Shown: piece after piece, positions 1 to 61,810 of the stretch
Layout: every line of letters begins with the position of its first letter
How positions within the stretch are numbered: position 1 is the first letter of the stretch
Source: Terriglobia bacterium
Lineage (GTDB): Bacteria; Acidobacteriota; Terriglobia; Bryobacterales; Bryobacteraceae
NCBI GenBank assembly: GCA_021324185.1
Contig: JAJPJN010000113.1
Span: forward strand, 1-61,810
DNA: 61,810 nt
Direction of reading: 5' to 3'
The notes under the pieces: model-generated
Database searches by the model: none
The model's input: only the letters and a program-made list of their open reading frames with translations
What the model was told of the DNA's origin: nothing
Program-made: the position numbers and the translations under genes

Positions 1-838
1 GAAAGCGACGGCGCCAGACCGCTTCCTGAATGGTTTCGAGCAGATCGTCTGTCTCGAGCTCCTGGATGGCGAGTTCGGCGTCCCGTGTAACGCGGAACAG
101 ATCGGCCTGCACGATCTCGGTTTCCGGGAACAGGTGGCGGAGATTCGCGATGATCACATTCTCGAGCCACACGAAAACGGTTTCTCCAGCGCGCGAAGGA
201 ACGGAAACCAGTTGCGGCAGTGAATCGGGCACCTTCACGCGCGCAAAGCGTTCCTGGTCATCGCCGTTGCTTACTGTGGCGGCGATGTTCAGGCTGAGGT
301 TGGAGATATGTGGAAACGGCCGCGCCTGATCGACGGCCAGAGGCGTCAACACCGGATAAACGATGCGATGAAAGTAGTCGTCGATGGCCTCGCGCTGCTG
401 CGCGTTCAACTCGTCGAGCTCGAGGATGTAGATGCCGGCATCGCGCAATTCGGGCATCAGGTCGTCGCGCCAGAGCCGGTATATTTCACTCGAGATGCCG
501 GTGACTTCCTGCCGGATCAGCTCGAGCTGTTCGCTCGGCGAACGCCCGTCCATGCTGATTTCGGTAGTCCGGGTTTCGATCTGTTGCCATAGCCCGGCGA
601 CGCGCACCATAAAGAACTCATCCAGATTCGAGCTCAGGATTGCGACGAATTTGACGCGCTCCAGCAGCGGCGTGGAAGGGTCCTCGGCTTCTTCAAGCAC
701 GCGCCGCTGGAAGGCAAGCAGGCTGAGGTGCGGGTTGAGGTAGAGTTGCGGGTCGTCGAGGCGCGGGGTGTGCAGCGCCAGCGCGGGCGCAGACGGCGCG
801 CGCGCAGAACGCCTTTTCGACGAGCGGCTGGATGGCAT
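1..838 (-). CDS. ppk1: Polyphosphate kinase 1, N-terminal part (gene runs off the left edge)
   Basis: Reverse-strand reading from an ATG at 838 gives 279 codons open to the window edge. After a basic, low-complexity start (MPSSRSSKRRS) comes YLNPHLSLLAFQRRVLEEA, then PLLERVKFVAILSSNLDEFF and MVRVAGL. These are the characteristic N-terminal blocks of PPK1, which polymerises the ATP gamma-phosphate into polyphosphate at the membrane. The catalytic histidines lie in the missing C-terminal part. The start fits PPK1 because the conserved block begins about 35 residues in. The gene is divergent from the initiator tRNA at 931. Function is secure from motifs; activity cannot be judged from a fragment. 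Confidence 0.9.
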   Translation of the reverse strand, partial: MPSSRSSKRRSARAPSAPALALHTPRLDDPQLYLNPHLSLLAFQRRVLEEAEDPSTPLLERVKFVAILSSNLDEFFMVRVAGLWQQIETRTTEISMDGRSPSEQLELIRQEVTGISSEIYRLWRDDLMPELRDAGIYILELDELNAQQREAIDDYFHRIVYPVLTPLAVDQARPFPHISNLSLNIAATVSNGDDQERFARVKVPDSLPQLVSVPSRAGETVFVWLENVIIANLRHLFPETEIVQADLFRVTRDAELAIQELETDDLLETIQEAVWRRRF

Positions 839-896
839 AGCCTTTGCGGCGGACAATCTCTACTGTAAAACGGCGCGTTTGCGGGATTTACGAGCT

Positions 897-925
897 TTGG
901 TTGGAACACACCTGCTTGTTACAAT
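897..925 (+). promoter_or_regulatory. Possible sigma70-type promoter of the initiator tRNA
   Basis: TTGGTT (897-902), a 17-base spacer and TACAAT (920-925) lie just before the tRNA at 931. The -10 box is good and the -35 box matches consensus at only three positions. The 5-base gap would leave almost no 5' leader. Confidence 0.35.
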
Positions 926-930
926 CGGAG

Positions 931-1007
<77 letters not shown>

Positions 1008-1134
1008 ACCCCCCGTCGCATCGTCATGAGCTGCCACTTCTGAGGCGTCCTGTGCGCGAACCAAATCGAAGCCTGGAGAGCGCCGCAATAATCCGCGGAT
1101 GATGTCGTTATCGAAGGAGTGAGCTCCGAAGAAA

Positions 1135-1211
<77 letters not shown>

Positions 1212-1386
1212 ACTCGTTTTCAGTCTACTTCGACGCTGAGCGCACTAGCTGTAAGTGACTGACATCACCTGGGTAAATTGCGCATTGTGCAAGTAACACA
1301 CGCTGATGCCGCCAGTCCAAAAGATAGGAGCGTTTGCATGGGAAACTATGCCTGCAAACGCAGGAAGTAAGGAAGTAGAGGTACGT

Positions 1387-2040
1387 ATGACTGAAGTAAT
1401 CACTGACGATGCAGCGGCTCCGGTGCTATGGAAACGCGTTTCCTGGCCGGCCATTTTCGGCGGCACTCTGGTGGCTCTTGCCACGGAGTTGCTCTTTGTG
1501 ACATTTGGAGTATTCATCGGGTTCCTGATTGCGAATCCCGGTGGTATAGAGACCTGGAGCGAAATCTGGTATTTGACCACATGCTTCATTTCGTTGCTTA
1601 TCGGTGGATGGGTAGCAGGGCGAACGGCGGCGGTAGGCAGCCCTCGCGTGCATGGAGCGGTGACGTGGGGCCTGACCACGCTCGCTACATTTCTCATCGC
1701 GCTCTGGATGTTTTGGGGTGTTGTGAGCGCCTCGCTTACTGCCGTTCGGACCACAGTGGCTGCAACGAACAATGCGGCAGCATCCGCCGCACCGGTCGCA
1801 GCAGCGGAAGCCAATACATTGCAGCGGCAAGCAGCGGCAGCCGTTAACACGGCAACTCAAAACTCAGCGGCGGTAGGTGACATTCTGACGACCGACGGCA
1901 CCTGGGTGTCCGGAATTATGTGGGGCGGAATCTTTCTGGGATGTATCGCCTCATTGGTGGGCAGCACTTTGTCAGGCCGGCAAACCTCGGTACTGCGCAC
2001 GTATTCATCTACTACTACGGCCAGAACAGCGACTGCTTAA
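1387..2040 (+). CDS. Small multi-pass membrane protein of unknown function
   Basis: A 217-residue protein from ATG 1387. That start has a purine-rich GTAGAGG six bases upstream; an in-frame ATG at 1306 would add 27 residues but has no ribosome site. Three or four hydrophobic segments are visible: IFGGTLVALATELLFVTFG (about 19-40), a second near 52-68, a third near 84-100, and one near the C terminus (SGIMWGGIFLGCIASLVG). Between them lies an Ala/Asn/Gln-rich stretch of about 45 residues (roughly 112-160), likely extracytoplasmic. The layout resembles small glycine-zipper or TIGR04086-like membrane proteins but no family is certain. Its stop codon overlaps the convergent pyruvate carboxylase stop by 3 bases. 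Confidence 0.75.
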   Translation: MTEVITDDAAAPVLWKRVSWPAIFGGTLVALATELLFVTFGVFIGFLIANPGGIETWSEIWYLTTCFISLLIGGWVAGRTAAVGSPRVHGAVTWGLTTLATFLIALWMFWGVVSASLTAVRTTVAATNNAAASAAPVAAAEANTLQRQAAAAVNTATQNSAAVGDILTTDGTWVSGIMWGGIFLGCIASLVGSTLSGRQTSVLRTYSSTTTARTATA

Positions 2041-5000
2041 GATCGCTGGCCGCTATCAATCACCACCAGCAGATCGTGTGATTCCACGCTGTCGCGTGGG
2101 CGCACCGTAATTTCTGTCACAACTCCGGAGACCGGCGCGTAGACGCTGGTCTGCATCTTCATCGCTTCCATGACGAGCAGCGGCTCGCCTTCCTTCACGT
2201 GTTGATCCTGTTTGACGTGAATGGAGGTCACGGCGCCCGGAATCGGCGCGCCCACTTCGCCGCGCTTTGCGGGGTCGGCCTTGCGGCGCGATTGCACGGC
2301 TTGCTTAATCGACTTGTCGCGAACCTCTACTTCACGCGGCTGCCCGTTTAACTCGAAGAACACGGGCCGCATTCCGTCGGCTCGCGGCTCGCCCACTGTC
2401 AACAGCCGCGCGATGAGCGTTTTGCCCGGCTCCAGATCAATGGTGACCTCTTCGCCTTCTTTCAGGCCGTAGAAAAAAGCGGGCGTGGGCAAGACATCCA
2501 GATCGCTGTAAGTGGCGCGCGCAGCGGCGAACTTTGTGAAGACGTCCGGATACATCAGGTAACTCATTAAATCGGTGCGGCTGGCAGATCCTGTTTCGGC
2601 CGCAAGCCGGGCAGCGGCCGCGTCTAAATCAACCGGCGGCAGCTCAGCGCCGGGACGGCCTGTCCTCGGCTTCTGGCCGCGCAAGATGATCTGCTGCAGC
2701 TTTGGCGGCCAACCGCCTTCCGGCTGCCCGAGCCCGCCCATGAACATGTCCACTACTGAATTCGGCAGCGTGAGCGTATGATTCACCGGCAGCTCTTCCA
2801 GATCGCGCACGGTCATGCCGCGAGAAAGCAGAAAGATGGCCAGGTCTCCGACGACTTTGCTTGACGGCGTGACCTTGACGATGTCGCCGAATGCCATGTT
2901 GACATCTGCGTACATGCGCGCCAGTTCAGGCCAGCGCGCGCCTAAGCCCATGGCTTCGGCCTGTTCTTTCAGATTGGTGTACTGGCCGCCCGGCATCTCG
3001 TGGATGTAGACTTCCGCCGTACCGGATTTCGGCGCGTTGTCAAACGGCGCGTAATGTTCCCGCACAGTTTCCCAGTAATCCGAGCATTGATTGAGCGCAT
3101 CAAAGTTGAGCTCCGTATCGCGCCCGGTGTGTGCAAGCGCGGCCACGATGGAATTCAGATTCGGCTGGCTCGTAGTGCCGCTCATGGCAGAGATGGCGCC
3201 GTCTGCCACGTGCACACCGGCATCAGCGGCTCTCAGTATGGTGGCGGCGTTGATGCCGCTGGTATCGTGCGTGTGCAGGTGAACGGGCAGGCCGGTCTCC
3301 TCGCGCAGCGTTTTCACCAGCTTGTATGCGGCATAGGGGCGCAGCAGGCCGGCCATGTCCTTGATGCCCAAAATATGCGTGCCCATCCGCTGCAGCTCTT
3401 TGGCTAGCCGGACATAGTAGGCGAGCGAGTATTTGTCGCGCGCGGGATCGAGAATATCGCCCGTGTAACAGAGCGCCGCCTCGCAGATGCGGTCTGTCTT
3501 AAGCGTCGCCTCGACCGCCACCTGCATATTTGGCATCCAGTTGAGCGAATCGAAGATGCGGAAAATATCGATTCCCTGGGCGGCTGCTTCCCGGATGAAT
3601 TCGCGCACGACGTTGTCCGGGTAAGCGGTATAGCCCACCGCGTTCGAGGCGCGCAGCAACATCTGAAAGCAGATGTTGGGAATCTTTTCGCGCAGCGATT
3701 GCAGCCGCTTCCAAGGGTCTTCGAGAAGGAAGCGCATGGAGGCATCAAACGTCGCTCCGCCCCACATCTCCAGGCTGTAGAGACCCGGTAATTCTTTGGC
3801 GACAAAATCCGCAATCCGCAACAGGTCATAGGTGCGGACGCGCGTCGCCATGAGCGATTGATGCGCATCACGAAACGTGGTGTCGGTGAGCAGCAGCCGC
3901 GTTTGCGATTGCGTCCAGCGGGCGAATTCTTCGGGCCCGAGTTGATCGAGCAGTTGGCGCGTCCCAAGCGGAGCGTGCGTCTTCTGAGAATGCGGAACGC
4001 GAGGCGGGCGCAGCAGCTTCGGCTTGGGGCGGCCGGCGACTTCGGAATTGCCGTTCACGATGACATCTGCCAGGTAAGCCAGCAGCTTGGTCGCGCGATC
4101 TTTTCGCTCTTCGAATTGGAACAGCGCGGGTGTCTCGTCCAGGAACGATGTGGTCATTTCGCCCGCTTGAAAGAGCGGGTGATTAACTACGTTTTCGAGA
4201 AACTGAATGTTGGTCTTCACGCCGCGGATGCGAAACTCGCGCAAGGCGCGGTCCATGCGCTGGCATGCTTCTGTGAAGCGGTTGCCCCAGGCTGTCACTT
4301 TGACCAGCAGCGAATCGTAATACGGCGAAATCACGGCCCCGCCGTAGGCCGAAGCAGCATCCAGGCGAATGCCGAATCCTGCCGGCGAGCGATAGGTGTG
4401 GATCTTGCCATAATCCGGAATAAAGTTGTTTGCCGGATCTTCGGTGGTGACGCGGCATTGCAACGCGGTGCCGTGCAAAGGAATATCGGGTTGTTGCGGA
4501 AGCCCGATCTCCGGGCCGAAAAGACTGTGGCCCTGCGCGACTTGGATCTGCGTGCGAACGATGTCGACACCGGTGATCATTTCCGTGACGGTGTGCTCTA
4601 CCTGGACACGCGGATTCACCTCGATAAAGAACCATTCGTGTGTTTCCGCATCGACGAGAAACTCCACGGTGCCGGCGTTGTAGTAATTCGCGGCGCGCGC
4701 CAGCGTAACGGCGGCGCCGGCCAGCTCGCGACGCACTTTTTGCGGCAGCCCGATGGCCGGCGCGATCTCGACCACTTTCTGATGACGGCGTTGGACGGAG
4801 CAATCGCGCTCATAGAGGTGAAGAATGTTGCCGTGCGTGTCGCCGACAATCTGGATCTCGACATGCTTGGCGCGCCGGATATAGCGCTCCAGAAAAACGG
4901 CGTTGTTGCCGAAGGCGGCGCCTGCTTCCTGGCTTGCTTCGCGAACTTTGGCGGTGAACTCGGAGGGCGTTTCGACGACGCGCATGCCGCGGCCGCCGCC

Positions 5001-5489
5001 GCCGAATGCTGCCTTGACGATCAGCGGAAAGCCGATGCGGCGCGCAGCTTCTGCTGCGTCCGGGCTTGCCGGATCGAGCGGATCTTCCGTGCCCGGCACG
5101 GTCGGGATACCAGCAGCTTGCGCCATCTTTCGAGCTGCCGTCTTGTCGCCCAGCATCTCGAGAATTTCGGCGCTAGGGCCGACGAAGGTGATTCCAGCGC
5201 GCTGGCAGGCTCGCGGCAAAGCCGGATTTTCCGACAGAAACCCGTAGCCTGGATGGATGGCGTCCACTTCTTTTTCGGCAGCGAGCGCCACAATGCCTTC
5301 CACATCCAGATACGCTTGAACCGGGCCTTTGCCTTGGCCGATCAGGTAGGCTTCGTCGGCTTTGAAGCGATGCAAGCTGAGGCGATCTTCCTGTGAATAG
5401 ACGGCCACGGTTCTAAGCCGGAGTTCGTTTGCGGCGCGCAAGATGCGAATGGCAATTTCACCGCGATTGAGTGCTAAGAGTTTTTTCAT
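2037..5489 (-). CDS. pyc: Pyruvate carboxylase, single-chain
   Basis: An 1150-residue protein, the standard length of single-polypeptide pyruvate carboxylase. It carboxylates pyruvate to oxaloacetate using ATP, bicarbonate and biotin (anaplerosis, gluconeogenesis). Domain order is complete. Biotin carboxylase comes first (1-450; KLLALNRGEIAIRIL start, ATP-grasp AAFGGGGRGMR, FIEVNPRVQVEHTVTE). The carboxyltransferase barrel follows (about 535-800; DTTFRDAHQSLMATRVRTYD, LHTHDTSG), then the PYC/OADA helical region (about 820-1000). A biotinyl domain ends the chain, with the biotin-accepting lysine at K1111 in EAMKM. It is divergent from the lipoprotein gene at 5580 with a 90-base gap. A second biotin carboxylase is at 49837. 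Confidence 0.98.
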   Translation of the reverse strand: MKKLLALNRGEIAIRILRAANELRLRTVAVYSQEDRLSLHRFKADEAYLIGQGKGPVQAYLDVEGIVALAAEKEVDAIHPGYGFLSENPALPRACQRAGITFVGPSAEILEMLGDKTAARKMAQAAGIPTVPGTEDPLDPASPDAAEAARRIGFPLIVKAAFGGGGRGMRVVETPSEFTAKVREASQEAGAAFGNNAVFLERYIRRAKHVEIQIVGDTHGNILHLYERDCSVQRRHQKVVEIAPAIGLPQKVRRELAGAAVTLARAANYYNAGTVEFLVDAETHEWFFIEVNPRVQVEHTVTEMITGVDIVRTQIQVAQGHSLFGPEIGLPQQPDIPLHGTALQCRVTTEDPANNFIPDYGKIHTYRSPAGFGIRLDAASAYGGAVISPYYDSLLVKVTAWGNRFTEACQRMDRALREFRIRGVKTNIQFLENVVNHPLFQAGEMTTSFLDETPALFQFEERKDRATKLLAYLADVIVNGNSEVAGRPKPKLLRPPRVPHSQKTHAPLGTRQLLDQLGPEEFARWTQSQTRLLLTDTTFRDAHQSLMATRVRTYDLLRIADFVAKELPGLYSLEMWGGATFDASMRFLLEDPWKRLQSLREKIPNICFQMLLRASNAVGYTAYPDNVVREFIREAAAQGIDIFRIFDSLNWMPNMQVAVEATLKTDRICEAALCYTGDILDPARDKYSLAYYVRLAKELQRMGTHILGIKDMAGLLRPYAAYKLVKTLREETGLPVHLHTHDTSGINAATILRAADAGVHVADGAISAMSGTTSQPNLNSIVAALAHTGRDTELNFDALNQCSDYWETVREHYAPFDNAPKSGTAEVYIHEMPGGQYTNLKEQAEAMGLGARWPELARMYADVNMAFGDIVKVTPSSKVVGDLAIFLLSRGMTVRDLEELPVNHTLTLPNSVVDMFMGGLGQPEGGWPPKLQQIILRGQKPRTGRPGAELPPVDLDAAAARLAAETGSASRTDLMSYLMYPDVFTKFAAARATYSDLDVLPTPAFFYGLKEGEEVTIDLEPGKTLIARLLTVGEPRADGMRPVFFELNGQPREVEVRDKSIKQAVQSRRKADPAKRGEVGAPIPGAVTSIHVKQDQHVKEGEPLLVMEAMKMQTSVYAPVSGVVTEITVRPRDSVESHDLLVVIDSGQRS

Positions 5490-5579
5490 TGGTAAAAGAG
5501 CACAGGCTGCGTGGCCGTTGTGCGGAGTTAAGGGAACTAACGGATAACCTGTTTCGTATTATCCGGCTGGGGTAGCGAT

Positions 5580-6602
5580 ATGAACCAAATTAGATTATTG
5601 CTGGCCGGGGGGAACCCAGCGCAAAACGGGCGCGGTTCCAGATGCGCCGCCCAAAGGCTGTCTGCGTGCTTTGGTGGTTGGCGGCGCGCATCCGTTCCCT
5701 TTGCGCTCATGGCGCCTCTGCTGGCGTTCTCCGGCTGTGACGGGAACTTCGGGCGCGTTCAGCAGGATTTTCATTACTCTTATGCGATGCAGCCCGGCGG
5801 GCATTTGGATATTGAAACACGCAACGGGTCGATCGATATTGTCGGTTGGGACAGGAACACGATCGATGTGGCCGGGACAAAATACGCGCCGGATACCTCA
5901 GCGCTGGGAGAAGTGCGCATCAAAGTGAACGTGAACGGGAACGCGGCATCCATTACGACCGAGATGCCAAACGGCGGTTGGGGCAACTATGGCGCCAATT
6001 ACACCATTCACGTGCCCAGTAACACGGCTGTGAGCCGCGCGAAAAGCACCAACGGCAGGATCACAGCCGAGGATCTCAGCGCTGGCGGTTCACTAAGCAG
6101 CACGAACGGGCACATCTCGCTGAACCGGGATAGCGGAAACTTCGAAGTGCACACGACGAACGGCGGCATCGAATTTGAAGATTGCAGCGGGATGGAGCGC
6201 GCCGAAACAACCAACGGCAGCGTGCGCGGCACACTGAAAGCCGGCGCATTCGATGTCCATTCCACTAATGGCGGCATCGATTTCACCGTTTCCAAGCCGC
6301 AGCCCGGTGAGGAGCTGAGAGCAACCACGACGAACGGCGCTATCCGAGTTGTCTTACACGCATTCGCCGATAACCCGATGCGCGTGCAGACAACGCACGG
6401 CGGCATTAACCTGCGTTTGCCGCACAATACCGATGCCCATCTGGAAGCGCGAACCACGGTCTCTCACATCACCAGCGAGCTGCCCATCTCCTCAGAGGAA
6501 AGCGACCGGCATGAACTACGCGGGCAGCTCGGCAAAGGCGGGCCCGTCATTTCCGCCGAGACCACGACCGGCTCCATTCGCATTGAAGATGACGGCCGCT
6601 GA
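5580..6602 (+). CDS. DUF4097-type beta-repeat lipoprotein
   Basis: A 340-residue protein. The N-terminal part has basic residues (GGWRRAS) and a hydrophobic run ending in a lipobox, LAFSGC, with the lipid-accepting Cys at 53. The signal is long, so the real start may be internal. The rest is a repetitive beta structure in which TNG/TTNG motifs recur roughly every 20 residues (STNGRI, STNGHI, TTNGGI, TTNGSV, STNGGI, TTNGAI), typical of the DUF4097 right-handed beta family. It probably sits at the periplasmic face of a membrane; the biochemical role is unknown. Confidence 0.85.
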   Translation: MNQIRLLLAGGNPAQNGRGSRCAAQRLSACFGGWRRASVPFALMAPLLAFSGCDGNFGRVQQDFHYSYAMQPGGHLDIETRNGSIDIVGWDRNTIDVAGTKYAPDTSALGEVRIKVNVNGNAASITTEMPNGGWGNYGANYTIHVPSNTAVSRAKSTNGRITAEDLSAGGSLSSTNGHISLNRDSGNFEVHTTNGGIEFEDCSGMERAETTNGSVRGTLKAGAFDVHSTNGGIDFTVSKPQPGEELRATTTNGAIRVVLHAFADNPMRVQTTHGGINLRLPHNTDAHLEARTTVSHITSELPISSEESDRHELRGQLGKGGPVISAETTTGSIRIEDDGR

Positions 6603-6655
6603 AGCGCGTCCACACGCCATCCGCTGGGACAAGATAGCCTGATCTGCGAAAATAG

Positions 6656-6708
6656 ATGTTAGTCGCTTTCATCTTTGAGCTTTTTGCTCTCTGACTTTCA
6701 TCTAACAT
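6656..6708. repeat. Imperfect dyad with inner hairpin upstream of the flavoprotein gene
   Basis: ATGTTAG (6656-6662) and CTAACAT (6702-6708) are exact complements. The interval contains GAGC-TTTTT-GCTC and two copies of CTTTCATCT. It lies between the DUF4097 stop and the GTG start at 6745. It may be an operator or leader structure; it is not a convincing terminator. Confidence 0.35.
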
Positions 6709-6744
6709 GGGGCGGGCATTCGGTGTCCGTTTTCAGTTCTTGGC

Positions 6745-9700
6745 GTGAATAAGTCTTTAGAAAATCTGAATTACCCAACTCTTGCGCTGCCGTTCGGCCT
6801 TGCTTTTGAAGATCTGTACGAGCGTGCAGGATTGGTGCGGCTGGATGAAATCTTTCTTCAGGAACTGAAGTCTGCCGATGCGCCGCTGCAGGAACGGCTG
6901 CTGAGCGCGCGCCACGCGCCCGAAGCATTAACGCCCAAGCAGCATTCGGAGCTGATCATCGAAGTTGCTCCGTATGTGGAAGATTTCATCGCGCAGTTAT
7001 TCGGCATCGAAGCCGAGCTGCGCGAATTGCAATTGCGGCATTCCGAGTTAGCTCCTCTGTTGTCGGTAAAAAGAAAATTTGTGCAGCGCAAAGCGCTGAC
7101 CGGCTACACCGTGGAAAAAGCGAGCGAGGTGGATGGTCTCGCCATTGCTGCGGAGTTGGAGACACTTTTTCAGGAGCCGCTCACCGAGATGAGCTTTGCC
7201 CAGCATGTCTGGCGCTGGCTCGAAAACGAAAGCGAGCATGAACGTCCCTTGCAGTTGGCGGCGCAGTACGCCGCCTGGGCGACGCTTTCGCCGCAAGGAA
7301 AGGCGAAGCACAAAGGCGGTGTCTTGTTTAAAACGCCGCATAAGCTGGATTACCATCATTTGGTTCCGGTGCAGCCAACCGAAATTGACGGATTAGTTCG
7401 GTTGGAACTGAGCGCGGATCACTGGCGTCATCGCGAAGGTTTTCAACTGACCGATCCCGGCACGGATTTGAAGGGCGCGCTGGATCAGGCCTATTACTGC
7501 ATCAAGTGCCACAACCAGGGCAAGGATAGCTGCTCTACCGGACTGAAGGAAAAGAACGGCGCGTTCAAATCGAGCATCTTTGGCGTCACTCTGGCGGGCT
7601 GCCCGCTGGATGAAAAGATTTCGGAGATGAACGCGGTGAAAGGCAACGGCAATCCGATTGGCGCGCTGGCGATTGTTACCATCGACAACCCGATGGCTGC
7701 CGGTACCGGGCATCGCATCTGCAATGACTGCATGAAGTCGTGCATTTTTCAGAAGCAGGACCCGGTGGATATCCCGCAGATTGAAACGCGCAGCTTGAAG
7801 GACGTGCTGGATCTGCCCTGGGGCTTTGAGATTTACAGCCTGCTGACGCGCTGGAATCCGTTGAACATTGCACGCCCGTACCCCCGCGAGGCGACCGGAT
7901 ACAAGGTTCTGGTGGTTGGCTTGGGCCCGGCGGGTTTCACGCTATCGCATCATCTGATGAATGACGGCCACACTGTGGTGGCTGTAGATGGCCTCAAGAT
8001 TGAACCGCTTCCGGCAGACATTTCGGGCGTGAACCCTTACGGCGAGCGCACGCCGTTCCGGCCGCTGCGCGACATTACCGAACTTTATGAGCGGCTGGAC
8101 GAGCGCGTCATGGCGGGATTCGGCGGGGTGGCCGAATACGGCATCACGGTTCGCTGGAACAAAAATTTTCTGAAGATCATCCGGCTGCTGCTCGAACGCC
8201 GCAGCCAGTTCGCGATGTTCGGCGGGGTGCGCTTTGGCGGAACGATCACGGCCGATAGCGCATTTGAACTCGGTTTTGACCATATCGCCGTATGCGCGGG
8301 CGCGGGCCGCCCCACGGTGATTCCGATGAAGAACGGCCTGGTGCGCGGCGTGCGGCAAGCGTCCGATTTTCTGATGGCACTGCAGTTGACAGGCGCGGCG
8401 AAATTCGCATCGCTTGCGAACCTGCAAATCCGGATGCCGATTGTAGTCATCGGCGGCGGCTTGACGGCCATCGATACTGCGACGGAATCTTTGGCTTACT
8501 ACGTCGTCCAGGTGGAAAAATTTCTCAAGCGGTACGAACTGCTGGCGGGCGAGATCGGCGAAGTGGAGATCGAAGCGCAGTGGACGCCCGAAGAGCGTGA
8601 GGTCGCGAAGGAATTTTTGGCGCATGCCAAAGCCATCCGGGCGGAGCGCGCGGCAGCGGCGCGCGAAGGGCGCGAGCCGCGATTGATTGAACTGCTGGAT
8701 AGCTGGGGCGGCGTGACGATCGCGTATCGCAGGCGCCTTATTGATTCACCCAGCTACACGCTCAATCACGAAGAAGTCGCGAAGGCGATGGAGGAAGGTG
8801 TTCGTTTTGCCGAATGCCTGGCCCCGCAGGAAGTAGAAGTGGACGGCGCGGGCAGCGCGCGCGCGATTCGATTGGAAAAGCAGGCGCTCGATCCCGCGAC
8901 GGGCAGTTTGGTGGCTACGGGTGAGTTCATCACGCTGCCGGCAAGAACCGTTCTGGTTGCGGCGGGAACGCAGCCTAATACGGTCCTCGCGCGCGAAGAC
9001 GAGCGCAATTTCAAGCTGGACGGGCGATATTTTCAAGCAGTCGACGAAAATGGCAACCCGGTGCGGCCGGAACGCGTAGCGAAGCCGCAGCATGCGAACG
9101 TACTGATCTCATTGCGTGCAGATGGCCGAGCCATCAGCTTTTTTGGCGACCTGCATCCGTCGTTTTCAGGCAACGTTGTCAAGGCGATGGGCAGCGCCAA
9201 GCGTGGTTATCCGGTAATCTCACGCGTGCTGGCGAAGCGTGCTCCTTCCGAGCCGGTGCCCGCCAGTCTGATGAGCAAGTTGAATGACGAGCTTCGAGCC
9301 GTGGTCGAAGACGTCAACCGGCTCACGCCGACCATTGTCGAGATTGTGGTGCGCGCTCCGATTGCGGCGCGCGCTTTTCAGCCGGGGCAGTTTTACCGTT
9401 TGCAGAACTATGAGTCGCTTGCGACCAGAACGGACGAAACTGTACTCGCTATGGAAGGTCTCGCGCTGACGGGAGCGAAAGTCGATTTCGAAAAAGGGCT
9501 GCTCACTACGATCGTGCTCGAGATGGGCGGCTCGTCGGACTTGTGCGCGCTGCTCAAACCGGGCGATCCCGTGGTGCTGATGGGGCCAACCGGAACGCCG
9601 ACGGAGACACCGGGTAAAGAGACAGTGCTGCTAGCCGGAGGCGGGTTGGGGAATGCGGTGCTGTTTTCGATCGGGCAGCAACTGCGCGCCGCCGGATCGC

Positions 9701-10278
9701 GCGTCATCTATTTTGCGGGTTACAAGAAAATCATCGATCGCTACAAGGTGGAGGAGATCGAGAAAGCAGCCGATGTTGTCGTCTGGGTCTGCGACGAAGC
9801 ACCGGGCTTTACGCCCGGCCGGGTACAGGACAGCGCGTTTGTCGGCAATATCGTTGAAGGAATGCTGGCCTACGGGCGGGGCGAACTGGGTGAGCCGGAG
9901 ATTCCGCTCTCCTCAGTCGACCGGCTGATCGTTATTGGATCCGACAGCATGATGCGGGCGGTGCAGCAGGCGCGGCACACAATTTTGCGCCCGTACCTGA
10001 AGCCGGATCATCGTGCTATCGGCAGCATCAACTCGCCGATGCAGTGCATGATGAAAGAGATCTGCGCGCAATGCTTGCAGATGCACAAAGACCCGGTGAC
10101 CGGCAAAGAGACGGTGGTCTTTTCGTGCTTCAATCAAGACCAGCCGCTCGATTATGTGGAGTTCGGCAGCCTGCGCTCGCGCCTTTCTCAAAACGGCGCG
10201 CAGGAAAAGTTGACGAAGCTGTGGGTGGATCATTGCCTGCGCAGCATCGGGGTCCGGCCGGAGTTGGTGAGCCATTAA
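6745..10278 (+). CDS. Giant iron-sulfur flavoprotein: GltD-like core with a PyrK/FNR-like C-terminal half
   Basis: A 1177-residue protein from a GTG start. A helical N-terminal part (1-240) precedes two cysteine clusters, CIKCHNQGKDSC (about 250-262) and CNDCMKSC (about 325-332), as in the Fe-S segment of GltD-type oxidoreductases. A Rossmann motif (VLVVGLGPAG, near 387) and a second dinucleotide fold (VVIGGGLTA, near 567) follow. The C-terminal half resembles ferredoxin reductases: flavin site FQPGQFYRLQ (near 878), NAD site LLAGGGLGN (near 961), and a last cysteine cluster (CMMKEICAQC, then FSC; near 1099-1120) as in PyrK. Probably an NAD(P)H-dependent electron-transfer enzyme; the substrate is unknown. 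It appears to stand alone. Confidence 0.85.
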   Translation: MNKSLENLNYPTLALPFGLAFEDLYERAGLVRLDEIFLQELKSADAPLQERLLSARHAPEALTPKQHSELIIEVAPYVEDFIAQLFGIEAELRELQLRHSELAPLLSVKRKFVQRKALTGYTVEKASEVDGLAIAAELETLFQEPLTEMSFAQHVWRWLENESEHERPLQLAAQYAAWATLSPQGKAKHKGGVLFKTPHKLDYHHLVPVQPTEIDGLVRLELSADHWRHREGFQLTDPGTDLKGALDQAYYCIKCHNQGKDSCSTGLKEKNGAFKSSIFGVTLAGCPLDEKISEMNAVKGNGNPIGALAIVTIDNPMAAGTGHRICNDCMKSCIFQKQDPVDIPQIETRSLKDVLDLPWGFEIYSLLTRWNPLNIARPYPREATGYKVLVVGLGPAGFTLSHHLMNDGHTVVAVDGLKIEPLPADISGVNPYGERTPFRPLRDITELYERLDERVMAGFGGVAEYGITVRWNKNFLKIIRLLLERRSQFAMFGGVRFGGTITADSAFELGFDHIAVCAGAGRPTVIPMKNGLVRGVRQASDFLMALQLTGAAKFASLANLQIRMPIVVIGGGLTAIDTATESLAYYVVQVEKFLKRYELLAGEIGEVEIEAQWTPEEREVAKEFLAHAKAIRAERAAAAREGREPRLIELLDSWGGVTIAYRRRLIDSPSYTLNHEEVAKAMEEGVRFAECLAPQEVEVDGAGSARAIRLEKQALDPATGSLVATGEFITLPARTVLVAAGTQPNTVLAREDERNFKLDGRYFQAVDENGNPVRPERVAKPQHANVLISLRADGRAISFFGDLHPSFSGNVVKAMGSAKRGYPVISRVLAKRAPSEPVPASLMSKLNDELRAVVEDVNRLTPTIVEIVVRAPIAARAFQPGQFYRLQNYESLATRTDETVLAMEGLALTGAKVDFEKGLLTTIVLEMGGSSDLCALLKPGDPVVLMGPTGTPTETPGKETVLLAGGGLGNAVLFSIGQQLRAAGSRVIYFAGYKKIIDRYKVEEIEKAADVVVWVCDEAPGFTPGRVQDSAFVGNIVEGMLAYGRGELGEPEIPLSSVDRLIVIGSDSMMRAVQQARHTILRPYLKPDHRAIGSINSPMQCMMKEICAQCLQMHKDPVTGKETVVFSCFNQDQPLDYVEFGSLRSRLSQNGAQEKLTKLWVDHCLRSIGVRPELVSH

Positions 10279-10310
10279 AAAGCGCCTGATCTACTCTGGT
10301 TAGTACCTGT

Positions 10311-11777
10311 ATGCCGTGGCGACTATCGAGACGTTCATTCGGAAAGCAACTCAGCAGCGCAGCCATGGGTGCAAGCGCAGCGCTCGGGTTGCCGGAAATC
10401 AGTAGTGCACAAGGCCGCCCGAACGAGCAGTTCTATCGTTTTCCCGAAGGTTTCAAATGGGGATGCGCCACGGCCTCATACCAGATAGAAGGCGGCGCCA
10501 ATGAAGGCGGCCGGGGTAAATCCATCTGGGACACCTTCTCACATATTCCCGGCAAGGTCTACCACAACCAGACGGGTGACGTTGCCGATGACGATTATCA
10601 CCGCTACAAGGAAGACGTTCAACTGCTGAAATCTCTTGGCGCGACGGTTTACCGGTTTTCGGTCGCATGGCCGCGCATTTTTCCGGAAGGGACCGGGAAA
10701 CCGAACCCGGCGGGAATCGATTTCTATTCGCGAGTTGTCGATGAGTTGCTCGCCAACGGCATTGAGCCGTTTTGCACGCTCTTCCACTGGGATTTGCCGC
10801 AAGCGCTACAGGATCGCTTCGGCGGTTGGGAATCGCGCGAGACGGCGAAAGCGTTCGGTGAGTATGCCGGTTATGTGGCAAGCAAGCTCTCCGATCGCGT
10901 TCATCACTTTTTCACCACGAACGAATTTTCTTCATTCATCGACATTGGCTATAAGGACGGCCGCTTTGCGCCCGGTTTGCAATTGCCGCCGGCGAAACTG
11001 AACCAGGCGCGCCATAACGCCGTTCTGGCTCATGGTCTAGCGGTGCGCGCCATTCGTGCGCAAGGAAAACCTGGGACGAGAGTCGGTTTGGCTGAAAACT
11101 TCGTGATAGCGGTTCCGGTGATTGAAGTAGAGCCGCACCTGAAGGCGAGCCGGGAAGCGACGCGGCTCATGAATGCGCCCTACTTAACGGTGATTATGGA
11201 GGGCAAGTATCCGGAGTTGTATCTGCGCCAGCAAGGCGCAAACGCGCCCAAGTTTACGGCTGAAGATCTCGCGATCATTTCGAGCCCGCTCGATTTCGTG
11301 GGCGCAAACGTCTACACGCCTGCTTACGTGCGGGCGGACGATAAAGCTCCGGGCGGTTTTGTCAGGATCAAGAATCCGTCTTCGTATCCGCACATGGCTT
11401 CGCCGTGGCTTGATATCGGACCGGAAGCGCTCTATTGGGCGCCGCGGCACTTAGGGCAAATCTGGAATGTGAAGGAGATTTATATCACCGAAAACGGCTG
11501 TTCTTCCGCCGATGTGCTTACGCCCGACGGCCATGTCTACGATACAGACCGGATCATGTTCCTTCGCAATTACCTGACGAAGCTGAATCGCGCTACGTCG
11601 GAAGGCTTTCCGGTGCGAGGTTATTTTTTGTGGAGTTTGATGGATAACTTCGAATGGGCGGATGGTTACAGCCTGCGCTTTGGCATTTACTATGTCGATT
11701 TCGAAACGCAAAAGCGTTACCCGAAAATGAGCGCGGCGTTTTATCGCGAAGTGATCCGGCACAATGCCGTTGTGTAA
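10311..11777 (+). CDS. Tat-exported GH1 beta-glucosidase-like enzyme
   Basis: A 488-residue protein. A twin-arginine signal (SRRSFGKQL) is followed by a hydrophobic stretch ending near SSAQG, so it should be exported folded. The rest is a family 1 glycoside hydrolase: FKWGCATASYQIEGG near the start, acid/base glutamate E205 in TTNEF, nucleophile E394 in ITENG, and the C-terminal block WSLMDNFEWADGY. GH1 enzymes hydrolyse beta-glucosides or beta-galactosides with retention. The usual NEP around the acid/base is NEF here. It lies 33 bases after the flavoprotein and 12 bases before the glycosyltransferase. Confidence 0.93.
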   Translation: MPWRLSRRSFGKQLSSAAMGASAALGLPEISSAQGRPNEQFYRFPEGFKWGCATASYQIEGGANEGGRGKSIWDTFSHIPGKVYHNQTGDVADDDYHRYKEDVQLLKSLGATVYRFSVAWPRIFPEGTGKPNPAGIDFYSRVVDELLANGIEPFCTLFHWDLPQALQDRFGGWESRETAKAFGEYAGYVASKLSDRVHHFFTTNEFSSFIDIGYKDGRFAPGLQLPPAKLNQARHNAVLAHGLAVRAIRAQGKPGTRVGLAENFVIAVPVIEVEPHLKASREATRLMNAPYLTVIMEGKYPELYLRQQGANAPKFTAEDLAIISSPLDFVGANVYTPAYVRADDKAPGGFVRIKNPSSYPHMASPWLDIGPEALYWAPRHLGQIWNVKEIYITENGCSSADVLTPDGHVYDTDRIMFLRNYLTKLNRATSEGFPVRGYFLWSLMDNFEWADGYSLRFGIYYVDFETQKRYPKMSAAFYREVIRHNAVV

Positions 11778-11788
11778 TTCCTGCCTGA

Positions 11789-12778
11789 ATGTCGACTGTT
11801 TCGGCGGTTATTCCAACCTGGAATCGCGCTGACCTGTTGCAATCCATCCTCGAAGATCTTCGCTCGCAAATTCGCGCGCCCGATGAAATTATCGTGGTCG
11901 ATAACGGCAGCACGGATTCGAGCCAATCGGTTGCCAGGGAGTTCGGTGTAGAGCTTATTGCATTTCCGGACAACCGTGGTTTCGCGGTGGCCGTGAATGA
12001 AGGCATCCGGCGTGCAGCGGGCGATTGGGTTCTGATTGTCAACAACGATGTCGCGCTCAGGCGGGACTGGCTGGAAGTGCTGATGGCGAGCGCCGAACGC
12101 GAGGACGCTGCGTTCGCGGTGGGAAAACTTCTGCGCCCGGGTTCGGAATCCGAGATCGATGGCAGTTGGGATCTCGTCTCACGCGCGGCTTACGCCTGGC
12201 GGTGCGGTTACGGCAAGCACGATGGCCCTTTGTGGTCGGCGCCGAGACGTATTTCGTTTGCGCCCATGACGGCGGCCCTGTTCCGGCGCGATGTTTTCAG
12301 CCGCGTCGGGATGCTGGAGGCGCGGTTCGAATCCTATTATGAGGATGTCGATTTCGGAGTCCGCTGCGCTCTGGCGGGGCTGGAAGGGATCTATGAACCG
12401 GCGGCGGTGGCGCTGCACACGAGTAAGACCAGTCTGGGCCGCAGGGCGGCGCACGTTTACTATTTGACGGCGCGCAATCAGGTTCTCATTCTGGCGAAGT
12501 ATTACTCGAATAGCACGCTGCTCCGGTTTGCATGGCCGATTTTTATCGGGCAGTTACTGGCGCTTTTTGCGGCGGCAAAGCAGCGCAATCTGCTGCCGGC
12601 GCTGCGTGGAAAGTGGCAGGCCTTACGGCGCTGGAAGGAGTTTCGCGGAATAAATAATGGCGCCGGGGCAAAGGCGCAGCGCCTGTTTCACGAGAGCGAA
12701 AAGGAGATCTACCGTCTGCAGCGCGAAGCAGGGTTCGACGTTTATTGGCGACTCTACTTCAGCCTGGTGAAGCCGTGA
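11789..12778 (+). CDS. Family 2 glycosyltransferase (rhamnosyltransferase-like)
   Basis: A 329-residue GT-A fold enzyme. Its N terminus VSAVIPTWNRADLLQSIL and the motifs IIVVDNGSTDSS, NRGFAVAVNEG and NNDVAL mark the nucleotide-sugar site. A conserved ESYYEDVDFGVRCALAG block lies in the acceptor region. The C terminus has a hydrophobic segment followed by basic residues, so membrane association is likely. First of three glycosyltransferase genes joined by overlapping starts, leading into alanine racemase, probably for cell-surface polysaccharide. The donor sugar cannot be told. Confidence 0.92.
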   Translation: MSTVSAVIPTWNRADLLQSILEDLRSQIRAPDEIIVVDNGSTDSSQSVAREFGVELIAFPDNRGFAVAVNEGIRRAAGDWVLIVNNDVALRRDWLEVLMASAEREDAAFAVGKLLRPGSESEIDGSWDLVSRAAYAWRCGYGKHDGPLWSAPRRISFAPMTAALFRRDVFSRVGMLEARFESYYEDVDFGVRCALAGLEGIYEPAAVALHTSKTSLGRRAAHVYYLTARNQVLILAKYYSNSTLLRFAWPIFIGQLLALFAAAKQRNLLPALRGKWQALRRWKEFRGINNGAGAKAQRLFHESEKEIYRLQREAGFDVYWRLYFSLVKP

Positions 12779-13755
12779 TGGGCGCGCCTTCTGTGGCCAT
12801 TACCATCGTGACGTTTAACAGCGCGCGTTTTATAGCCCATTGCCTGCGCTATGTGTTTGCGCAAGATTATTCGAACTTCGAAGTAATTGTAGTAGACAAT
12901 GCATCGGCCGATGAGACCATCGCCAAGCTGGAGCCGTTTCGCGCGCGCATCAAGCTGGTTCAGAATGCGGTCAATACGGGTTTTGCTGCGGGGCAGAACC
13001 AGGCGATCGCGTTGTCCGCGAGTGACTGGGTGCTGGTGTTGAATCCCGATGTTCGCCTGGCGGCGGATTTCATCCGCAATGCGATTAGAGGAGGCGAATC
13101 GGATGAACGCATTGGCAGCGTGTCGGGAAAACTGCTGCGCATGGGCGCGGATTTCGAGATCCCGGCGACGAAAATCCTGGATTCCACCGGCATCTATTTC
13201 ACGGCGGCGCTGCGTCACTTCGATCGCGGCAGTGGAGAAACCGACACGGGCCGTTATGATACGGCCGAGTATGTATTCGGCGTGACGGGCGCGGCGGCGC
13301 TGTACCGGCGCAAGATGATTGAAGATGTTGCCCTCTCCGGTGAATTTTTCGACAGCGATTTCTTTGCTTACCGGGAAGATGCTGATCTCGCCTGGCGGGC
13401 GCAATTACTCGGTTGGAAGTGCCTGTACGTTCCGAGCGCGATTGCTTATCACGTTCGCACGGTGCTGCCTGAGAATCGAAGATCGTTAGCGGCAGCCATC
13501 AACATGCACTCGGTGAAGAACCGCTTTCTGATGCGGATTAAGAACATCACCGGCGGCTTGTATCTCCGGCACTTATTCGCGATCACCTGGCGGGACTTAC
13601 TGGTGATCGGCGCCTGTGTGGTGCGGGAATGGAGTTCGCTACCGGCATTCTTCTTTGTGCTTGGCAATCATCGAAGAACACTCGAGAAGCGCCGGGAGAT
13701 TATGCGGCGGCGGCGGGCGGACGCAAAATATATGGCGGCCTGGTTTTCTCACTGA
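12778..13755 (+). CDS. Family 2 glycosyltransferase
   Basis: A 325-residue protein starting at the ATG inside TGATG, where the previous stop and this start share one base, so the two are translationally coupled. Motifs: VAITIVTFNSARFIAHCL, VIVVDNASADE, NTGFAAGQNQAI, LNPDVRL and FAYREDADLAWRAQLLGW. These match rhamnosyltransferase-like GT2 enzymes. A basic tail (KRREIMRRRRADA) follows a hydrophobic segment. It is a paralogue of its upstream neighbour and probably adds another sugar to the same glycan. Confidence 0.92.
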   Translation: MGAPSVAITIVTFNSARFIAHCLRYVFAQDYSNFEVIVVDNASADETIAKLEPFRARIKLVQNAVNTGFAAGQNQAIALSASDWVLVLNPDVRLAADFIRNAIRGGESDERIGSVSGKLLRMGADFEIPATKILDSTGIYFTAALRHFDRGSGETDTGRYDTAEYVFGVTGAAALYRRKMIEDVALSGEFFDSDFFAYREDADLAWRAQLLGWKCLYVPSAIAYHVRTVLPENRRSLAAAINMHSVKNRFLMRIKNITGGLYLRHLFAITWRDLLVIGACVVREWSSLPAFFFVLGNHRRTLEKRREIMRRRRADAKYMAAWFSH

Positions 13756-14837
13756 TGCGGATTGCCCTGCTTGGCACGCGCGGAATACCGGCCAATTATG
13801 GCGGCTTCGAGACATTTGCCGAAGAGTTGTCGGCGCGGCTGGCCGAGCGTGGTCATAGAGTGACGGTCTATTGCCGCGAACAATATGCGGGGAGAACGTA
13901 TCGCGGAGTTCGTCTGCAATATCTGCCGACGATCCGGCACAAATATTTCGATACGATCGCGCATACGGCCATCTCCACCATGCACGTGCTGTTCCGCCGC
14001 TACGATGTGCTGCTGTACTGCAACGCGGCCAACGCCATCTTTACGCTGTTTCCGCGCCTGGCAGGCATGCCCACCGCATTGAACGTAGATGGCCTGGAGC
14101 GGTACCGCAAGAAATGGAATCGGCTGGCGAAGAGCTGGTATCTGATTTCCGAATGGCTTGCGACCTGGTGTTGCACGGCAGTGGTGACTGACGCCAGACA
14201 CATCCAGGAATATTACGCGTCGCGCTACGGCAAGCAGTCGACATTCATTCCGTATGGCGCCGAGTTAGGGAAAGTGGCCGGAACGGAGGCTGTTCGCGCG
14301 CTTGGCTTAGAGCCGGGCCGCTACGTGCTGTATGTCAGCCGCATGGAACCGGAAAACAATGCATTGCTTGTCCGGCGCGCCTTCGAAAACATAGAGACGG
14401 ATTTCAAGCTCGCGCTGATTGGCGATGCGCCGTATTCGGCATCCTATATCGAGGAAGTGAGGCGCACGGCCGATCGGCGTATTGTCATTCCGGGCGCCAT
14501 ATACGGCGACGGATATCATCAATTGCAATCGCATTGCGCCGTCTATGTGCAAGCTACGGAGGTGGGTGGCACGCATCCGGCGCTGATTGAAGCCATGGGG
14601 CGGGGCGCGCTGGTTCTGTATTTAAGGACACCGGAAAGCGAAGAAGTAGCGGGTGACGCGGCTATTCCATTTACCGATGATTTGCAGCAAAAACTGCAAT
14701 GGGCCGTTTCTGTTCCGGCGGACGAACGGGCGGAATGGGGCCGTCGCGCGATGCAAAGAATTGAGAGTTACTACAGTTGGAAAGCAGTGACAGACGAGTA
14801 CGAAAGACTGTTTCGGCGATTGACGAAAAACGCATGA
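13755..14837 (+). CDS. DUF1972-type glycosyltransferase (GT4-like)
   Basis: A 360-residue protein from ATG 13755, again in a TGATG overlap; an earlier in-frame start at 13629 is only read-through into the previous gene. The N terminus MRIALLGTRGIPANYGGFET is the signature of DUF1972/rhamnosyltransferase-type GT-B enzymes. The C-terminal half holds the donor site (YVLYVSRMEPENNALLV, then GGTHPALIEAMG). Probably a cytoplasmic or membrane-face transferase making surface glycan with its two GT2 neighbours. Confidence 0.92.
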   Translation: MRIALLGTRGIPANYGGFETFAEELSARLAERGHRVTVYCREQYAGRTYRGVRLQYLPTIRHKYFDTIAHTAISTMHVLFRRYDVLLYCNAANAIFTLFPRLAGMPTALNVDGLERYRKKWNRLAKSWYLISEWLATWCCTAVVTDARHIQEYYASRYGKQSTFIPYGAELGKVAGTEAVRALGLEPGRYVLYVSRMEPENNALLVRRAFENIETDFKLALIGDAPYSASYIEEVRRTADRRIVIPGAIYGDGYHQLQSHCAVYVQATEVGGTHPALIEAMGRGALVLYLRTPESEEVAGDAAIPFTDDLQQKLQWAVSVPADERAEWGRRAMQRIESYYSWKAVTDEYERLFRRLTKNA

Positions 14838-15982
14838 GCGAACGCGGCCAGCGCGGCATGCCATATCGATCCTGGGTGGAAATTTCGCGCGCGCAGATTG
14901 CGGCGAATTTCCAGGCCGTCCGGGCCGTGGTGGGGGAAAGTGTCGAGATTATGCCGGTCGTGAAGGCGGATGCGTACCGGCATGGCGCGGTGGAGGTTTC
15001 GCGCACGCTGGTGAAGGAAGGCGCGCGCTGGCTGGCGGTCAGTAACACGGAGGAAGGCTGCGCGCTGCGCGAAGCGGGAATTCAGGCGCGCATTCTCGTG
15101 ATGGCCGATTTTTTGCCCTACACGCGCGATGCGCTGATCGAGCACGAGCTGACGCCGGTGATCCACTCGCTCGAAGGTTTGCGTGAGTTCGACCGGTTGG
15201 CGGCTGCGCGGGCCACGCGGTTGCGTTATCACCTGAAGATCGATACCGGGATGGGGCGGCTCGGCGTGCCTTGCTCGGAGGCGGCGGCGATTGGGGAGGC
15301 TATTCTCAATGCCCGCAACATCGAACTCGAAGGCTTGATGACGCACTTCGCTTCGGCGGGCAATTATCAGAGCACTCAAACCGACGAGCAGGTAGCGGCA
15401 TTCGACACGCTGCTCGCCGGGTTAAACCGGGCCGGAATTTTCCCTTCGCTGGTGCATCTTTCGAGCACGATTCCAGTTGCTTATGGCCGCAAGCAGGCCT
15501 GGCGCGGCATGATCCGGCCAGGGCACGCTATTTACGGCTACGTTTCTCCGGCGCGCGGGCATGCGCCAGCGCCCATCCTGCACGTGAAGCCGGCGCTCAC
15601 CTGGCGCGCCAGCGTTCTGGCGGTAAAAGATATCGACACGGGTTCGCTGGTTGGTTACGGCGGCATGTTCCGGACGCAGCGGCCCACGCGGCTGGCCGTG
15701 CTCGCTGTGGGTTATGCCGATGGCATCCCGCACCGGCTTTCGAACCGCGGCAGCGTCATCGTGAACGGGAAACTAGCGCCGATTGTGGGCGCAGTCTCGA
15801 TGGACCTGACCTCGGTGGACGTAACGGATTGCCCGCCGGTTGAGGCCGGCGATGCCGTCACACTGCTTGGCTCGGAGGGACGAGCCAGCATTGACGCGCA
15901 GCAGATCGCCAAGTGGGCCGGAACCATCTCTTACAGCGTGCTTTGCGGGATTCATGCGCGCGTAAAGCGGCTGTACGTTTAG
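14834..15982 (+). CDS. alr: Alanine racemase
   Basis: A 382-residue PLP enzyme interconverting L- and D-alanine for peptidoglycan. The PLP lysine is K44 in VVKADAYRHG. The second catalytic residue is the tyrosine of VGYGG (about 274), followed by VGYADGIP and SMDLTSVD, all standard Alr blocks. The start ATG overlaps the previous stop by 4 bases (ATGA), placing a peptidoglycan precursor enzyme at the end of a glycosyltransferase operon. A longer reading from 14777 is in frame but lies wholly inside the upstream gene. Confidence 0.96.
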   Translation: MSERGQRGMPYRSWVEISRAQIAANFQAVRAVVGESVEIMPVVKADAYRHGAVEVSRTLVKEGARWLAVSNTEEGCALREAGIQARILVMADFLPYTRDALIEHELTPVIHSLEGLREFDRLAAARATRLRYHLKIDTGMGRLGVPCSEAAAIGEAILNARNIELEGLMTHFASAGNYQSTQTDEQVAAFDTLLAGLNRAGIFPSLVHLSSTIPVAYGRKQAWRGMIRPGHAIYGYVSPARGHAPAPILHVKPALTWRASVLAVKDIDTGSLVGYGGMFRTQRPTRLAVLAVGYADGIPHRLSNRGSVIVNGKLAPIVGAVSMDLTSVDVTDCPPVEAGDAVTLLGSEGRASIDAQQIAKWAGTISYSVLCGIHARVKRLYV

Positions 15983-16103
15983 CGCACGGGTGGAACGCCC
16001 CTTCATTTGGCACTTTACGTGCTAAAGTCAAGGTGAGCCCTACGAAATTGGGAACATTCGCCATGACGCTTTCGTCTGGCTTGGGCGGGGAGATCACGCC
16101 AGT

Positions 16104-17525
16104 TTGAAGAAAAAATGGAGAATACTGCTGCTAGCCGGATTGCTTGTCCTGATTGCGGGAGCCGTTCTGGCCAGCATCAAGATCAGCGAGCGCGGTGTTG
16201 TCACGGTTCAGACCGGAAAAGTTTTTCCGACCGATCTCACCTCCATCGTCACTGCTTCCGGTGAGATTAAGCCTCGCAATTACATCAATATAGGTGCTGC
16301 CCAGGGGCCCGCGCCCATCACCGCCATTTACGTCAAAGAGGGTGATCACGTCAAGAAAGGACAGGTGCTGGCGACGCTTGCGAATGTGCAACCGGCGGCA
16401 GATCTCAAAGCGCAGGAAGCGAATCTGAGCGCCGCTTTGGCCGATTCTGCGGCCAGCGAGGCAGCGGTGAAATCGGCAGACGATAACGTCGCGGTGGCGA
16501 AGGCACAGGTGGAACATGACCGTGCCGACCTGCAGCAGAAAACGGCGGATCTGAAACGCAGCCAGGAACTGTTCAATAGCAAGCTGATTGCCGCGCAGGA
16601 TTTCGAACTCAAAAAGGCGGCCTATGAGATCGCGGTAGCTACGTTGGACGAATCGGAAAAGCGCGTATCGCAGGCGGTGGCCCAGCGCGCGCAAGCGGCC
16701 GCGCAACTCGCCTCGGCACAAAAAAAAGTGGCGCAGGCGCAGGCGCAGGTTGCCCGGTTCCAGAACGTGCTTTCACAGTTTCAAGCCGTTGCGCCGCTGG
16801 ATGGAGTGGTGACGAATCTGCCGGTGCGCGTCGGTGAGACCGTGGTGCCAGGCATTCAAAGCTCGACGGCGTCTACGATCATGACCATCGCCGATATGTC
16901 GGTGATCACGGCGGAGGTGAATGTGGATGAAACGGATATCGTCAGCGTCAAACTCGGCCAGCCGGCGGATGTGACAATCGATGCCATTCCGGATCGCACG
17001 TTCAAAGGGAAAGTGATTGAGATCGGCGACACCGCGATTGTCCGCTCGACCGGCGTGGCCGCATCGCAAAGTACGACGTCGAGCCAGGAAGCCAAAGACT
17101 TCAAAGTGGTGATCGCGCTCGATATTCCTGAAGACCTGGTCCGGCCCGGCCTTTCCTGCACGGCAAAAATCGTGACGGCAACGCGCTCGCATGTGCTGGC
17201 GATTCCGATTCAGGCGCTGACGATCCGGCAGCGGGGACAGTTGTTGCCGCCCAACGCGCGGCAGCGCACCGCAACGGATCCGCAATCGCAGAAGCGGGCG
17301 AAGGAAGAGTTGCAGGGCGTGTTCGTAGTGAATAACGGCGTGGCCCAGTTTCGAGAGGTGAAGACCGGCGTCACTGGCGCAACCGATATTGAAGTGCTCA
17401 GCGGGCTGAAAGAAGGAGACCAGGTGGTCACCGGAAGTTATGAGGTGATCCGCACGCTGCGCAACAACGCTAAAGTGAAAGTCAACAATAAGGCTCCGGC
17501 CCTGCAGACCACAACCAGCGCGTAG
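16104..17525 (+). CDS. MacA/HlyD-type periplasmic adaptor subunit
   Basis: A 473-residue protein from a TTG start preceded by a purine-rich GGGGAG. A basic start and one membrane segment ([19 protein letters not shown], about 6-25) anchor it. Next come a lipoyl half ([19 protein letters not shown]), a long coiled-coil hairpin rich in Ala/Gln (about 90-225), the second lipoyl half ([20 protein letters not shown]) and a beta-barrel with [19 protein letters not shown]. This is the layout of adaptors that link an inner-membrane ABC or RND pump to an outer-membrane channel. The ABC ATPase starts 10 bases downstream, but no permease follows. Confidence 0.92.
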
Positions 17526-17535
17526 CGGCCTACAA

Positions 17536-18315
17536 ATGGCAACCACAGCTTCACCGATTCAGGAACTCAGCCAGCAAGAGCGCGATGAACGCGGCGCGCA
17601 ACTCAAGCGCGAAGGCATCGTCATCCGGACGTACGATCTCTGGAAGACCTACATTATGGGTGACCAGGAGATTCATGCAGTGTCCGGCGTGGATATCGAA
17701 ATCCGGCGCGGCGAATACGTTGCCATCATGGGGCCGTCGGGTTCGGGCAAGTCGACGCTGATGAACCTGATCGGCTGTCTCGATACGCCGACGAAGGGTC
17801 TTTACTACCTGAACGGAAAGCTGGTCAGCGATATGGAAGACGATGAGCTGGCGCGCATCCGGAACAAGGAAATCGGCTTTGTCTTCCAAACGTTCAACCT
17901 GCTCGCGCGCGCCACGGCTCTTCACAATGTGGAACTGCCGCTGATCTATGCCGGCGTTCCGTCGAGCGAGAGAATCGAACGGGCACGGCAGGCTTTGCGC
18001 GCGGTAGATCTGGAAGGCCGCATGCACCACAAGCCGAATGAATTATCGGGCGGCCAACGGCAGCGCGTCGCCATTGCGCGCGCGTTGGTGAATAATCCAT
18101 CGATCCTGCTGGCCGACGAGCCGACCGGCGCGTTGGATTCGGCCACAGGAAACGAGATTATGGCGCTGTTTGAGCGGCTTTATAAGGAAGGCAATACGAT
18201 CGTGCTGGTTACGCACGAACCCGATATCGCCGCGCACGCTCACCGGATCATCCATATACGTGACGGAAAGGTAGAACGGGACGAAGCAGTCGCGCATGTA
18301 AAACGCCCGTCGTAG
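17536..18315 (+). CDS. MacB/LolD-type ABC transporter ATPase
   Basis: A 259-residue nucleotide-binding subunit. Walker [10 protein letters not shown] lies near 66-74, the Q-loop is in [10 protein letters not shown], the signature is [12 protein letters not shown] and Walker B is [13 protein letters not shown]. The final switch histidine is in LVTHEPDIA. Sequence type is the lipoprotein-release/macrolide family (LolD, MacB NBD). MacB fuses this domain to a permease; here the protein ends after the ATPase, and the expected permease gene is absent from the next kilobases. An N-terminal extension of about 30 residues precedes the domain. Confidence 0.95.
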
Positions 18316-18401
18316 TACTCCGGCGCGTTTCCAGGGCCGGGAATAGAGTGCTATCGTTGTATTAGTTTTTGCACGACTACAATTCTGCTTCGCATTGTGA
18401 A

Positions 18402-18902
18402 ATGCGGCCTGACACCGACGGCTTGAAATCGACGCCACCGGCTGGTATGGGCGAGGCCACGAACGGAAGTGCCCAGCATTCGTTCGGCTGCGCTAATGTC
18501 CCGCGCATCCTGATGGCGGAAGACAACGCCATCAATCAGCGTGTTGGCAAACTTATCCTGCAACGTGCCGGCTTCCGGATCGACGTCGTTCACGACGGCC
18601 AGGAAGCATTGGATGCGCACAGACAAAATCCGTACGATCTGATTCTGATGGATTGCCACATGCCGGTGATGGACGGCTTTGAGGCGTGTCGCGAGATACG
18701 CCGGACGTCTGAGCGGCAGCCGGTGATTATCGCCGTTACTGCCAATGCCCTGGTAGGCGAGCGCGAGCGCTGCTTAGATGCAGGGATGGATGATTACCTG
18801 CCGAAGCCGTTTCAAGCCGAGCAACTTATCGGCGTGGTTCAGAAATGGGTGGGCAGCCCGCGTTTGGAGCCTGCGCAGAGCCGCGACGGATCGGTGAGCT
18901 AA
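18402..18902 (+). CDS. Stand-alone CheY-like response regulator
   Basis: The receiver domain starts at PRILMAEDNAINQRVGKL. The phospho-acceptor Asp is in LILMDCHMPVMDG, the Thr switch in AVTANAL and the conserved Lys in LPKPFQ. There is no output domain; the chain ends soon after the receiver. The sequence resembles receivers of hybrid histidine kinases, so it may act in a phosphorelay. The start is uncertain: TTG 18369, ATG 18402 and ATG 18447 are all in frame, none with a strong ribosome site. The 3' end overlaps the convergent DUF72 gene by 4 bases. Confidence 0.85.
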   Translation: MRPDTDGLKSTPPAGMGEATNGSAQHSFGCANVPRILMAEDNAINQRVGKLILQRAGFRIDVVHDGQEALDAHRQNPYDLILMDCHMPVMDGFEACREIRRTSERQPVIIAVTANALVGERERCLDAGMDDYLPKPFQAEQLIGVVQKWVGSPRLEPAQSRDGSVS

Positions 18903-19621
18903 CGAAGCAGTTCTTTGAGCCGCAACGCATTGTGTGCGGCGTATCCGCTATCGTCGTTATCGAAGTAGACGTAGATGGCTTTTAGCGTGCGCGACCAGGA
19001 CTCGATCTGTCTGGCCCAGCGGCGCAGCATTTCCTCGCTGTAACTGCCCTGATATTTTCCTCCCGGCCCGTGCAGCCTCACATAGGTGAAGTCTGTGGTG
19101 AGTTGCAGCGGGGATTCGTAACCGGCCAAATGGAAAATACAGTAAGCGGCGCGATGGCGCGCGAGCAACGCGTAGGCATCGGAATTATTCCACGTCTCAT
19201 TGCGAAATTCGAAGGCGTAGCGGTGATGCTCCGGCAGAGCTTTGAGAAAGGCTGCAAAGCGTTCGGAATCGTAGGTCCAACCCGGAGGGAGTTGAAAGAC
19301 AATGGGGCCGAGTTTTTCGCCCAGCATATCGACCCAATGAAAGTATTTTTCGAGGGCGGGCTCGGGGTCCTTCAGCTTCTTCATATGGGTGATGAAGCGG
19401 CTGCCCTTTGCGGCAAAACAAAAGCCGGGGGGTGAGGATTCACGCCATCGCTCCAGCCCGGCGGGTTTCGGCAGGCGGTAAAAGGTGTTATTGAGCTCGA
19501 CGGTATCGAAATGCTCGCAGTAGTAAGCGAACATTTTGGATGCCGGGGTGCGCGGCGGGTAAAAGGTCCCCACCCAGTGCTTGTAGTGCCAGCCTGAGGT
19601 GCCGATGTGTATTGCGGCCAT
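18899..19621 (-). CDS. DUF72 (YecE-like) protein
   Basis: A 240-residue protein, normal family length. The N terminus IHIGTSGWHYKHWVGTFYPP and the motifs FDTVELNNTFYRLP, FAAKGSRFITHMKKL, FQLPPGW, FEFRNETW and YVRLHGPGGKYQGSYS are the DUF72 signature. The family adopts a TIM-barrel fold of unknown biochemical function and is widespread in bacteria. Confidence 0.93.
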   Translation of the reverse strand: MAAIHIGTSGWHYKHWVGTFYPPRTPASKMFAYYCEHFDTVELNNTFYRLPKPAGLERWRESSPPGFCFAAKGSRFITHMKKLKDPEPALEKYFHWVDMLGEKLGPIVFQLPPGWTYDSERFAAFLKALPEHHRYAFEFRNETWNNSDAYALLARHRAAYCIFHLAGYESPLQLTTDFTYVRLHGPGGKYQGSYSEEMLRRWARQIESWSRTLKAIYVYFDNDDSGYAAHNALRLKELLR

Positions 19622-19688
19622 GGCGTTTTCAAACGGGCACAGCGGGCATTTGCAGCCGCGCTCTTACTTTCCCTCGAAGCGCTGGGAT

Positions 19689-20378
19689 CTATTGTTTTAC
19701 GTTTCGGCCAAGCTGAAGCGCCGGACCTACCGAGACACGCACCGTATTGCGGCCATCTTTGAGCAGATCGCTAAATAAGTGGTCGTGCACGAAATCGGCT
19801 TGAACCCGGAGCGCAAAATGCGAAGTTACGTTGATATCGAGACCGCCGCCGAATCCGTAGAAGCCGGTCCAGTCGGTTTTGCGCCCTGATGGAGCAAGCT
19901 GCGCGACGATAGCAGCGGCAACGGGATCAGTGGGATGTGTCGTCGCGACTTCATGGATGGCGCCGATCGAAGGGCGCAGGAAAGGCGTGATTGGCTTCCA
20001 GCCGTGATAAGCAACCTGCGGGCCGGCCGCGAAAGTTTGCGTTAGCGAATCGATCGGTAAGGTGAGGCTGTAAGTCGGAGGGATAACGTGCGCGGCGATG
20101 AGAGCGGCGATCTGCGAGCCGAGCTGTTGCTGCAGAGAAGTAGTCAGCAGCGCCGGCCCTAGATTCGTATGTCCGGTGCTGACGCTATAGTCGAATCCCA
20201 AGCTGTACCAGCTACGCGGGCGTATGCCGGCCTGGAAGTGGAAGCCGCGCTCGGCCAAATTGATATGCGGGCTTTCGAGATAAGAGAAGCCGCCGTAGAG
20301 GTCAAATCTGCCTACATACGTTTGCTGCGCGAAGAGTGCCGGGGTGAAGAGCGCCAGTAACAGAAGTGAGCGAAGCAT
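19689..20378 (-). CDS. Outer-membrane beta-barrel protein
   Basis: A 229-residue protein. The start at 20378 is chosen because GGAGG lies six bases upstream; an ATG nine codons earlier lacks one. The signal peptide MLRSLLLLALFTPALFAQQ is followed by alternating aromatic and polar strands (FDLYGGFSYLES, GFHFQAGIRPRSWYSLGFDY, FYGFGGGLDINVTSHFALRV) typical of small OmpA/OprF-like barrels. The last strand (VRVSVGPALQL) is close to the C terminus. Probably a porin-like or structural outer-membrane protein; no ligand can be inferred. Confidence 0.82.
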   Translation of the reverse strand: MLRSLLLLALFTPALFAQQTYVGRFDLYGGFSYLESPHINLAERGFHFQAGIRPRSWYSLGFDYSVSTGHTNLGPALLTTSLQQQLGSQIAALIAAHVIPPTYSLTLPIDSLTQTFAAGPQVAYHGWKPITPFLRPSIGAIHEVATTHPTDPVAAAIVAQLAPSGRKTDWTGFYGFGGGLDINVTSHFALRVQADFVHDHLFSDLLKDGRNTVRVSVGPALQLGRNVKQ

Positions 20379-20472
20379 AAATGTGCCTCCGATTCGAACA
20401 GCCATTATATGTAAGCCGCATTATTTTTGTGGGGATTGCCGAAAACGGCAACGATATCATTGCTTCATTCCC

Positions 20473-22953
20473 ATGTTCCGACCGGTTTTCAGCATTCTCG
20501 CGATATCTGTCACCGCTCTAGCAACTCTTGCGGGCACGGCCAAATTCAGCCTGACGATTGAAAACATCATGCGCGGGCCGCAACTGGTAGGCACCGAGCC
20601 TACGCAGGTCCGCTGGTCAGGCGATAGTGAAAAGATCTACTTCCAATGGAAGCGCGCCTCCGATCCTGAAAATGCGCCGCTCGATACCTACGAGGTGAAC
20701 CGCGACGGCTCCGGTTTGCGCAAGCTTTCCGACGACGAAGCGCGCCTGGCGCGGCCATTCGCGGTGGATACAAATAAGGACCGTACACTCAGCGTATTTG
20801 CGCAGGACGGCGATATCGTGGTGATCGAAAACGCCACCGGTAAGCGGCGGCAAGTGACGAAGACGGCCGAGGCGGAGACGAATCCGCGCTTCACGCCGGA
20901 CGGCCATCACATCACTTTTCAACGCGGCGGGAATCTGTTCCTGATGTCGCTCGATAATGGCGATCTGGAGCAGCTCACCGACATTCATCCGGCTGCCGCT
21001 CCGGGCACGGCGGCACCAAGCGGGGCAGGGCAAGGCGGCCGAGGCGGGCAAGGCCGCGGCGGCCAGACAACGGCACAGGCGATATCGAGCAGCACAAGCG
21101 CGGAATCCAGCGAGAAAAAAGAGGGCGGCGCGCAGGAGTATCTGAAGAAGGAGCAGGCGGATCTTTTCGAGACCGTACGCGACCGCGAAAAGCTTCAGAA
21201 AGAAAACGAAGAAAAGCGCAAGAAGCTGAATCCACGCAAACCGTATAACTTGCAAGCTCGCCAGAGTCTGAACGGGCTTCAGCTTTCGCCCGACGGCAAG
21301 TACGTTTTCGGAGTCTTGACGCAGGCCGATCCGAATAACAAGCCGGACAACGTGCCCAACTGGATCACCGATTCCAGTTTTCCGGAGGAGATTCCGGGAC
21401 GGCCACGCGTGGGCGACGATTTGCAGCAGCGGCGGCTGGTAGTGATAAACGTCGTTACCGGCGAAGTACAGCAAGTGGATCATGAACAGGTCAAAATGCC
21501 TGCGGCGCAGATTGAAGATGGAGGCGCGTGCGGCGGCCGCGGCGGTTTTGGAGGCGGTGGAGGCGGCGGTTTCGGCGGGTTCCAAACGGTGAATTTTTCA
21601 GAGGACGGCAAGGCCGTTTTCACCGGCCGGTCGCACGACAATAAGACCTGCTGGATTTTCGCGCTCGATCCTGCGGCGGCCAAAGCGCGCGTGCTTTTTG
21701 AAGATCAGGATAAGGCGTGGATTGGCGGTCCGGGAGGCGGGCAGGGCTGGCTGGGCGATAATCAAACCTATTTCTTCACTTCTGAGCGCGACGGGTTCAA
21801 TCATCTCTATGAAGTTCCGTTTTCAGGCGGCGCGCCCAAGGAAATGGGTTCGGGTAAGTATGAAGTTACCCGGGTTGAGCTATCGCACGATAAGTCGCGT
21901 TTCTTCATCACCAGCAGCGAGGGCGATTTAGCGGAACAGAATCTCTGGTCGCTTCCGGTTACAGGTGGCGAGCCTACCCGAATCACGAAACAGACCGGAG
22001 TGCACCAGGCGACTCTCTCACCGGATGAAAAATGGTTAGCCGATGTTTATTCCTATGTCAACAAGCCGCCGGAGCTGTATGTGCAGCCGAACGAAGCGGG
22101 CGCGGAGCCCAAGCGCCTGACCGAATCGCCGGCGCCCGAATTTGCCGAATATCCATGGCTTGACACGCCCATTATTCACATTCCCGCGCGGGACGGCGCG
22201 CAGATTCCCGCGCAGATCTATAAGCCGGCAAACTTCCGAAAGGGCGGACCGGCGGTCATTTTTGTGCATGGCGCCGGTTATATGCAGAACGTAACCAAGG
22301 GCTGGTCCACCAGTTACTATCACGAATATCTGTTCAACCAGTTTTTGATGCAGCATGGGTATTTGGTGCTGGCGCTCGATTACCGGGGCTCGAAAGGCTA
22401 TGGCCGCGACTGGCGGACGGCGATATACCGGCACATGGGCGGTACGGATCTGGACGACCAGGTAGATGCGGCCAAATGGCTTGCCAGCACACAAGGCGTG
22501 GACCCCAAACGCATCGGCATCTATGGCGGCAGTTACGGTGGCTTCATGACCCTGATGGCGATGTTCACACAGCCGGATGTATTTGCCGCAGGCGCGGCAC
22601 TGCGGCCGGTCAGCGATTGGGCGCTTTATAACCAGAGCTATTCGGGAAACATTCTCAATCAACCGCAGAACGATCCCGAGGCCTACAAACAGTCATCGCC
22701 CATCTTTTTCGCGAACGGCTTAAAAGGAGCGTTGCTCATCTGCCACGGCATGGTCGATACGAACGTCCACTTTGTCGATACCGTGCGGCTGGTTCAGCGG
22801 CTGATCGAGTTACACAAAGATAACTGGCAGCTTGCGGTTTATCCGGTGGAAGATCACGGCTTCAAAGAGGCTTCGAGTTGGACAGATGAGTACAAGCGCA
22901 TCTTCAATCTGTTTGAGACGAATCTGAAGAAGAACGGGAACGGGTCGATTTAG
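20473..22953 (+). CDS. Secreted S9-family (prolyl oligopeptidase/DPP-like) serine peptidase
   Basis: An 826-residue protein from ATG 20473. The signal peptide is MFRPVFSILAISVTALATLAG. A beta-propeller region (about 30-580) contains TolB-like blade motifs (NPRFTPDGHHI, LSPDEKWLADV). The C-terminal alpha/beta-hydrolase carries the serine in YGGSYGGFM (near 687), the aspartate in GMVDTNVH (near 760) and the histidine in EDHGF (near 794). It should cleave peptides in the periplasm. Two odd low-complexity insertions interrupt the propeller: a Gly/Gln/Arg stretch near 178-200 and a poly-Gly stretch near 350-371. A longer reading from 20344 overlaps the divergent barrel gene and is not credited. 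Confidence 0.94.
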   Translation: MFRPVFSILAISVTALATLAGTAKFSLTIENIMRGPQLVGTEPTQVRWSGDSEKIYFQWKRASDPENAPLDTYEVNRDGSGLRKLSDDEARLARPFAVDTNKDRTLSVFAQDGDIVVIENATGKRRQVTKTAEAETNPRFTPDGHHITFQRGGNLFLMSLDNGDLEQLTDIHPAAAPGTAAPSGAGQGGRGGQGRGGQTTAQAISSSTSAESSEKKEGGAQEYLKKEQADLFETVRDREKLQKENEEKRKKLNPRKPYNLQARQSLNGLQLSPDGKYVFGVLTQADPNNKPDNVPNWITDSSFPEEIPGRPRVGDDLQQRRLVVINVVTGEVQQVDHEQVKMPAAQIEDGGACGGRGGFGGGGGGGFGGFQTVNFSEDGKAVFTGRSHDNKTCWIFALDPAAAKARVLFEDQDKAWIGGPGGGQGWLGDNQTYFFTSERDGFNHLYEVPFSGGAPKEMGSGKYEVTRVELSHDKSRFFITSSEGDLAEQNLWSLPVTGGEPTRITKQTGVHQATLSPDEKWLADVYSYVNKPPELYVQPNEAGAEPKRLTESPAPEFAEYPWLDTPIIHIPARDGAQIPAQIYKPANFRKGGPAVIFVHGAGYMQNVTKGWSTSYYHEYLFNQFLMQHGYLVLALDYRGSKGYGRDWRTAIYRHMGGTDLDDQVDAAKWLASTQGVDPKRIGIYGGSYGGFMTLMAMFTQPDVFAAGAALRPVSDWALYNQSYSGNILNQPQNDPEAYKQSSPIFFANGLKGALLICHGMVDTNVHFVDTVRLVQRLIELHKDNWQLAVYPVEDHGFKEASSWTDEYKRIFNLFETNLKKNGNGSI

Positions 22954-22975
22954 GGGAGGTTGAGTTAGGCGGACG

Positions 22976-24706
22976 TCAATCATAGCCTTTTCGTTTGGCC
23001 GACTGACTGTCTGCATTAGCCGTCCAATATTTATGTAGGCTTTGCGCTTGCAGGAGCACGTAGTTGTGCAGACCCGTAAGAAACTCCCGCTCCTCGCGCG
23101 TGAGCTCGGGACGCCAAAGGTCGACAATGAGCACAATCCGGTCCGCCGCAGTATGGTTCCAGGCCTCGTGCTCATAAAAATCATCAAATACCAGGCATTT
23201 GCCTTCCGTCCACTTGCGCGTTTCCGAACCCACGCGAATGGCGCAATCCCCCTCGGGAACCTGTATTCCCAGATGGCAGCGCAGGCGCATGTTGGTGGGA
23301 CCGCGATGCGCAGCCACATGCGTCTGCGGCGCCATGCGCGAGATATAGATCAGTCCAGCCAATGTGCGCACTGTGTCGTGCGCTTCGACTATCCTCGTTA
23401 TCGTCGGACAACGGCGGCAATTTTCCTCGTCTCTTCTTCCTCGCTCGTAGAGCATGCAAACCTGCCAGGAGCCCGTGCGGCGAATTCTTTCCGATTCGCT
23501 GTGAAAGGCGAGATCGTCGAGAGCAAGAACTTCCTCGCGAATGGCTGGATAGGCTTCTTCAAGGGCCTTCGCGATGGCGAACTCGCTCGCGCGATACCAA
23601 GCCGGGCCGTCCGGCAGAGGATAGACGTTCAGTCGGGCCGGGTTCTTAGTAGCCGTAATATCCTGGAGAAACGTGCTCAACCGGGCGGAGATCGCCTGGC
23701 CCGCACAGATTGCGGTTTTGCCACACGCGCGATCCGCCCAAAGCAGCAGATAAGCGGGATCTGAAGAAAGGAAGTCCGGCGCGCACATGTCCGGCTGCTC
23801 CAGCGCGCGCGCCACTCGCAACCACTCGTGAATCGTGAGCCGCTTGTCCCAGGCGGTGCCCCAGGATCGAAGTCTGCTTGCGCCCTCTTCGGCGAGCCGC
23901 TTCGAATGCGCGCGATTTTCAGTCTGCAGCTCGATCAAGGCTCGCCAGAGGCAGGATTCGGGTAAGTGAGGGAATGCTTGCTCGATTTCTTCGAGCGAGC
24001 GAAGCGCCGTATGCAGATGGCCTGCTCCCACATTGTTCATTGCGGAGCGATATGCCGCAATGAGCTTGGTCTCCTGCTCGCGAGAGAAGTGGAGCTTCTG
24101 CAAAACAGGCGGAACAACGCCGGCATTTTCGTCCAGAAGCTGACGGTGCGCGGTTAGATCCGCCAACCAGTTGCCGGGCAGGGAATCCTTGGCCGCAGTC
24201 TGCTCGGCTTGGTTGGCCATGAGCAATACGAGCAATGCGAACAGTTCCTCTCGAGTGAGTAAATTGTGTGCGCCGGTAAAACGATCCGGCAGACGGGGTG
24301 GCTGGCGCGTTTGGAGGTCAGAGGCAGAAGCTGAGGCGACGATGTCTTGCTTACGGGATGCGGCGAATAGGTACGCCAGCCGTTCGGCGCGTTTTCCGAT
24401 CAGCAGGCGCAGGTCTTCTCGCTGGCTGATCGCCAGCGCAGAATTCCTGTAGTCATCGGTTCCATAGATGCTGTGAAAGAGGCCGCCGAGTTGTATCCAC
24501 ATCGGCTGCTGCCAGGCTCGCAAAATCTCACGCGTGCCCCTGAGGTGAGCAGCAAGCGGGCGCCCGTGCGCATGCGGCAAAGCGCGCGTGATTTCGGTAA
24601 GCGTTCGCTCGATCAGGGATTCATCGGTTTGGGTATCAGCCAGGCGTTCGCTGATGCGGGCACTGATCCGGTTCATTAAACCAGCCATAGCCAAATGGTC
24701 TTTCAA
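22976..24706 (-). CDS. AspH-type aspartyl/asparaginyl beta-hydroxylase with helical N-terminal region
   Basis: A 576-residue protein from a TTG start; ATG at 24688 is the alternative. The C-terminal 130 residues match the Fe(II)/2-oxoglutarate Asp/Asn hydroxylase family closely: H467 in HRGPTN, R476 and H478 in RLRCHLG, H513 in YEHEAW and R523. Spacing equals the metal- and 2OG-binding residues of animal AspH (His679, Arg688, His690, His725, Arg735, from memory). Gly469 sits where other 2OG enzymes have the third, acidic ligand, as in AspH. Residues about 215-310 look TPR-like, also reminiscent of AspH. It is divergent from the Asp/Cys/Gly-repeat peptide, its possible substrate (inference). 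Confidence 0.88.
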   Translation of the reverse strand: MKDHLAMAGLMNRISARISERLADTQTDESLIERTLTEITRALPHAHGRPLAAHLRGTREILRAWQQPMWIQLGGLFHSIYGTDDYRNSALAISQREDLRLLIGKRAERLAYLFAASRKQDIVASASASDLQTRQPPRLPDRFTGAHNLLTREELFALLVLLMANQAEQTAAKDSLPGNWLADLTAHRQLLDENAGVVPPVLQKLHFSREQETKLIAAYRSAMNNVGAGHLHTALRSLEEIEQAFPHLPESCLWRALIELQTENRAHSKRLAEEGASRLRSWGTAWDKRLTIHEWLRVARALEQPDMCAPDFLSSDPAYLLLWADRACGKTAICAGQAISARLSTFLQDITATKNPARLNVYPLPDGPAWYRASEFAIAKALEEAYPAIREEVLALDDLAFHSESERIRRTGSWQVCMLYERGRRDEENCRRCPTITRIVEAHDTVRTLAGLIYISRMAPQTHVAAHRGPTNMRLRCHLGIQVPEGDCAIRVGSETRKWTEGKCLVFDDFYEHEAWNHTAADRIVLIVDLWRPELTREEREFLTGLHNYVLLQAQSLHKYWTANADSQSAKRKGYD

Positions 24707-24741
24707 TTGAAGAATTCCCGTCCATTTAGTAATTTTACGTG

Positions 24742-24770
24742 TTGATATTCGGAAAATCGTGCTCTATTAT
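24742..24770 (+). promoter_or_regulatory. Sigma70-type promoter of the repeat-peptide gene
   Basis: TTGATA (24742-24747), exactly 17 bases, then TATTAT (24765-24770), in a local AT-rich patch between the divergent hydroxylase and peptide genes. A transcript starting near 24777 would have its first ATG at 24796, behind a purine-rich AGGGCAGG. This is one of the best promoter matches seen in the window. Confidence 0.7.
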
Positions 24771-24795
24771 GCTGCCAAGGCTTAGGGCAGGTAGT

Positions 24796-25138
24796 ATGAA
24801 AGTCCCAGAAGTTACCGACCCCCCCCCAAACGATTCCAGTGCCATCTGCTGAGTCGTCTCTTCCAACGCGCTCTCATATCAACACCATCCTGTTCCGTTC
24901 CCTGTTGGGATTTTTTGCATTATTCGGGATTCCGGGCAGCCGGGAACAAGCGGCAAAGCGGCTTGTGCAGGTCTGTGGTAGCCGGGCCTCGTCTTCGACG
25001 GTATTGCTGGGAGTTGCCGAGGCGCAAAGTTGCGGTGATTGTGGCGATGGCGCCGATTGCGGCGATGGGGGGGACGGCGGTGATGGCGGTGATGGAGGCG
25101 ATGGGGATTGCATGTACGAGAGCAAGTGCGAGGAATAA
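24796..25138 (+). CDS. Small Cys/Asp/Gly-triplet peptide; reading frame interrupted at a run of nine C
   Basis: As read, ATG 24796 gives only 18 codons before TGA, because a C9 run (24819-24827) puts the frame off by one. A second open frame, from GTG 24839 with no ribosome site, runs to 25138. With eight C the two join into a 113-residue peptide (MKVPEVTDPPQTIPVPSAES...). Near its middle is a hydrophobic patch (ILFRSLLGFFALFG). The C-terminal part has eight consecutive (C/G)(G/A)D triplets, then GDC and a short tail with one more Cys. Cysteines sit at core positions 1, 4, 10 and 27. The stop directly abuts the next ATG at 25139. It resembles a modified-peptide precursor; no known family is claimed. 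Confidence 0.6.
25031..25111 (+). repeat. In-frame 9-base minisatellite encoding Gly-Gly-Asp triplets
   Basis: Units of the form GGN-GGY-GAY, with TGC in place of the first codon in three units, are repeated without interruption. In protein terms there are eight triplets with Asp in the third position, then Gly-Asp-Cys. Synonymous differences between units (GGC, GGT, GGA, GGG) argue that the protein pattern is kept by selection and not by recent slippage alone. A run of seven G lies inside the repeat. Confidence 0.85.
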
Positions 25139-25939
25139 ATGCGAGTAGGCCGACGCGAATTTCTTTTCGGATCGCTTTCGGGCAGTGTCCTGGCGCAATC
25201 GCTCATGGCGCCTGCCGCGTCAACCCTGACGATGCTAACGCCCGCCGACGGCACGGTATTTGACTCGAGCATATCCACATTCTTCCCGGCCATAGCGGGC
25301 CAACCCAATTTCGCCTCGGAAATCCGTCCTTTTTTGGTGTTGCTCCGGAACAATACTGCCCTCACTGCCAAGGGATACGATGTGCGCTGGATGATCAAGT
25401 CGGACAGCGGCAGCGTCGTGGCCATAGACAACTACTTTGTGCAGAGGCATAGGATGCCTCGCAAGGAGGCGAAAACCATTGAGCCAAGCGTGATCCGTCT
25501 TTTGTCATTCTATGGAAACGTGACGCCGCACGACTCGGCAAGCATGCTGCCGAATTCCTACGGCGTCGGGACAGTGTTGTCGGTCGCTCTGGATGGAGTC
25601 ATTTTCGAGGGCGGCATATTCGTAGGCGCCAATACGAGCCAGGTATTGCAGCGGTATATTGCCACGCGTTACGCCGAGCACGACATAGGGGTGCTTCTGA
25701 GCCGCATGTTTGCCGCGAATGCAAGTACGGACGCGATTGTCAGCAGCCTACAAAATCCGCCCAGTTCATGGACGGCGGACCCACACCACGACAGGGCGGC
25801 TCTCTATAAGGAGGCATTAACCGCCGAGGCCAGCCGACTGCTTGCGGTGTACGACAGACGCGGCCTGCCGGGGTTGCAGGCAAACGTGGCGAGGCGGGTG
25901 AGATTCCCAAAGGAGCCACCCTCCCTGGCACTTTTATAG
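25139..25939 (+). CDS. Tat-exported protein of unknown function, coupled to the repeat peptide
   Basis: A 266-residue protein whose ATG directly follows the peptide stop (TAAATG), so the two are probably translationally coupled. The N terminus MRVGRREFLFGSLSGSVLAQ is a clear twin-arginine signal, implying export after folding, often with a cofactor. The mature part has no motif I recognise. It contains YDVRWMIKSDSGSVVAIDNYF, NSYGVGTVLSVALDGVIFEGG and a helical, charged C-terminal third, and no cysteine. It could be a partner, carrier or processing factor for the peptide (inference from position only). Confidence 0.75.
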   Translation: MRVGRREFLFGSLSGSVLAQSLMAPAASTLTMLTPADGTVFDSSISTFFPAIAGQPNFASEIRPFLVLLRNNTALTAKGYDVRWMIKSDSGSVVAIDNYFVQRHRMPRKEAKTIEPSVIRLLSFYGNVTPHDSASMLPNSYGVGTVLSVALDGVIFEGGIFVGANTSQVLQRYIATRYAEHDIGVLLSRMFAANASTDAIVSSLQNPPSSWTADPHHDRAALYKEALTAEASRLLAVYDRRGLPGLQANVARRVRFPKEPPSLALL

Positions 25940-26009
25940 TGAGTGCCGCATGCGGCGAGAGCTTTAACACCATGAGGCCGAGAAAGGGAGTATCCGTAAT
26001 AACGGCGCG

Positions 26010-27062
26010 ATGAATACGGTAGTATCTAGACTTCTGAGCCGCAGGCTGCTGCGTGCCGTCATCTCAGCCTTGCTGGCGACAACTTTCACTGTTGCCGGCA
26101 GCGCACAGGGAACCCCGATCGAGGCGTTGTCGCCCCTCCAGACGGTCATGATTCCTGACGTCGTCCGTGGTGGCCTGGGTGGCGAGATCTCGCGAAACGC
26201 CTTGGGCCTGATCGGACTGCGATCGTTAGCCGAGGCAGACGGCATCTGGGCAGTTCTTGTATCTACAACAGTCGGAAACTCCGTCGCGATCGGGAATGTA
26301 GGTGGATTTACGCACGCGTTTGCAGTTGAAAAGGACGTGCGCCAACTCGCCCTGGATCGATCAGGGCACGTTCACCTGCTCCATGGCTACGCGACTGGCG
26401 CGAACTCAGCACGACAGGTTTCCGTGGTGGACACGGAGGGTGCGCCCATTGGCCAGTACACGGTACCCGCAGCGGCGGCGTGGCCCTTCCTCAGCGGCTC
26501 CGGAGTGGTCTGGTACACGGGCCGGGCGCTTGCGACGTCGCTTTATGTCGCGCCTACCGTACAGCAAAACGGCGTTCGAGACATCAACGAGACCGGCGGG
26601 CAACGGACGTGGGTGGGTGCGCTTCCCGACGGCCGCTATTATACGTTCGGGAATGCGTCGGAAACGATCACTATTCACCGCCCGGGCGGGTCGGTTGTTG
26701 CGTCCTACGCCGCGCCGCTTGACAGGGCGTACCAGGCAATCGGGCACGCGGTTCCCAAGCCGCCACCGGGAAGCGATCTCGTCCGAGTTGTCTGGGCCGC
26801 CACCACCTCCAAGGGGCAGCTCTATATCTGCCTCTCCGGGTTGAGCGCGTCCGGGCCAGCATACGTTGCGGTTGTGGATGTGCAAACGGGGGCATTAAGT
26901 AAGGTGATCGCGGCGTCTCTTCCGGCATTTCCCGAGCTTGCCACGCCCACAGAACCGACCGGGACAGTGACACCCGGCTGGGGCGCCGCTGAGGATTGCA
27001 TGGTCATTTTGGATCAGATTAAAGGAGTGGCAGCGATTTACCAGGAGTCGGGAGGGCATTAG
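26010..27062 (+). CDS. Secreted beta-propeller-like protein of unknown function
   Basis: A 350-residue protein. The N terminus has several arginines and a hydrophobic core ending TTFTVAGSAQG, a plausible Sec signal with an Ala-x-Ala-like site. The mature part alternates short strands with turn motifs (LALDRSGHVHLLHGY, VSVVDTEGAPIGQYTVP, WVGALPDGRYYTFG, YICLSGLSASGPAYVAVVDV), which suggests a 6- to 7-bladed propeller of the NHL/TolB sort. It lies 70 bases after the Tat protein and 4 bases before a Cys-rich secreted protein, so probably in the same operon. No catalytic motif is seen. Confidence 0.72.
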   Translation: MNTVVSRLLSRRLLRAVISALLATTFTVAGSAQGTPIEALSPLQTVMIPDVVRGGLGGEISRNALGLIGLRSLAEADGIWAVLVSTTVGNSVAIGNVGGFTHAFAVEKDVRQLALDRSGHVHLLHGYATGANSARQVSVVDTEGAPIGQYTVPAAAAWPFLSGSGVVWYTGRALATSLYVAPTVQQNGVRDINETGGQRTWVGALPDGRYYTFGNASETITIHRPGGSVVASYAAPLDRAYQAIGHAVPKPPPGSDLVRVVWAATTSKGQLYICLSGLSASGPAYVAVVDVQTGALSKVIAASLPAFPELATPTEPTGTVTPGWGAAEDCMVILDQIKGVAAIYQESGGH

Positions 27063-27066
27063 CATT

Positions 27067-27393
27067 ATGCGAAGATTTATACTTGCGGCGCTGGCCGCTG
27101 GGGCATCTGCAACGACAGTCGGCGCCCAATCGTGCCCGATTGTATACAGTGGCTCGTTTTGCGGCCTTGCACCCGGCTTAGCCTATTGCTCGGTTCCTAC
27201 GACAGGCGGCCCGTGGTTTGACAGTGCGTCGCTAACTTTTCAGCCCACCTCAAACTCAGCCAGCGACCCAGGCTCTCAATGCAGTCAGGGGTGTACCGGC
27301 TGTTCTCAATACACCATAACCGTAAGCGGGAAAGACTGTAACGGCATCACTCAAACGGTGAACCACTCGGATTGCTGCGAGCTGGCTCCCTGA
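27067..27393 (+). CDS. Small exported cysteine-rich protein
   Basis: A 108-residue protein. A GGGAGGG ribosome site precedes the ATG by about ten bases. The signal peptide MRRFILAALAAGASATTVGA is cut probably before QSC. The mature chain of about 88 residues has nine cysteines, including the cluster SQCSQGCTGC and a C-terminal DCC. It should be disulfide-rich or metal-binding outside the cytoplasm. No family is recognised. It is the second Cys-rich small protein of this island and a second conceivable hydroxylase target (KDCNG, HSDCC). Confidence 0.72.
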   Translation: MRRFILAALAAGASATTVGAQSCPIVYSGSFCGLAPGLAYCSVPTTGGPWFDSASLTFQPTSNSASDPGSQCSQGCTGCSQYTITVSGKDCNGITQTVNHSDCCELAP

Positions 27394-27410
27394 CGGTTGT
27401 CGGTGCCGCC

Positions 27411-27677
27411 ATGGCCGGTTCGATCCGCTGCGGGGATTCCATGCGCCAAAAAGGAAGCTGGAGCCGTATACCGAGCCGGCGCTGGGTCGCAATAAAAACG
27501 GTCGTCGCAGAGGACAGGCTCGAATGGAGGATTGGCGACCAGGTTAGTCCATCAGAATCCTTCAAACGTCGCGCGGCTCTTCTCGGCGGTTCCGTTCCGC
27601 CGGAGCAACTGGCTGTCCTGCAAAATCGCGACGTGTATTACTATTCGCATCGCCTGGACCTTTCATCTCTACCGTAG
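27411..27677 (+). CDS. Weak short open frame, hypothetical
   Basis: 88 residues from ATG 27411; a TTG at 27372 would overlap the Cys-rich gene by 22 bases and give 101 residues. The N-terminal half is basic (RQKGSWSRIPSRRW) and the C-terminal half has RDVYYYSHRLDL. No ribosome site, domain or signal is evident. It fills an otherwise empty 304-base gap between two exported-protein genes. It may be a real small gene or chance; codon conservation would decide. Confidence 0.35.
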   Translation: MAGSIRCGDSMRQKGSWSRIPSRRWVAIKTVVAEDRLEWRIGDQVSPSESFKRRAALLGGSVPPEQLAVLQNRDVYYYSHRLDLSSLP

Positions 27678-27697
27678 GTTGGCTTCGACGTGGGCCC

Positions 27698-28138
27698 ATG
27701 CTACGCACATGGATTTTGGCAATCGCTATGTTGGCCAGGGTCCCTGCTAACGGGGGCGAAGCATCGGCTATTCGTGAATTAGAAGGGCGTTTAGCCACGG
27801 CGATTAGGACGAAGGATCAGCCGGTTCTAATGAGCCTTACGACCAGCAACTTTCAGATTTCCTGGAGCGAAGGTACAGCCTGGGACAACATCAGCGGAAA
27901 GGCGGGCAGGAAAGATTGGCTGGACGAGTTGACGCATCTTCGCACCGTGTCCTATCAGGCCGCAGTTTCGCATATCAAGGTAAGCCGTACGCAGGCCTTC
28001 GTAGATCTGCAGGAGACCTGGACGGTCCGGACCACTAACGGTACCGAAACCAGGCACTTCCGATCGTCGGACATGTGGTTCAAGACGGACGGATCGTGGA
28101 AGCTCGCTGGCCGTGTCTCGGTGGCCGTCCAGAGCTAG
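27698..28138 (+). CDS. Exported NTF2-like (DUF4440/SnoaL-type) protein
   Basis: A 146-residue protein. A short hydrophobic N terminus (MLRTWILAIAMLARVPANGG) looks like a signal. The rest follows the NTF2-like cone fold: helix EASAIRELEGRLATAIRTKD, VLMSLTTSNFQISWSEG, then strands VSHIKVSRTQAFVDLQETWTV, THFR-like ETRHFRSSDMWFKTDGSWKL and GRVSVAV at the end. Such domains bind small ligands or act as isomerases; the ligand is unknown. Last gene of the island; no ribosome site is clear. Confidence 0.7.
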   Translation: MLRTWILAIAMLARVPANGGEASAIRELEGRLATAIRTKDQPVLMSLTTSNFQISWSEGTAWDNISGKAGRKDWLDELTHLRTVSYQAAVSHIKVSRTQAFVDLQETWTVRTTNGTETRHFRSSDMWFKTDGSWKLAGRVSVAVQS

Positions 28139-28312
28139 GCCGGAGCGCCCGGCGGTATAGCCCCTGCGCGGTGGCGGCAACTCTGATTTACCATATAGAC
28201 ATGGCGAGCATCCCCGCCAATACGCGTCCCTCCCTGTTCGGCTCAGACTAACTCCGCTCGTTTTAGCGGCCCTCCCTGTCGGTTTTTCTGGTTTCATCCG
28301 AGGTGTCTATAT

Positions 28313-29635
28313 ATGTCCACCTTAGTGACGCATCCGCTGCTGCCGAACCTGATCACGGCTGTTCCGGGCCCGAAAGCGCGCCGGATTATCGAGCGCGACC
28401 AAGCCGTCGTTTCCCCGTCTTACACGCGCTGCTACCCGCTTGTGATGGAGCGCGGCGAAGGGGCCATCGCAGAGGATGTCGACGGCAACCGCTTTCTCGA
28501 TTTTGCGGCGGGCATCGCCGTTGTAGCGACCGGCCACTCGCACCCGCGCGTCGTGAAGGCCATTCAGGAACAAGCCGCGCACTTCCTTCACATGTCGGGT
28601 ACAGATTTTTATTACGAAGGCATGGTCACGCTGGCGGAAAAGCTGGCTGCTGTTACACCCGGCGATGTGCCGCGCCGGGTCTATTTCGGCAATTCCGGCG
28701 CGGAAGCGATTGAGGCCGCCATCAAAATGGCGCGGTATCACACAGGCCGCGATAAGTTCGTCGCGTTCTACGGCGGATTTCACGGCCGCACCATGGGGGC
28801 GCTGTCGCTCACGGGCAGCAAAGTCGTGCAGCGGCGCGGCTTCCATCCAAGCCTGCCGGTCTATCACATTCCTTATCCGAACACTTACCGCGATAGCGAC
28901 GCGCTGGCCGGCATTTCGGAACTGGAAGATCGGCTGTTCAAGACCATTCTTCCGCCCGAAGAAGTAGCTGGAATTGTGGTGGAGCCGGTCCAGGGCGAAG
29001 GCGGTTACCTGGCGCCGCCGGCAAAATTTCACCAGGAGCTGCGGCGCATTGCCGATCAACACGGCATCCTGCTTATTCACGATGAAGTGCAGTGCGGGAT
29101 GGGACGGACCGGGCGCATGTTTGCCTCCGAACATTTCGGGGTGATTCCCGATATTGTCGCGCTGGCGAAAGGGATCGCGAGCGGAATGCCTCTATCTGCA
29201 ACCATTGCGCGCGCAGAGGTGATGAACTGGCCGCGCGGCGCGCATGCCTCCACGTTCGGCGGTAATCCCGTTTCCATTGCGGCGGCACTTGCAACCATTG
29301 AACTGCTCGAAGAAAGTCTCATCGCGAATGCGGCCCGGATGGGCGCTCACCTGATGAGGCGCATGGCCGATTGGCCGCGCCGCTTCCAACACGTCGGCGA
29401 GGTACGCGGGCTGGGCTTAATGATCGGAATCGAAATCGTCCGCGATCAGCAAACGAAGGAGCGCGCTCCGGAGTTGCGCGACCGCCTCGAGTACCTCGCC
29501 TTCGAACGCGGGCTGCTGATTTTGGGCTGCGGGCCGAACAGCATCCGGCTCTGTCCTCCGCTCGTGATCACAGAAGAGCAGGCGGACTTCGCCGTCGCTA
29601 CACTGGAGCATTGTCTTCGCCTTCTGGAGGGTTAG
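28313..29635 (+). CDS. Class III (ornithine/GABA-type) aminotransferase
   Basis: A 440-residue PLP enzyme. GEGAIAEDVDGNRFLDFAAG, YFGNSGAEAIEAAIKMAR, YGGFHGRTMGALSLTGSK and HDEVQCGMGRTGRMFASEH are class III blocks. The PLP lysine is in VALAKGIASGMPL. The closest functional types are 4-aminobutyrate and acetylornithine aminotransferase; the sequence alone does not fix the substrate. AGGTG lies about eight bases before the ATG. It is followed without a gap by a methyltransferase whose likely start lies inside the end of this gene. Confidence 0.94.
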   Translation: MSTLVTHPLLPNLITAVPGPKARRIIERDQAVVSPSYTRCYPLVMERGEGAIAEDVDGNRFLDFAAGIAVVATGHSHPRVVKAIQEQAAHFLHMSGTDFYYEGMVTLAEKLAAVTPGDVPRRVYFGNSGAEAIEAAIKMARYHTGRDKFVAFYGGFHGRTMGALSLTGSKVVQRRGFHPSLPVYHIPYPNTYRDSDALAGISELEDRLFKTILPPEEVAGIVVEPVQGEGGYLAPPAKFHQELRRIADQHGILLIHDEVQCGMGRTGRMFASEHFGVIPDIVALAKGIASGMPLSATIARAEVMNWPRGAHASTFGGNPVSIAAALATIELLEESLIANAARMGAHLMRRMADWPRRFQHVGEVRGLGLMIGIEIVRDQQTKERAPELRDRLEYLAFERGLLILGCGPNSIRLCPPLVITEEQADFAVATLEHCLRLLEG

Positions 29636-30198
29636 TTCTCGACGTTGGCTGCGGGATTAACAAGTATCCCGGCGCGATCGGTCTGGACCGCAACTTAAGC
29701 GCAAAGGCCGATGTGATTGCTGATCTCGACCGTTTTCCGTTCCCGTTCCGGGACGGGGCGTTTCGCGAGGTGCGGGCCATTCATGTCATCGAACACCTGG
29801 CCGACGTCATTCGCGCCATGGAAGAGTTTCACCGGCTGCTTGCGCCCGGAGGGCGGCTGATTATCGTGACGCCGCATTACACCGATTTCAGCTCGTTCTG
29901 CGATCCGACGCATCGCTGGCATTTGAATAGCTTTTCGATGCGCTATTTCGGCCCGGACCACGGCGGATTCGGCTACTACACAAAGGCGCGCTTTCGTGAG
30001 ATTTCCACGCGCGTGCGGCTACTTGCTGTATGGAGATACCTGGGTTACGAATTCCTGATTAACCGGTCACGATGGTTTCGCCGGTTTTGGGAATTCTACC
30101 TTTGCTATTCCATACGGGGCAAAGTTATCGAATGGGAACTGGAGGCGATCAAAGATCAAACGGCTCCATCAGCCCGCGCCAGCTTCTCTGGAAGCTGA
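29611..30198 (+). CDS. Class I SAM-dependent methyltransferase
   Basis: About 195 residues from a TTG at 29611 that overlaps the aminotransferase end by 25 bases. The frame is open much further upstream, but there it is only the shadow of the aminotransferase. The SAM site LVLDVGCGINKYPG starts at residue 8, which supports this start. Then come LDRNLSAKADVIADLDRFPF, AIHVIEHLADVIRAMEEFHR, LAPGGRLIIVTPH and a C-terminal region with basic and aromatic residues. It resembles small-molecule or glycan methyltransferases; the substrate is unknown. Confidence 0.83.
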   Translation: MSSPSGGLVLDVGCGINKYPGAIGLDRNLSAKADVIADLDRFPFPFRDGAFREVRAIHVIEHLADVIRAMEEFHRLLAPGGRLIIVTPHYTDFSSFCDPTHRWHLNSFSMRYFGPDHGGFGYYTKARFREISTRVRLLAVWRYLGYEFLINRSRWFRRFWEFYLCYSIRGKVIEWELEAIKDQTAPSARASFSGS

Positions 30199-30605
30199 GT
30201 GATTGCGCGCGGCAATATCGCGAGCGCCAAACGCTCTCGCCACAAGCTGCGCTGGGGCGCCGGGGAGAGGATCTGGCGCACCGCTATTTGCGCAGCTTGG
30301 GTTACGTGGTGGTGGCGCGGAACTACCGGCCGGCAGGAGGCGAAGTAGAGGCGGACATCGTTGCGCGCCAGGGCGAGACGGTCATTTTTGTCGAAGTGAA
30401 GTCCCGTGCATCGGGGGATTTCGGCAGCCCCGATCGTGCCATTGGCGCGGATAAGCAGAAGAATATTGTTCGCGCAGCGCGCGCTTACGCGACCCGCGCC
30501 GGAGTCGAATGGAGCCAGGTGCGGTTCGACACCATCTCCGTCGTTTTCACCGATCCGCCGTCGATCGTGCATCAGAAGGATGCGTTTTTTGAAGGCCGGT
30601 TTTAA
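30132..30605 (+). CDS. yraN: YraN/UPF0102 family nuclease-like protein
   Basis: 157 residues from ATG 30132, overlapping the methyltransferase 3' end by 67 bases; the start is uncertain and may be downstream. ALGRRGEDLAHRYLRSLGYVVVARNYRP, then GEVEADIVARQGETVIFVEVKSR and KQKNIVRAARAY, are the UPF0102 signature. The E/D and E-x-K residues resemble a restriction-endonuclease-like (PD-(D/E)xK) fold. The cellular role is poorly defined; the family is almost universal in bacteria. Confidence 0.9.
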   Translation: MGTGGDQRSNGSISPRQLLWKLSDCARQYRERQTLSPQAALGRRGEDLAHRYLRSLGYVVVARNYRPAGGEVEADIVARQGETVIFVEVKSRASGDFGSPDRAIGADKQKNIVRAARAYATRAGVEWSQVRFDTISVVFTDPPSIVHQKDAFFEGRF

Positions 30606-30617
30606 AATAACCCGGCG

Positions 30618-31904
30618 TTAGAAATTGACCCACTCGCCGCGCCGCATCAGCGGTTCGATGCCGCCGCCCGGCGGGATGCCATCTACGTCCATGCTGGCCG
30701 AACCGATCATCCAATCCACGTGGATCAAACTGTCATTTGCGCCGCGCGCGGCTAGCTCTTCAGGCGTAAGATTTTCGCCATTTTTGATGCAGGTGCTATA
30801 GGCCTGGCCGAGCGCGATATGGCTGGCGGCATTTTCGTCGAACAGAGTATTCCAGAACAACAGCCCGCTGGCGGCAATTGGGGAAGAATGGGGCACCAGC
30901 GCGACCTCACCGAGGCGGCGCGCGCCTTCATCTGTATCGATGAGGCGCTGCAAGACGGTTTCTCCGGTGCTGGCGGAAGCCTGCGTAATGCGGCCGGCTT
31001 CGAAGCGAACGCGGATATTTTCGATCAATGAGCCCTGATGCGAGAGCGGCTTGGTGCTTGAAACAAAACCTTCCGTGCGATCTTTATGCGGCGTGGTGAA
31101 AACTTCTTCGGTTGGCATGTTGGGGAAACCGAAGATGCCGTTGTTGGCGGTAGATCCGCCGCCGTGCCAGAGATGGTCGTCCGCAAGGCCGACGTGAAGG
31201 TCGGTTCCGGGGCCGTGAAAGTGAAGAGCGGCAAAGCGCCGTTCATTCAGAAACTGCACGCGCCGCTGCAGATCGGCGCTGTGCTCGCGCCAGGCAGCAA
31301 CGGGATCGGGGGAATTGACGCGGGTGGCGGCGAAGACGGCCTCCCAGAGTTGTTCCATGGCGGCTTCCTGGGACTGGTTTGGGAACACGACGCGGGCCCA
31401 GGCGGGGGTGGCGCAAGGAACGATGGTCCAATTGATATCGTGGCGTGTAATCAGCTCGAGAGCGGGGCGGTAGACCTTGGATAGCGCAACATTTGCGCGC
31501 GATACTTTTTCGGGATCTTCATTCGCCAGCAGGACGGGATCGGCGCCGGCGATGGCGAGCCGGGCAGCGCCGCTGCGGAAGGCGTTGGCGATTCCCTCAT
31601 AGAGCCAGCCGGGAGCATAGTCGAAGCTCTCATCGGCCGCGTAGCGGAAGCGCAGAAGCGTCGAGGGCTCATCGGTGAATAGCGTAGTGACAAATTTTGC
31701 GCCCGCTTTGTAGGCGTGTGCGGTAATGCGCCGCACCAGCGGAAGAGCGTCTATGGGAGCGGTCATAAACAACTCCTGCCCGCGCGCGAGGCCGAGGCCC
31801 ACGTTTACGGCCACATCCGCCAGGCGGTCCAGCCGGTTTTCGAAAGATACATTTCCGTTCGTGGCGTCCGCTCCGGGACGATTCGCAACAGCTACTTGTT
31901 CCAC
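30618..31904 (-). CDS. M29-family (AmpS/thermophilic type) aminopeptidase
   Basis: 428 residues from a GTG start. Motifs: MPTEEVFTTPHKDRTEGFV, with the first metal-binding glutamate, VRFEAGRI, VALVPHSSPI, LFDENAASHIALGQAY and HVDWMIGSASMDVDG. These carry the Glu, Glu, His, His and Asp ligands of M29 metallo-aminopeptidases, which release N-terminal residues in the cytoplasm using two metal ions. Length matches the family (about 410 plus an N-terminal extension of 15-20). It faces yraN convergently and precedes no clear partner. Confidence 0.93.
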   Translation of the reverse strand: MEQVAVANRPGADATNGNVSFENRLDRLADVAVNVGLGLARGQELFMTAPIDALPLVRRITAHAYKAGAKFVTTLFTDEPSTLLRFRYAADESFDYAPGWLYEGIANAFRSGAARLAIAGADPVLLANEDPEKVSRANVALSKVYRPALELITRHDINWTIVPCATPAWARVVFPNQSQEAAMEQLWEAVFAATRVNSPDPVAAWREHSADLQRRVQFLNERRFAALHFHGPGTDLHVGLADDHLWHGGGSTANNGIFGFPNMPTEEVFTTPHKDRTEGFVSSTKPLSHQGSLIENIRVRFEAGRITQASASTGETVLQRLIDTDEGARRLGEVALVPHSSPIAASGLLFWNTLFDENAASHIALGQAYSTCIKNGENLTPEELAARGANDSLIHVDWMIGSASMDVDGIPPGGGIEPLMRRGEWVNF

Positions 31905-31913
31905 AACTGCATC

Positions 31914-32405
31914 TTAGCCCTGCCCGGCAATTGTTTCGAGCTGGTGCAGGTGATTCAGGTCATGCCCGGCCATAATCTCAACGATCGTTTCGAGTGTCAT
32001 CTCGCCGCGCTCGGGATGGCGGACACGGCGGCGGAAGGCCTCGGGGTCAAGCGAATCCAGCAAGAGTACGTTCCAGCCGCGAAGATCACAAAAGACGTGC
32101 AGGGCCGTTTGCGCGTGAAACGAGGGATTCCCGTACGGCTGCGCCCACGCATCCTGATCAAAGGGCTGGATCAGGTGGTTATCTTGCGCGAGCGCCTGGC
32201 GGATGCGAAAGCCAAAGGCGATTTCGCAATCGGCCAGATGGCAGAGGATCATGCGAGCGGTCCATTTCCCCGGCGCATAGGAGCGCTCAAAGCCGCCCGC
32301 GCCCAAACTGTCGGCGAGATGGATCAGATTATGCGGGGTGGCGCGAATGACTTCCCGGGCATCCCGGCTACCGAGTTGCAAGGCGTATGGATTGGCAGCG
32401 GTCAT
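31914..32405 (-). CDS. DinB/YfiT-like four-helix protein
   Basis: 163 residues from ATG 32405 (MTAANPYALQLG); an in-frame start at 32492 lies inside the divergent trpC region and is less likely. The motifs APGKWTARMILCHLADCE and IMAGHDLNHLHQLE supply the three histidines of the DinB-like metal site. Such proteins are thiol- or metal-dependent transferases of mostly unknown substrate. It lies 9 bases from the aminopeptidase, on the same strand, so possibly co-transcribed. Confidence 0.87.
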   Translation of the reverse strand: MTAANPYALQLGSRDAREVIRATPHNLIHLADSLGAGGFERSYAPGKWTARMILCHLADCEIAFGFRIRQALAQDNHLIQPFDQDAWAQPYGNPSFHAQTALHVFCDLRGWNVLLLDSLDPEAFRRRVRHPERGEMTLETIVEIMAGHDLNHLHQLETIAGQG

Positions 32406-32466
32406 CGGTTCCAGTATGCCGCAGGGGTTTCTACCTGTTACGATGGGGATTCCAAACTGCCTCGCG

Positions 32467-33276
32467 ATGCCCGCCCGAACTTCATCCGGCATTCTGGCCG
32501 AAATTGTCCAGCATAAAAAGCAGGAAGTTGCGGCGTTGCAGGAGCATGCCGTGGCGCTCGAGCGGCAAGCCTATGAACGCAAACAGGCGCCGCGGCCGTT
32601 TATAAAAGCGCTGCGCGATCGGGAACCCGCTATTATTGCGGAGATCAAAAAGGCTTCGCCCAGCAAGGGAGTGCTGGTTCGAGATTTTCATCCGGCGCTG
32701 CTCGCGCAAGCATACGAAGAAGGCGGCGCGGGGTGTCTTTCTGTACTGACCGATCACGAATATTTTCAGGGGTCATTGCACGATCTGGAGGTCGCGCGCG
32801 CGGCCGCAAGCCTTCCGGTTTTGCGAAAGGATTTCACTATCGATCGCGTGCAGGTTTATCAGGCGGCGGCGCATGGAGCCGATGCGATCCTGCTCATCGC
32901 GGCGATTTTGACCAGCGGCGAATTGCAGCATCTGCGGGAATTGGCGCATTCCCTGCACATGGATGCGCTGGTGGAGGTTCACAACCAGGAAGAGCTGGCG
33001 AAGGCAATCGATTCGGGCGCGAATCTGATCGGCGTGAACAACCGCGATCTGGATACGTTCGAGGTTTCGCTCGATACGTCGCTGCGGCTGAGCTATCTGA
33101 TGCCGGCGGCTGCCGTGCGGGTCAGCGAGAGTGGTATTCGCACGCGCGCCGATATCGATGTATTGCGCGGCGCAGGCTTTCAGGCGTTTCTGGTTGGCGA
33201 ATGGCTGATGAAAGCGCGTGATCCCGCGCGGGCGCTCAGCGAGTTATTGGGAAAAAATCATGCCGCGGGACACTGA
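32467..33276 (+). CDS. trpC: Indole-3-glycerol-phosphate synthase
   Basis: 269 residues from ATG 32467, chosen because GILAEIVQHKKQEV, the usual IGPS N terminus, starts nine residues later. The barrel carries AEIKKASPSKG, VLTDHEYFQGS, LRKDFTIDRVQVYQA, LVEVHNQEEL, IGVNNRDLDTF and SESGIRT, all catalytic or phosphate-binding IGPS blocks. It converts CdRP to indoleglycerol phosphate. First gene of a seven-gene aromatic amino-acid operon; trpE, trpG and trpD are not in this window. Its end overlaps trpF by 17 bases. Confidence 0.97.
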   Translation: MPARTSSGILAEIVQHKKQEVAALQEHAVALERQAYERKQAPRPFIKALRDREPAIIAEIKKASPSKGVLVRDFHPALLAQAYEEGGAGCLSVLTDHEYFQGSLHDLEVARAAASLPVLRKDFTIDRVQVYQAAAHGADAILLIAAILTSGELQHLRELAHSLHMDALVEVHNQEELAKAIDSGANLIGVNNRDLDTFEVSLDTSLRLSYLMPAAAVRVSESGIRTRADIDVLRGAGFQAFLVGEWLMKARDPARALSELLGKNHAAGH

Positions 33277-33862
33277 TCCGCCATTCATTATCAAGGTGTG
33301 CGGCATCACCAATGAAGAGGATGCGCGCGTGGCGGTTGCGGCCGGGGCGAATGCTCTTGGCTTCAATTTCTATACCAAGAGCCCGCGCTTCATAACGGCG
33401 GAGCGCGCGAGAGAGATTATTCGGGCGGTGCCGGGAGAGTATCTGAAAGTAGGAATTTTTGTGAATCCGGGAGCGGGGCAGGTTTTTGAGGATTATCTGG
33501 ATGTGGTGCAGCTCTACGGTGAATGGCAGCCGGAATTGGCGGGACGAACAGTCTGGAAGGCCACCACGCCACACAATACGGAACCTCTCTGTGGTGCGGA
33601 TGCATATGTTATGGATACACCGAGTCCGGCGTTCGGCGGCTCCGGCAAAATGTTCAATTGGGCGCTTGCTCGCGGGCGTTTCCGAGTGATTGTTGCGGGC
33701 GGTCTGGATGCTTCCAATGTGGCCGACGCGATTGCAGCGGCTGAACCGTGGGGCGTGGATGCCTGCTCGCGTCTCGAGGCGCGGCCGGGCAAAAAGGATG
33801 CTGCCAAGGTACAGGCGTTCGTGACCGCCGCGCAAGCAGCTTTTCGTGTGCTAGCCGTATGA
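33260..33862 (+). CDS. trpF: Phosphoribosylanthranilate isomerase
   Basis: 200 residues from ATG 33260, with GGGA seven bases upstream. The blocks [12 protein letters not shown] (catalytic Cys), [33 protein letters not shown] (catalytic Asp), [14 protein letters not shown] and [10 protein letters not shown] match PRAI. It isomerises PRA to CdRP, the step before TrpC. It overlaps trpC and trpB, so translation is coupled. Confidence 0.96.
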
Positions 33863-35061
33863 GTGCGATTTCGTTACCGGACGCGTTAGGACATTTTGGC
33901 CCGTATGGCGGGCGATACGTTCCTGAAGTGCTGATGTCGCCGCTCGAAGAATTAGAACGGGCTTATGTGGAGGCGCGGCAGGATCCGGAATTTCGAGCCG
34001 AACTAAATTCACTTCTGCGGCACTATGCGGGCCGGCCGACGCCGCTCTACTTTGCCAGGCGGCTGAGCGAAAGCCTCGGCAGCGCGCAGATCTGGCTGAA
34101 ACGCGAAGATCTATTGCACACAGGCGCTCACAAGATCAATAACTGCCTGGGACAGATTCTGCTGGCGCGACGCATGGGCAAGCGGCGCATCATCGCTGAA
34201 ACCGGGGCGGGGCAGCATGGCGTGGCGACTGCAACCGTCTGCGCGTTGTTCGGTATGGAGTGCATCGTCTACATGGGAGAGGAAGACATGCGCCGCCAGC
34301 GCCTGAATGTCTTTCGCATGCGGCTGCTGGGTGCAACTGTTGCCGGTGTCGCAAACGGCAGCCGCACCTTGAAGGATGCCATCAGCGAGGCTATGCGCGA
34401 TTGGGTAACGAATGTGGGTACGACGCATTATTTGCTTGGATCGGCTCTCGGCGCGCATCCGTACCCGATGATGGTGCGCGATTTTCATAAGGTGATCGGC
34501 GAAGAGGCGCGCGCGCAGGCGATGGAACAAATGGGGCGATTGCCGGATTCCGTGATTGCTTGCGTGGGCGGTGGAAGCAATGCGATCGGCATTTTTTATC
34601 CGTTTGTGGCGGACAAAACCGTGCGCCTGATTGGCGTAGAAGCCGGCGGCCGCGGCCACAAACTAGGTGACCATGCGGCGCGATTCAGCGGCGGTTCGCC
34701 GGGCGTTCTGCATGGCGCGTTCAGCTATTTGCTGCAGGATGAGGAAGGGCAGGTAGGCCTGACGCATTCCGTGTCGGCCGGGCTTGATTATGCTTTGATC
34801 GGTCCCGAGCATGCCTGGCTGCACGACCAGCATCGCGCTGAATACGTCTCCGTCTCCGATGCGGATGCGCTGTCTGCAGCGAAGACTCTGGCGCGCATGG
34901 AGGGAATTATTCCGGCGCTGGAATCGTCGCACGCCATCGCAGAAGCGATACGGCGCGCGCCGCTCGAGCCCAATTCGAGTTTCATCGTGAATGTCTCCGG
35001 ACGCGGCGATAAAGACATTGACATCTATCGCGAGAACATGCCGGAACTGGATAAGACGTGA
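33859..35061 (+). CDS. trpB: Tryptophan synthase beta chain
   Basis: 400 residues from an ATG overlapping the trpF stop (ATGA). The PLP lysine is K92 in HTGAHKINN. Other blocks are [32 protein letters not shown] (catalytic Glu near 115), [10 protein letters not shown] (phosphate site) and [12 protein letters not shown]. It condenses indole and serine to tryptophan and pairs with the adjacent TrpA. A reading from 33748 is only upstream extension through trpF. Confidence 0.98.
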
Positions 35062-35873
35062 GCGTCGAGACCACAACCCGCATTGGCGAGATGTTTGAGC
35101 GCTGCCGCGCCGGGCGGCGCAAAGCATTTATTGCGTATCTCACGGCCGGCGATCCGAATACAGAGCAGACGGCGCCGCTGGTTCTTGCGCTGGAGCGTGG
35201 CGGCGCGGACCTGATTGAGCTTGGCGTTCCGTTTTCTGATCCGATTGCGGATGGCCCGGTTATTCAGCGGGCTTCGGATCGGGCCTTGCGCGCCGGAGTG
35301 AAGCTGTCACGGATTCTCGAGATGGTGAGAGAGATCCGCCGGCATTCCGAAATCCCGCTGCTGCTGTTCAGCTATCTGAATCCGCTTATGCGCTATGGAT
35401 TTGAAAGGCTGGCAAAAGATGCCGCAAACGCGGGCGCCGACGCTGTCTTGCTCACCGATCTTTGTGTGGAGGAAGCCGAAGAGCCGGTACGCAAACTGCG
35501 CGAGCAGAATCTGGACACGGTATTCCTGGCTGCCCCTACCAGCACAGAACAGCGGCTGCGCTTGGTCGCCGAACATTCTTCCGGATTTATTTACCTGGTT
35601 TCGCGTACGGGGGTAACGGGAGAGCAGGCCTCGCTGTCTGAGGCGCTCGAGCCGCTGGCGAAGAGAATGCGCGCGTTCACCGATCTGCCGCTGGCGGCCG
35701 GATTTGGAATCAGCACGCCGGAGCAAGCCCTCGAAGCGGCGAGTGTTGCCGATGGCGTCGTGGTTGGAAGCGCGATCGTGCGGCAGATTGAGAAGCATAT
35801 GGCGGATGCAAACATCGCCGCTGAATTGGAAGCGTTCACGCGGCGATTCACTGCGCCGTTGCGAGCGCAATGA
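35058..35873 (+). CDS. trpA: Tryptophan synthase alpha chain
   Basis: 271 residues from a GTG start that overlaps the trpB stop (GTGA). Catalytic Glu54 lies in [11 protein letters not shown] and Asp65 in IADGP. The phosphate-binding loop is AAGFGIS, and [11 protein letters not shown] is the flexible loop 6 region. It cleaves indoleglycerol phosphate and channels indole to TrpB. Confidence 0.97.
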
Positions 35874-36169
35874 GCCGCTATTCGCTCGAAGACCTGGCGC
35901 GTTGCCGCGAGCAGATTGACGAACTCGATTTGGCGCTGCTCCGGATTTTGAACGAGCGCACCACCATTGTCGAAAAAATCGGCCGCATCAAACAGGAATT
36001 GAAGCTGGCGATCTACGAGCCCAAGCGGGAAGATCAGGTGTTTGAGAACGTTACCAGGCATAATGGCGGCCCGCTCTCGCACGAGGCGGTCAAGCGCATC
36101 TTCGAACGCATCATTGATGAGATGAGAACAGTACAAAAAATAAAAATGCTGGAGGAAGGCAGGCAGTGA
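35870..36169 (+). CDS. aroQ: AroQ-type chorismate mutase
   Basis: 99 residues, the usual length of a free AroQ-class mutase. The pattern LARCREQIDELDLALLRIL, VEKIGRIKQE and IFERIIDEMR gives the active-site Arg and Lys positions of the all-helical fold. It makes prephenate from chorismate. ATGA overlap with trpA; four bases separate it from the DAHP synthase, an arrangement that fits a mutase-DAHP synthase complex as known in several bacteria (inference). Confidence 0.93.
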   Translation: MSRYSLEDLARCREQIDELDLALLRILNERTTIVEKIGRIKQELKLAIYEPKREDQVFENVTRHNGGPLSHEAVKRIFERIIDEMRTVQKIKMLEEGRQ

Positions 36170-36173
36170 ACGG

Positions 36174-37187
36174 ATGTTAGTGGTCATGCAGGAAGGCGCC
36201 ACGGAACAGCAGACGGAAAACGTCATCCAGCGGCTGGTCGAGATGGGGTTTACGGTCCATCGCTCGACCGGCGTGCGGCACACGGTGCTGGGCGGGGTCG
36301 GCCCGATTGACGATTTTGACCCGGCTGCTCTCGAAGTGATGGAAGGTGTGAAAGAGTGCCACCGCATCGTTTCGCCTTACAAACTTGCCAGCCGCCATTT
36401 CAAGCCGGCGGGCACGGTTTTGAAGATCGGTTCGGTCGAAATCGGCGGTCCGGCAGTGGTGATGATGGCCGGGCCGTGCAGTGTAGAAAACGTCGATCAG
36501 ATGGAGCAGATCGCGCGCCTGATTGCGGAGGCCGGCGCGCGAATTATTCGTGGTGGCGCATTCAAGCCGCGCAGCTCGCCCTATAGTTTTCAAGGTATGG
36601 GCGAGGAAGGGCTGCGAATTATGCGCGCCGCAGCGGACCGCAACAACCTTCTGGTGGTAAGCGAAGTGATGGATCAGGTGCAGATCCCATTGCTGCTGAA
36701 ATACTCCGATATCTTGCAGGTGGGCGCGCGCAATATGCAGAACTTCAATCTGTTGCGCGAACTGGGCAAGGTGCGGAAACCGATTCTGCTGAAGCGCGGA
36801 ATTGCCGCCACGATTGAAGAGTTGCTGCTTTCGGCCGAATACATCATGTCGGGCGGCAACTATGAGGTGATGCTGTGCGAGCGCGGCATCCGAACATTTG
36901 AAACGAGCACGCGCAACACGATGGATATTGCCGCTATTCCGGTGCTGAAGCGCTTATCGCATCTGCCGGTGATTGCCGATCCCTCGCATGGCACAGGAAA
37001 GCGGGATTACGTTGTGCCTATGGCGCGCGCCGCTTTAGCTGCAGGAGCCGATGGCTTATTGGTTGAGGTGCATCCGGATCCCGATCATGCCATCAGCGAT
37101 GGAGCGCAGACACTGCGGCCTGACCAGTTCCAGGAGTTGATGAAGCAGGCCGCTACGATCGCGATGGCGATCGGCCGCCGCATCTAG
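36174..37187 (+). CDS. aroF: 3-deoxy-7-phosphoheptulonate (DAHP) synthase with N-terminal regulatory domain
   Basis: 337 residues preceded by a strong GGAGGAAGG. Residues 1-70 form the ferredoxin-like domain ([19 protein letters not shown]) that gives tyrosine feedback control in Thermotoga-type enzymes. The barrel has [46 protein letters not shown] and [14 protein letters not shown], all metal- or PEP-binding blocks. It commits PEP and erythrose-4-phosphate to the shikimate pathway. Confidence 0.97.
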
Positions 37188-37200
37188 AATCGTCATCCGG

Positions 37201-38040
37201 ATGGAAACCGTAGCGGTCTTTGGCGTCGGGCTGATCGGGGCCTCTTTTGGGCTGGCGCTGCGGAAGGCCGGATTCACGGGGCGCATCATCGGGGTCAGCT
37301 CGCCCGGCGCCATTCAGGCGGGCCTGGCGGTGGGCGCCATTTCGGAAGAAGCGGCGCCGGAGGCCGCGGCGCAGACGGCTGATCTGATCTATCTGGCGCA
37401 GCCGGTGGATCGAATTCTCAAAACTTTAGCGACTTTGGGCCCGCTGGTGCATCCAGAGTGTTTGGTCACAGATGCAGGTAGTACAAAGGCCGCAATCGCC
37501 AGCACGGCCGGGAAGTACTTGCCGCCCGGTGCTTTTCTTGGCGGGCACCCGATGGCCGGAAAAGAGCAGCGTGGCGCTGAGGCGGCGGACGGTTCGCTAT
37601 TCCGAAACAGACCGTACGTGCTGACGCCCTGCGGCGAGCTTACGGCGAAAATGCTGGAATTTCGCGACTGGCTGCACCGCATCGGCTCGCGCGTTGTGGT
37701 CATGCCGGCGGATGAACACGACCGGGTGGTGGCTTTTACCTCTCACTTACCCCAGTTGTTATCTACCGCAATGTCGGTTACGCTTGCGAAGCAGGGAAAC
37801 TCCCGGTTTTTGGAAGTTTTTGGGCCGGGATTGCTGGATATGACCCGCCTCGCGATGAGCTCTCCGGAAGTTTGGGAGAGTATTCTGAGCACGAATAAAA
37901 AAGAAATCATCAGCGCTCTCAATCATTTCAAAGCGAATTTAGAAGCCTTGACCGCGCGGCTTGAGGCTGGGGCCGAGGTGTCGGACCTCTTCTCTGCCGG
38001 TGACCGCTTTGCCGCCAGTCTGCGTGAGGTAGACTACTGA
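37201..38040 (+). CDS. tyrA: Prephenate dehydrogenase
   Basis: 279 residues. Rossmann motif VAVFGVGLIGASFG at the N terminus, then VTDAGSTKAAI, LGGHPMAGKEQRG (catalytic His), RPYVLTPC and VVVMPADEHDRVVAFTSHLPQ. It oxidises prephenate to 4-hydroxyphenylpyruvate for tyrosine. No C-terminal ACT domain is present. It is the last gene of the trpC-F-B-A-aroQ-aroF-tyrA run, 13 bases after aroF. Confidence 0.95.
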   Translation: METVAVFGVGLIGASFGLALRKAGFTGRIIGVSSPGAIQAGLAVGAISEEAAPEAAAQTADLIYLAQPVDRILKTLATLGPLVHPECLVTDAGSTKAAIASTAGKYLPPGAFLGGHPMAGKEQRGAEAADGSLFRNRPYVLTPCGELTAKMLEFRDWLHRIGSRVVVMPADEHDRVVAFTSHLPQLLSTAMSVTLAKQGNSRFLEVFGPGLLDMTRLAMSSPEVWESILSTNKKEIISALNHFKANLEALTARLEAGAEVSDLFSAGDRFAASLREVDY

Positions 38041-38071
38041 ATTTCTAATATCCGGCAGCTAGAACTTTTTC

Positions 38072-38101
38072 GTGGCATATAGCCGGAAACGTTAATATAA
38101 T
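38072..38101 (+). promoter_or_regulatory. Sigma70-type promoter of the Crp/Fnr-type regulator
   Basis: GTGGCA (38072-38077), 18 bases, then a perfect TATAAT (38096-38101). The gene's GTG start is at 38127, so a transcript would have a leader of about 20 bases. Confidence 0.55.
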
Positions 38102-38126
38102 TAGGTACGCTAGGCAATAAACATAC

Positions 38127-38828
38127 GTGACGTCTCTAGCAAACACACTACGGAGCACGCTTCTCGGAGCGGCTGAAGTCACCCGGCTATCGCACCTGCG
38201 CCGGTCAACCGCGCTGTTCACACAGGGGCAAGCAGCGGACGCGGCTTACTTCATAGAAGAGGGGTTGGTGAAGTTAACGCGCACCAACAATGTCGGCGGC
38301 CGCATCATTCTGACCATTCGCGGCAGCGGGCACCTGGTCGGCGAAGAAGCACTGATGCTGGAACCCAGCCCGTATTACGTGGAGGCTGAGGTCCTGACTA
38401 ACGCCACCATCTATCGCCTGCCGCGTGAAGTTGTTTCCCGCGCCATTGGCACGCACCCCCAATTCACCGCAGAACTGATCAGCTACTTACTGACTCGCCG
38501 CATCGCGCTGGCGGAAAAAGTGGAGTTGCTGTGCTTGCGTGATGTGGAATACCGCATCCTGCACTATCTAGCTGAATTGACACAGCTTGTGAAGCCTGCT
38601 GAAGACGGCCAGGGTTATCAGCTTCCTATTACCCAATTGGAACTGGCGGACCTGATTGGCGCCACGCGTGAGACTACCTCCACCACGCTGAATCAGCTCG
38701 AGCGCCGCGGCCTGCTGAAGCTATCGCGCCGCATGTTAACCATCCCGTCGCCATCGACGCTGATCTCGGCAGCCGCCGCCCGCAATGCGAATGGCAAGAG
38801 CCAGATCGCGCATCAGGAACTGACCTAA
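38127..38828 (+). CDS. Crp/Fnr-family transcription regulator
   Basis: 233 residues from a GTG. The N-terminal cyclic-nucleotide-binding-like barrel (about 10-125; STALFTQGQAADAAYFIEEGLVKL, GSGHLVGEEALM) is followed by a dimer helix. A winged helix (about 165-215) carries the recognition helix in LADLIGATRETTSTTLNQLERRGLL. No Cys cluster for a Fe-S sensor is present, so it is not a classic Fnr. The ligand is unknown. It has its own promoter downstream of tyrA. Confidence 0.93.
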   Translation: MTSLANTLRSTLLGAAEVTRLSHLRRSTALFTQGQAADAAYFIEEGLVKLTRTNNVGGRIILTIRGSGHLVGEEALMLEPSPYYVEAEVLTNATIYRLPREVVSRAIGTHPQFTAELISYLLTRRIALAEKVELLCLRDVEYRILHYLAELTQLVKPAEDGQGYQLPITQLELADLIGATRETTSTTLNQLERRGLLKLSRRMLTIPSPSTLISAAAARNANGKSQIAHQELT

Positions 38829-38906
38829 GACTGCTGTCCACCAGACCGGTGGAATTCGTCGCCGGACCGGCAACTTAACCGGTTTTCTACCGTCTTGCTA
38901 TGAAGA

Positions 38907-40643
38907 ATGACTTCGATGAAGTGTATTCGCGGTTACTGTTTTGTCTGTGCGATTCTTTTAGCCGCTCAAACGCCGCCCGCTCAGGCCCCGGCCAATTCCC
39001 CGCCGCAATCAGCGCCGCTGAAGGTGACCACGCGACTGGTGGAGGTGAACGTGCTGGTTCACGATCACCACGGCAATCCCATTGGCGATCTGACCAAGGA
39101 TGACTTCGAAATCACCGATGAAGGCAAGCCGCAATCGATCAGCGTCTTTACCGTAGACCGCATGTCGGGCAACGGAACCACTGCCCAGGGCGGAACGAAG
39201 TCTCCGATTATTCCGGCGAATGTGGTCACCAACCGGCCCAACACGATAGCCACGGGCCCTACCAGCGTGACCGTCCTGCTGCTCGATCTGTACAACACAA
39301 AGATCACAGATCAAATGGCGACGCGCAAGCAAATCGTCAAGTTCTTGCGGCAGATCCGCCCCGAAGACCGTGTTGCCGTATATCTGCTTAAGGGCACGGG
39401 CTTCAGCATTGTGCACGATTTCACGAATAACTCAGAAACGCTGCTGGCAGCGCTCGCGAAAGTATTGCCCGGATTTAGTTCCCAGCTCGATGCGTCGGAA
39501 TTCGATGCCGCCAATACGGGCAACGACGATGTGGATACCGTTATCGATACCTCGAACACCGTTACGGCCAATTTCTTTCTGCGCGTGCGGGCACTAAACA
39601 CCTGCCTGGCTTTCAAAGCTCTTGCCACGCATCTGGCTGGGGTACCGGGTAGAAAAAATGTCGTATGGTTATCCGGCGGTTTCCCGATTGCGTTCGGCTT
39701 CGGCGACCCGCAGGACTCCGCCGATCAAGCTCTGCTGGGCGGCAGGGGGGCAGCAGCCGACCGGGAACTGTTCGCTGACTACATCGAGGATGCCAGCCGG
39801 GCGATGAACACCGCAAACGTGGCTGTCTATCCGGTGGATGCGCGGGGGCTGCTGGGCCTGCCATTTGTGGATGCGAGCAAACAGATCAAAGTAAACCCGA
39901 GGACACATCAGATTCCCAACAACCTGATGCACGTGGATCAGCGCAACATGGACACCATGAACTACATCGCGGATCTCACGGGTGGTAAGGCGTTCTATAA
40001 CACCAACGACATCGAGGGTGCTATTCGCAAAGCCATCGACGATTCACAGGTGACGTACACGCTGGGTTACTACGTGCCGGACGAAAATTGGGATAACAAA
40101 TTTCACAAGATCAAGGTGAAGGTGAAGCGCTCGGGTGTTTCTGTTCGAACCAAGAAAGGCTATTTCGCCCAGGAAGCGAACGGGCTGACGCCCACCAAGC
40201 TGGATGAGACTCTGCGCGACGCGATTTGGAGCCCGCTCGATTCCACGATGATCGGGCTTACTGCGCGTATCGACCCCAGCCCGGCGCTGCCGAATGCCAG
40301 CAGAATCGTGTTTGCGGTGGATCCGAACGATTTGCAGTTTAAGCAGCGCGAAGACGGCAGATATGCAGCTTCTATGGATGTCGTCTTTGTGCAGGAGACG
40401 AAACGCGGCAAGCGGTTGACCAACGAGAAAAAGACGATCAGCATGGCGGCCACTCCTGAGCAATATGCCGCTATGCGGCAACGCGGCCTGGAAGCGGGCA
40501 AGGATCTGGCAATAGGGGCTGAAACAGAAGCCATACGAGTTGTGGTGCTGGATCGCGGAACCGGTCAAACCGGATCGGTCACGATTCCGGTGACCGCTGC
40601 AAACAAGAGTGGCGCCAAAGTAGCGCCCAGCGGGACAAATTAA
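38907..40643 (+). CDS. Secreted VWFA-related protein of the acidobacterial type
   Basis: 578 residues (ATG 38916 is an equally good start). Signal CFVCAILLAAQTPPAQA, then a conserved beta region (KVTTRLVEVNVLVHDHHGNPIGDLTKDDFEI). A von Willebrand A-like domain follows: VTVLLLDLYNTKITDQ in the place of the metal site, IRPEDRVAVYLLKG, AVYPVDARGLLGL. The C-terminal part has TYTLGYYVPDENWDNKFHKIKVKVKR and RTKKGYF. This matches the TIGR03436 group, which is abundant in Acidobacteriota and supports the host assignment. Extracellular adhesion or complex formation is likely; the target is unknown. Confidence 0.9.
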   Translation: MTSMKCIRGYCFVCAILLAAQTPPAQAPANSPPQSAPLKVTTRLVEVNVLVHDHHGNPIGDLTKDDFEITDEGKPQSISVFTVDRMSGNGTTAQGGTKSPIIPANVVTNRPNTIATGPTSVTVLLLDLYNTKITDQMATRKQIVKFLRQIRPEDRVAVYLLKGTGFSIVHDFTNNSETLLAALAKVLPGFSSQLDASEFDAANTGNDDVDTVIDTSNTVTANFFLRVRALNTCLAFKALATHLAGVPGRKNVVWLSGGFPIAFGFGDPQDSADQALLGGRGAAADRELFADYIEDASRAMNTANVAVYPVDARGLLGLPFVDASKQIKVNPRTHQIPNNLMHVDQRNMDTMNYIADLTGGKAFYNTNDIEGAIRKAIDDSQVTYTLGYYVPDENWDNKFHKIKVKVKRSGVSVRTKKGYFAQEANGLTPTKLDETLRDAIWSPLDSTMIGLTARIDPSPALPNASRIVFAVDPNDLQFKQREDGRYAASMDVVFVQETKRGKRLTNEKKTISMAATPEQYAAMRQRGLEAGKDLAIGAETEAIRVVVLDRGTGQTGSVTIPVTAANKSGAKVAPSGTN

Positions 40644-40782
40644 AAAGTACTGTTACCGGCTGGTTCTGTAAGGCATTGATTCGCAAACTTTTTGCTTGAT
40701 CGCAGCGATAGCATCTGGTAAACTGCATTGCAGATTTTCCGATGCAAGCTGGTTGTAACCCTTAAGGCTCCCGCTTGAGATG

Positions 40783-40802
40783 CGAGGAGCCAAGGCTCCT
40801 CG
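40783..40802 (+). promoter_or_regulatory. Strong hairpin in the leader of the cold-shock gene
   Basis: CGAGGAGCC and GGCTCCTCG are perfect complements separated by two bases, followed by TTTGT. It lies 60 bases before the GTG start of the csp gene. It may be a leader structure affecting cold-shock expression or a weak attenuator. Confidence 0.55.
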
Positions 40803-40862
40803 TTTGTCTGCGGGTACTGACGGGCATTCATCTCGCATCCGGGCAAACAGGAGAGATTAGTA

Positions 40863-41066
40863 GTGAGAGAAAAAGGTGTAGTGAAATGGTTTAACGCCGC
40901 AAAGGGCTATGGTTTCATCCAGCGCTCCAACGGCGATGATGTGTTCGTGCACTTCTCGGCTATCCAAATGAATGGATACCGGACGCTCGAGGAGGGTGCG
41001 GAGGTGGAGTTCGAGGTCAAAAGAGGCCCTAAAGGCCTACAGGCCGAGAACGTCGCTCGTCCGTAG
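40863..41066 (+). CDS. CspA-family cold-shock protein
   Basis: 67 residues from a GTG start, with GGAGAG about nine bases upstream. RNP1 KGYGFIQ and RNP2 VFVHFSAI give the single-stranded nucleic-acid-binding cold-shock domain; [15 protein letters not shown] at the start is typical. It acts as an RNA chaperone. The long leader of about 200 bases from the previous gene and the downstream terminator make it monocistronic. Confidence 0.97.
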
Positions 41067-41087
41067 GTAGCAACCAGCATTCAACCC

Positions 41088-41127
41088 GGCCGCCGCTGCA
41101 AGTAAAGCACGGCGGCCTTTCTGTTTT
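41088..41127 (+). terminator. Rho-independent terminator of the cold-shock gene
   Basis: GGCCGCCG (41088-41095) pairs perfectly with CGGCGGCC (41110-41117). The inner TGC/GCA extends the stem, and TTTCTGTTTT follows. It starts 22 bases after the csp stop. The best terminator found in the window. Confidence 0.85.
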
Positions 41128-41132
41128 AGCCG

Positions 41133-42605
41133 ATGCTCCACATTCCTGACACTCCGCCGCTCACTCTGCTGCGCGACTTTCTTTTGGAATCCGGCTACAA
41201 ATCGGAACGCCTCAGCGGCGAGCTTGGGTTGAGCCACACCCTTTTCGCGAATCTTACCAATCTGGAATCGCTGTTGGAGCGAACTCGCGCCGATGCGAGG
41301 CTTCCCGTTTTGGCGCGCCTCTTTTTTGCCGGTTGGGGAGTGCCAAAGGAGACGTGCCGCCGTCATATTCCGGAAAATGTTCTGCAGCTTTGTTTAGCTG
41401 GCAATGTTCTGAGCGAGCGCGATGGCGATTTTTGGCCGGAGGCTGTGCTCGTACCCTTCGAAAACTTTCTCTTTGCCTGCGATGCGCCGCAGGCGCGCCA
41501 AAGAAATCGGGATGTGGTGATCGGACCTAGCGCAACGACGAATCTTCTCGCAAAAGCGGCGCTGCGGACGCCGTGCGAGAGCGTGCTCGATATCGGCACG
41601 GGTACAGGTGTGCTGGCCATTCTTGCAACCCGTTTTAGCAGCCGTGTGACAGCAACAGATGTCAATGAGCGCGCGCTTTCGTTCGCCCGCTTCAATGCAG
41701 CACTGAACGGGGTCGAAGGCGTGGAGTTCGTCGCCGGTGATGCCTTAGCGCCGGTACATGGAAGACGGTTCGCGCGCATTCTGGCCAATCCGCCGTTTTT
41801 CCTGGCGGCGAAAAGGAGATTTACCCATAGCGACAGTCCAATCGAATTAGATGGATTTACCCGCAAGCTGGCGATGGAGGCGCCGCAGCACCTCGAAGAG
41901 AACGGCGTTTTTCAAATGATTTGCGAGTGGGTTCAGGTGGAGGGCGAATCCTCGGACCAGCGGCTCCGGTCCTGGACTGCAGGCTCGGGCTGCGATGTAT
42001 TCGTTCTCATGGGGCCGAGTTTTGCTCCTGCAGCGTACGCCGAGAGAAGACATAACGAAGCCGCGACTCTCTACAGAGATGGCAATGAGGACTCGCTGTC
42101 TGAACGCTTGAACTACCTGCTGGGCCACGGCGTGGAATATGTGAGGTCGGGCATTTTCACCATGCGCAAGCGAACAGGCAACAACTGGTTCACAGCGGTT
42201 TCGGGCGATTTCACTAAGGGAACGGCAGTAGCTATCCAGCAACGTATGGCAGGGCTGAAATGGCTGAATGAACATACAGCAGACGAATGGCTGGCAGCGC
42301 GCTTGCGCCTTACGCCGGATACCCTCATCAAACAAACCACTACGTTGGGAGAAAACGGCTGGCGAGCAAACGTACAAATCAGCAAAGCAGATGGAATCGA
42401 GGACGCGTTGAGCATCGATTTGGCAGTGCTGCGAACGATAGAACTGTTTGATGGCAGCCGCACTTTGCAGGAGATTACCGGCCAAATGGCGAGAGTTCAG
42501 GAGATCCCGACGGAGGAAGCGAAGGCAAAATGCCTGAGTCTTGCCAAGCGCCTGCTGCAGAGCGGTTTCGTGATGCCTGTCGATGAACGCGCTAATCAAC
42601 AATAG
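41133..42605 (+). CDS. Class I SAM-dependent methyltransferase with extra N- and C-terminal domains
   Basis: 490 residues. Residues 1-125 form a helical N-terminal domain (LLRDFLLESGYKSERLSGEL). The methyltransferase core (about 130-320) has VLDIGTGTGVLAIL for SAM and an LANPPFF motif, as in N-methylating enzymes of the HemK/PrmA/RlmF group. A C-terminal region of about 150 residues follows (TLIKQTTTLGENGWRANVQIS, LDLAVLRTIELFDGSRTLQEI). This three-part design resembles DUF7059-methyltransferase-DUF7782 proteins. The substrate (RNA or protein) is unknown. Next gene after 6 bases. Confidence 0.83.
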   Translation: MLHIPDTPPLTLLRDFLLESGYKSERLSGELGLSHTLFANLTNLESLLERTRADARLPVLARLFFAGWGVPKETCRRHIPENVLQLCLAGNVLSERDGDFWPEAVLVPFENFLFACDAPQARQRNRDVVIGPSATTNLLAKAALRTPCESVLDIGTGTGVLAILATRFSSRVTATDVNERALSFARFNAALNGVEGVEFVAGDALAPVHGRRFARILANPPFFLAAKRRFTHSDSPIELDGFTRKLAMEAPQHLEENGVFQMICEWVQVEGESSDQRLRSWTAGSGCDVFVLMGPSFAPAAYAERRHNEAATLYRDGNEDSLSERLNYLLGHGVEYVRSGIFTMRKRTGNNWFTAVSGDFTKGTAVAIQQRMAGLKWLNEHTADEWLAARLRLTPDTLIKQTTTLGENGWRANVQISKADGIEDALSIDLAVLRTIELFDGSRTLQEITGQMARVQEIPTEEAKAKCLSLAKRLLQSGFVMPVDERANQQ

Positions 42606-42611
42606 AAAAGA

Positions 42612-43580
42612 ATGCACTACCGGAAATTGGGAACGACCGAAGCAGAGGTGAGCGAGCTTGGCTTCGGGGCATGGGGCATAGGCGGCAAGCAGTGGCAAGG
42701 CGCGCGAGACGATGAATCGCTGAAGGCGCTGCGGCGATCCTTTGAGCTGGGCGTCAACTTTGTAGACACCGCGCTTGCTTATGGCGATGGACACAGCGAG
42801 CAATTAGTCGGGCAGGCCGTCAATGAGAGTTTTCAACGCGTATATGTCGCGACGAAGGTGCCGCCGAAAAACCGCATCTGGCCCGCATCCCCGTCCACTC
42901 CAATTTCAGAGGTGTTTCCCTATGACTACGTCGTGCGCTGCACTGAGGAGAGCCTGCGGAATCTCAAAACCGAGCAGATCTATTTGCAGCAGTTTCACGT
43001 TTGGACCGATGCCTGGGTTAACACAGACGAGTGGCGGCGGGCGGTAGAAGATCTGCGGCGCAGCGGGAAGGTCCGTTATTTCGGGATCTCGATCACCGAG
43101 CACGAACCTGATTCGGCGCTCGAAGCGGTCAAAACGGGTGTGATTACAGCCGTTCAGGTGATTTACAACATTTTTGATCAGAGCGCTGAGAAGAACCTGT
43201 TTCCTCTTTGCCAGAAAATGAAGGTGGGCGTGCTGGCGCGTGTTCCGCTGGATGAAGGCGGCCTCACCGGCACAATCGACGAAAACACAACGTTTGAGCC
43301 GGGCGATTTCCGCGAATCGTATTTCCGCGGCGATCGAAAGCGGCAGGTACGCGAGCACGTGGAAGCGCTCCAACGCGATCTGAAGGACATACCCGGTACT
43401 TTGCCGCAGATTGCGATACGCTTCTGCCTTTCGCACAAGGCGGTTACCAGCGTGATTCCCGGGATGCGACGGGTAGCAACGGTGGAGGATAATTGCCGGG
43501 CAGCGGCCGCAGGCATGCTGGATGCCCGCACACTCGCCATTCTCAGGCGCCACACCTGGGACAGAAACTTCTACCAATAA
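42612..43580 (+). CDS. Aldo/keto reductase
   Basis: 322 residues. MHYRKLGTTEAEVSELGFGAWGIGG start, catalytic Asp and Tyr in VNFVDTALAYGDGHSE, Lys in VATKVPP, and His in LQQFHVWTD give the AKR tetrad. IRFCLSHKAVTSVIPGMR is the NADPH-binding end. It belongs to the YghZ/Tas-like AKR group; the substrate is unknown. One base after the stop begins the phosphoesterase start, so they are co-transcribed. Confidence 0.94.
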   Translation: MHYRKLGTTEAEVSELGFGAWGIGGKQWQGARDDESLKALRRSFELGVNFVDTALAYGDGHSEQLVGQAVNESFQRVYVATKVPPKNRIWPASPSTPISEVFPYDYVVRCTEESLRNLKTEQIYLQQFHVWTDAWVNTDEWRRAVEDLRRSGKVRYFGISITEHEPDSALEAVKTGVITAVQVIYNIFDQSAEKNLFPLCQKMKVGVLARVPLDEGGLTGTIDENTTFEPGDFRESYFRGDRKRQVREHVEALQRDLKDIPGTLPQIAIRFCLSHKAVTSVIPGMRRVATVEDNCRAAAAGMLDARTLAILRRHTWDRNFYQ

Positions 43581-43581
43581 A

Positions 43582-44130
43582 ATGCGCCTTGCGGTAGTTT
43601 CAGACATTCATGACAATCTCTGGAATTTGGCTGCGGCGATAGAGGTCGCCCGCGAGGCTGACGTTCTGCTCTGCTGCGGCGATCTCTGTTCGCCCTTCGT
43701 CATCGATGAGCTTGCCAGGCATCCTGGGCCGGTGCATATCGTGTTTGGCAACAACGATGCGGACCTCTATCGCATCACCGCCAAGGTCCAAAAGACAGCG
43801 AACTGCCATGTGCACGGCGAGCTCTTTCAAGCAACATTCGACGGCCGGCGCATTGCCATGAACCATTTCGACTACCTGGCAAAGCCGATCGCCAAATCCG
43901 GCGAGTACGATGTGGTCTGTTTCGGCCACAATCACGAATTCGAGATTGCGCGCCAGAGGACGGCGCTGCTGATTAACCCCGGCCCGATTATGGGAGCTAA
44001 ATTCTCACGCGGCCGCTGGGAAGATACAAAACCGACTTTTGTCCTCTACGACACGCTCGCCGATACGGTTGATGCTTACGAGATCGATCCAACAACGAAA
44101 GCCGTCAAACCGTTCGAGGCTTCTTCCTAA
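43582..44130 (+). CDS. YfcE/MJ0936-type metallophosphoesterase
   Basis: 182 residues from ATG 43582. Metal ligands of the calcineurin-like fold are visible: D8 and H10 in VSDIHDN, D in CCGDLCS, N in FGNNDAD, H in MNHFDY and the GHNH motif. This subgroup hydrolyses phosphodiesters in vitro; physiological substrates are uncertain. A longer reading from 43522 lies inside the aldo/keto reductase. Confidence 0.93.
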   Translation: MRLAVVSDIHDNLWNLAAAIEVAREADVLLCCGDLCSPFVIDELARHPGPVHIVFGNNDADLYRITAKVQKTANCHVHGELFQATFDGRRIAMNHFDYLAKPIAKSGEYDVVCFGHNHEFEIARQRTALLINPGPIMGAKFSRGRWEDTKPTFVLYDTLADTVDAYEIDPTTKAVKPFEASS

Positions 44131-44141
44131 GTTGCTGTGAC

Positions 44142-44744
44142 GTGAATTTCCGTTATCCGATTTTCCTGGATCTCAGCGGCAAGCGATGCCTCGTCATTGG
44201 CGAGGGGGATGAGATCGCGGCGAAGAAGGAAGCGCTGTCGGCGTTCGGCGCAGAAGTAGTTACTGTCGGTGCACACGAATTTCAACCGGCGCATCTGGAC
44301 GGATGTTTTCTCGTTATCAGCAACCTGGAGGACAACTCCACGGTCTTTCGTCTTTGCGAGGAGCGCGGCATTTTGTGCAACGCCGCAGATGATCCGGAAC
44401 ACTGCCGTTTCAGCTTCGGCTCGGTCCACCGGAGTGGAGATCTGACTATCGCAATATCGACCAACGGATGGGCCCCGGCGCTCGCGGTGCGCTTGAAGCA
44501 GAAGTTTCAGAATGAAATTGGACCGGAATATGGAGCATTCCTCCGGCTGCTCGAGGAAGTGCGGCCCGAGATTACTACGCGCATTGCGGATTTTGCCGTG
44601 CGCAAGGCGCTCTGGTACAGAATCGTCGATTCGGATCTGCTGGAACTGGTGCGCCAGGCTCGTGAAGATGAGGCACGGCGCCGGATGAGGGGCATGATTG
44701 AGGAGGCGGTCAACAGCACTTCGGGTTCCGATAGTCGCGTTTGA
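44142..44744 (+). CDS. Precorrin-2 dehydrogenase/sirohydrochlorin ferrochelatase (CysG N-terminal type)
   Basis: 200 residues from a GTG start. FRYPIFLDLSGKRCLVIGEGDEIAAKKEALSAFGAEV is the NAD-binding N terminus of Met8p/SirC/CysG. NAADDPEHCRFSFGSVHRSGDLTIAISTNGWAPALAVRLKQ contains the family's catalytic Asp and substrate loop. It oxidises precorrin-2 and inserts iron to make siroheme for sulfite or nitrite reductase. The uroporphyrinogen methyltransferase half of CysG is not fused and not nearby. The 3' end overlaps cstA by 35 bases. Confidence 0.9.
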   Translation: MNFRYPIFLDLSGKRCLVIGEGDEIAAKKEALSAFGAEVVTVGAHEFQPAHLDGCFLVISNLEDNSTVFRLCEERGILCNAADDPEHCRFSFGSVHRSGDLTIAISTNGWAPALAVRLKQKFQNEIGPEYGAFLRLLEEVRPEITTRIADFAVRKALWYRIVDSDLLELVRQAREDEARRRMRGMIEEAVNSTSGSDSRV

Positions 44745-46818
44745 AAAATGCGGAGCCTGCCGCGCCGGGAGTCGTTTCGACGCTCGGCACAAAAGCAGTT
44801 TCCGAACTGACGTTTTCGCGCGTCCCGCGCAGAAGGCCGTACCAGACGCGTATGGAGTCAGCCAGGATAATGGCTACCAGAATCAAAAAGCCGCCGCAGA
44901 CAACTGCATCCAGGCGCTCATTGAAAATCACCGCCCGTGTTTCGGCGAGTTTGGCGGCGGCGATTTGCCCGCCGGCAATGGCGGCTTCCAAAAAACGTGC
45001 GTGGGCGAGAAAGCCGATGCGCGGCTCAGGCGAAAAGATCTTTTCCGTTCCGGCTGCGAACGTGACCGTGACGAGCCACACGAGTGGCGCGGCTGTGATC
45101 CACATGTAGCGAACGCGGCGCATCTTCAATAGCACCGTGGTAGCGACACAGAACGCGATAGCCGCCAGCAACTGATTGGAAATTCCGAACAGCGGCCACA
45201 GCGAATTAATGCCGCCCAGCGGATCGATGACGCCTTGATAAAGAAAATAGCCCCAGGCGCCCGCAATAACAGCGCTGGTGAGGATCATGCCGGGCGCCCA
45301 GCTTGTGCGTCCGAACGGCTTGTGCAGATGGGAGAGCATATCCTGCAGCATGAAGCGGCCCACGCGAGTGCCGGCATCGAGGATGGTGAGGATAAACAGC
45401 GCCTCAAACATGATGGCGAAGTGATACCAGAAGCTGAGCAGCCCGTTCCCGAGCGTAGTGAAAATTTGCGCCATGCCGAGCGCGAGCGAGGGCGCGCCGC
45501 CCGTCCGTCCATAGAGGGTTGTTTCACCTACCGAGCGGGCGAGCTGCGACATGGTTGCGGCCGAGACCGGGAAACCCCAGCGCGTAATCGTCGCGACGGC
45601 AGCTTCAGGCGAAGCGCCCACCACTCCAGGCGCGGCGTTCACCGCGAAATAAACACCGGGCTGGAGCGATGCGGCAGCCACCAATGCCATGATGGCGACG
45701 AAGCCTTCGAGTAGCATGGCGCCGTAGCCGATCGGCCAGGCGTGCGATTCCTTCGCAATCATTTTCGGAGTGGTGCCGGAGGAGATGAGTGAATGAAAAC
45801 CGGAGACGGCGCCGCAGGCGATGGTGATGAAGCAGAATGGAAAGACCTTGCCGGCGAAGATGGGCCCGGTACCATCAGTGAAGCGCGTGAGAGGCGGTAG
45901 CGCCAGGTGCGGATGCGAAACAAAAATGCCGGCCGCCAGCAGAAACATGACTCCGAGTTTTACGAACGTGCTGAGGTAATCGCGCGGTGCGAGCAATAGC
46001 CAGACGGGCAATGTGCTTGCAAGAAAACCGTAGATGATGATTGCGACGGCGAGTGCGATACCGCTCCACGTAAACCAGTTTGCCCAGACCGGAGAAGCCG
46101 CGGCCAGCTTGCCGCCGTAAATGCTCAGCAGGACCAGAATCAGGCCCATTGCCGAACACTCCAGAACCTTGCCCGGCCGGATATAGCGAAGATAGAGGCC
46201 CATGAACAGCGCGATCGGGATGGTCATGGCGATCGTGAACGTTCCCCAGGGGCTGCCTTTCAGCGCATTCACCACCACCAGCGCCACCACCGCGAGCAGC
46301 ACGATCATGATGAGGAGTACGGTGATCAGCGAAACGAACCCGGCAACCTTGCCGATCTCTTCGCGCGCCATCTGGCCCAGCGTTTTGCCGTTGCGCCGCA
46401 TGGAGCAGAACAGAATCACAAAATCCTGCACGGCGCCGCCCAGCACCGCGCCGAAGAGAATCCATAACGCGCCCGGCAAATAGCCGAACTGCGCCGCCAG
46501 CGTAGGGCCAACCAGAGGACCGGGGCCGGCTATTGCCGCGAAATGGTGGCCGAGCAGAATCCACTTGTTTGTCGGTTCGTAATCCTGCCCGTCGCGCAAG
46601 CGTTCGGCAGGAGTCGCTCTGCGGTCGTCGAGCATCAGTACTTTGAAGGCGATGAATTTTGCGTAGAAGCGGAACCCGATCAGGTAAATACAAATAGCGG
46701 CTGCAACCAGCCATAAGCTGTTGACCGGCTCGCCGCGTTGGGTGGCGATCACGCCGGTGCAGAGAGCCGCCAGTACCGCGAGCGCTGCCCAGAAGACCCG
46801 GGCGAAGTGGCGTTTCAT
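44710..46818 (-). CDS. cstA: Carbon starvation protein A-type peptide/pyruvate transporter
   Basis: 702 residues from ATG 46818, placed 7 bases after the upstream gene's stop; an in-frame start at 46869 would overlap it. Many membrane segments (about 16). The family blocks are present: YEPTNKWILLGHHFAAIAGPGPLVGPTLAAQFGYLPG, GAVQDFVILF, SGFHSLISSGTTPKMI, LFILTILDAGTRVGRF, and IDPLGGINSLWPLFGISNQLLAAIA. CstA imports peptides or pyruvate during carbon limitation. It is probably co-transcribed with the preceding small gene. Confidence 0.96.
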   Translation of the reverse strand: MKRHFARVFWAALAVLAALCTGVIATQRGEPVNSLWLVAAAICIYLIGFRFYAKFIAFKVLMLDDRRATPAERLRDGQDYEPTNKWILLGHHFAAIAGPGPLVGPTLAAQFGYLPGALWILFGAVLGGAVQDFVILFCSMRRNGKTLGQMAREEIGKVAGFVSLITVLLIMIVLLAVVALVVVNALKGSPWGTFTIAMTIPIALFMGLYLRYIRPGKVLECSAMGLILVLLSIYGGKLAAASPVWANWFTWSGIALAVAIIIYGFLASTLPVWLLLAPRDYLSTFVKLGVMFLLAAGIFVSHPHLALPPLTRFTDGTGPIFAGKVFPFCFITIACGAVSGFHSLISSGTTPKMIAKESHAWPIGYGAMLLEGFVAIMALVAAASLQPGVYFAVNAAPGVVGASPEAAVATITRWGFPVSAATMSQLARSVGETTLYGRTGGAPSLALGMAQIFTTLGNGLLSFWYHFAIMFEALFILTILDAGTRVGRFMLQDMLSHLHKPFGRTSWAPGMILTSAVIAGAWGYFLYQGVIDPLGGINSLWPLFGISNQLLAAIAFCVATTVLLKMRRVRYMWITAAPLVWLVTVTFAAGTEKIFSPEPRIGFLAHARFLEAAIAGGQIAAAKLAETRAVIFNERLDAVVCGGFLILVAIILADSIRVWYGLLRGTRENVSSETAFVPSVETTPGAAGSAFFKRDYRNPKCC

Positions 46819-46825
46819 GCGGCGG

Positions 46826-47317
46826 CTAGAATCTTCGGAACACAGCCAGTACCGCAGCGATGAGCGCAATGATCACAGCCGCCACGGCCAGCGTGAGAAG
46901 AGCGCGGATTACCGACGAATCAGCGCGATTCTCCATCCGAATGCCGATCACGGGCGCCGGGCCGGGCGGCCGCGGTTCGGCTTCCATACGCAGTTTCGGC
47001 TGCGGTTCTATATCGCGAGGCATCTCAATGACGCGTTTAAAGCGCGGCCCCAAGGCTCCAGCGCGATATTCCAGCTCTTTGGTGAGGCCCACGATGAGGA
47101 AGCCGTCATGCGAATCGCCGACTGCCCCGATATAACGGCGCGGGATCCAGACCTTAGCCCCGGTCTGCGCGTTGACTACTTGCACTTCGGCCCAGGAACC
47201 GGTGGCCAGCAGCCATTCGTTCGGTTCGGCATTTTTGATGGGCGGATAAAACGCAAAGCGGCGCGGGCCGATATAGTCGAGCGGCGACGGCACGAGCGGC
47301 GCTGACATTGGTCTCAT
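46826..47317 (-). CDS. C-terminally anchored hypothetical protein upstream of cstA
   Basis: 163 residues (a second ATG three codons in is possible). A beta-rich N-terminal region (RRFAFYPPIKNAEPNEWLLATGSWAEVQVVNAQTGAKVWIPRRY) looks like a small SH3-like or cytosolic domain. A Pro/Arg linker follows, then one membrane segment at the very end (VIRALLTLAVAAVIIALIAAVLAV). With the tail outside, most of the protein faces the cytoplasm. It lies 7 bases from cstA, so it may assist or regulate the transporter (inference). Confidence 0.78.
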   Translation of the reverse strand: MRPMSAPLVPSPLDYIGPRRFAFYPPIKNAEPNEWLLATGSWAEVQVVNAQTGAKVWIPRRYIGAVGDSHDGFLIVGLTKELEYRAGALGPRFKRVIEMPRDIEPQPKLRMEAEPRPPGPAPVIGIRMENRADSSVIRALLTLAVAAVIIALIAAVLAVFRRF

Positions 47318-47373
47318 CTTAACTGACTGCTCGGGTTAGGACGGCGGAGCGTCCTGGAACTTAAGGCGTGGTT

Positions 47374-47407
47374 GTAGCAAAGCCTGGTCTACAAAGGCCA
47401 AAGCTAC
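47374..47407. repeat. REP-like hairpin before the toxin-antitoxin pair
   Basis: GTAGC (47374-47378) pairs with GCTAC (47403-47407), and GCCT (47382-47385) with AGGC (47395-47398) inside. It is 39 bases upstream of the antitoxin ATG. It could be an operator for autoregulation or a dispersed palindrome; other copies would show which. Confidence 0.35.
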
Positions 47408-47445
47408 GGTTGAGCGGGGCGCGGCCTTTTCGTAGGCTGGAAGAA

Positions 47446-47664
47446 ATGGAACTGCTTACCCCTGAAGAAATTGGCCGGTTGACGCCGCCCGAACGCCTGG
47501 CGCTAATTGCCCAGCTATGGGACAGCCTCGAAAATGAGCAACTGCCCTTGACCGAATCACAGAAGGCAGAACTCGACCGCCGACTTGCTTCGCTTGATGA
47601 CGACCGCCGCGGGGGAGTCACCTGGCCTGCCCTGAAAGCTGAACTGCAAGAACGTTGCCCGTAA
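47446..47664 (+). CDS. Antitoxin of the ParE/RelE-type module (addiction-module component family)
   Basis: 72 residues from ATG 47446 (MELLTPEEIGRLTPPERL). The sequence LALIAQLWDSLENEQLPLTESQKAELDRRLAS and a closing Trp-containing tail match the TIGR02574 antitoxin family, which is encoded just before a ParE-like toxin. The helical acidic chain wraps around the toxin. The stop TAA shares one base with the toxin ATG. Confidence 0.9.
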   Translation: MELLTPEEIGRLTPPERLALIAQLWDSLENEQLPLTESQKAELDRRLASLDDDRRGGVTWPALKAELQERCP

Positions 47665-47957
47665 TGTATCGGGTTATTTTTACGCCAGCCGCCCGCGCCG
47701 AATTGATCGAGGCGCAGGATTGGTACGAGCGCGAGGCAGCCGGTTTAGGCCAGCGCTTCCGGGACGCGATTGATGCCCTCGCTGGGCGAATGAGTAGCAA
47801 CCCGCAGCAATTTCCTATCGTGCAGAAGAACGTGCGCCGCGCTCGCTTGCGGCGTTTTCCCTATTCGTTGTTTTTTATCACGCAGGCTGACGAGCTACTT
47901 GTGATTGCGTGCTTTCACGCCAGCCGTGATCCCGTAATCTGGCAGAGCCGGCCGTAG
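47664..47957 (+). CDS. ParE/RelE-family toxin
   Basis: 97 residues from ATG 47664 (overlap TAATG with the antitoxin). YRVIFTPAARAELIEAQDWYEREAAGLGQRF, then FPYSLFFITQADELLVIACFHASRDPVIW, are the ParE/RelE-toxin blocks, including the conserved Arg in ASRDP. ParE-type members poison gyrase and RelE-type cleave mRNA; the sequence is closer to ParE. Confidence 0.92.
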   Translation: MYRVIFTPAARAELIEAQDWYEREAAGLGQRFRDAIDALAGRMSSNPQQFPIVQKNVRRARLRRFPYSLFFITQADELLVIACFHASRDPVIWQSRP

Positions 47958-47981
47958 GCTGTGGACAATAGTCGAGCGGCG

Positions 47982-48032
47982 ATGCACAGGCGTTCATGGA
48001 GGGCCCTCGGGAATGCTCCCGCGCTTGTGCAT
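47982..48032. repeat. Inverted repeat after the toxin-antitoxin pair
   Basis: ATGCACAGGCG (47982-47992) and CGCTTGTGCAT (48022-48032) are complementary except for one G-T pair, around a loop that itself contains the palindrome GAGGGCCCTC. It lies between the convergent toxin and SpoIIE-type genes. There is no T run, so it is not a simple terminator; a remnant of a small mobile unit is possible. Confidence 0.4.
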
Positions 48033-48110
48033 GTCCTGGATGACGGCACTTCGCAACTCGTCGCAGTACGTCCTTTATGATCGTGTGCCGCGCCGCCCTG
48101 GGGATTCATT

Positions 48111-49817
48111 CTAATTTGCTGCTCCGCGATATTCGAGCACCAAAGCGGTGATGTCGTCGGCCTGCTTCCTGCCGTTATGAAAAGCCAGAACCTCGGATAT
48201 CAGCTTGTCGTGAAACGGCTGCGCCTCGAGCGCGGCACAGTCCTTTAGAAATTGGGGCAGCCGCAGCTCAAATGTTTCATTACGATCGTTTTCGGCTTCG
48301 GTGATGCCGTCGCTGTAGGCCAGGATCTTGTCGCCGGGCGCCAGTTGCAAATGCGCAACGCTGTAGCGCGCATTGCGCCAAAGACCCAGCGGGGTGCCGG
48401 TGGTCTGAAGTTCTGTTAGCGCGCCGGAACGGCTGATGAGGTAGGGCGCGCAATGACCTGCGTTTACCCATTCCAGCATTCCGGATGAGTGGATGGTGGC
48501 GTAAAAAAGCGTGGCGTATTTTTCGCGTTGCGCGCGATCCACCAGAAAGCCGTTGATTTTCGTGACCACTTCCTCGAGCGAGGCCGAAAGGTCCGAACCC
48601 AGCAGAAACGCGCCTTGCAGCAAAGAAGCGAGCAGCGCGGAACTGATCCCTTTCCCCGATACATCGGCAATGACTGCGGCCCAGTTGTCGGCATCGATCT
48701 GGTGCAGATCGAAGTAATCGCCTGCCACTTCGGCGGAGGGCAAGCTGGAACCAGCAGCGCGCAGCCAGCCCGAATCGGGAAATGTGCGGGGAAGCAGATT
48801 CTGCTGAATTTTGCGCGCCAGGTTGAATTCCTGTTCCAGAAGCAACTTCTCGCGTTCGCTTTCGAGGACTTTTGCATTCTCGAGCACGGTAGAAGCTTCA
48901 AGAGCCAGCGTGTGGAGAAGTTCCAGATTCAGCTCCGGCACCACCGTTTGCTGAGGGCAATCGAGATAGATGAGGCCCAGCGTATCGGATCTGGAAGAGA
49001 TGGTGACGGTCTCCTGCGCGTCAATGCTGCCCAGGCTGACGAGAGGCACGCAGATCACGTCGCGCCTGGAGGCATCGAGCGTGACCGAGAGGAGGTCGCG
49101 GCGTTCCTCGAGCGCGCGTGAGATTACATCAGCGGGGATGGTGAGCGCCGCGGCGGGCAGCGAGCGGCGGAATTTATCGCGCCCTAATTTCACTTCGAAT
49201 TCATCGTCCGAGCGCAATATCAGAAAGGCCCGCTCGGCGCCCGTCAACGTAAGAGCAGTATCGAGCACGGCTCGCAGAACCTCGCCGGCCCCCAGCGAGG
49301 TTTGCAGCGTTCGGGCCACATCTAAAACGGCGCGCAAGCGGGCAAATTGCCCGGCAGCTCCGTCTGCCTGTGAGCTTGCCGCGGAAATACGATTCAGCAG
49401 GCGATGTATGCGATCATCCTCGCCGGAGAAGATGTACTGGTAGCCGTCCTCGAACCCGAAACCGATGGAATCGCCGCTCTTCAAAAGAGTTGCCGATTCG
49501 ATGCGGCGGCCGTTCACCCACGTGCCATGAAGGCTATCCAGATCTTCAATCGCAAACCCGTCGGACGTGCTTTTGATGGAGGCATGCGCGCGCGACGCCC
49601 GGCTATCGCGCAGGATCAGGTGGTTATCCGGACCGCGGCCGATGCGAAACGGCAGCGGCGTGATAGAAATGCGCGTGCGTTCACCGGAGGGATGAATGAC
49701 CTCGAGAGCGGCTTCAGCAAAGGCAGCTTTCATTCTGGAAAACTCGCGCAGAACGGGCACAGGAACCGGCAGGCCCTTGCGCTCTAATCTCAGCTTCGCA
49801 GACCTCCTAGGCATCAT
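48111..49817 (-). CDS. FHA-GAF-SpoIIE protein phosphatase
   Basis: About 568 residues from ATG 49817 (49826 TTG and 49733 ATG are alternatives). An FHA domain near 35-125 (FRIGRGPDNHLIL, SRAHASI, DSLHGTWVNGRRI) binds phosphothreonine. A GAF-like domain lies near 170-320 (GAERAFLIL, LGLIYLD). A PP2C-type SpoIIE/RsbU phosphatase follows, near 340-565 (ARKIQQNLLP, VAGDYFDLHQID, IADVSGKGISSALLAS, NAGHCAPYLI, ADDITALVLEY). It probably dephosphorylates an anti-sigma antagonist; a STAS protein is encoded at 52576. Transcribed divergently from the biotin carboxylase. Confidence 0.94.
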   Translation of the reverse strand: MMPRRSAKLRLERKGLPVPVPVLREFSRMKAAFAEAALEVIHPSGERTRISITPLPFRIGRGPDNHLILRDSRASRAHASIKSTSDGFAIEDLDSLHGTWVNGRRIESATLLKSGDSIGFGFEDGYQYIFSGEDDRIHRLLNRISAASSQADGAAGQFARLRAVLDVARTLQTSLGAGEVLRAVLDTALTLTGAERAFLILRSDDEFEVKLGRDKFRRSLPAAALTIPADVISRALEERRDLLSVTLDASRRDVICVPLVSLGSIDAQETVTISSRSDTLGLIYLDCPQQTVVPELNLELLHTLALEASTVLENAKVLESEREKLLLEQEFNLARKIQQNLLPRTFPDSGWLRAAGSSLPSAEVAGDYFDLHQIDADNWAAVIADVSGKGISSALLASLLQGAFLLGSDLSASLEEVVTKINGFLVDRAQREKYATLFYATIHSSGMLEWVNAGHCAPYLISRSGALTELQTTGTPLGLWRNARYSVAHLQLAPGDKILAYSDGITEAENDRNETFELRLPQFLKDCAALEAQPFHDKLISEVLAFHNGRKQADDITALVLEYRGAAN

Positions 49818-49836
49818 TTGGTACAACGTTGGTCGG

Positions 49837-51333
49837 GTGTTTCAAAAGATCCTGGTTGCCAATCGAGGCGAGATTGCAGTGCGCGTCATCCGCGCTCTGC
49901 GTGAGATGAGTATCCGCAGTGTCGCTGTGTTTTCTGAGGTAGACCGGCGTGGGCTGCACGTGCAAATGGCGGACGAGGCGGTTTGTATCGGCGCCGGCCC
50001 ATCGAGTGAGAGCTATCTAAACATTCAGCGCATTCTCAGCGCGGCGCGCGCGACGGAGGCGCAGGCCATCCATCCCGGCTACGGTTTTTTGAGCGAGAAT
50101 GCAGCCTTTGCAAAGGCATGCGAGGACGCGGGCGTCAAGTTCATCGGGCCGCGCTGGCAGGCGATTGAGCAGATGGGGTCGAAGACGGCAGCACGAAAGC
50201 TTGCGATTGAAGTGGGCGCGCCGGTGGTGCCGGGGACCGAGCAAGGTATTCGCGATTACGCGGAAGCACGCAAAACAGCGGCCGGAATCGGCTATCCCGT
50301 GCTGCTGAAAGCTGCCGCGGGCGGGGGCGGAAAAGGCATGCGGCGTGTTGATAAGGAAAGCGAGCTTGAAGCGGCATTGCGCGGGGCCGCGAGTGAAGCA
50401 GAGCGCGCATTTGGCTCGGGCGAAGTATATCTGGAGAAATTCATCGAGCGGCCGCGGCATATCGAAGTTCAGGTACTGGGCGATGAGCAAGGGCATCTCA
50501 TTCATCTGGGCGAGCGGGAATGTTCGATTCAGCGCCGGCATCAAAAGGTGGTGGAAGAATCGCCTTCGCCGCTGGTGCTGGCGAAACCGGAACTGCGCGA
50601 GCAGATCGGGCAGGCGGCGCTTCAGATTGCGCGCGCAGTGAGCTATTCGAACGCGGGGACGTTGGAGTTTCTTGCCGACCAGGAGGGTCACTTCTACTTT
50701 TTAGAGATGAACACCCGTTTGCAGGTGGAACATCCCGTGACGGAGTGGGTCACGGGGCTCGATCTCGTCCACTGGCAGATTCGCATTGCAGCAGGCGAAT
50801 CTCTGTCGATTCAACAAAGCGACGTGCGCTGGAAAGGGTCGGCGCTGGAGTGCCGTGTGTATGCGGAAGATCCCGGGAACAACTATTTCCCCAGCCCTGG
50901 CGAGATCACATATTACGCGGAACCCTCAGGCCCCGGAGTGCGTGTAGATGGGGGTGTGTACACGAGCTGGACGGTGCCGATCGAGTACGATCCGCTGCTC
51001 GCGAAGTTGACGGTTTGGGCGGGGGACCGCGATACAGCGATTGCACGCATGCGGCGCGCCTTGTCTGAATATCGCGTCCTGGGCATCACAACAAACCTCG
51101 CATTGTTTGATGCCATCATGAGCGATCCGGAGTTCATAGCAGGCCGTCTGCACACCGGGTTTTTAGATGATCTCAAGCAGCGCTTTAGCCCGCAGGCCCT
51201 GGCGCAGGATGAAGCGGTGGCTTCGATCTTGGCGGCCGCAAGCATGCAATCCTCAACGCCGGCAATTCCCTCCAACGGCGCGCCTGCTGAAAGTATTTGG
51301 CGCAGTATTGGCAGAAGGGGCCTGCTGCGTTGA
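49837..51333 (+). CDS. Biotin carboxylase subunit of an acyl-CoA carboxylase
   Basis: 498 residues from a GTG (VFQKILVANRGEIAVRVIRA). The ATP-grasp loop AAAGGGGKGMR, ECSIQRRHQKVVEESPS, EMNTRLQVEHPVTEWVTG and FPSPGEITYYAEPSGPGVR are all present. Residues beyond 450 form a short tail of low complexity. It carboxylates the biotin carried by the next gene's product. Because the biotin domain is a separate protein, it resembles split PccA/MccA systems. The carboxyltransferase gene is not in the window. Confidence 0.95.
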   Translation: MFQKILVANRGEIAVRVIRALREMSIRSVAVFSEVDRRGLHVQMADEAVCIGAGPSSESYLNIQRILSAARATEAQAIHPGYGFLSENAAFAKACEDAGVKFIGPRWQAIEQMGSKTAARKLAIEVGAPVVPGTEQGIRDYAEARKTAAGIGYPVLLKAAAGGGGKGMRRVDKESELEAALRGAASEAERAFGSGEVYLEKFIERPRHIEVQVLGDEQGHLIHLGERECSIQRRHQKVVEESPSPLVLAKPELREQIGQAALQIARAVSYSNAGTLEFLADQEGHFYFLEMNTRLQVEHPVTEWVTGLDLVHWQIRIAAGESLSIQQSDVRWKGSALECRVYAEDPGNNYFPSPGEITYYAEPSGPGVRVDGGVYTSWTVPIEYDPLLAKLTVWAGDRDTAIARMRRALSEYRVLGITTNLALFDAIMSDPEFIAGRLHTGFLDDLKQRFSPQALAQDEAVASILAAASMQSSTPAIPSNGAPAESIWRSIGRRGLLR

Positions 51334-51836
51334 AAGTTTCTGTAGAGTTCGACGGCCAGGAGTTTCTACTCGATTTCAAGCGCCAGAAAGGGCCGGCGGC
51401 TGAATATGTGTTGAGCGGCGCGGCAGCGAGTTCCGGGCAGGCTTCGATTGTGCAAGCCATGCCAAGCGTGTTTTCCGTCTTGCTCGGATCGAAGAGCTTC
51501 ACGGTGGTGGTGGCGCAGCGCAACGCAGAGCTAGAAGTGTGGGCAGGCGGGCGGCGGCATGTTGTTACACTGAGCGATCCCAGGGATCGCACCGCAACGG
51601 CGGGCCGGGCATTGGCGGCAGGACGGGTCGAGATTCGCGCGCAGATGCCGGGAAAAGTGATCAAGGTGCTTGTGGAGCAAGGCGCGCGAGTAGCTGCCGG
51701 GCAGGGCGTCATCATAGTGGAGGCGATGAAGATGCAGAATGAAATGAAATCGCCGAAAGATGGCGTGGTGCAAAAGATTCACGCAGCAGAAGGCAGCACC
51801 GTCGTTGCCGGCGAAGCTCTGGTGGTGATCGACTAA
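51330..51836 (+). CDS. Biotin carboxyl carrier protein
   Basis: 168 residues from a TTG overlapping the carboxylase stop by 4 bases (TTGA). The first 90 residues are a beta-rich region of unknown role (KVSVEFDGQEFLLDFKRQ). The last 70 form a biotinyl domain (EIRAQMPGKVIKVLVEQGARVAAGQ) with K134 in EAMKM as the biotinylation site. It carries CO2 from the neighbouring biotin carboxylase to an acyl-CoA carboxyltransferase encoded elsewhere. Confidence 0.93.
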   Translation: MKVSVEFDGQEFLLDFKRQKGPAAEYVLSGAAASSGQASIVQAMPSVFSVLLGSKSFTVVVAQRNAELEVWAGGRRHVVTLSDPRDRTATAGRALAAGRVEIRAQMPGKVIKVLVEQGARVAAGQGVIIVEAMKMQNEMKSPKDGVVQKIHAAEGSTVVAGEALVVID

Positions 51837-51847
51837 GGCGGTTTCTG

Positions 51848-52579
51848 ATGGCGAAGGCAGACTGTCCCTTGTGCGGCGGCACGGGGTGGATATCGACACA
51901 GCAGGATGGCTTTTCGGCAGCGCACCGTTGCGAGTGCGTGGCGGAGACCCGGCTGGAAGAAATAGAAGAGCGCGCGCAGATTCCGCGTAATTACCGAAAC
52001 GCATCCTTCGATACGTTTCTCGCGACCGACGGCAAGACTCTTCGCGACGCAATGGTGTTGATCAAAGGCTATGCGAACGAGTATCCGCTGGGTAAGAAGC
52101 CGGGCTTGTTGCTGGCGGGACCTCCGGGGACAGGAAAGACGCACCTGGCGGTAGCGGCTCTGCGTCAACTCATGGCGCGCGGTTTCGAGGGAGCGTTCTT
52201 CGATTACCAGAATCTGCTGGAGCGCATTTACGCCGGCTACAGCGAAGCGCTCGGAACGAGCAATCGCGAGGCCTATCGCGTCGCACTCGAAACCGAGATT
52301 CTCCTTCTCGACGATCTCGGCGCGCACCGGATCAACGAATGGGTTGAAGATACGGTAACGTCCGTCATCACCTATCGCTACAACCACCAGAAACCGCTGA
52401 TTGCGACGACGAATCTGCCGGATCCCGACTACGGCGGCGTCGATAATAAAGAGCGGATCACGCTGCAAGACCGCATTGGAGCGCGCGCCCGCTCACGCCT
52501 GTTTGAGATGTGTACGGTAGTGCGGATGTGGGGCGCGGCGGATTACCGGATCAAGGCCGCAGCCCCAGTCCGTTATTAA
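51848..52579 (+). CDS. DnaC/DnaI-like AAA+ ATP-binding protein
   Basis: 243 residues. An N-terminal zinc-ribbon-like cysteine set, C6-x2-C9 and C28-x-C30, precedes the AAA+ core. Walker A GPPGTGKTH is at 91-99, Walker B is ILLLDDLGAHRINEW, sensor 1 is PLIATTNLP and the Arg-finger region is DRIGARARSRLFEM. The family includes helicase loaders and IS21 IstB; no transposase lies nearby, so a replication helicase loader is the likelier role. It lies 11 bases after the biotin carrier. Confidence 0.9.
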   Translation: MAKADCPLCGGTGWISTQQDGFSAAHRCECVAETRLEEIEERAQIPRNYRNASFDTFLATDGKTLRDAMVLIKGYANEYPLGKKPGLLLAGPPGTGKTHLAVAALRQLMARGFEGAFFDYQNLLERIYAGYSEALGTSNREAYRVALETEILLLDDLGAHRINEWVEDTVTSVITYRYNHQKPLIATTNLPDPDYGGVDNKERITLQDRIGARARSRLFEMCTVVRMWGAADYRIKAAAPVRY

Positions 52580-52935
52580 GCTGTTGCGGCGGCGCCGAAG
52601 CTTTGAACGGCTTCTTTTTCGTCCTCGAAGGTGGGGAAGATTGTGTGCAGCTTAGTGATCTGCATAAGATCTCTCATCTTGCCCTGCAGATGGAGCAGCT
52701 TGACCGAGCCACCCTGGTTCGTCGCCGTGGTGTAGGCGCCGACGAGCTCGCCCAAACCCGCGCTATCGACATATCCGACATCCTTCATATTCAGGACGAT
52801 GTTCTTGTTGCCCTGCGCGAGCTGTGAGCGTAATTCATCCCGCAGAATGCCGGTGTTTTCACCGAGAGTGATTCTGCCGCTCAGATCAAGTATGGTGACA
52901 TTGCCCTCTTGCCGCGTTTTGATTGTGAGTGCCAC
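52576..52935 (-). CDS. STAS-domain anti-sigma factor antagonist
   Basis: 119 residues from a GTG at 52935, chosen because AGGAAAGGA lies about nine bases upstream. A reading from 53028 has no such site. GNVTILDLSGRITLGENTGILRDEL, then VLNMKDVGYVDSAGLGELVGAY, with S58 as the phosphorylation site, match SpoIIAA/RsbV-type proteins. It probably binds an anti-sigma kinase and is reactivated by a SpoIIE-type phosphatase such as the one at 48111. The stop overlaps the convergent DnaC-like gene. Confidence 0.92.
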   Translation of the reverse strand: MALTIKTRQEGNVTILDLSGRITLGENTGILRDELRSQLAQGNKNIVLNMKDVGYVDSAGLGELVGAYTTATNQGGSVKLLHLQGKMRDLMQITKLHTIFPTFEDEKEAVQSFGAAATA

Positions 52936-53083
52936 TGATCCAGATTCCTTTCCTGTTCTTGCTGTGCTTAGAGTTTTCATTGTATCCAGGCGAAGAGCTT
53001 GCGTGTGCATTCTTCCGCACAGAGGCAAAAGCTAGTATTAATGTCGGTGGATATAGTTCTAGTACTGACGGTATTGTTCAGTC

Positions 53084-54373
53084 ATGCCGCTTCCACGCAC
53101 TGCTTACTTCGGAGTTCTTTCTCTCGTCCTCGCTGCGTTCCCTGGAACACTTTCCGCACAAGGCACATGGCCTGCCGATCTATCCAGGCTCGTTGTTGCC
53201 GGCGATTCCATCTCGGCCGGCGTTCAGAATTTCTCTTTAGAACAGGATCAGCAGATCCACGGCTATGCGAGCGTCTTGGCGCAGCAAGCCGGTGTGCCGT
53301 TGACTCTGCCGCTGGTGCCGTACCCTGGGGCTCCCAACACGCTGGAACTGACCAGCCTGAATCCGATTACGATCGTTCCAGTTCCCGGGACTCTGCCCGC
53401 TATCCCGCGGGTGAATCCGTGTGAGCAGCCGACGAACGTATCGGTCCCCGGCGTCACATTGGGGCAGGCCTTAACAATTAAACCTTCGCCCACATCCTCG
53501 ACCAATCCGGTGCAGCAATGGGCGAATATCGTGCTGGGATTTCCCAATCCGTTTGGGGTGCTCGCCGGCTGCAAAATAACGCCCACCGCGCCGGCGACAG
53601 AGATAGAACAGGCGGTTGCGCTGAATCCCACTGCGGTGATCACCTGGCTGGGGAATAACGATGTGCTCGTACCGGCGATGATCGGGCAGCTCAGTTTAAT
53701 GACTCCCTGGGACGATTTTGCGGTGCAATACGCGGCACTCCTGAAGGACCTCAGCCAGACGCACGCTTCGCTTTTGACCGCCAATATCCCGGACGTGACG
53801 CTAGTCCCGTTTTTCACGCCAGTGCCGGCGCTTGCCGCGCAGTTCAATCTGCCTGTCAGTACTGTTGCCAGCGCACTCCACGTGGGTCAGAACGATTTCT
53901 TACGTCCTACGGCGGTACCCATTGCTGCTGCGATCCTACAGACCCATTCCGGTTCGTTACCTGCTTTGTGTCCGGCTCCGGGAGCGCTTCAACTGCTCAC
54001 TCCCGTAGTACCGTGCGTTTTGAGCGCTTCCGATGCCGCTACGATTCGCGAAACCGTTGATGAATACAACCTGGCCATCGCAATTGAATCCGCCTGGTAT
54101 GGTGCGCCCACGGTGGACATTCACGCGCTGATTGAAAATTTGAGCCAGAACGGCTATAAAGCCGATGGCAGGCTGCTCACAACCGCTATGCTGGGCGGCT
54201 TGTTTTCGCTCGATGGCGTTCACCCCAGCAATACTGGCTACGGCATCATCGCCAACGCATTTATTGACACGATGAACACCTGGTGGGGAACCAACATCAA
54301 ACGGGCGAACATCAATGAGATCGCTGCCCACGACCCGCTTCGGCCGCCGATCAGGCTGAACAAGCAGCCTTGA
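53084..54373 (+). CDS. Secreted SGNH/GDSL-type hydrolase
   Basis: 429 residues with the signal peptide MPLPRTAYFGVLSLVLAAFPGTLSAQ. The nucleophile block is VVAGDSISAG (GDS motif), the third block is WLGNNDVL with the catalytic Asn, and the fifth block is DGVHPSNTGYG with the catalytic Asp and His. Such enzymes hydrolyse esters of lipids or sugars in the periplasm or outside. A Pro/Thr-rich insertion follows the first block. It stands alone. Confidence 0.92.
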   Translation: MPLPRTAYFGVLSLVLAAFPGTLSAQGTWPADLSRLVVAGDSISAGVQNFSLEQDQQIHGYASVLAQQAGVPLTLPLVPYPGAPNTLELTSLNPITIVPVPGTLPAIPRVNPCEQPTNVSVPGVTLGQALTIKPSPTSSTNPVQQWANIVLGFPNPFGVLAGCKITPTAPATEIEQAVALNPTAVITWLGNNDVLVPAMIGQLSLMTPWDDFAVQYAALLKDLSQTHASLLTANIPDVTLVPFFTPVPALAAQFNLPVSTVASALHVGQNDFLRPTAVPIAAAILQTHSGSLPALCPAPGALQLLTPVVPCVLSASDAATIRETVDEYNLAIAIESAWYGAPTVDIHALIENLSQNGYKADGRLLTTAMLGGLFSLDGVHPSNTGYGIIANAFIDTMNTWWGTNIKRANINEIAAHDPLRPPIRLNKQP

Positions 54374-54383
54374 CCTAAGCCGT

Positions 54384-55502
54384 TCAGCTCGCTTTGCGTT
54401 GCTGCTCAGGCGGTTGCATCTGCTTGCGCCGGTGTAGCGCATTCTGGATCATCAGATACTCGCCGAGATTTTCCTGCGTGACCAGCCCGACCACCGTGCC
54501 GTCCTGGAGCACCGGCATGATGCGCACGGGCGAGGACGCGAGGCGCGCTAGGGCCGCCTGCAACATTTCGCCGGGTTCGGCAGTGGCGAAGTCGCGCTCC
54601 ATGACAGTAGTGACGAGCTGGTCGGGCCCATACTGCGAGAGACCGGCCAGCAGATTGGCGCGAGTCAGGATGCCCATGACGCGATCGCCCCACATGACGG
54701 GAAAATCGTGCTGCGATCCTTCGAGCACCATCTTCATGGCATCGCCGAGTGTGTTGTTCGTGCTCAACGTTTTGAAGTCTTTCAGCATCGCCGCTTGAAT
54801 CGGTATGCCGGAGAAGGCATCGCGGACCTGGACCGATTGCGATTCATGCGCGGCGCCGATCCACACAAACAGCGCGATGAACACCAGAAAAGGATCGAAG
54901 AACAAGCCCACAAGCCCGAAAAGCAGCGCCAGTCCCTGACCGATTGCGGCTGCCAGTTGCGTTGCGGCGACGTGATCCATTCGCGTCGCCAGAAAAGCGC
55001 GCAGCGCGCGGCCGCCATCCATCGGAAAAGCGGGAATGAGGTTGAAGACGGCCAGCAGAAGATTGGCCATCAGGAGGCGCTCGAAGAACGGCCCGTTGGT
55101 GATGCTCAGCGATGTGACGGGCTTGAACCCGTTCGTTAAGAAAAGGCCCAGATAGATCAACGCGGCAATCAGCACGTTCACGATCGGGCCGGCAAGCGAG
55201 ACTACCAATTCCTGCGACGGCTTCTCCGGCAGGCGCTCAAAGCGCGAAACTCCTCCAATCGGCAGAAGCGTTATGTCTTTGGTCACTATTCCGTAGTGTC
55301 TGGCGGTCAGGGCGTGCCCGAATTCATGCAGCACAACGCAGGCGAATATGGCGAGGATGGAGAGCAGGCCGCTTCCCACGCCGTTCATGGTGTGATTTCC
55401 CAACCAATGCAGGGCTACCACCCACAAAATCAGCAGAAAAAAAGTGGCATGGATGTAAAGATCAATGCCGGCAATCCGGCCTATCTTGAATGACCAACGC
55501 AA
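54384..55502 (-). CDS. M50 site-2-type metalloprotease with two CBS domains
   Basis: 372 residues from a TTG. Several membrane segments enclose the zinc site H59-E60-x2-H63 (VVLHEFGH) and the third ligand Asp in PAFPMDGGRALRA. A pair of CBS domains occupies residues about 240-355 (FKTLSTNNTLGDAMKMVLEG; HDFPVMWGDRVMGILTR; FATAEPGEMLQAALARL; MPVLQDGTVVGLVTQENLGEY). CBS pairs bind adenosine nucleotides and may gate intramembrane proteolysis. Substrate unknown. Confidence 0.95.
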   Translation of the reverse strand: MRWSFKIGRIAGIDLYIHATFFLLILWVVALHWLGNHTMNGVGSGLLSILAIFACVVLHEFGHALTARHYGIVTKDITLLPIGGVSRFERLPEKPSQELVVSLAGPIVNVLIAALIYLGLFLTNGFKPVTSLSITNGPFFERLLMANLLLAVFNLIPAFPMDGGRALRAFLATRMDHVAATQLAAAIGQGLALLFGLVGLFFDPFLVFIALFVWIGAAHESQSVQVRDAFSGIPIQAAMLKDFKTLSTNNTLGDAMKMVLEGSQHDFPVMWGDRVMGILTRANLLAGLSQYGPDQLVTTVMERDFATAEPGEMLQAALARLASSPVRIMPVLQDGTVVGLVTQENLGEYLMIQNALHRRKQMQPPEQQRKAS

Positions 55503-55574
55503 AGCTTGAGCCCGCCATCCTTACGAATAGCAGACGCGGTGTTGTGTACTCCTGTGTCAGCATGAGGAGTTGCC

Positions 55575-57341
55575 ATGATGCTGAACAGATCGTGTCTAAT
55601 CGCGATTGCTTTGGTTCTGATTTCAGCTGGCCTGCTCATCCCGGCGCAGCGGGGCTCGTCGACCCGCGATTCCGGTCCCCAACTTTGGTTCATGAATCAT
55701 TCCTACGCGGTGACCGGCGATGCCGTAGTCGAAAGCGAACGGCGCATCGATCAGGCGGCTGCACTGGGCTACAACGGCGTCATGTTCTGGGACAGCGGTT
55801 TCAACTTCATGTCGGACGACTTTTGGCCATGGGAAAACGAAGCGCGCTTGGGCGAGCTGATGAAATATGCGGCAAAAAAAGGCATGCGCACCATGGCCAC
55901 GCCCAGCCCCTACGGCTATTCGAACGAGTCTCTCGAGGCGAATCCAAACTGGGCCGAAAGCGAGCCGGTTGTGGGCGCGCTGTTCCGGGTGGATGCGTCC
56001 GGCCGGCGCCTTGTGTTCAAGGACAGCTTCCCCGGGCTCAAGAATCCCGGGTTCGAAGAAGGCAAATCGGATTGGTTCGATCTAAGCGATCCGGGTACAA
56101 GCATCAGCACAAACGCGCATTCGGGAAAAACTTCGGCCGCCATCGTGAATGCCCCGGCCAACGCTCGCTTCCGGCAGAGATTTCCGCTCAAGCCGTGGCG
56201 GCAATACCATCTGCGTATCTGGTGGAAGGCGGAAAACTTCAACGGAACGGCTATGATCGAGGTCCTCGATTCGGCAAACCACGATCTGGGGCGAGTGAAC
56301 TCGACGTTCTCTGCCAGGGGCACGCACGATTGGACTGAGACCGACCTCGCGTTCAACAGCAAAGACAGCACCGAGGGTGATCTGTATTTCGGCGTGTGGG
56401 GCGGCAGTTCGGGCAGCATCTGGTTCGATGACGTGGCTCTGGAAGAGACATCGCTCGTTTATGTGACGCGGCGTAGCGGAGCGCCGCTCAAGCTGTACGA
56501 TCCGGGCAATCCGGAAACCGTTTTCCAGGAAGGCGTCGATTTCAACACGGTTTACGATCCGCGCATGTCCGAGCGAAACGCGTTTCGGGATATCTGGCAC
56601 GCTCCTCCGGTAGTCACCCTCGGGGCGCATACCCGTCTGAAGCCGGGCCAGGTTGTCGCGATGGACTATTACGCAGCGTTTCCGCTACCGGATACGCGCG
56701 GCATCTCCATGTGCATGACGGAACCGGCCGCCTGGAAGTGGGTACAGGCTAACGCGCTGGCGGTGAAAAAACAGATGGCTCCAAATACGGGCGTTCTGTT
56801 GGGATACGACGAGATACGCCAGATGAATACATGCGCCAGTTGCCGCGCCAAGAATATGGACGCCGGCCCGCTGCTCGCCTGGAGTATTAAACAACTTACT
56901 CAGCTTCACCAGAACCTTACTCCAAATGCCCAGCTCTACATTTACAACGACATGATCGACCCTTATCACAATGCACATAAGAATTACTATTCCGTGCGGG
57001 GCGACTTAGCCGGGGGCTGGAATGGCGTGCCATCCAACATCATCATCCTGAATTGGAATCTGGATAACTTAAGGAAGTCTCTAGCCTGGTTTGCCGGTAT
57101 GGATCCCCGCTGGCCTGTGCCGCACCAGCAACTGATTGCGGGGTATTACGATAATCCCAGCGGCGCGGCGGCTGCCAAGCAGGAGCTCGAACAGGCCTCC
57201 GGCATACCGGGCATCCTCGGCTTGATGTATCTATCGTGGTCCGATAACTACTCTCAGTTAAAGAGTTTTGCGGATGCCGCTCGTGCGAACTGGCCGGCTT
57301 ATCTGGCCAGTGTTAGTTCTGCTAAGCGAGCACCGCAGTAA
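55575..57341 (+). CDS. Secreted glycoside-hydrolase-like barrel with an inserted carbohydrate-binding domain
   Basis: 588 residues preceded by a good GAGGAG. Signal MMLNRSCLIAIALVLISAGLLIPAQ. The first part (RRIDQAAALGYNGVMFWDS, ARLGELMKYAAKKGMRTMATPS) looks like the first strands of a TIM barrel. Residues about 155-295 (FPGLKNPGFEEGKSDW, SGKTSAAI, YHLRIWWKAENFNGT, GSIWFDDVALEE) form a CBM4/9-like jelly roll inserted in it. The barrel then resumes (VVAMDYYAAFPLP, LLGYDEIRQMNTCASC, YIYNDMIDPYHNAHKNYY). An adjacent Asp-Glu pair (YDEIR) recalls GH20-like chemistry, but no GH family is certain. Confidence 0.8.
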   Translation: MMLNRSCLIAIALVLISAGLLIPAQRGSSTRDSGPQLWFMNHSYAVTGDAVVESERRIDQAAALGYNGVMFWDSGFNFMSDDFWPWENEARLGELMKYAAKKGMRTMATPSPYGYSNESLEANPNWAESEPVVGALFRVDASGRRLVFKDSFPGLKNPGFEEGKSDWFDLSDPGTSISTNAHSGKTSAAIVNAPANARFRQRFPLKPWRQYHLRIWWKAENFNGTAMIEVLDSANHDLGRVNSTFSARGTHDWTETDLAFNSKDSTEGDLYFGVWGGSSGSIWFDDVALEETSLVYVTRRSGAPLKLYDPGNPETVFQEGVDFNTVYDPRMSERNAFRDIWHAPPVVTLGAHTRLKPGQVVAMDYYAAFPLPDTRGISMCMTEPAAWKWVQANALAVKKQMAPNTGVLLGYDEIRQMNTCASCRAKNMDAGPLLAWSIKQLTQLHQNLTPNAQLYIYNDMIDPYHNAHKNYYSVRGDLAGGWNGVPSNIIILNWNLDNLRKSLAWFAGMDPRWPVPHQQLIAGYYDNPSGAAAAKQELEQASGIPGILGLMYLSWSDNYSQLKSFADAARANWPAYLASVSSAKRAPQ

Positions 57342-57379
57342 CTTAACATTCCCGTTATAAAGATTTTTGTAAGTTCTCT

Positions 57380-57404
57380 GCTCAAGAAGGTGTAACTTTT
57401 GAGC
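57380..57404 (+). promoter_or_regulatory. Inverted repeat near the hsp20 promoter
   Basis: GCTCAA (57380-57385) and TTGAGC (57399-57404) are inverted repeats, 13 bases apart, with two further wobble pairs inside. A weak promoter (TTGTAA at 57367-57372, 18 bases, TGTAAC at 57391-57396) overlaps it. It does not match CIRCE or the HAIR box in orientation. Possibly an operator. Confidence 0.35.
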
Positions 57405-57455
57405 GTTTCCGGGCATCATGTACAACTGGAAAGCCCCGGAAAAGGGCGGACCGGG

Positions 57456-57472
57456 CAGGTTGCTACAACCTG
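57456..57472 (+). promoter_or_regulatory. Perfect 7-bp palindrome in the hsp20 leader
   Basis: CAGGTTG-CTA-CAACCTG, 35 bases before the hsp20 start. The right arm AACCT could also pair with AGGTT at 57496-57500 next to the ribosome site. So it may be an operator or part of a folding leader. Confidence 0.45.
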
Positions 57473-57482
57473 TCAAGAAAAT

Positions 57483-57498
57483 CCTTTGACGAAAGAGG
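57483..57498 (+). promoter_or_regulatory. Possible RNA thermometer covering the hsp20 ribosome site
   Basis: CCTTT-GACG-AAAG(A)GG can fold so that the ribosome site AAAGAGG, ten bases before the ATG at 57508, is paired with CCTTT, with one bulged A. Short, imperfect stems masking the ribosome site are typical of heat-shock leader thermometers. Confidence 0.45.
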
Positions 57499-57507
57499 TT
57501 ACAACGT

Positions 57508-58008
57508 ATGTTTGACACGATGCTCTCTCGTGACATGCGACAAACGCTGGACCAATTCCGTCGTAGTGTGGACCAGCTATTCGACAATTTCTACGGCTCC
57601 GGCTCTCGCTTAACCGCCACCAACGGCAGCGGGAGCAGCACAAACGGCAGCGAATACACTTTCACGCCGGTGATCGAGTCCGGCTGGAGCGAGAATGAAC
57701 TGGTGTTGCGGGCGATTGTACCTGGGGTCACTCAGGACAGCCTGAAGGTCTCTACGCAGGGGAACCAGCTTATTCTCGAGGGCGAGCGCAAAGCTCCCGA
57801 AGCCTGGACTTCCGGCGCGTATCCCCAAATTGCTTACGGGAAGTTTTACGCTACCGTTCCTCTGCCACAGAATCTGGACGTGGATAACATCAAATGCCGC
57901 CTGCATGACGGTGTGCTGGATATCTACGTACCCGTGGCTGAATCGATGAAGCCGCGCCAGATTCCGATTGAAGCCGGAAAGGCGCAGCAGAAAGCTATCG
58001 CGGCCTGA
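57508..58008 (+). CDS. Hsp20/alpha-crystallin small heat-shock protein
   Basis: 166 residues. Variable N terminus (MFDTMLSRDMRQTLDQFRRS, then a Ser/Gly/Asn-rich linker). The alpha-crystallin domain follows (about 52-145; FTPVIESGWSENELVLRAIVPGV, LILEGERKAP, YGKFYATVPLPQNLDVDNIKCRLHDGVLDIYVPV). The tail RQIPIEAGK holds the I-x-I motif (IPI) for oligomer contacts. It is an ATP-independent holdase, first of two hsp20 genes in a row. Confidence 0.95.
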   Translation: MFDTMLSRDMRQTLDQFRRSVDQLFDNFYGSGSRLTATNGSGSSTNGSEYTFTPVIESGWSENELVLRAIVPGVTQDSLKVSTQGNQLILEGERKAPEAWTSGAYPQIAYGKFYATVPLPQNLDVDNIKCRLHDGVLDIYVPVAESMKPRQIPIEAGKAQQKAIAA

Positions 58009-58028
58009 GCTGGCCCACGCTGGGGAAG

Positions 58029-58145
58029 GCGCACGGAGGGGTGTGGAGCCTTCGTGCGTTGTGCTGAAAGACCCGGCTTGCGTCCATCCCCCTGATCTAG
58101 TGCGGCCGGGTCCTCCCCAGTCAGCTTCTGATGTTGGAAAGGAGG
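58029..58145 (+). promoter_or_regulatory. Structured leader of the second hsp20 gene
   Basis: Two hairpins: CGCACGGAGG (58030-58039) with CCTTCGTGCG (58049-58058, one wobble), and GACCCGGC (58070-58077) with a perfect GCCGGGTC (58105-58112). Just after, CCTCC (58112-58116) can pair with GGAGG (58141-58145), the ribosome site of the following start. This is a possible temperature-responsive leader. Confidence 0.45.
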
Positions 58146-58152
58146 TGTTTTT

Positions 58153-58710
58153 ATGGCTTAAGTAGCAGTAAAAAAAGCCGAACAAAATACGAGCAACGAA
58201 AAAGCTCTCACCAAACAGCAGCAGAATGAAAGCGGGCTCGCCAGGCGGTCGCAATGGGATCCGCTTTCCTGGTGGAGTCCCTCGGACTTTTTCGGAAATC
58301 CGTTCGCGCTGATGCGCCGCTTCAGCGAAGAGATGGATCGAACCTTTGGGCGCTTCTTTGACCGCGAGGAGCGGGAAGCCTTCTGGGCGCCTGCCATTGA
58401 TGTGACCCAGAATAATGGTCAATTAAAAGTGCATGCCGATCTCCCCGGTCTGAAGCCCGAGGACGTACAGGTTGAAGTAAGCGACGACGCGCTGATACTG
58501 CGCGGCGAACGGAAGTACGAACACGAAGAAAAGAAAAAAGGCGTTTACCGCAGCGAGCGCCGGTATGGGCAGTTCTATCGCGCGATTCCGCTACCGCAGG
58601 GGGCTAAGACAGAAGAAGCAAAAGCGCAGTTCAAGAATGGGGTGTTGGAGGTGACCTTGCCGGTACCGGAGCAGAAGAGCCGCCAGATTCCGATTGAGTC
58701 AGCCAAGTGA
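58153..58710 (+). pseudogene. Second Hsp20 gene, stop at codon 3; domain intact from ATG 58312
   Basis: A strong GGAGGTG sits six bases before ATG 58153, which reads Met-Ala-stop (TAA, 58159-58161). The same frame then runs open to 58710. A single change from AAA to TAA would explain it (MA-K-VAVKKAEQ). The full product would be 185 residues. Without the first start, ATG 58312 gives 132 residues (MRRFSEEMDRTFGRFF) that keep the whole alpha-crystallin domain (LKVHADLPGLKPEDVQVEV, LILRGERKYEHEEKK, FKNGVLEVTLPVPE) and the IPI tail motif, but lose 53 N-terminal residues. It may be a nonsense allele, a restart site or a sequence error. Confidence 0.85.
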
Positions 58711-59865
58711 TTCGGAATCGGGCTCTGGCGCGTTGGATACGGAGCCGGCGCTCGGGGCGGTGAAGTAGAAAGTGGAACCGGCGCCGGGCTCCGATTCCAC
58801 CCATATACGCCCTCCGTACTGTTCGACAATTCGCTTGCAGGTCGCGAGTCCAATGCCGCTGCCGGGGTATTCGTGCCGCGTATGCAGGCGTTGAAACAAT
58901 CCAAAGATGCGCTCCCGTTGTTCGGCTGGGATGCCGATTCCGTTGTCTTTTATCGCAATGACCTGGAAGTCGCCCTGGGCGTAGGCGGAGATGGCAATTT
59001 CCGGTTTCCTCTGGCAATACTTCAAGGCATTTCCAACCAGATTTTGAAAGACCTGCAGGAGCCTGGTCTCGTGTCCCAGCACAACCGGAAGCTGTTCAAA
59101 CGTAACGGAGGCGTTACACTCCGTGATCTTGACCTGCAGATTTTCGAGAGCCAGGCCAAGGACGGAGTTGCAATCAACCGGAGTTGGATCCGGATACTCG
59201 ACTCCGGTATGGCGCGCGAATTCCAGGATGTCGTAAATCAGCATTCGCATGCGGTCTACGCCGGCCAAGATGTATTGCAGATATAACTGCGATTCGTCGT
59301 CGAGTTTTCCCTTGTTCCTCTTGGTCAGTAGCTGGCTGTAGCTGGTCACCATGCGCAACGGTTCCTGCAGATCGTGTGAGGCAATGTTGGCGAACCGCTG
59401 CAGGTCTTCATTTGAGCGCTGCAGGGCCTTCGCCTGTTCCCGGAACTGGTACTGGCGTTCGCGGGCCCGCAATGCGCTTCGAATGATACTGATGAGAGTC
59501 GAGGGCTGCATGGGGCGCTCGATGAGAGATACATTGCCCAGCGGCGTCAGAAGTTTCAGCTTGTAATCTGTTGACGGGCTGGGTTCTCCAGCGCTCGTGA
59601 GAACGATAACCGGAAGATCGGACCAGGGCGGCTGCCGGTTCAACACTTCGGCGATGCGGGCGACTGAGCCGGCATTGACGGCCTCTTCGGCCATCAATAA
59701 CGCGGCGCAAGGCGCGTCCAATTCGCGCACTAGGTCGGCTACCGAAGAGCAGATGTGCGTTTGTATGTTAGATCTTGAAAGTGTTTGCGCGATCAGCGCG
59801 GAGTCGCGCCCGGTCGGCGTCAGCAGAAGAACCCGGCCTTCCTCGTCCGGTTTAAGAACCGCCAT
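58699..59865 (-). CDS. Histidine kinase with an N-terminal pseudo-receiver
   Basis: 388 residues. Residues 1-130 are receiver-like (VLLLTPTGRDSALIAQTL), but the N-terminal acidic pair, the phospho-acceptor Asp (ALLMAEEAV in its place) and the Lys (ERPMQ in its place) are absent. A helical linker leads to HisKA with H164 in ASHDLQEPLR. The ATPase domain has FQNLVGNALKYC (N box), IKDNGIGIP (G1) and GSGIGLATCKRIVEQ (G2). There is no membrane segment, so it is a soluble kinase. It starts 6 bases after the KaiC-like stop and is co-transcribed with it. The stop overlaps the hsp20 end by 12 bases. Confidence 0.94.
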   Translation of the reverse strand: MAVLKPDEEGRVLLLTPTGRDSALIAQTLSRSNIQTHICSSVADLVRELDAPCAALLMAEEAVNAGSVARIAEVLNRQPPWSDLPVIVLTSAGEPSPSTDYKLKLLTPLGNVSLIERPMQPSTLISIIRSALRARERQYQFREQAKALQRSNEDLQRFANIASHDLQEPLRMVTSYSQLLTKRNKGKLDDESQLYLQYILAGVDRMRMLIYDILEFARHTGVEYPDPTPVDCNSVLGLALENLQVKITECNASVTFEQLPVVLGHETRLLQVFQNLVGNALKYCQRKPEIAISAYAQGDFQVIAIKDNGIGIPAEQRERIFGLFQRLHTRHEYPGSGIGLATCKRIVEQYGGRIWVESEPGAGSTFYFTAPSAGSVSNAPEPDSESLG

Positions 59866-59871
59866 CCCCGA

Positions 59872-61356
59872 TCAGCCCCGCATCAGAAGCTCGGCGCGGC
59901 CGCGATAGACGGGCGTGCCGGACAAAACGCCCTGAAAGTCGGCTAAGGGCTCACCAACCACGATTCGCTGCGGCCCGACACGAAGCTCGCGTACTGTATC
60001 TTCGTGAGCACCACTGCGCTTCTTAACGACCGAGATTGCTTTGCGGACTCTGCCTTCCGCTTCGAAGAAGCGAAGCAGGACAACGTTATCGGCCAGATAG
60101 CTGACATCTACCGGTGACGCCATGCTGCTCCCCAGAATTCCGTACTGCGCCATGACCAGAATGCTGAGCACGCCCTGATCGTTGAGGTAGGACAGCAATT
60201 CGTGTAGCTGCGACATCAGAAACTGCTCGCCGGGCATGGCGTTCAGAAAGCCATTGATGCTGTCGAGTACCAGCACGCGAAGTTGCTTCTCTTCTACCGC
60301 GTTCCGAATGTGCTGAATAAAGTCGCCGGCCGAAAGCTCTGCCGGATCAAGCTGGCGGATGTTCAGGGTCTGTTGTTCGACATATTGGGGTAAGTCCAAC
60401 CCCAAGCCCCGGGAGCGCTTATACATTGTGGTGAGCCCTTCTTCGAAGCTAAAGATCAGGGCACTTTCGCCGCGTTGAGCTGCGGCAGCGGCATATTGGA
60501 TGGCGATGCTCGATTTTCCTGAACCGGCCGGGCCGATGAGTAATGTACTGGTTCCGCGCTCGAGCCCGCCGCCGAGTAGAAGGTCGATCCCCTCCACCCC
60601 ACTCAACGAACCGGACTGGTTCGAAACTCGCTTGTGATTGGTCGCGGCGAGCCGCGGATAAACGTGCAATCCGCCGCTCTTGATTTCGTAGTCGTGATAG
60701 CCATCGGAAAACTTTACGCCGCGCAGCTTGAGCACCTGGAGTCTCCTGCGAATCGCCCCGAAATCCCGGTGGGTGCGCTCCAGGCTGACGACGCCGTGCA
60801 CCGTGCTCATGACCGTCAGATCGGACCGCTTGCCAGTTGGCCGGTCATCGAGTAGCAGGGCAGTGCAATGCCGGCTGGCGAAGAACTGCTTGAGGCCGAG
60901 GATCTGGCGCCGGTAATGGGAGAGATCGCGAGCAAGTAGGCGAATCTCGGACAACGAATCGAGCACCACGCGCGTAGGGGTTACAGCATCCACCTGGTCG
61001 AAGATGCGCTTGAACGTCATCCCCAGTTCGACATCGCCCGGATGAAAAACCGTGTACTCGTCGCCCGGTAAGAGGCTCTCGGGCGCCGGCATGATCTCAA
61101 AGAGAGTGATGCCGTCGAGGGACCAGCCGTGAGACGACGCGATGGCGTGCAGTTCCCGAATTGATTCAGAAAGAGTGATGTAGAGGACCGGTTCGCCGCG
61201 CCTGCGCGCCTCCAGCAGAAACTGCATCGCCAGAGTACTCTTGCCCGCTCCCGGATCGCCTTCGACTAGATAGAGATGGTCCGCGGGAAGGCCGCCGCCC
61301 AATATGTCATCAAGGCCGGGTATGCCTGTTTGGAGGCGACCAGATTCTACGGGCAT
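59872..61356 (-). CDS. KaiC-like double-domain RecA/AAA-type ATPase
   Basis: 494 residues with two tandem KaiC domains. CI: Walker A GDPGAGKST at 33-41, Walker B VVLDSLSE near 130-137. CII: Walker A GPAGSGKSS at 275-283, FEEGLTT with the Glu pair at 305-306, Walker B VLVLDSING near 361-369. Cyanobacterial KaiC autophosphorylates at Ser431/Thr432; the matching position is S419-Y420 (VSYLADNVVLLRF), so the Thr is Tyr. CI has a single Glu (LSESI) where KaiC has two. No KaiA or KaiB is nearby. Role: probably a signalling ATPase working with the following kinase. Confidence 0.95.
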   Translation of the reverse strand: MPVESGRLQTGIPGLDDILGGGLPADHLYLVEGDPGAGKSTLAMQFLLEARRRGEPVLYITLSESIRELHAIASSHGWSLDGITLFEIMPAPESLLPGDEYTVFHPGDVELGMTFKRIFDQVDAVTPTRVVLDSLSEIRLLARDLSHYRRQILGLKQFFASRHCTALLLDDRPTGKRSDLTVMSTVHGVVSLERTHRDFGAIRRRLQVLKLRGVKFSDGYHDYEIKSGGLHVYPRLAATNHKRVSNQSGSLSGVEGIDLLLGGGLERGTSTLLIGPAGSGKSSIAIQYAAAAAQRGESALIFSFEEGLTTMYKRSRGLGLDLPQYVEQQTLNIRQLDPAELSAGDFIQHIRNAVEEKQLRVLVLDSINGFLNAMPGEQFLMSQLHELLSYLNDQGVLSILVMAQYGILGSSMASPVDVSYLADNVVLLRFFEAEGRVRKAISVVKKRSGAHEDTVRELRVGPQRIVVGEPLADFQGVLSGTPVYRGRAELLMRG

Positions 61357-61564
61357 GGATTTCCCACCTTAGCAATCTTGAAACGAGAAAAGTAACCGAA
61401 ATTTTGCTTACTGAGCAGGCAGAATTGCTTTCCCGGTGCTAAGCCGTACGGGTAAGCGCTAGTACCACCTCTGGCCGCGAACGAACATCCTAGCTTCCAC
61501 GCGAAGCGGCTGCATATGGGAGACAATGCCCTCGCCACTTCGCTGCTTGAGATTCGGGTGAAAA

Positions 61565-61810
61565 TTACGCGGCAGCGGCAAGCCGCGCGCTGGCGCTTGC
61601 CGTTCTGTTGGCCAGATTCTTGAGCTCGAGCGCTTCGGCTTTGGCGGCGGCGAGACGATTGCGAAGTTTCTGAGTTTCCTGCTTCACGTTTTGGATCTCT
61701 TGGCGCGTGACGTGCATTTCCTGGCGGCGGCGCTCAGCGTCTTCTTTATATTTTTGCGAAACAAAGCCACGCTCGGCGCGGGCACGTTCATTCCGGCGCT
61801 TGCGCAGTTC
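61565..61810 (-). CDS. C-terminal 81 residues of a coiled-coil protein (gene runs off the right edge)
   Basis: Reverse-strand reading is open from the window edge to TAA at 61565-61567. The sequence is rich in Arg, Glu, Gln and Ala with heptad spacing (ELRKRRNERARAERGF, RQEIQNVKQETQKLRNRLA, KAEALELKNLANR), ending in an Ala-rich tail (ARLAAAA). It is a coiled-coil end of unknown family. The 207 bases between it and the KaiC-like start show no recognised site. Confidence 0.72.
   Translation of the reverse strand, partial: ELRKRRNERARAERGFVSQKYKEDAERRRQEMHVTRQEIQNVKQETQKLRNRLAAAKAEALELKNLANRTASASARLAAAA

What the first reader, a model, noticed from the sequence alone, without database searches (positions are those of the whole stretch)
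22976..24706. Bacterial AspH-like enzyme with all catalytic spacings kept and a TPR-like N terminus
H467, G469, R476, H478, H513 and R523 reproduce the spacing of animal AspH His679, Gly681, Arg688, His690, His725 and Arg735 (from memory), including Gly in place of the acidic ligand. The helical N-terminal half also recalls AspH. Most bacterial relatives are short single-domain proteins, so a 576-residue version next to a Cys/Asp peptide is notable.
Basis: partly seen in the sequence, partly recalled or inferred. Interest (0 to 1): 0.72.

Follow-up and report, generated by a model that had tools for sequence, protein, structure and literature searches.

The report
AspH-like enzyme beside Gly-Asp repeat peptide
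A bacterial cousin of the human enzyme that adds hydroxyl groups to aspartate, fused to a second domain shaped like those of alarmone-degrading enzymes, usually sits next to a gene whose product carries Gly-Gly-Asp repeats, which are therefore its likely target.

Summary
The ORF is real (minus strand, 22976-24706, 576 aa). Its last third is a PF05118 oxygenase close to human AspH (39% identity, VIA Z 26, rmsd 1.7 A over 189 residues), and all six named residues align. That is mostly family-wide: 76 of 103 members compared, window included, share all six. The N terminus is only partly TPR-like: residues 24-194 hold a DUF6817 domain that folds most like the HD domain of SpoT/RelH/MESH1, with His-Ser for His-Asp; only about 200-300 looks TPR-like. 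TPR-AspH fusions are ordinary; DUF6817-AspH fusions are rare. I found ten intact ones, three in the window's class and seven in an actinobacterial order. Nine of ten lie within 1.5 kb of an ORF with a Gly-Asp repeat, against 0 of 121 other PF05118 genes. The repeats sit on carriers without similarity outside the repeat: short Cys-flanked peptides, and the tail of a larger protein whose relatives without the enzyme mostly end in GGGDF-like repeats. Best reading: a dedicated oxygenase that beta-hydroxylates Asp in (GGD)n tracts. The substrate is inferred from gene neighbourhood; chemistry and purpose are untested. A new variant of a known kind, ready for an enzyme assay.

The parts
22976..24706 (-). 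DUF6817 - TPR-like - AspH fusion enzyme, 576 aa
   Evidence: ORF; Pfam PF20680 and PF05118; AF2 model pLDDT 87.3, pTM 0.60
24125..24637 (-). HD-like domain (residues about 24-194; Pfam DUF6817 covers 41-116)
   Evidence: AF2 model of residues 1-200, pLDDT 83.7, pTM 0.80; Foldseek ranks 1-21 all Rel/SpoT/RelA or small alarmone hydrolases, E 5e-3 to 0.17; VIA Z 11.9, rmsd 3.3, 142 residues to RelH 7qod, under the Z of about 13 that the tool asks of helical folds
23801..24109 (-). helical TPR-like part (residues about 200-302)
   Evidence: VIA aligns about 170-548 with the TPR-oxygenase part of human AspH, rmsd 17-18 over both domains; no Pfam TPR hit at E<=1
23063..23635 (-). AspH-type 2OG oxygenase domain (residues 358-548)
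   Evidence: PF05118 E 7.9e-51; 5apa VIA Z 26.0, rmsd 1.7, 189 residues, 39% identity; phmmer E 7.7e-41
24839..25138 (+). Cys-flanked Gly-Asp repeat peptide, 99 aa, likely substrate; start codon uncertain
   Evidence: ORF; counterpart by place and make-up in G225, L025 11565-11792; the two are alike only in the repeat
25031..25111 (+). core CGDCGDGADCGDGGDGGDGGDGGDGDC: 9 Asp, eight of them spaced by exactly 3
   Evidence: lag-3 comparison of G/D codons: 7 identical, 9 synonymous, 1 non-synonymous
25139..25939 (+). companion protein, 266 aa, with GRREFL near the start (twin-arginine-like by eye, no predictor run); follows the peptide without a gap
   Evidence: homologue in G225 between enzyme and peptide, E 8e-8 for the pair, 2.85e-6 among the ORFs compared
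24707..24838 (.). 132-nt divergent intergenic region between enzyme and peptide
   Evidence: ORF coordinates
26010..27393 (+). two further exported-looking ORFs (350 aa; 108 aa with 9 Cys); membership uncertain
   Evidence: no family over a curated cut-off and no similarity to L025 ORFs

Best explanation
The gene encodes a peptide- or protein-modifying Fe(II)/2-oxoglutarate oxygenase of the AspH branch of PF05118. Its C-terminal domain would add a hydroxyl to the beta carbon of Asp residues in (Gly-Gly-Asp)n tracts of the neighbouring gene product; the TPR-like and HD-like parts would hold or select the long repetitive substrate. In the window's class the substrate is a short Cys-flanked peptide made beside a companion protein; in the actinobacterial order it is the C-terminal tail of a larger protein. 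The likely outcome is a chain of closely spaced beta-hydroxy-Asp residues, well suited to bind metal ions. Shown here: domain make-up, kept AspH residues, rare fusion, recurrent link to GD repeats. Inferred: that the repeat is the substrate, that Asp C3 is the site, the role of the HD-like domain, metal binding.
For: Catalytic domain near human AspH, with Ser668, His679, Arg688, His690, His725 and Arg735 equivalents kept. The Arg686/Arg688 pair, which contacts substrate in AspH (PMC6817910 passages), is kept as R474/R476 in 10 of 10 intact fusions, against Arg688 in 78 and Arg686 in 26 of 103 family members. GD-repeat ORF within 1.5 kb of 9 of 10 intact fusions against 0 of 121 other PF05118 ORFs; with 110 of the 121 that have at least 1 kb on both sides, Fisher p about 1e-12. 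In L025 enzyme, companion and peptide form one operon-like run with gaps of 21 and 15 nt. All 8 genomes of the actinobacterial order with the enzyme (7 intact, 1 split at contig ends) have the carrier beside it. Carrier tails beside the enzyme have 7-16 Asp-Gly steps against 0-6 in 17 without it, and 1-6 aromatic residues against 7-10. Tract codons in the window vary mostly synonymously. The fusions form one clade with a single intruder, SH-aLRT 98.
Against: No biochemistry. The carrier family has Asp-containing Gly-rich tails in many genomes without the enzyme: 27 of 35 carrier genomes in that order lack it, among them two with close carriers, G774 and G788. One of 10 fusions (G359) has no GD ORF within about 8.7 kb, and GDGGDG codes are not clustered in its genome. 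G772 has two oxygenase ORFs of this clade without DUF6817, carrier or GD ORF. The Fisher test treats related genomes as independent: seven of the nine cases share one carrier family. The GD threshold was set after the first examples were seen, and one of the ten fusions has only 918 nt on one side. The two short peptides share no similarity outside the repeat, so they may not be homologous. [quoted passage not shown] the actinobacterial tails have no Cys. Lys666, which holds the substrate Asp in human AspH, is Tyr454.
Confidence: 0.57

Rival explanations
1. It is a peptide/protein oxygenase, but the GD repeat is not its substrate: carrier and enzyme are neighbours for another reason, and the repeat is a generic Gly-rich tail.
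For: Gly-rich, Asp-containing tails, mostly GGGDF-like, occur in the 17 compared carriers without the enzyme; G359 has the enzyme without a GD neighbour; most linked carriers are close relatives of one another (79-84% identical to the first row, one 55%).
Against: Peptides in the window's class, without similarity to the carriers outside the repeat, share the dense GD repeat and the same neighbour; in linked carriers the tail is shifted to Asp-Gly steps with fewer aromatics.
Confidence: 0.22
2. It hydroxylates a lipid or small molecule, as LpxO and OlsC of the same Pfam family do.
For: NCBIfam OlsC (113 bits) and LpxO (66 bits) models match.
Against: Both scores are far under the curated cut-offs of 450 and 500 bits; human AspH matches over the same domain with E 7.7e-41 and 39% structural identity; the GD link.
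Confidence: 0.08
3. Two-step enzyme: the AspH domain makes beta-hydroxy-Asp and the HD-like domain oxidises or cleaves it further, as in the two-oxygenase conversion of Asp to aminomalonate.
For: The HD-like domain also resembles PhnZ and TmpB, the latter titled an oxygenase (VIA Z 7.2-7.9); a two-enzyme Asp-to-aminomalonate route exists in a graspetide cluster (PMC13097080 passages).
Against: Alarmone hydrolases match better (Z up to 11.9); the Asp of the HD motif is Ser in all 20 aligned DUF6817 domains, which would cost a metal ligand.
Confidence: 0.07

Closest known systems
[quoted passage not shown]
   Same: Oxygenase domain: Z 26, rmsd 1.7 A, 39% identity over 189 residues; two-His metal site, RXS motif; a TPR-like helical part before it
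   Different: Extra N-terminal HD-like DUF6817 domain; Lys666 replaced by Tyr; a Gly-Asp repeat neighbour (EGF-like proteins in the genome were not searched)
EreI of the pythonamide (proteusin) pathway
   Same: AspH-family protein that adds one oxygen to a ribosomal peptide (PMC9259500 passages)
   Different: Oxygen was placed at the C-terminal Cys or Val of a methylated core, not at Asp repeats; its domain make-up was not examined by me
SmaO/SmaX of a graspetide cluster
   Same: Asp beta-hydroxylation in a ribosomal peptide (PMC13097080 passages)
   Different: Two separate proteins; their enzyme families were not seen by me (original paper not held)
Bacterial TPR-AspH proteins and single-domain PF05118 proteins (LpxO, OlsC and others)
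   Same: Same catalytic family
   Different: No GD-repeat ORF within 1.5 kb of any of the 121 compared; four long TPR members checked (L051, L054, L062, L106) have Val or Ile at the Arg688 position
Rel/SpoT, small alarmone hydrolase and MESH1 HD domains
   Same: Best structural matches of residues 24-200
   Different: His-Asp motif reads His-Ser in all 20 domains aligned

Membership tests
PF05118 (Asp_Arg_Hydrox) | Score over the curated cut-off over the whole domain | tested here: met
   172.4 bits against 22.6, profile 1-157 of 157
AspH-type Fe(II)/2OG oxygenase | Two His metal ligands without an acidic ligand; Arg and Ser for 2OG | tested here: met
   H467, H513, R523, S456 align with His679, His725, Arg735, Ser668
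AspH-type Fe(II)/2OG oxygenase | Hydroxylation of Asp or Asn C3 | not testable with these tools
   needs an enzyme assay
Animal AspH | TPR domain directly before the oxygenase domain | tested here: inconclusive
   about 170-300 aligns with the AspH TPR part within a two-domain rmsd of 17-18 A; no Pfam TPR hit
Animal AspH | Lys666 and Arg688 bind the substrate carboxylate | tested here: inconclusive
   Arg688 kept (R476), Lys666 is Y454
Animal AspH | EGF-like domain substrate, disulfide-closed 10-residue ring | not tested
   the neighbouring peptide is a Cys-flanked GD repeat; its disulfides are unknown and EGF-like proteins elsewhere in the genome were not searched
LpxO / OlsC | Score over the NCBIfam cut-off | tested here: not met
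   66 against 500 and 113 against 450 bits
DUF6817 (PF20680) | Score over the curated cut-off | tested here: met
   76.8 against 25.2 bits
HD-domain alarmone hydrolase (SpoT/RelH/MESH1) | Fold of the HD domain | tested here: inconclusive
   this family fills Foldseek ranks 1-21 and VIA ranks 1-26, but Foldseek E is above 0.001 and Z 11.9 is under the 13 advised for helical folds
HD-domain alarmone hydrolase (SpoT/RelH/MESH1) | His-Asp motif, essential for hydrolysis (PMC10434055 passages) | tested here: not met
   His-Ser in all 20 DUF6817 domains aligned; the equivalence rests on motif order, no residue-level superposition was seen
RiPP precursor | Leader followed by a modified core, cleaved and exported | not tested
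   short ORF with a Cys-flanked repeat core beside the enzyme; modification and cleavage unknown

The most novel reading that the evidence does not exclude
A new class of modified ribosomal products: (Gly-Gly-Asp)n tails and peptides turned by a fused HD-like/AspH enzyme into poly-beta-hydroxyaspartate arrays (perhaps oxidised further towards aminomalonate) that serve as genetically encoded multidentate metal binders, invented on at least two unrelated protein carriers.
Probability: 0.22. Interest if true: 0.85.

Novelty: new variant of a known kind. Interest (0 to 1): 0.6.

Why it matters
PF05118 proteins are frequent in bacteria, and for most of those met here nothing tells the substrate. 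A subfamily marked by a rare domain fusion, with a candidate repeat substrate next door in two distant groups, makes substrate, site and number of hydroxylations directly testable by co-expression in E. coli. It also gives DUF6817 a likely fold and a context, and could reveal a ribosomal route to dense beta-hydroxyaspartate, a residue that I recall as an iron ligand in siderophores.

Tried and rejected
TPR reading of the whole N terminus: rejected. Catalytic spacing as a mark of true AspH: rejected as mostly family-wide. Chance GD ORF: unlikely. Mere DNA repeat: unlikely for the window (9 synonymous, 1 non-synonymous); in L037 and L221 non-synonymous lag-3 changes outnumber synonymous ones (25 to 10, 12 to 8).

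A conserved wider cluster: window ORFs 26010-27062 and 27067-27393 have no counterpart in L025. Homologues of the companion occur in 9 of 299 class genomes, the window's own and G225 included; in the 11 stretches read around the others (L269-L278, L281) no GD-repeat gene stood out; the weaker flags in L274 and L281 look like overlapping frames. Plasmids: 106 records match, none over 80% of the query; the 20 listed match from residue 331 on. Viral contigs: 3 loci, oxygenase part only; carrier none. DUF6817 in print: 0 papers in the held library. AspH with RiPPs: searches gave the papers cited; some searches listed unrelated word matches; PF05118 as a word is in one paper, on giant viruses (listing only).

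Choices and dropped rows: of 110 ORFs found, five were left out of alignment A3 (L107, L112, L115, L116, L156). In one search, duplicates (L279, L280, L247) and ORFs without a carrier tail or with weak matches (L248, L251-L255, second ORFs of L246 and L247) were left out of the list; 8 against 17 remain. In one search, 11 of 121 other ORFs were left out of Fisher's test for short flanks, while all ten fusions were kept. The split G651 enzyme and the two G772 ORFs were counted apart.

Scripts that failed or gave nothing: one search stopped after L025 (that part of its output is used), searches printed no hits (cut pipe, strict filter); done again.

Full report
What is there. The finding gives no strand. 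The ORF is on the minus strand, 22976-24706, 576 codons from a TTG; in-frame Met codons 7 and 11 are alternative starts. Pfam finds two domains: DUF6817 (PF20680) at residues 41-116, E 1.4e-21, and Asp_Arg_Hydrox (PF05118) at 383-533, E 7.9e-51. It is the only PF05118 and the only DUF6817 match in its genome. No call names the organism: 51 TonB-receptor matches point to an outer membrane, and I take the phylum to be Acidobacteriota, as a guess.

The catalytic part. Against solved structures, human AspH is the only clear sequence match (E 7.7e-41, residues 361-543). In the AlphaFold model (pLDDT 87.3, pTM 0.60) residues 358-548 superpose on human AspH 5apa with VIA Z 26.0, rmsd 1.7 A over 189 residues, 39% identity. 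Roles of these human residues, Gly681 apart, were seen in passages of PMC6817910. This does not single the protein out: 76 of 103 PF05118 proteins compared, window included, share all six, and four of the key positions are the same in 103 of 103. The informative positions are those that vary: Arg688 (substrate carboxylate in AspH) is kept in 78 of 103 and Arg686 in 26 of 103, both in 10 of 10 intact fusions; Lys666 is Tyr in 10 of 10.

The N terminus. A separate model of residues 1-200 (pLDDT 83.7, pTM 0.80) matches Rel, SpoT, RelA and small alarmone hydrolases at Foldseek ranks 1-21, with modest E-values of 0.005 to 0.17, and VIA Z up to 11.9 (RelH 7qod, rmsd 3.3, 142 residues). The tool warns that Z under about 13 may be a common arrangement in helical folds; in favour speaks that one family fills ranks 1-26. 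PhnZ and TmpB follow at Z 7.2-7.9. So DUF6817 is probably an HD-superfamily domain. Its motif reads His-Ser in all 20 aligned domains, ten fused and ten free-standing, where the alarmone hydrolases have an essential His-Asp (passages of PMC10434055); hydrolysis of alarmones is therefore unlikely. Residues about 170-300 align with the TPR region of AspH. TPR N termini occur in other relatives as well (each of several TPR models in at most 10 of 106 rows; five examples), so the rare feature is DUF6817.

Who else has the fusion. In 396 genomes of the phylum and 299 of the class, both drawn evenly from larger groups, intact fusions were found only in the window's genome, G225 and G359. Two other genomes of the same genus (G550, G634; 93 and 92% complete) show neither enzyme nor companion protein, which suggests an accessory locus. 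The named-genome scan added two assemblies titled Solirubrobacterales (L034, L035) and a fragment (L037). A search of 232 genomes of the order of L034's genome gave seven intact fusions, those two included, one split at contig ends (G651, the genome of L037) and one with oxygenase domains only (G772); Pfam confirms both domains in the five not seen before. In a tree of 130 oxygenase domains the 13 fused or partial rows plus the Acidisphaera row L036, which has TPRs instead of DUF6817, form one set, SH-aLRT 98 (quick method, no bootstrap).

The neighbour. The companion is homologous to window 25139-25939 (E 8e-8 for the pair), which itself starts right after the window's peptide. The two peptides are alike in the repeat only, so they match by place and make-up, not by proven descent. 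In the actinobacterial order a 219-348 aa protein ending in a GD repeat lies tail to tail with the enzyme, from overlapping by 4 nt to 79 nt away; outside the repeat it shows no similarity to the peptides (three carriers compared, best E 0.20). Counted with one threshold (25-residue stretch with at least 5 Asp, 8 Gly and 16 Gly+Asp, set after the first examples were seen), a GD ORF lies within 1.5 kb of 9 of 10 intact fusions and of 0 of 121 other PF05118 ORFs; with the 110 that have at least 1 kb on both sides, Fisher p about 1e-12. The p-value overstates the case, since seven of the nine share one carrier family; the fair count is two kinds of carrier in two distant groups.

A within-family control. 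The carrier occurs in 35 of 232 genomes of that order, 8 of them with the enzyme beside it (one of the eight is the split G651). Tails without the enzyme mostly end in GGGDF-like repeats. Tails beside the enzyme have 7-16 Asp-Gly steps against 0-6, and 1-6 aromatic residues against 7-10, in 8 against 17 tails (15 of the 17 from that order, two from Streptomyces and Nonomuraea). Two close carriers without a detected enzyme (G788, G774) have in-between tails (4 and 6 Asp-Gly steps). This fits a tail reshaped for the enzyme, but shared ancestry of the 8 is a confounder. Against the reading stand G359, which has the enzyme but no GD neighbour and no clustered GD codes, and the mere existence of Asp-containing tails without the enzyme.

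Is the repeat selected as protein? In the window tract, lag-3 comparisons of Gly/Asp codons give 7 identical, 9 synonymous and 1 non-synonymous, so the repeat seems kept at the protein level. The picture is weaker elsewhere; in L037 and L221 non-synonymous changes outnumber synonymous ones, perhaps because the repeat period differs there.

How it most likely works. Established for AspH: hydroxylation of Asp/Asn with Fe(II) and 2OG. Seen here: kept active site, rare fusion, recurrent GD neighbour. Inferred: Asp beta-hydroxylation along (GGD)n, with the TPR-like and HD-like parts as substrate grip. Human AspH needs a disulfide-closed ring (passages of PMC9293771). The short peptides have Cys around the repeat, the actinobacterial tails do not, so recognition must differ. 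Dense beta-hydroxy-Asp would suit metal binding (recalled from siderophore chemistry, not tested).

Known and new. AspH-family enzymes that modify ribosomal peptides are known: EreI (PMC9259500 passages), and a predicted one, savH, in a biarylitide cluster, for which the passage I saw reports only the cross-linked product without further modification (PMC13417212). Asp beta-hydroxylation and its onward conversion to aminomalonate are known in a graspetide cluster (PMC13097080 passages; the original paper is not held), and Asp hydroxylation by a different system in nitrilobacillins (PMC13060819 passages). No held paper names DUF6817, and the searches listed nothing on GD repeats with such an enzyme; the library misses most subscription journals. 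I therefore rate it a new variant of a known kind.

Noticed in passing
L276 171-563 and 2775-3278; L273 8526-8936: Homologues of the companion protein in other genomes of the class lie beside 130-170 aa ORFs that share a start (MAR.RKW..) and, in L276, end in short Cys-rich stretches; they look like precursors of other small secreted peptides without the AspH enzyme.
   Followed up: partly
24796-24838: A run of nine C lies just upstream of the GTG taken as start of the GD peptide; an ATG at 24796 opens a short ORF in another frame. The true start of the peptide is unsettled.
   Followed up: no
27067-27393: 108-aa exported-looking protein with 9 Cys and no family match in Pfam (E<=1) or NCBIfam (E<=0.1).
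   Followed up: no
L036 9368-10723 (Acidisphaera): Member of the same oxygenase clade with a TPR N terminus in place of DUF6817 and no GD neighbour: domain swap or loss.
   Followed up: partly
L047, L057, L066, L091: Actinobacterial loci with two different PF05118 genes within 5 kb of each other.
   Followed up: no
L051, L054, L062, L106 (TPR shown); also L045, L053, L060, L063, L065, L068, L086: Proteins of the family with Val, Ile or Ala at the Arg688 position, so their substrate may not be Asp or Asn.
   Followed up: no
L034 11707-12486 and relatives: Actinobacterial carrier family with a PCFFDPRHGPS motif (in the eight aligned) and often a GGGDF-repeat tail; the two members scanned have no Pfam family over its cut-off.
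   Followed up: partly
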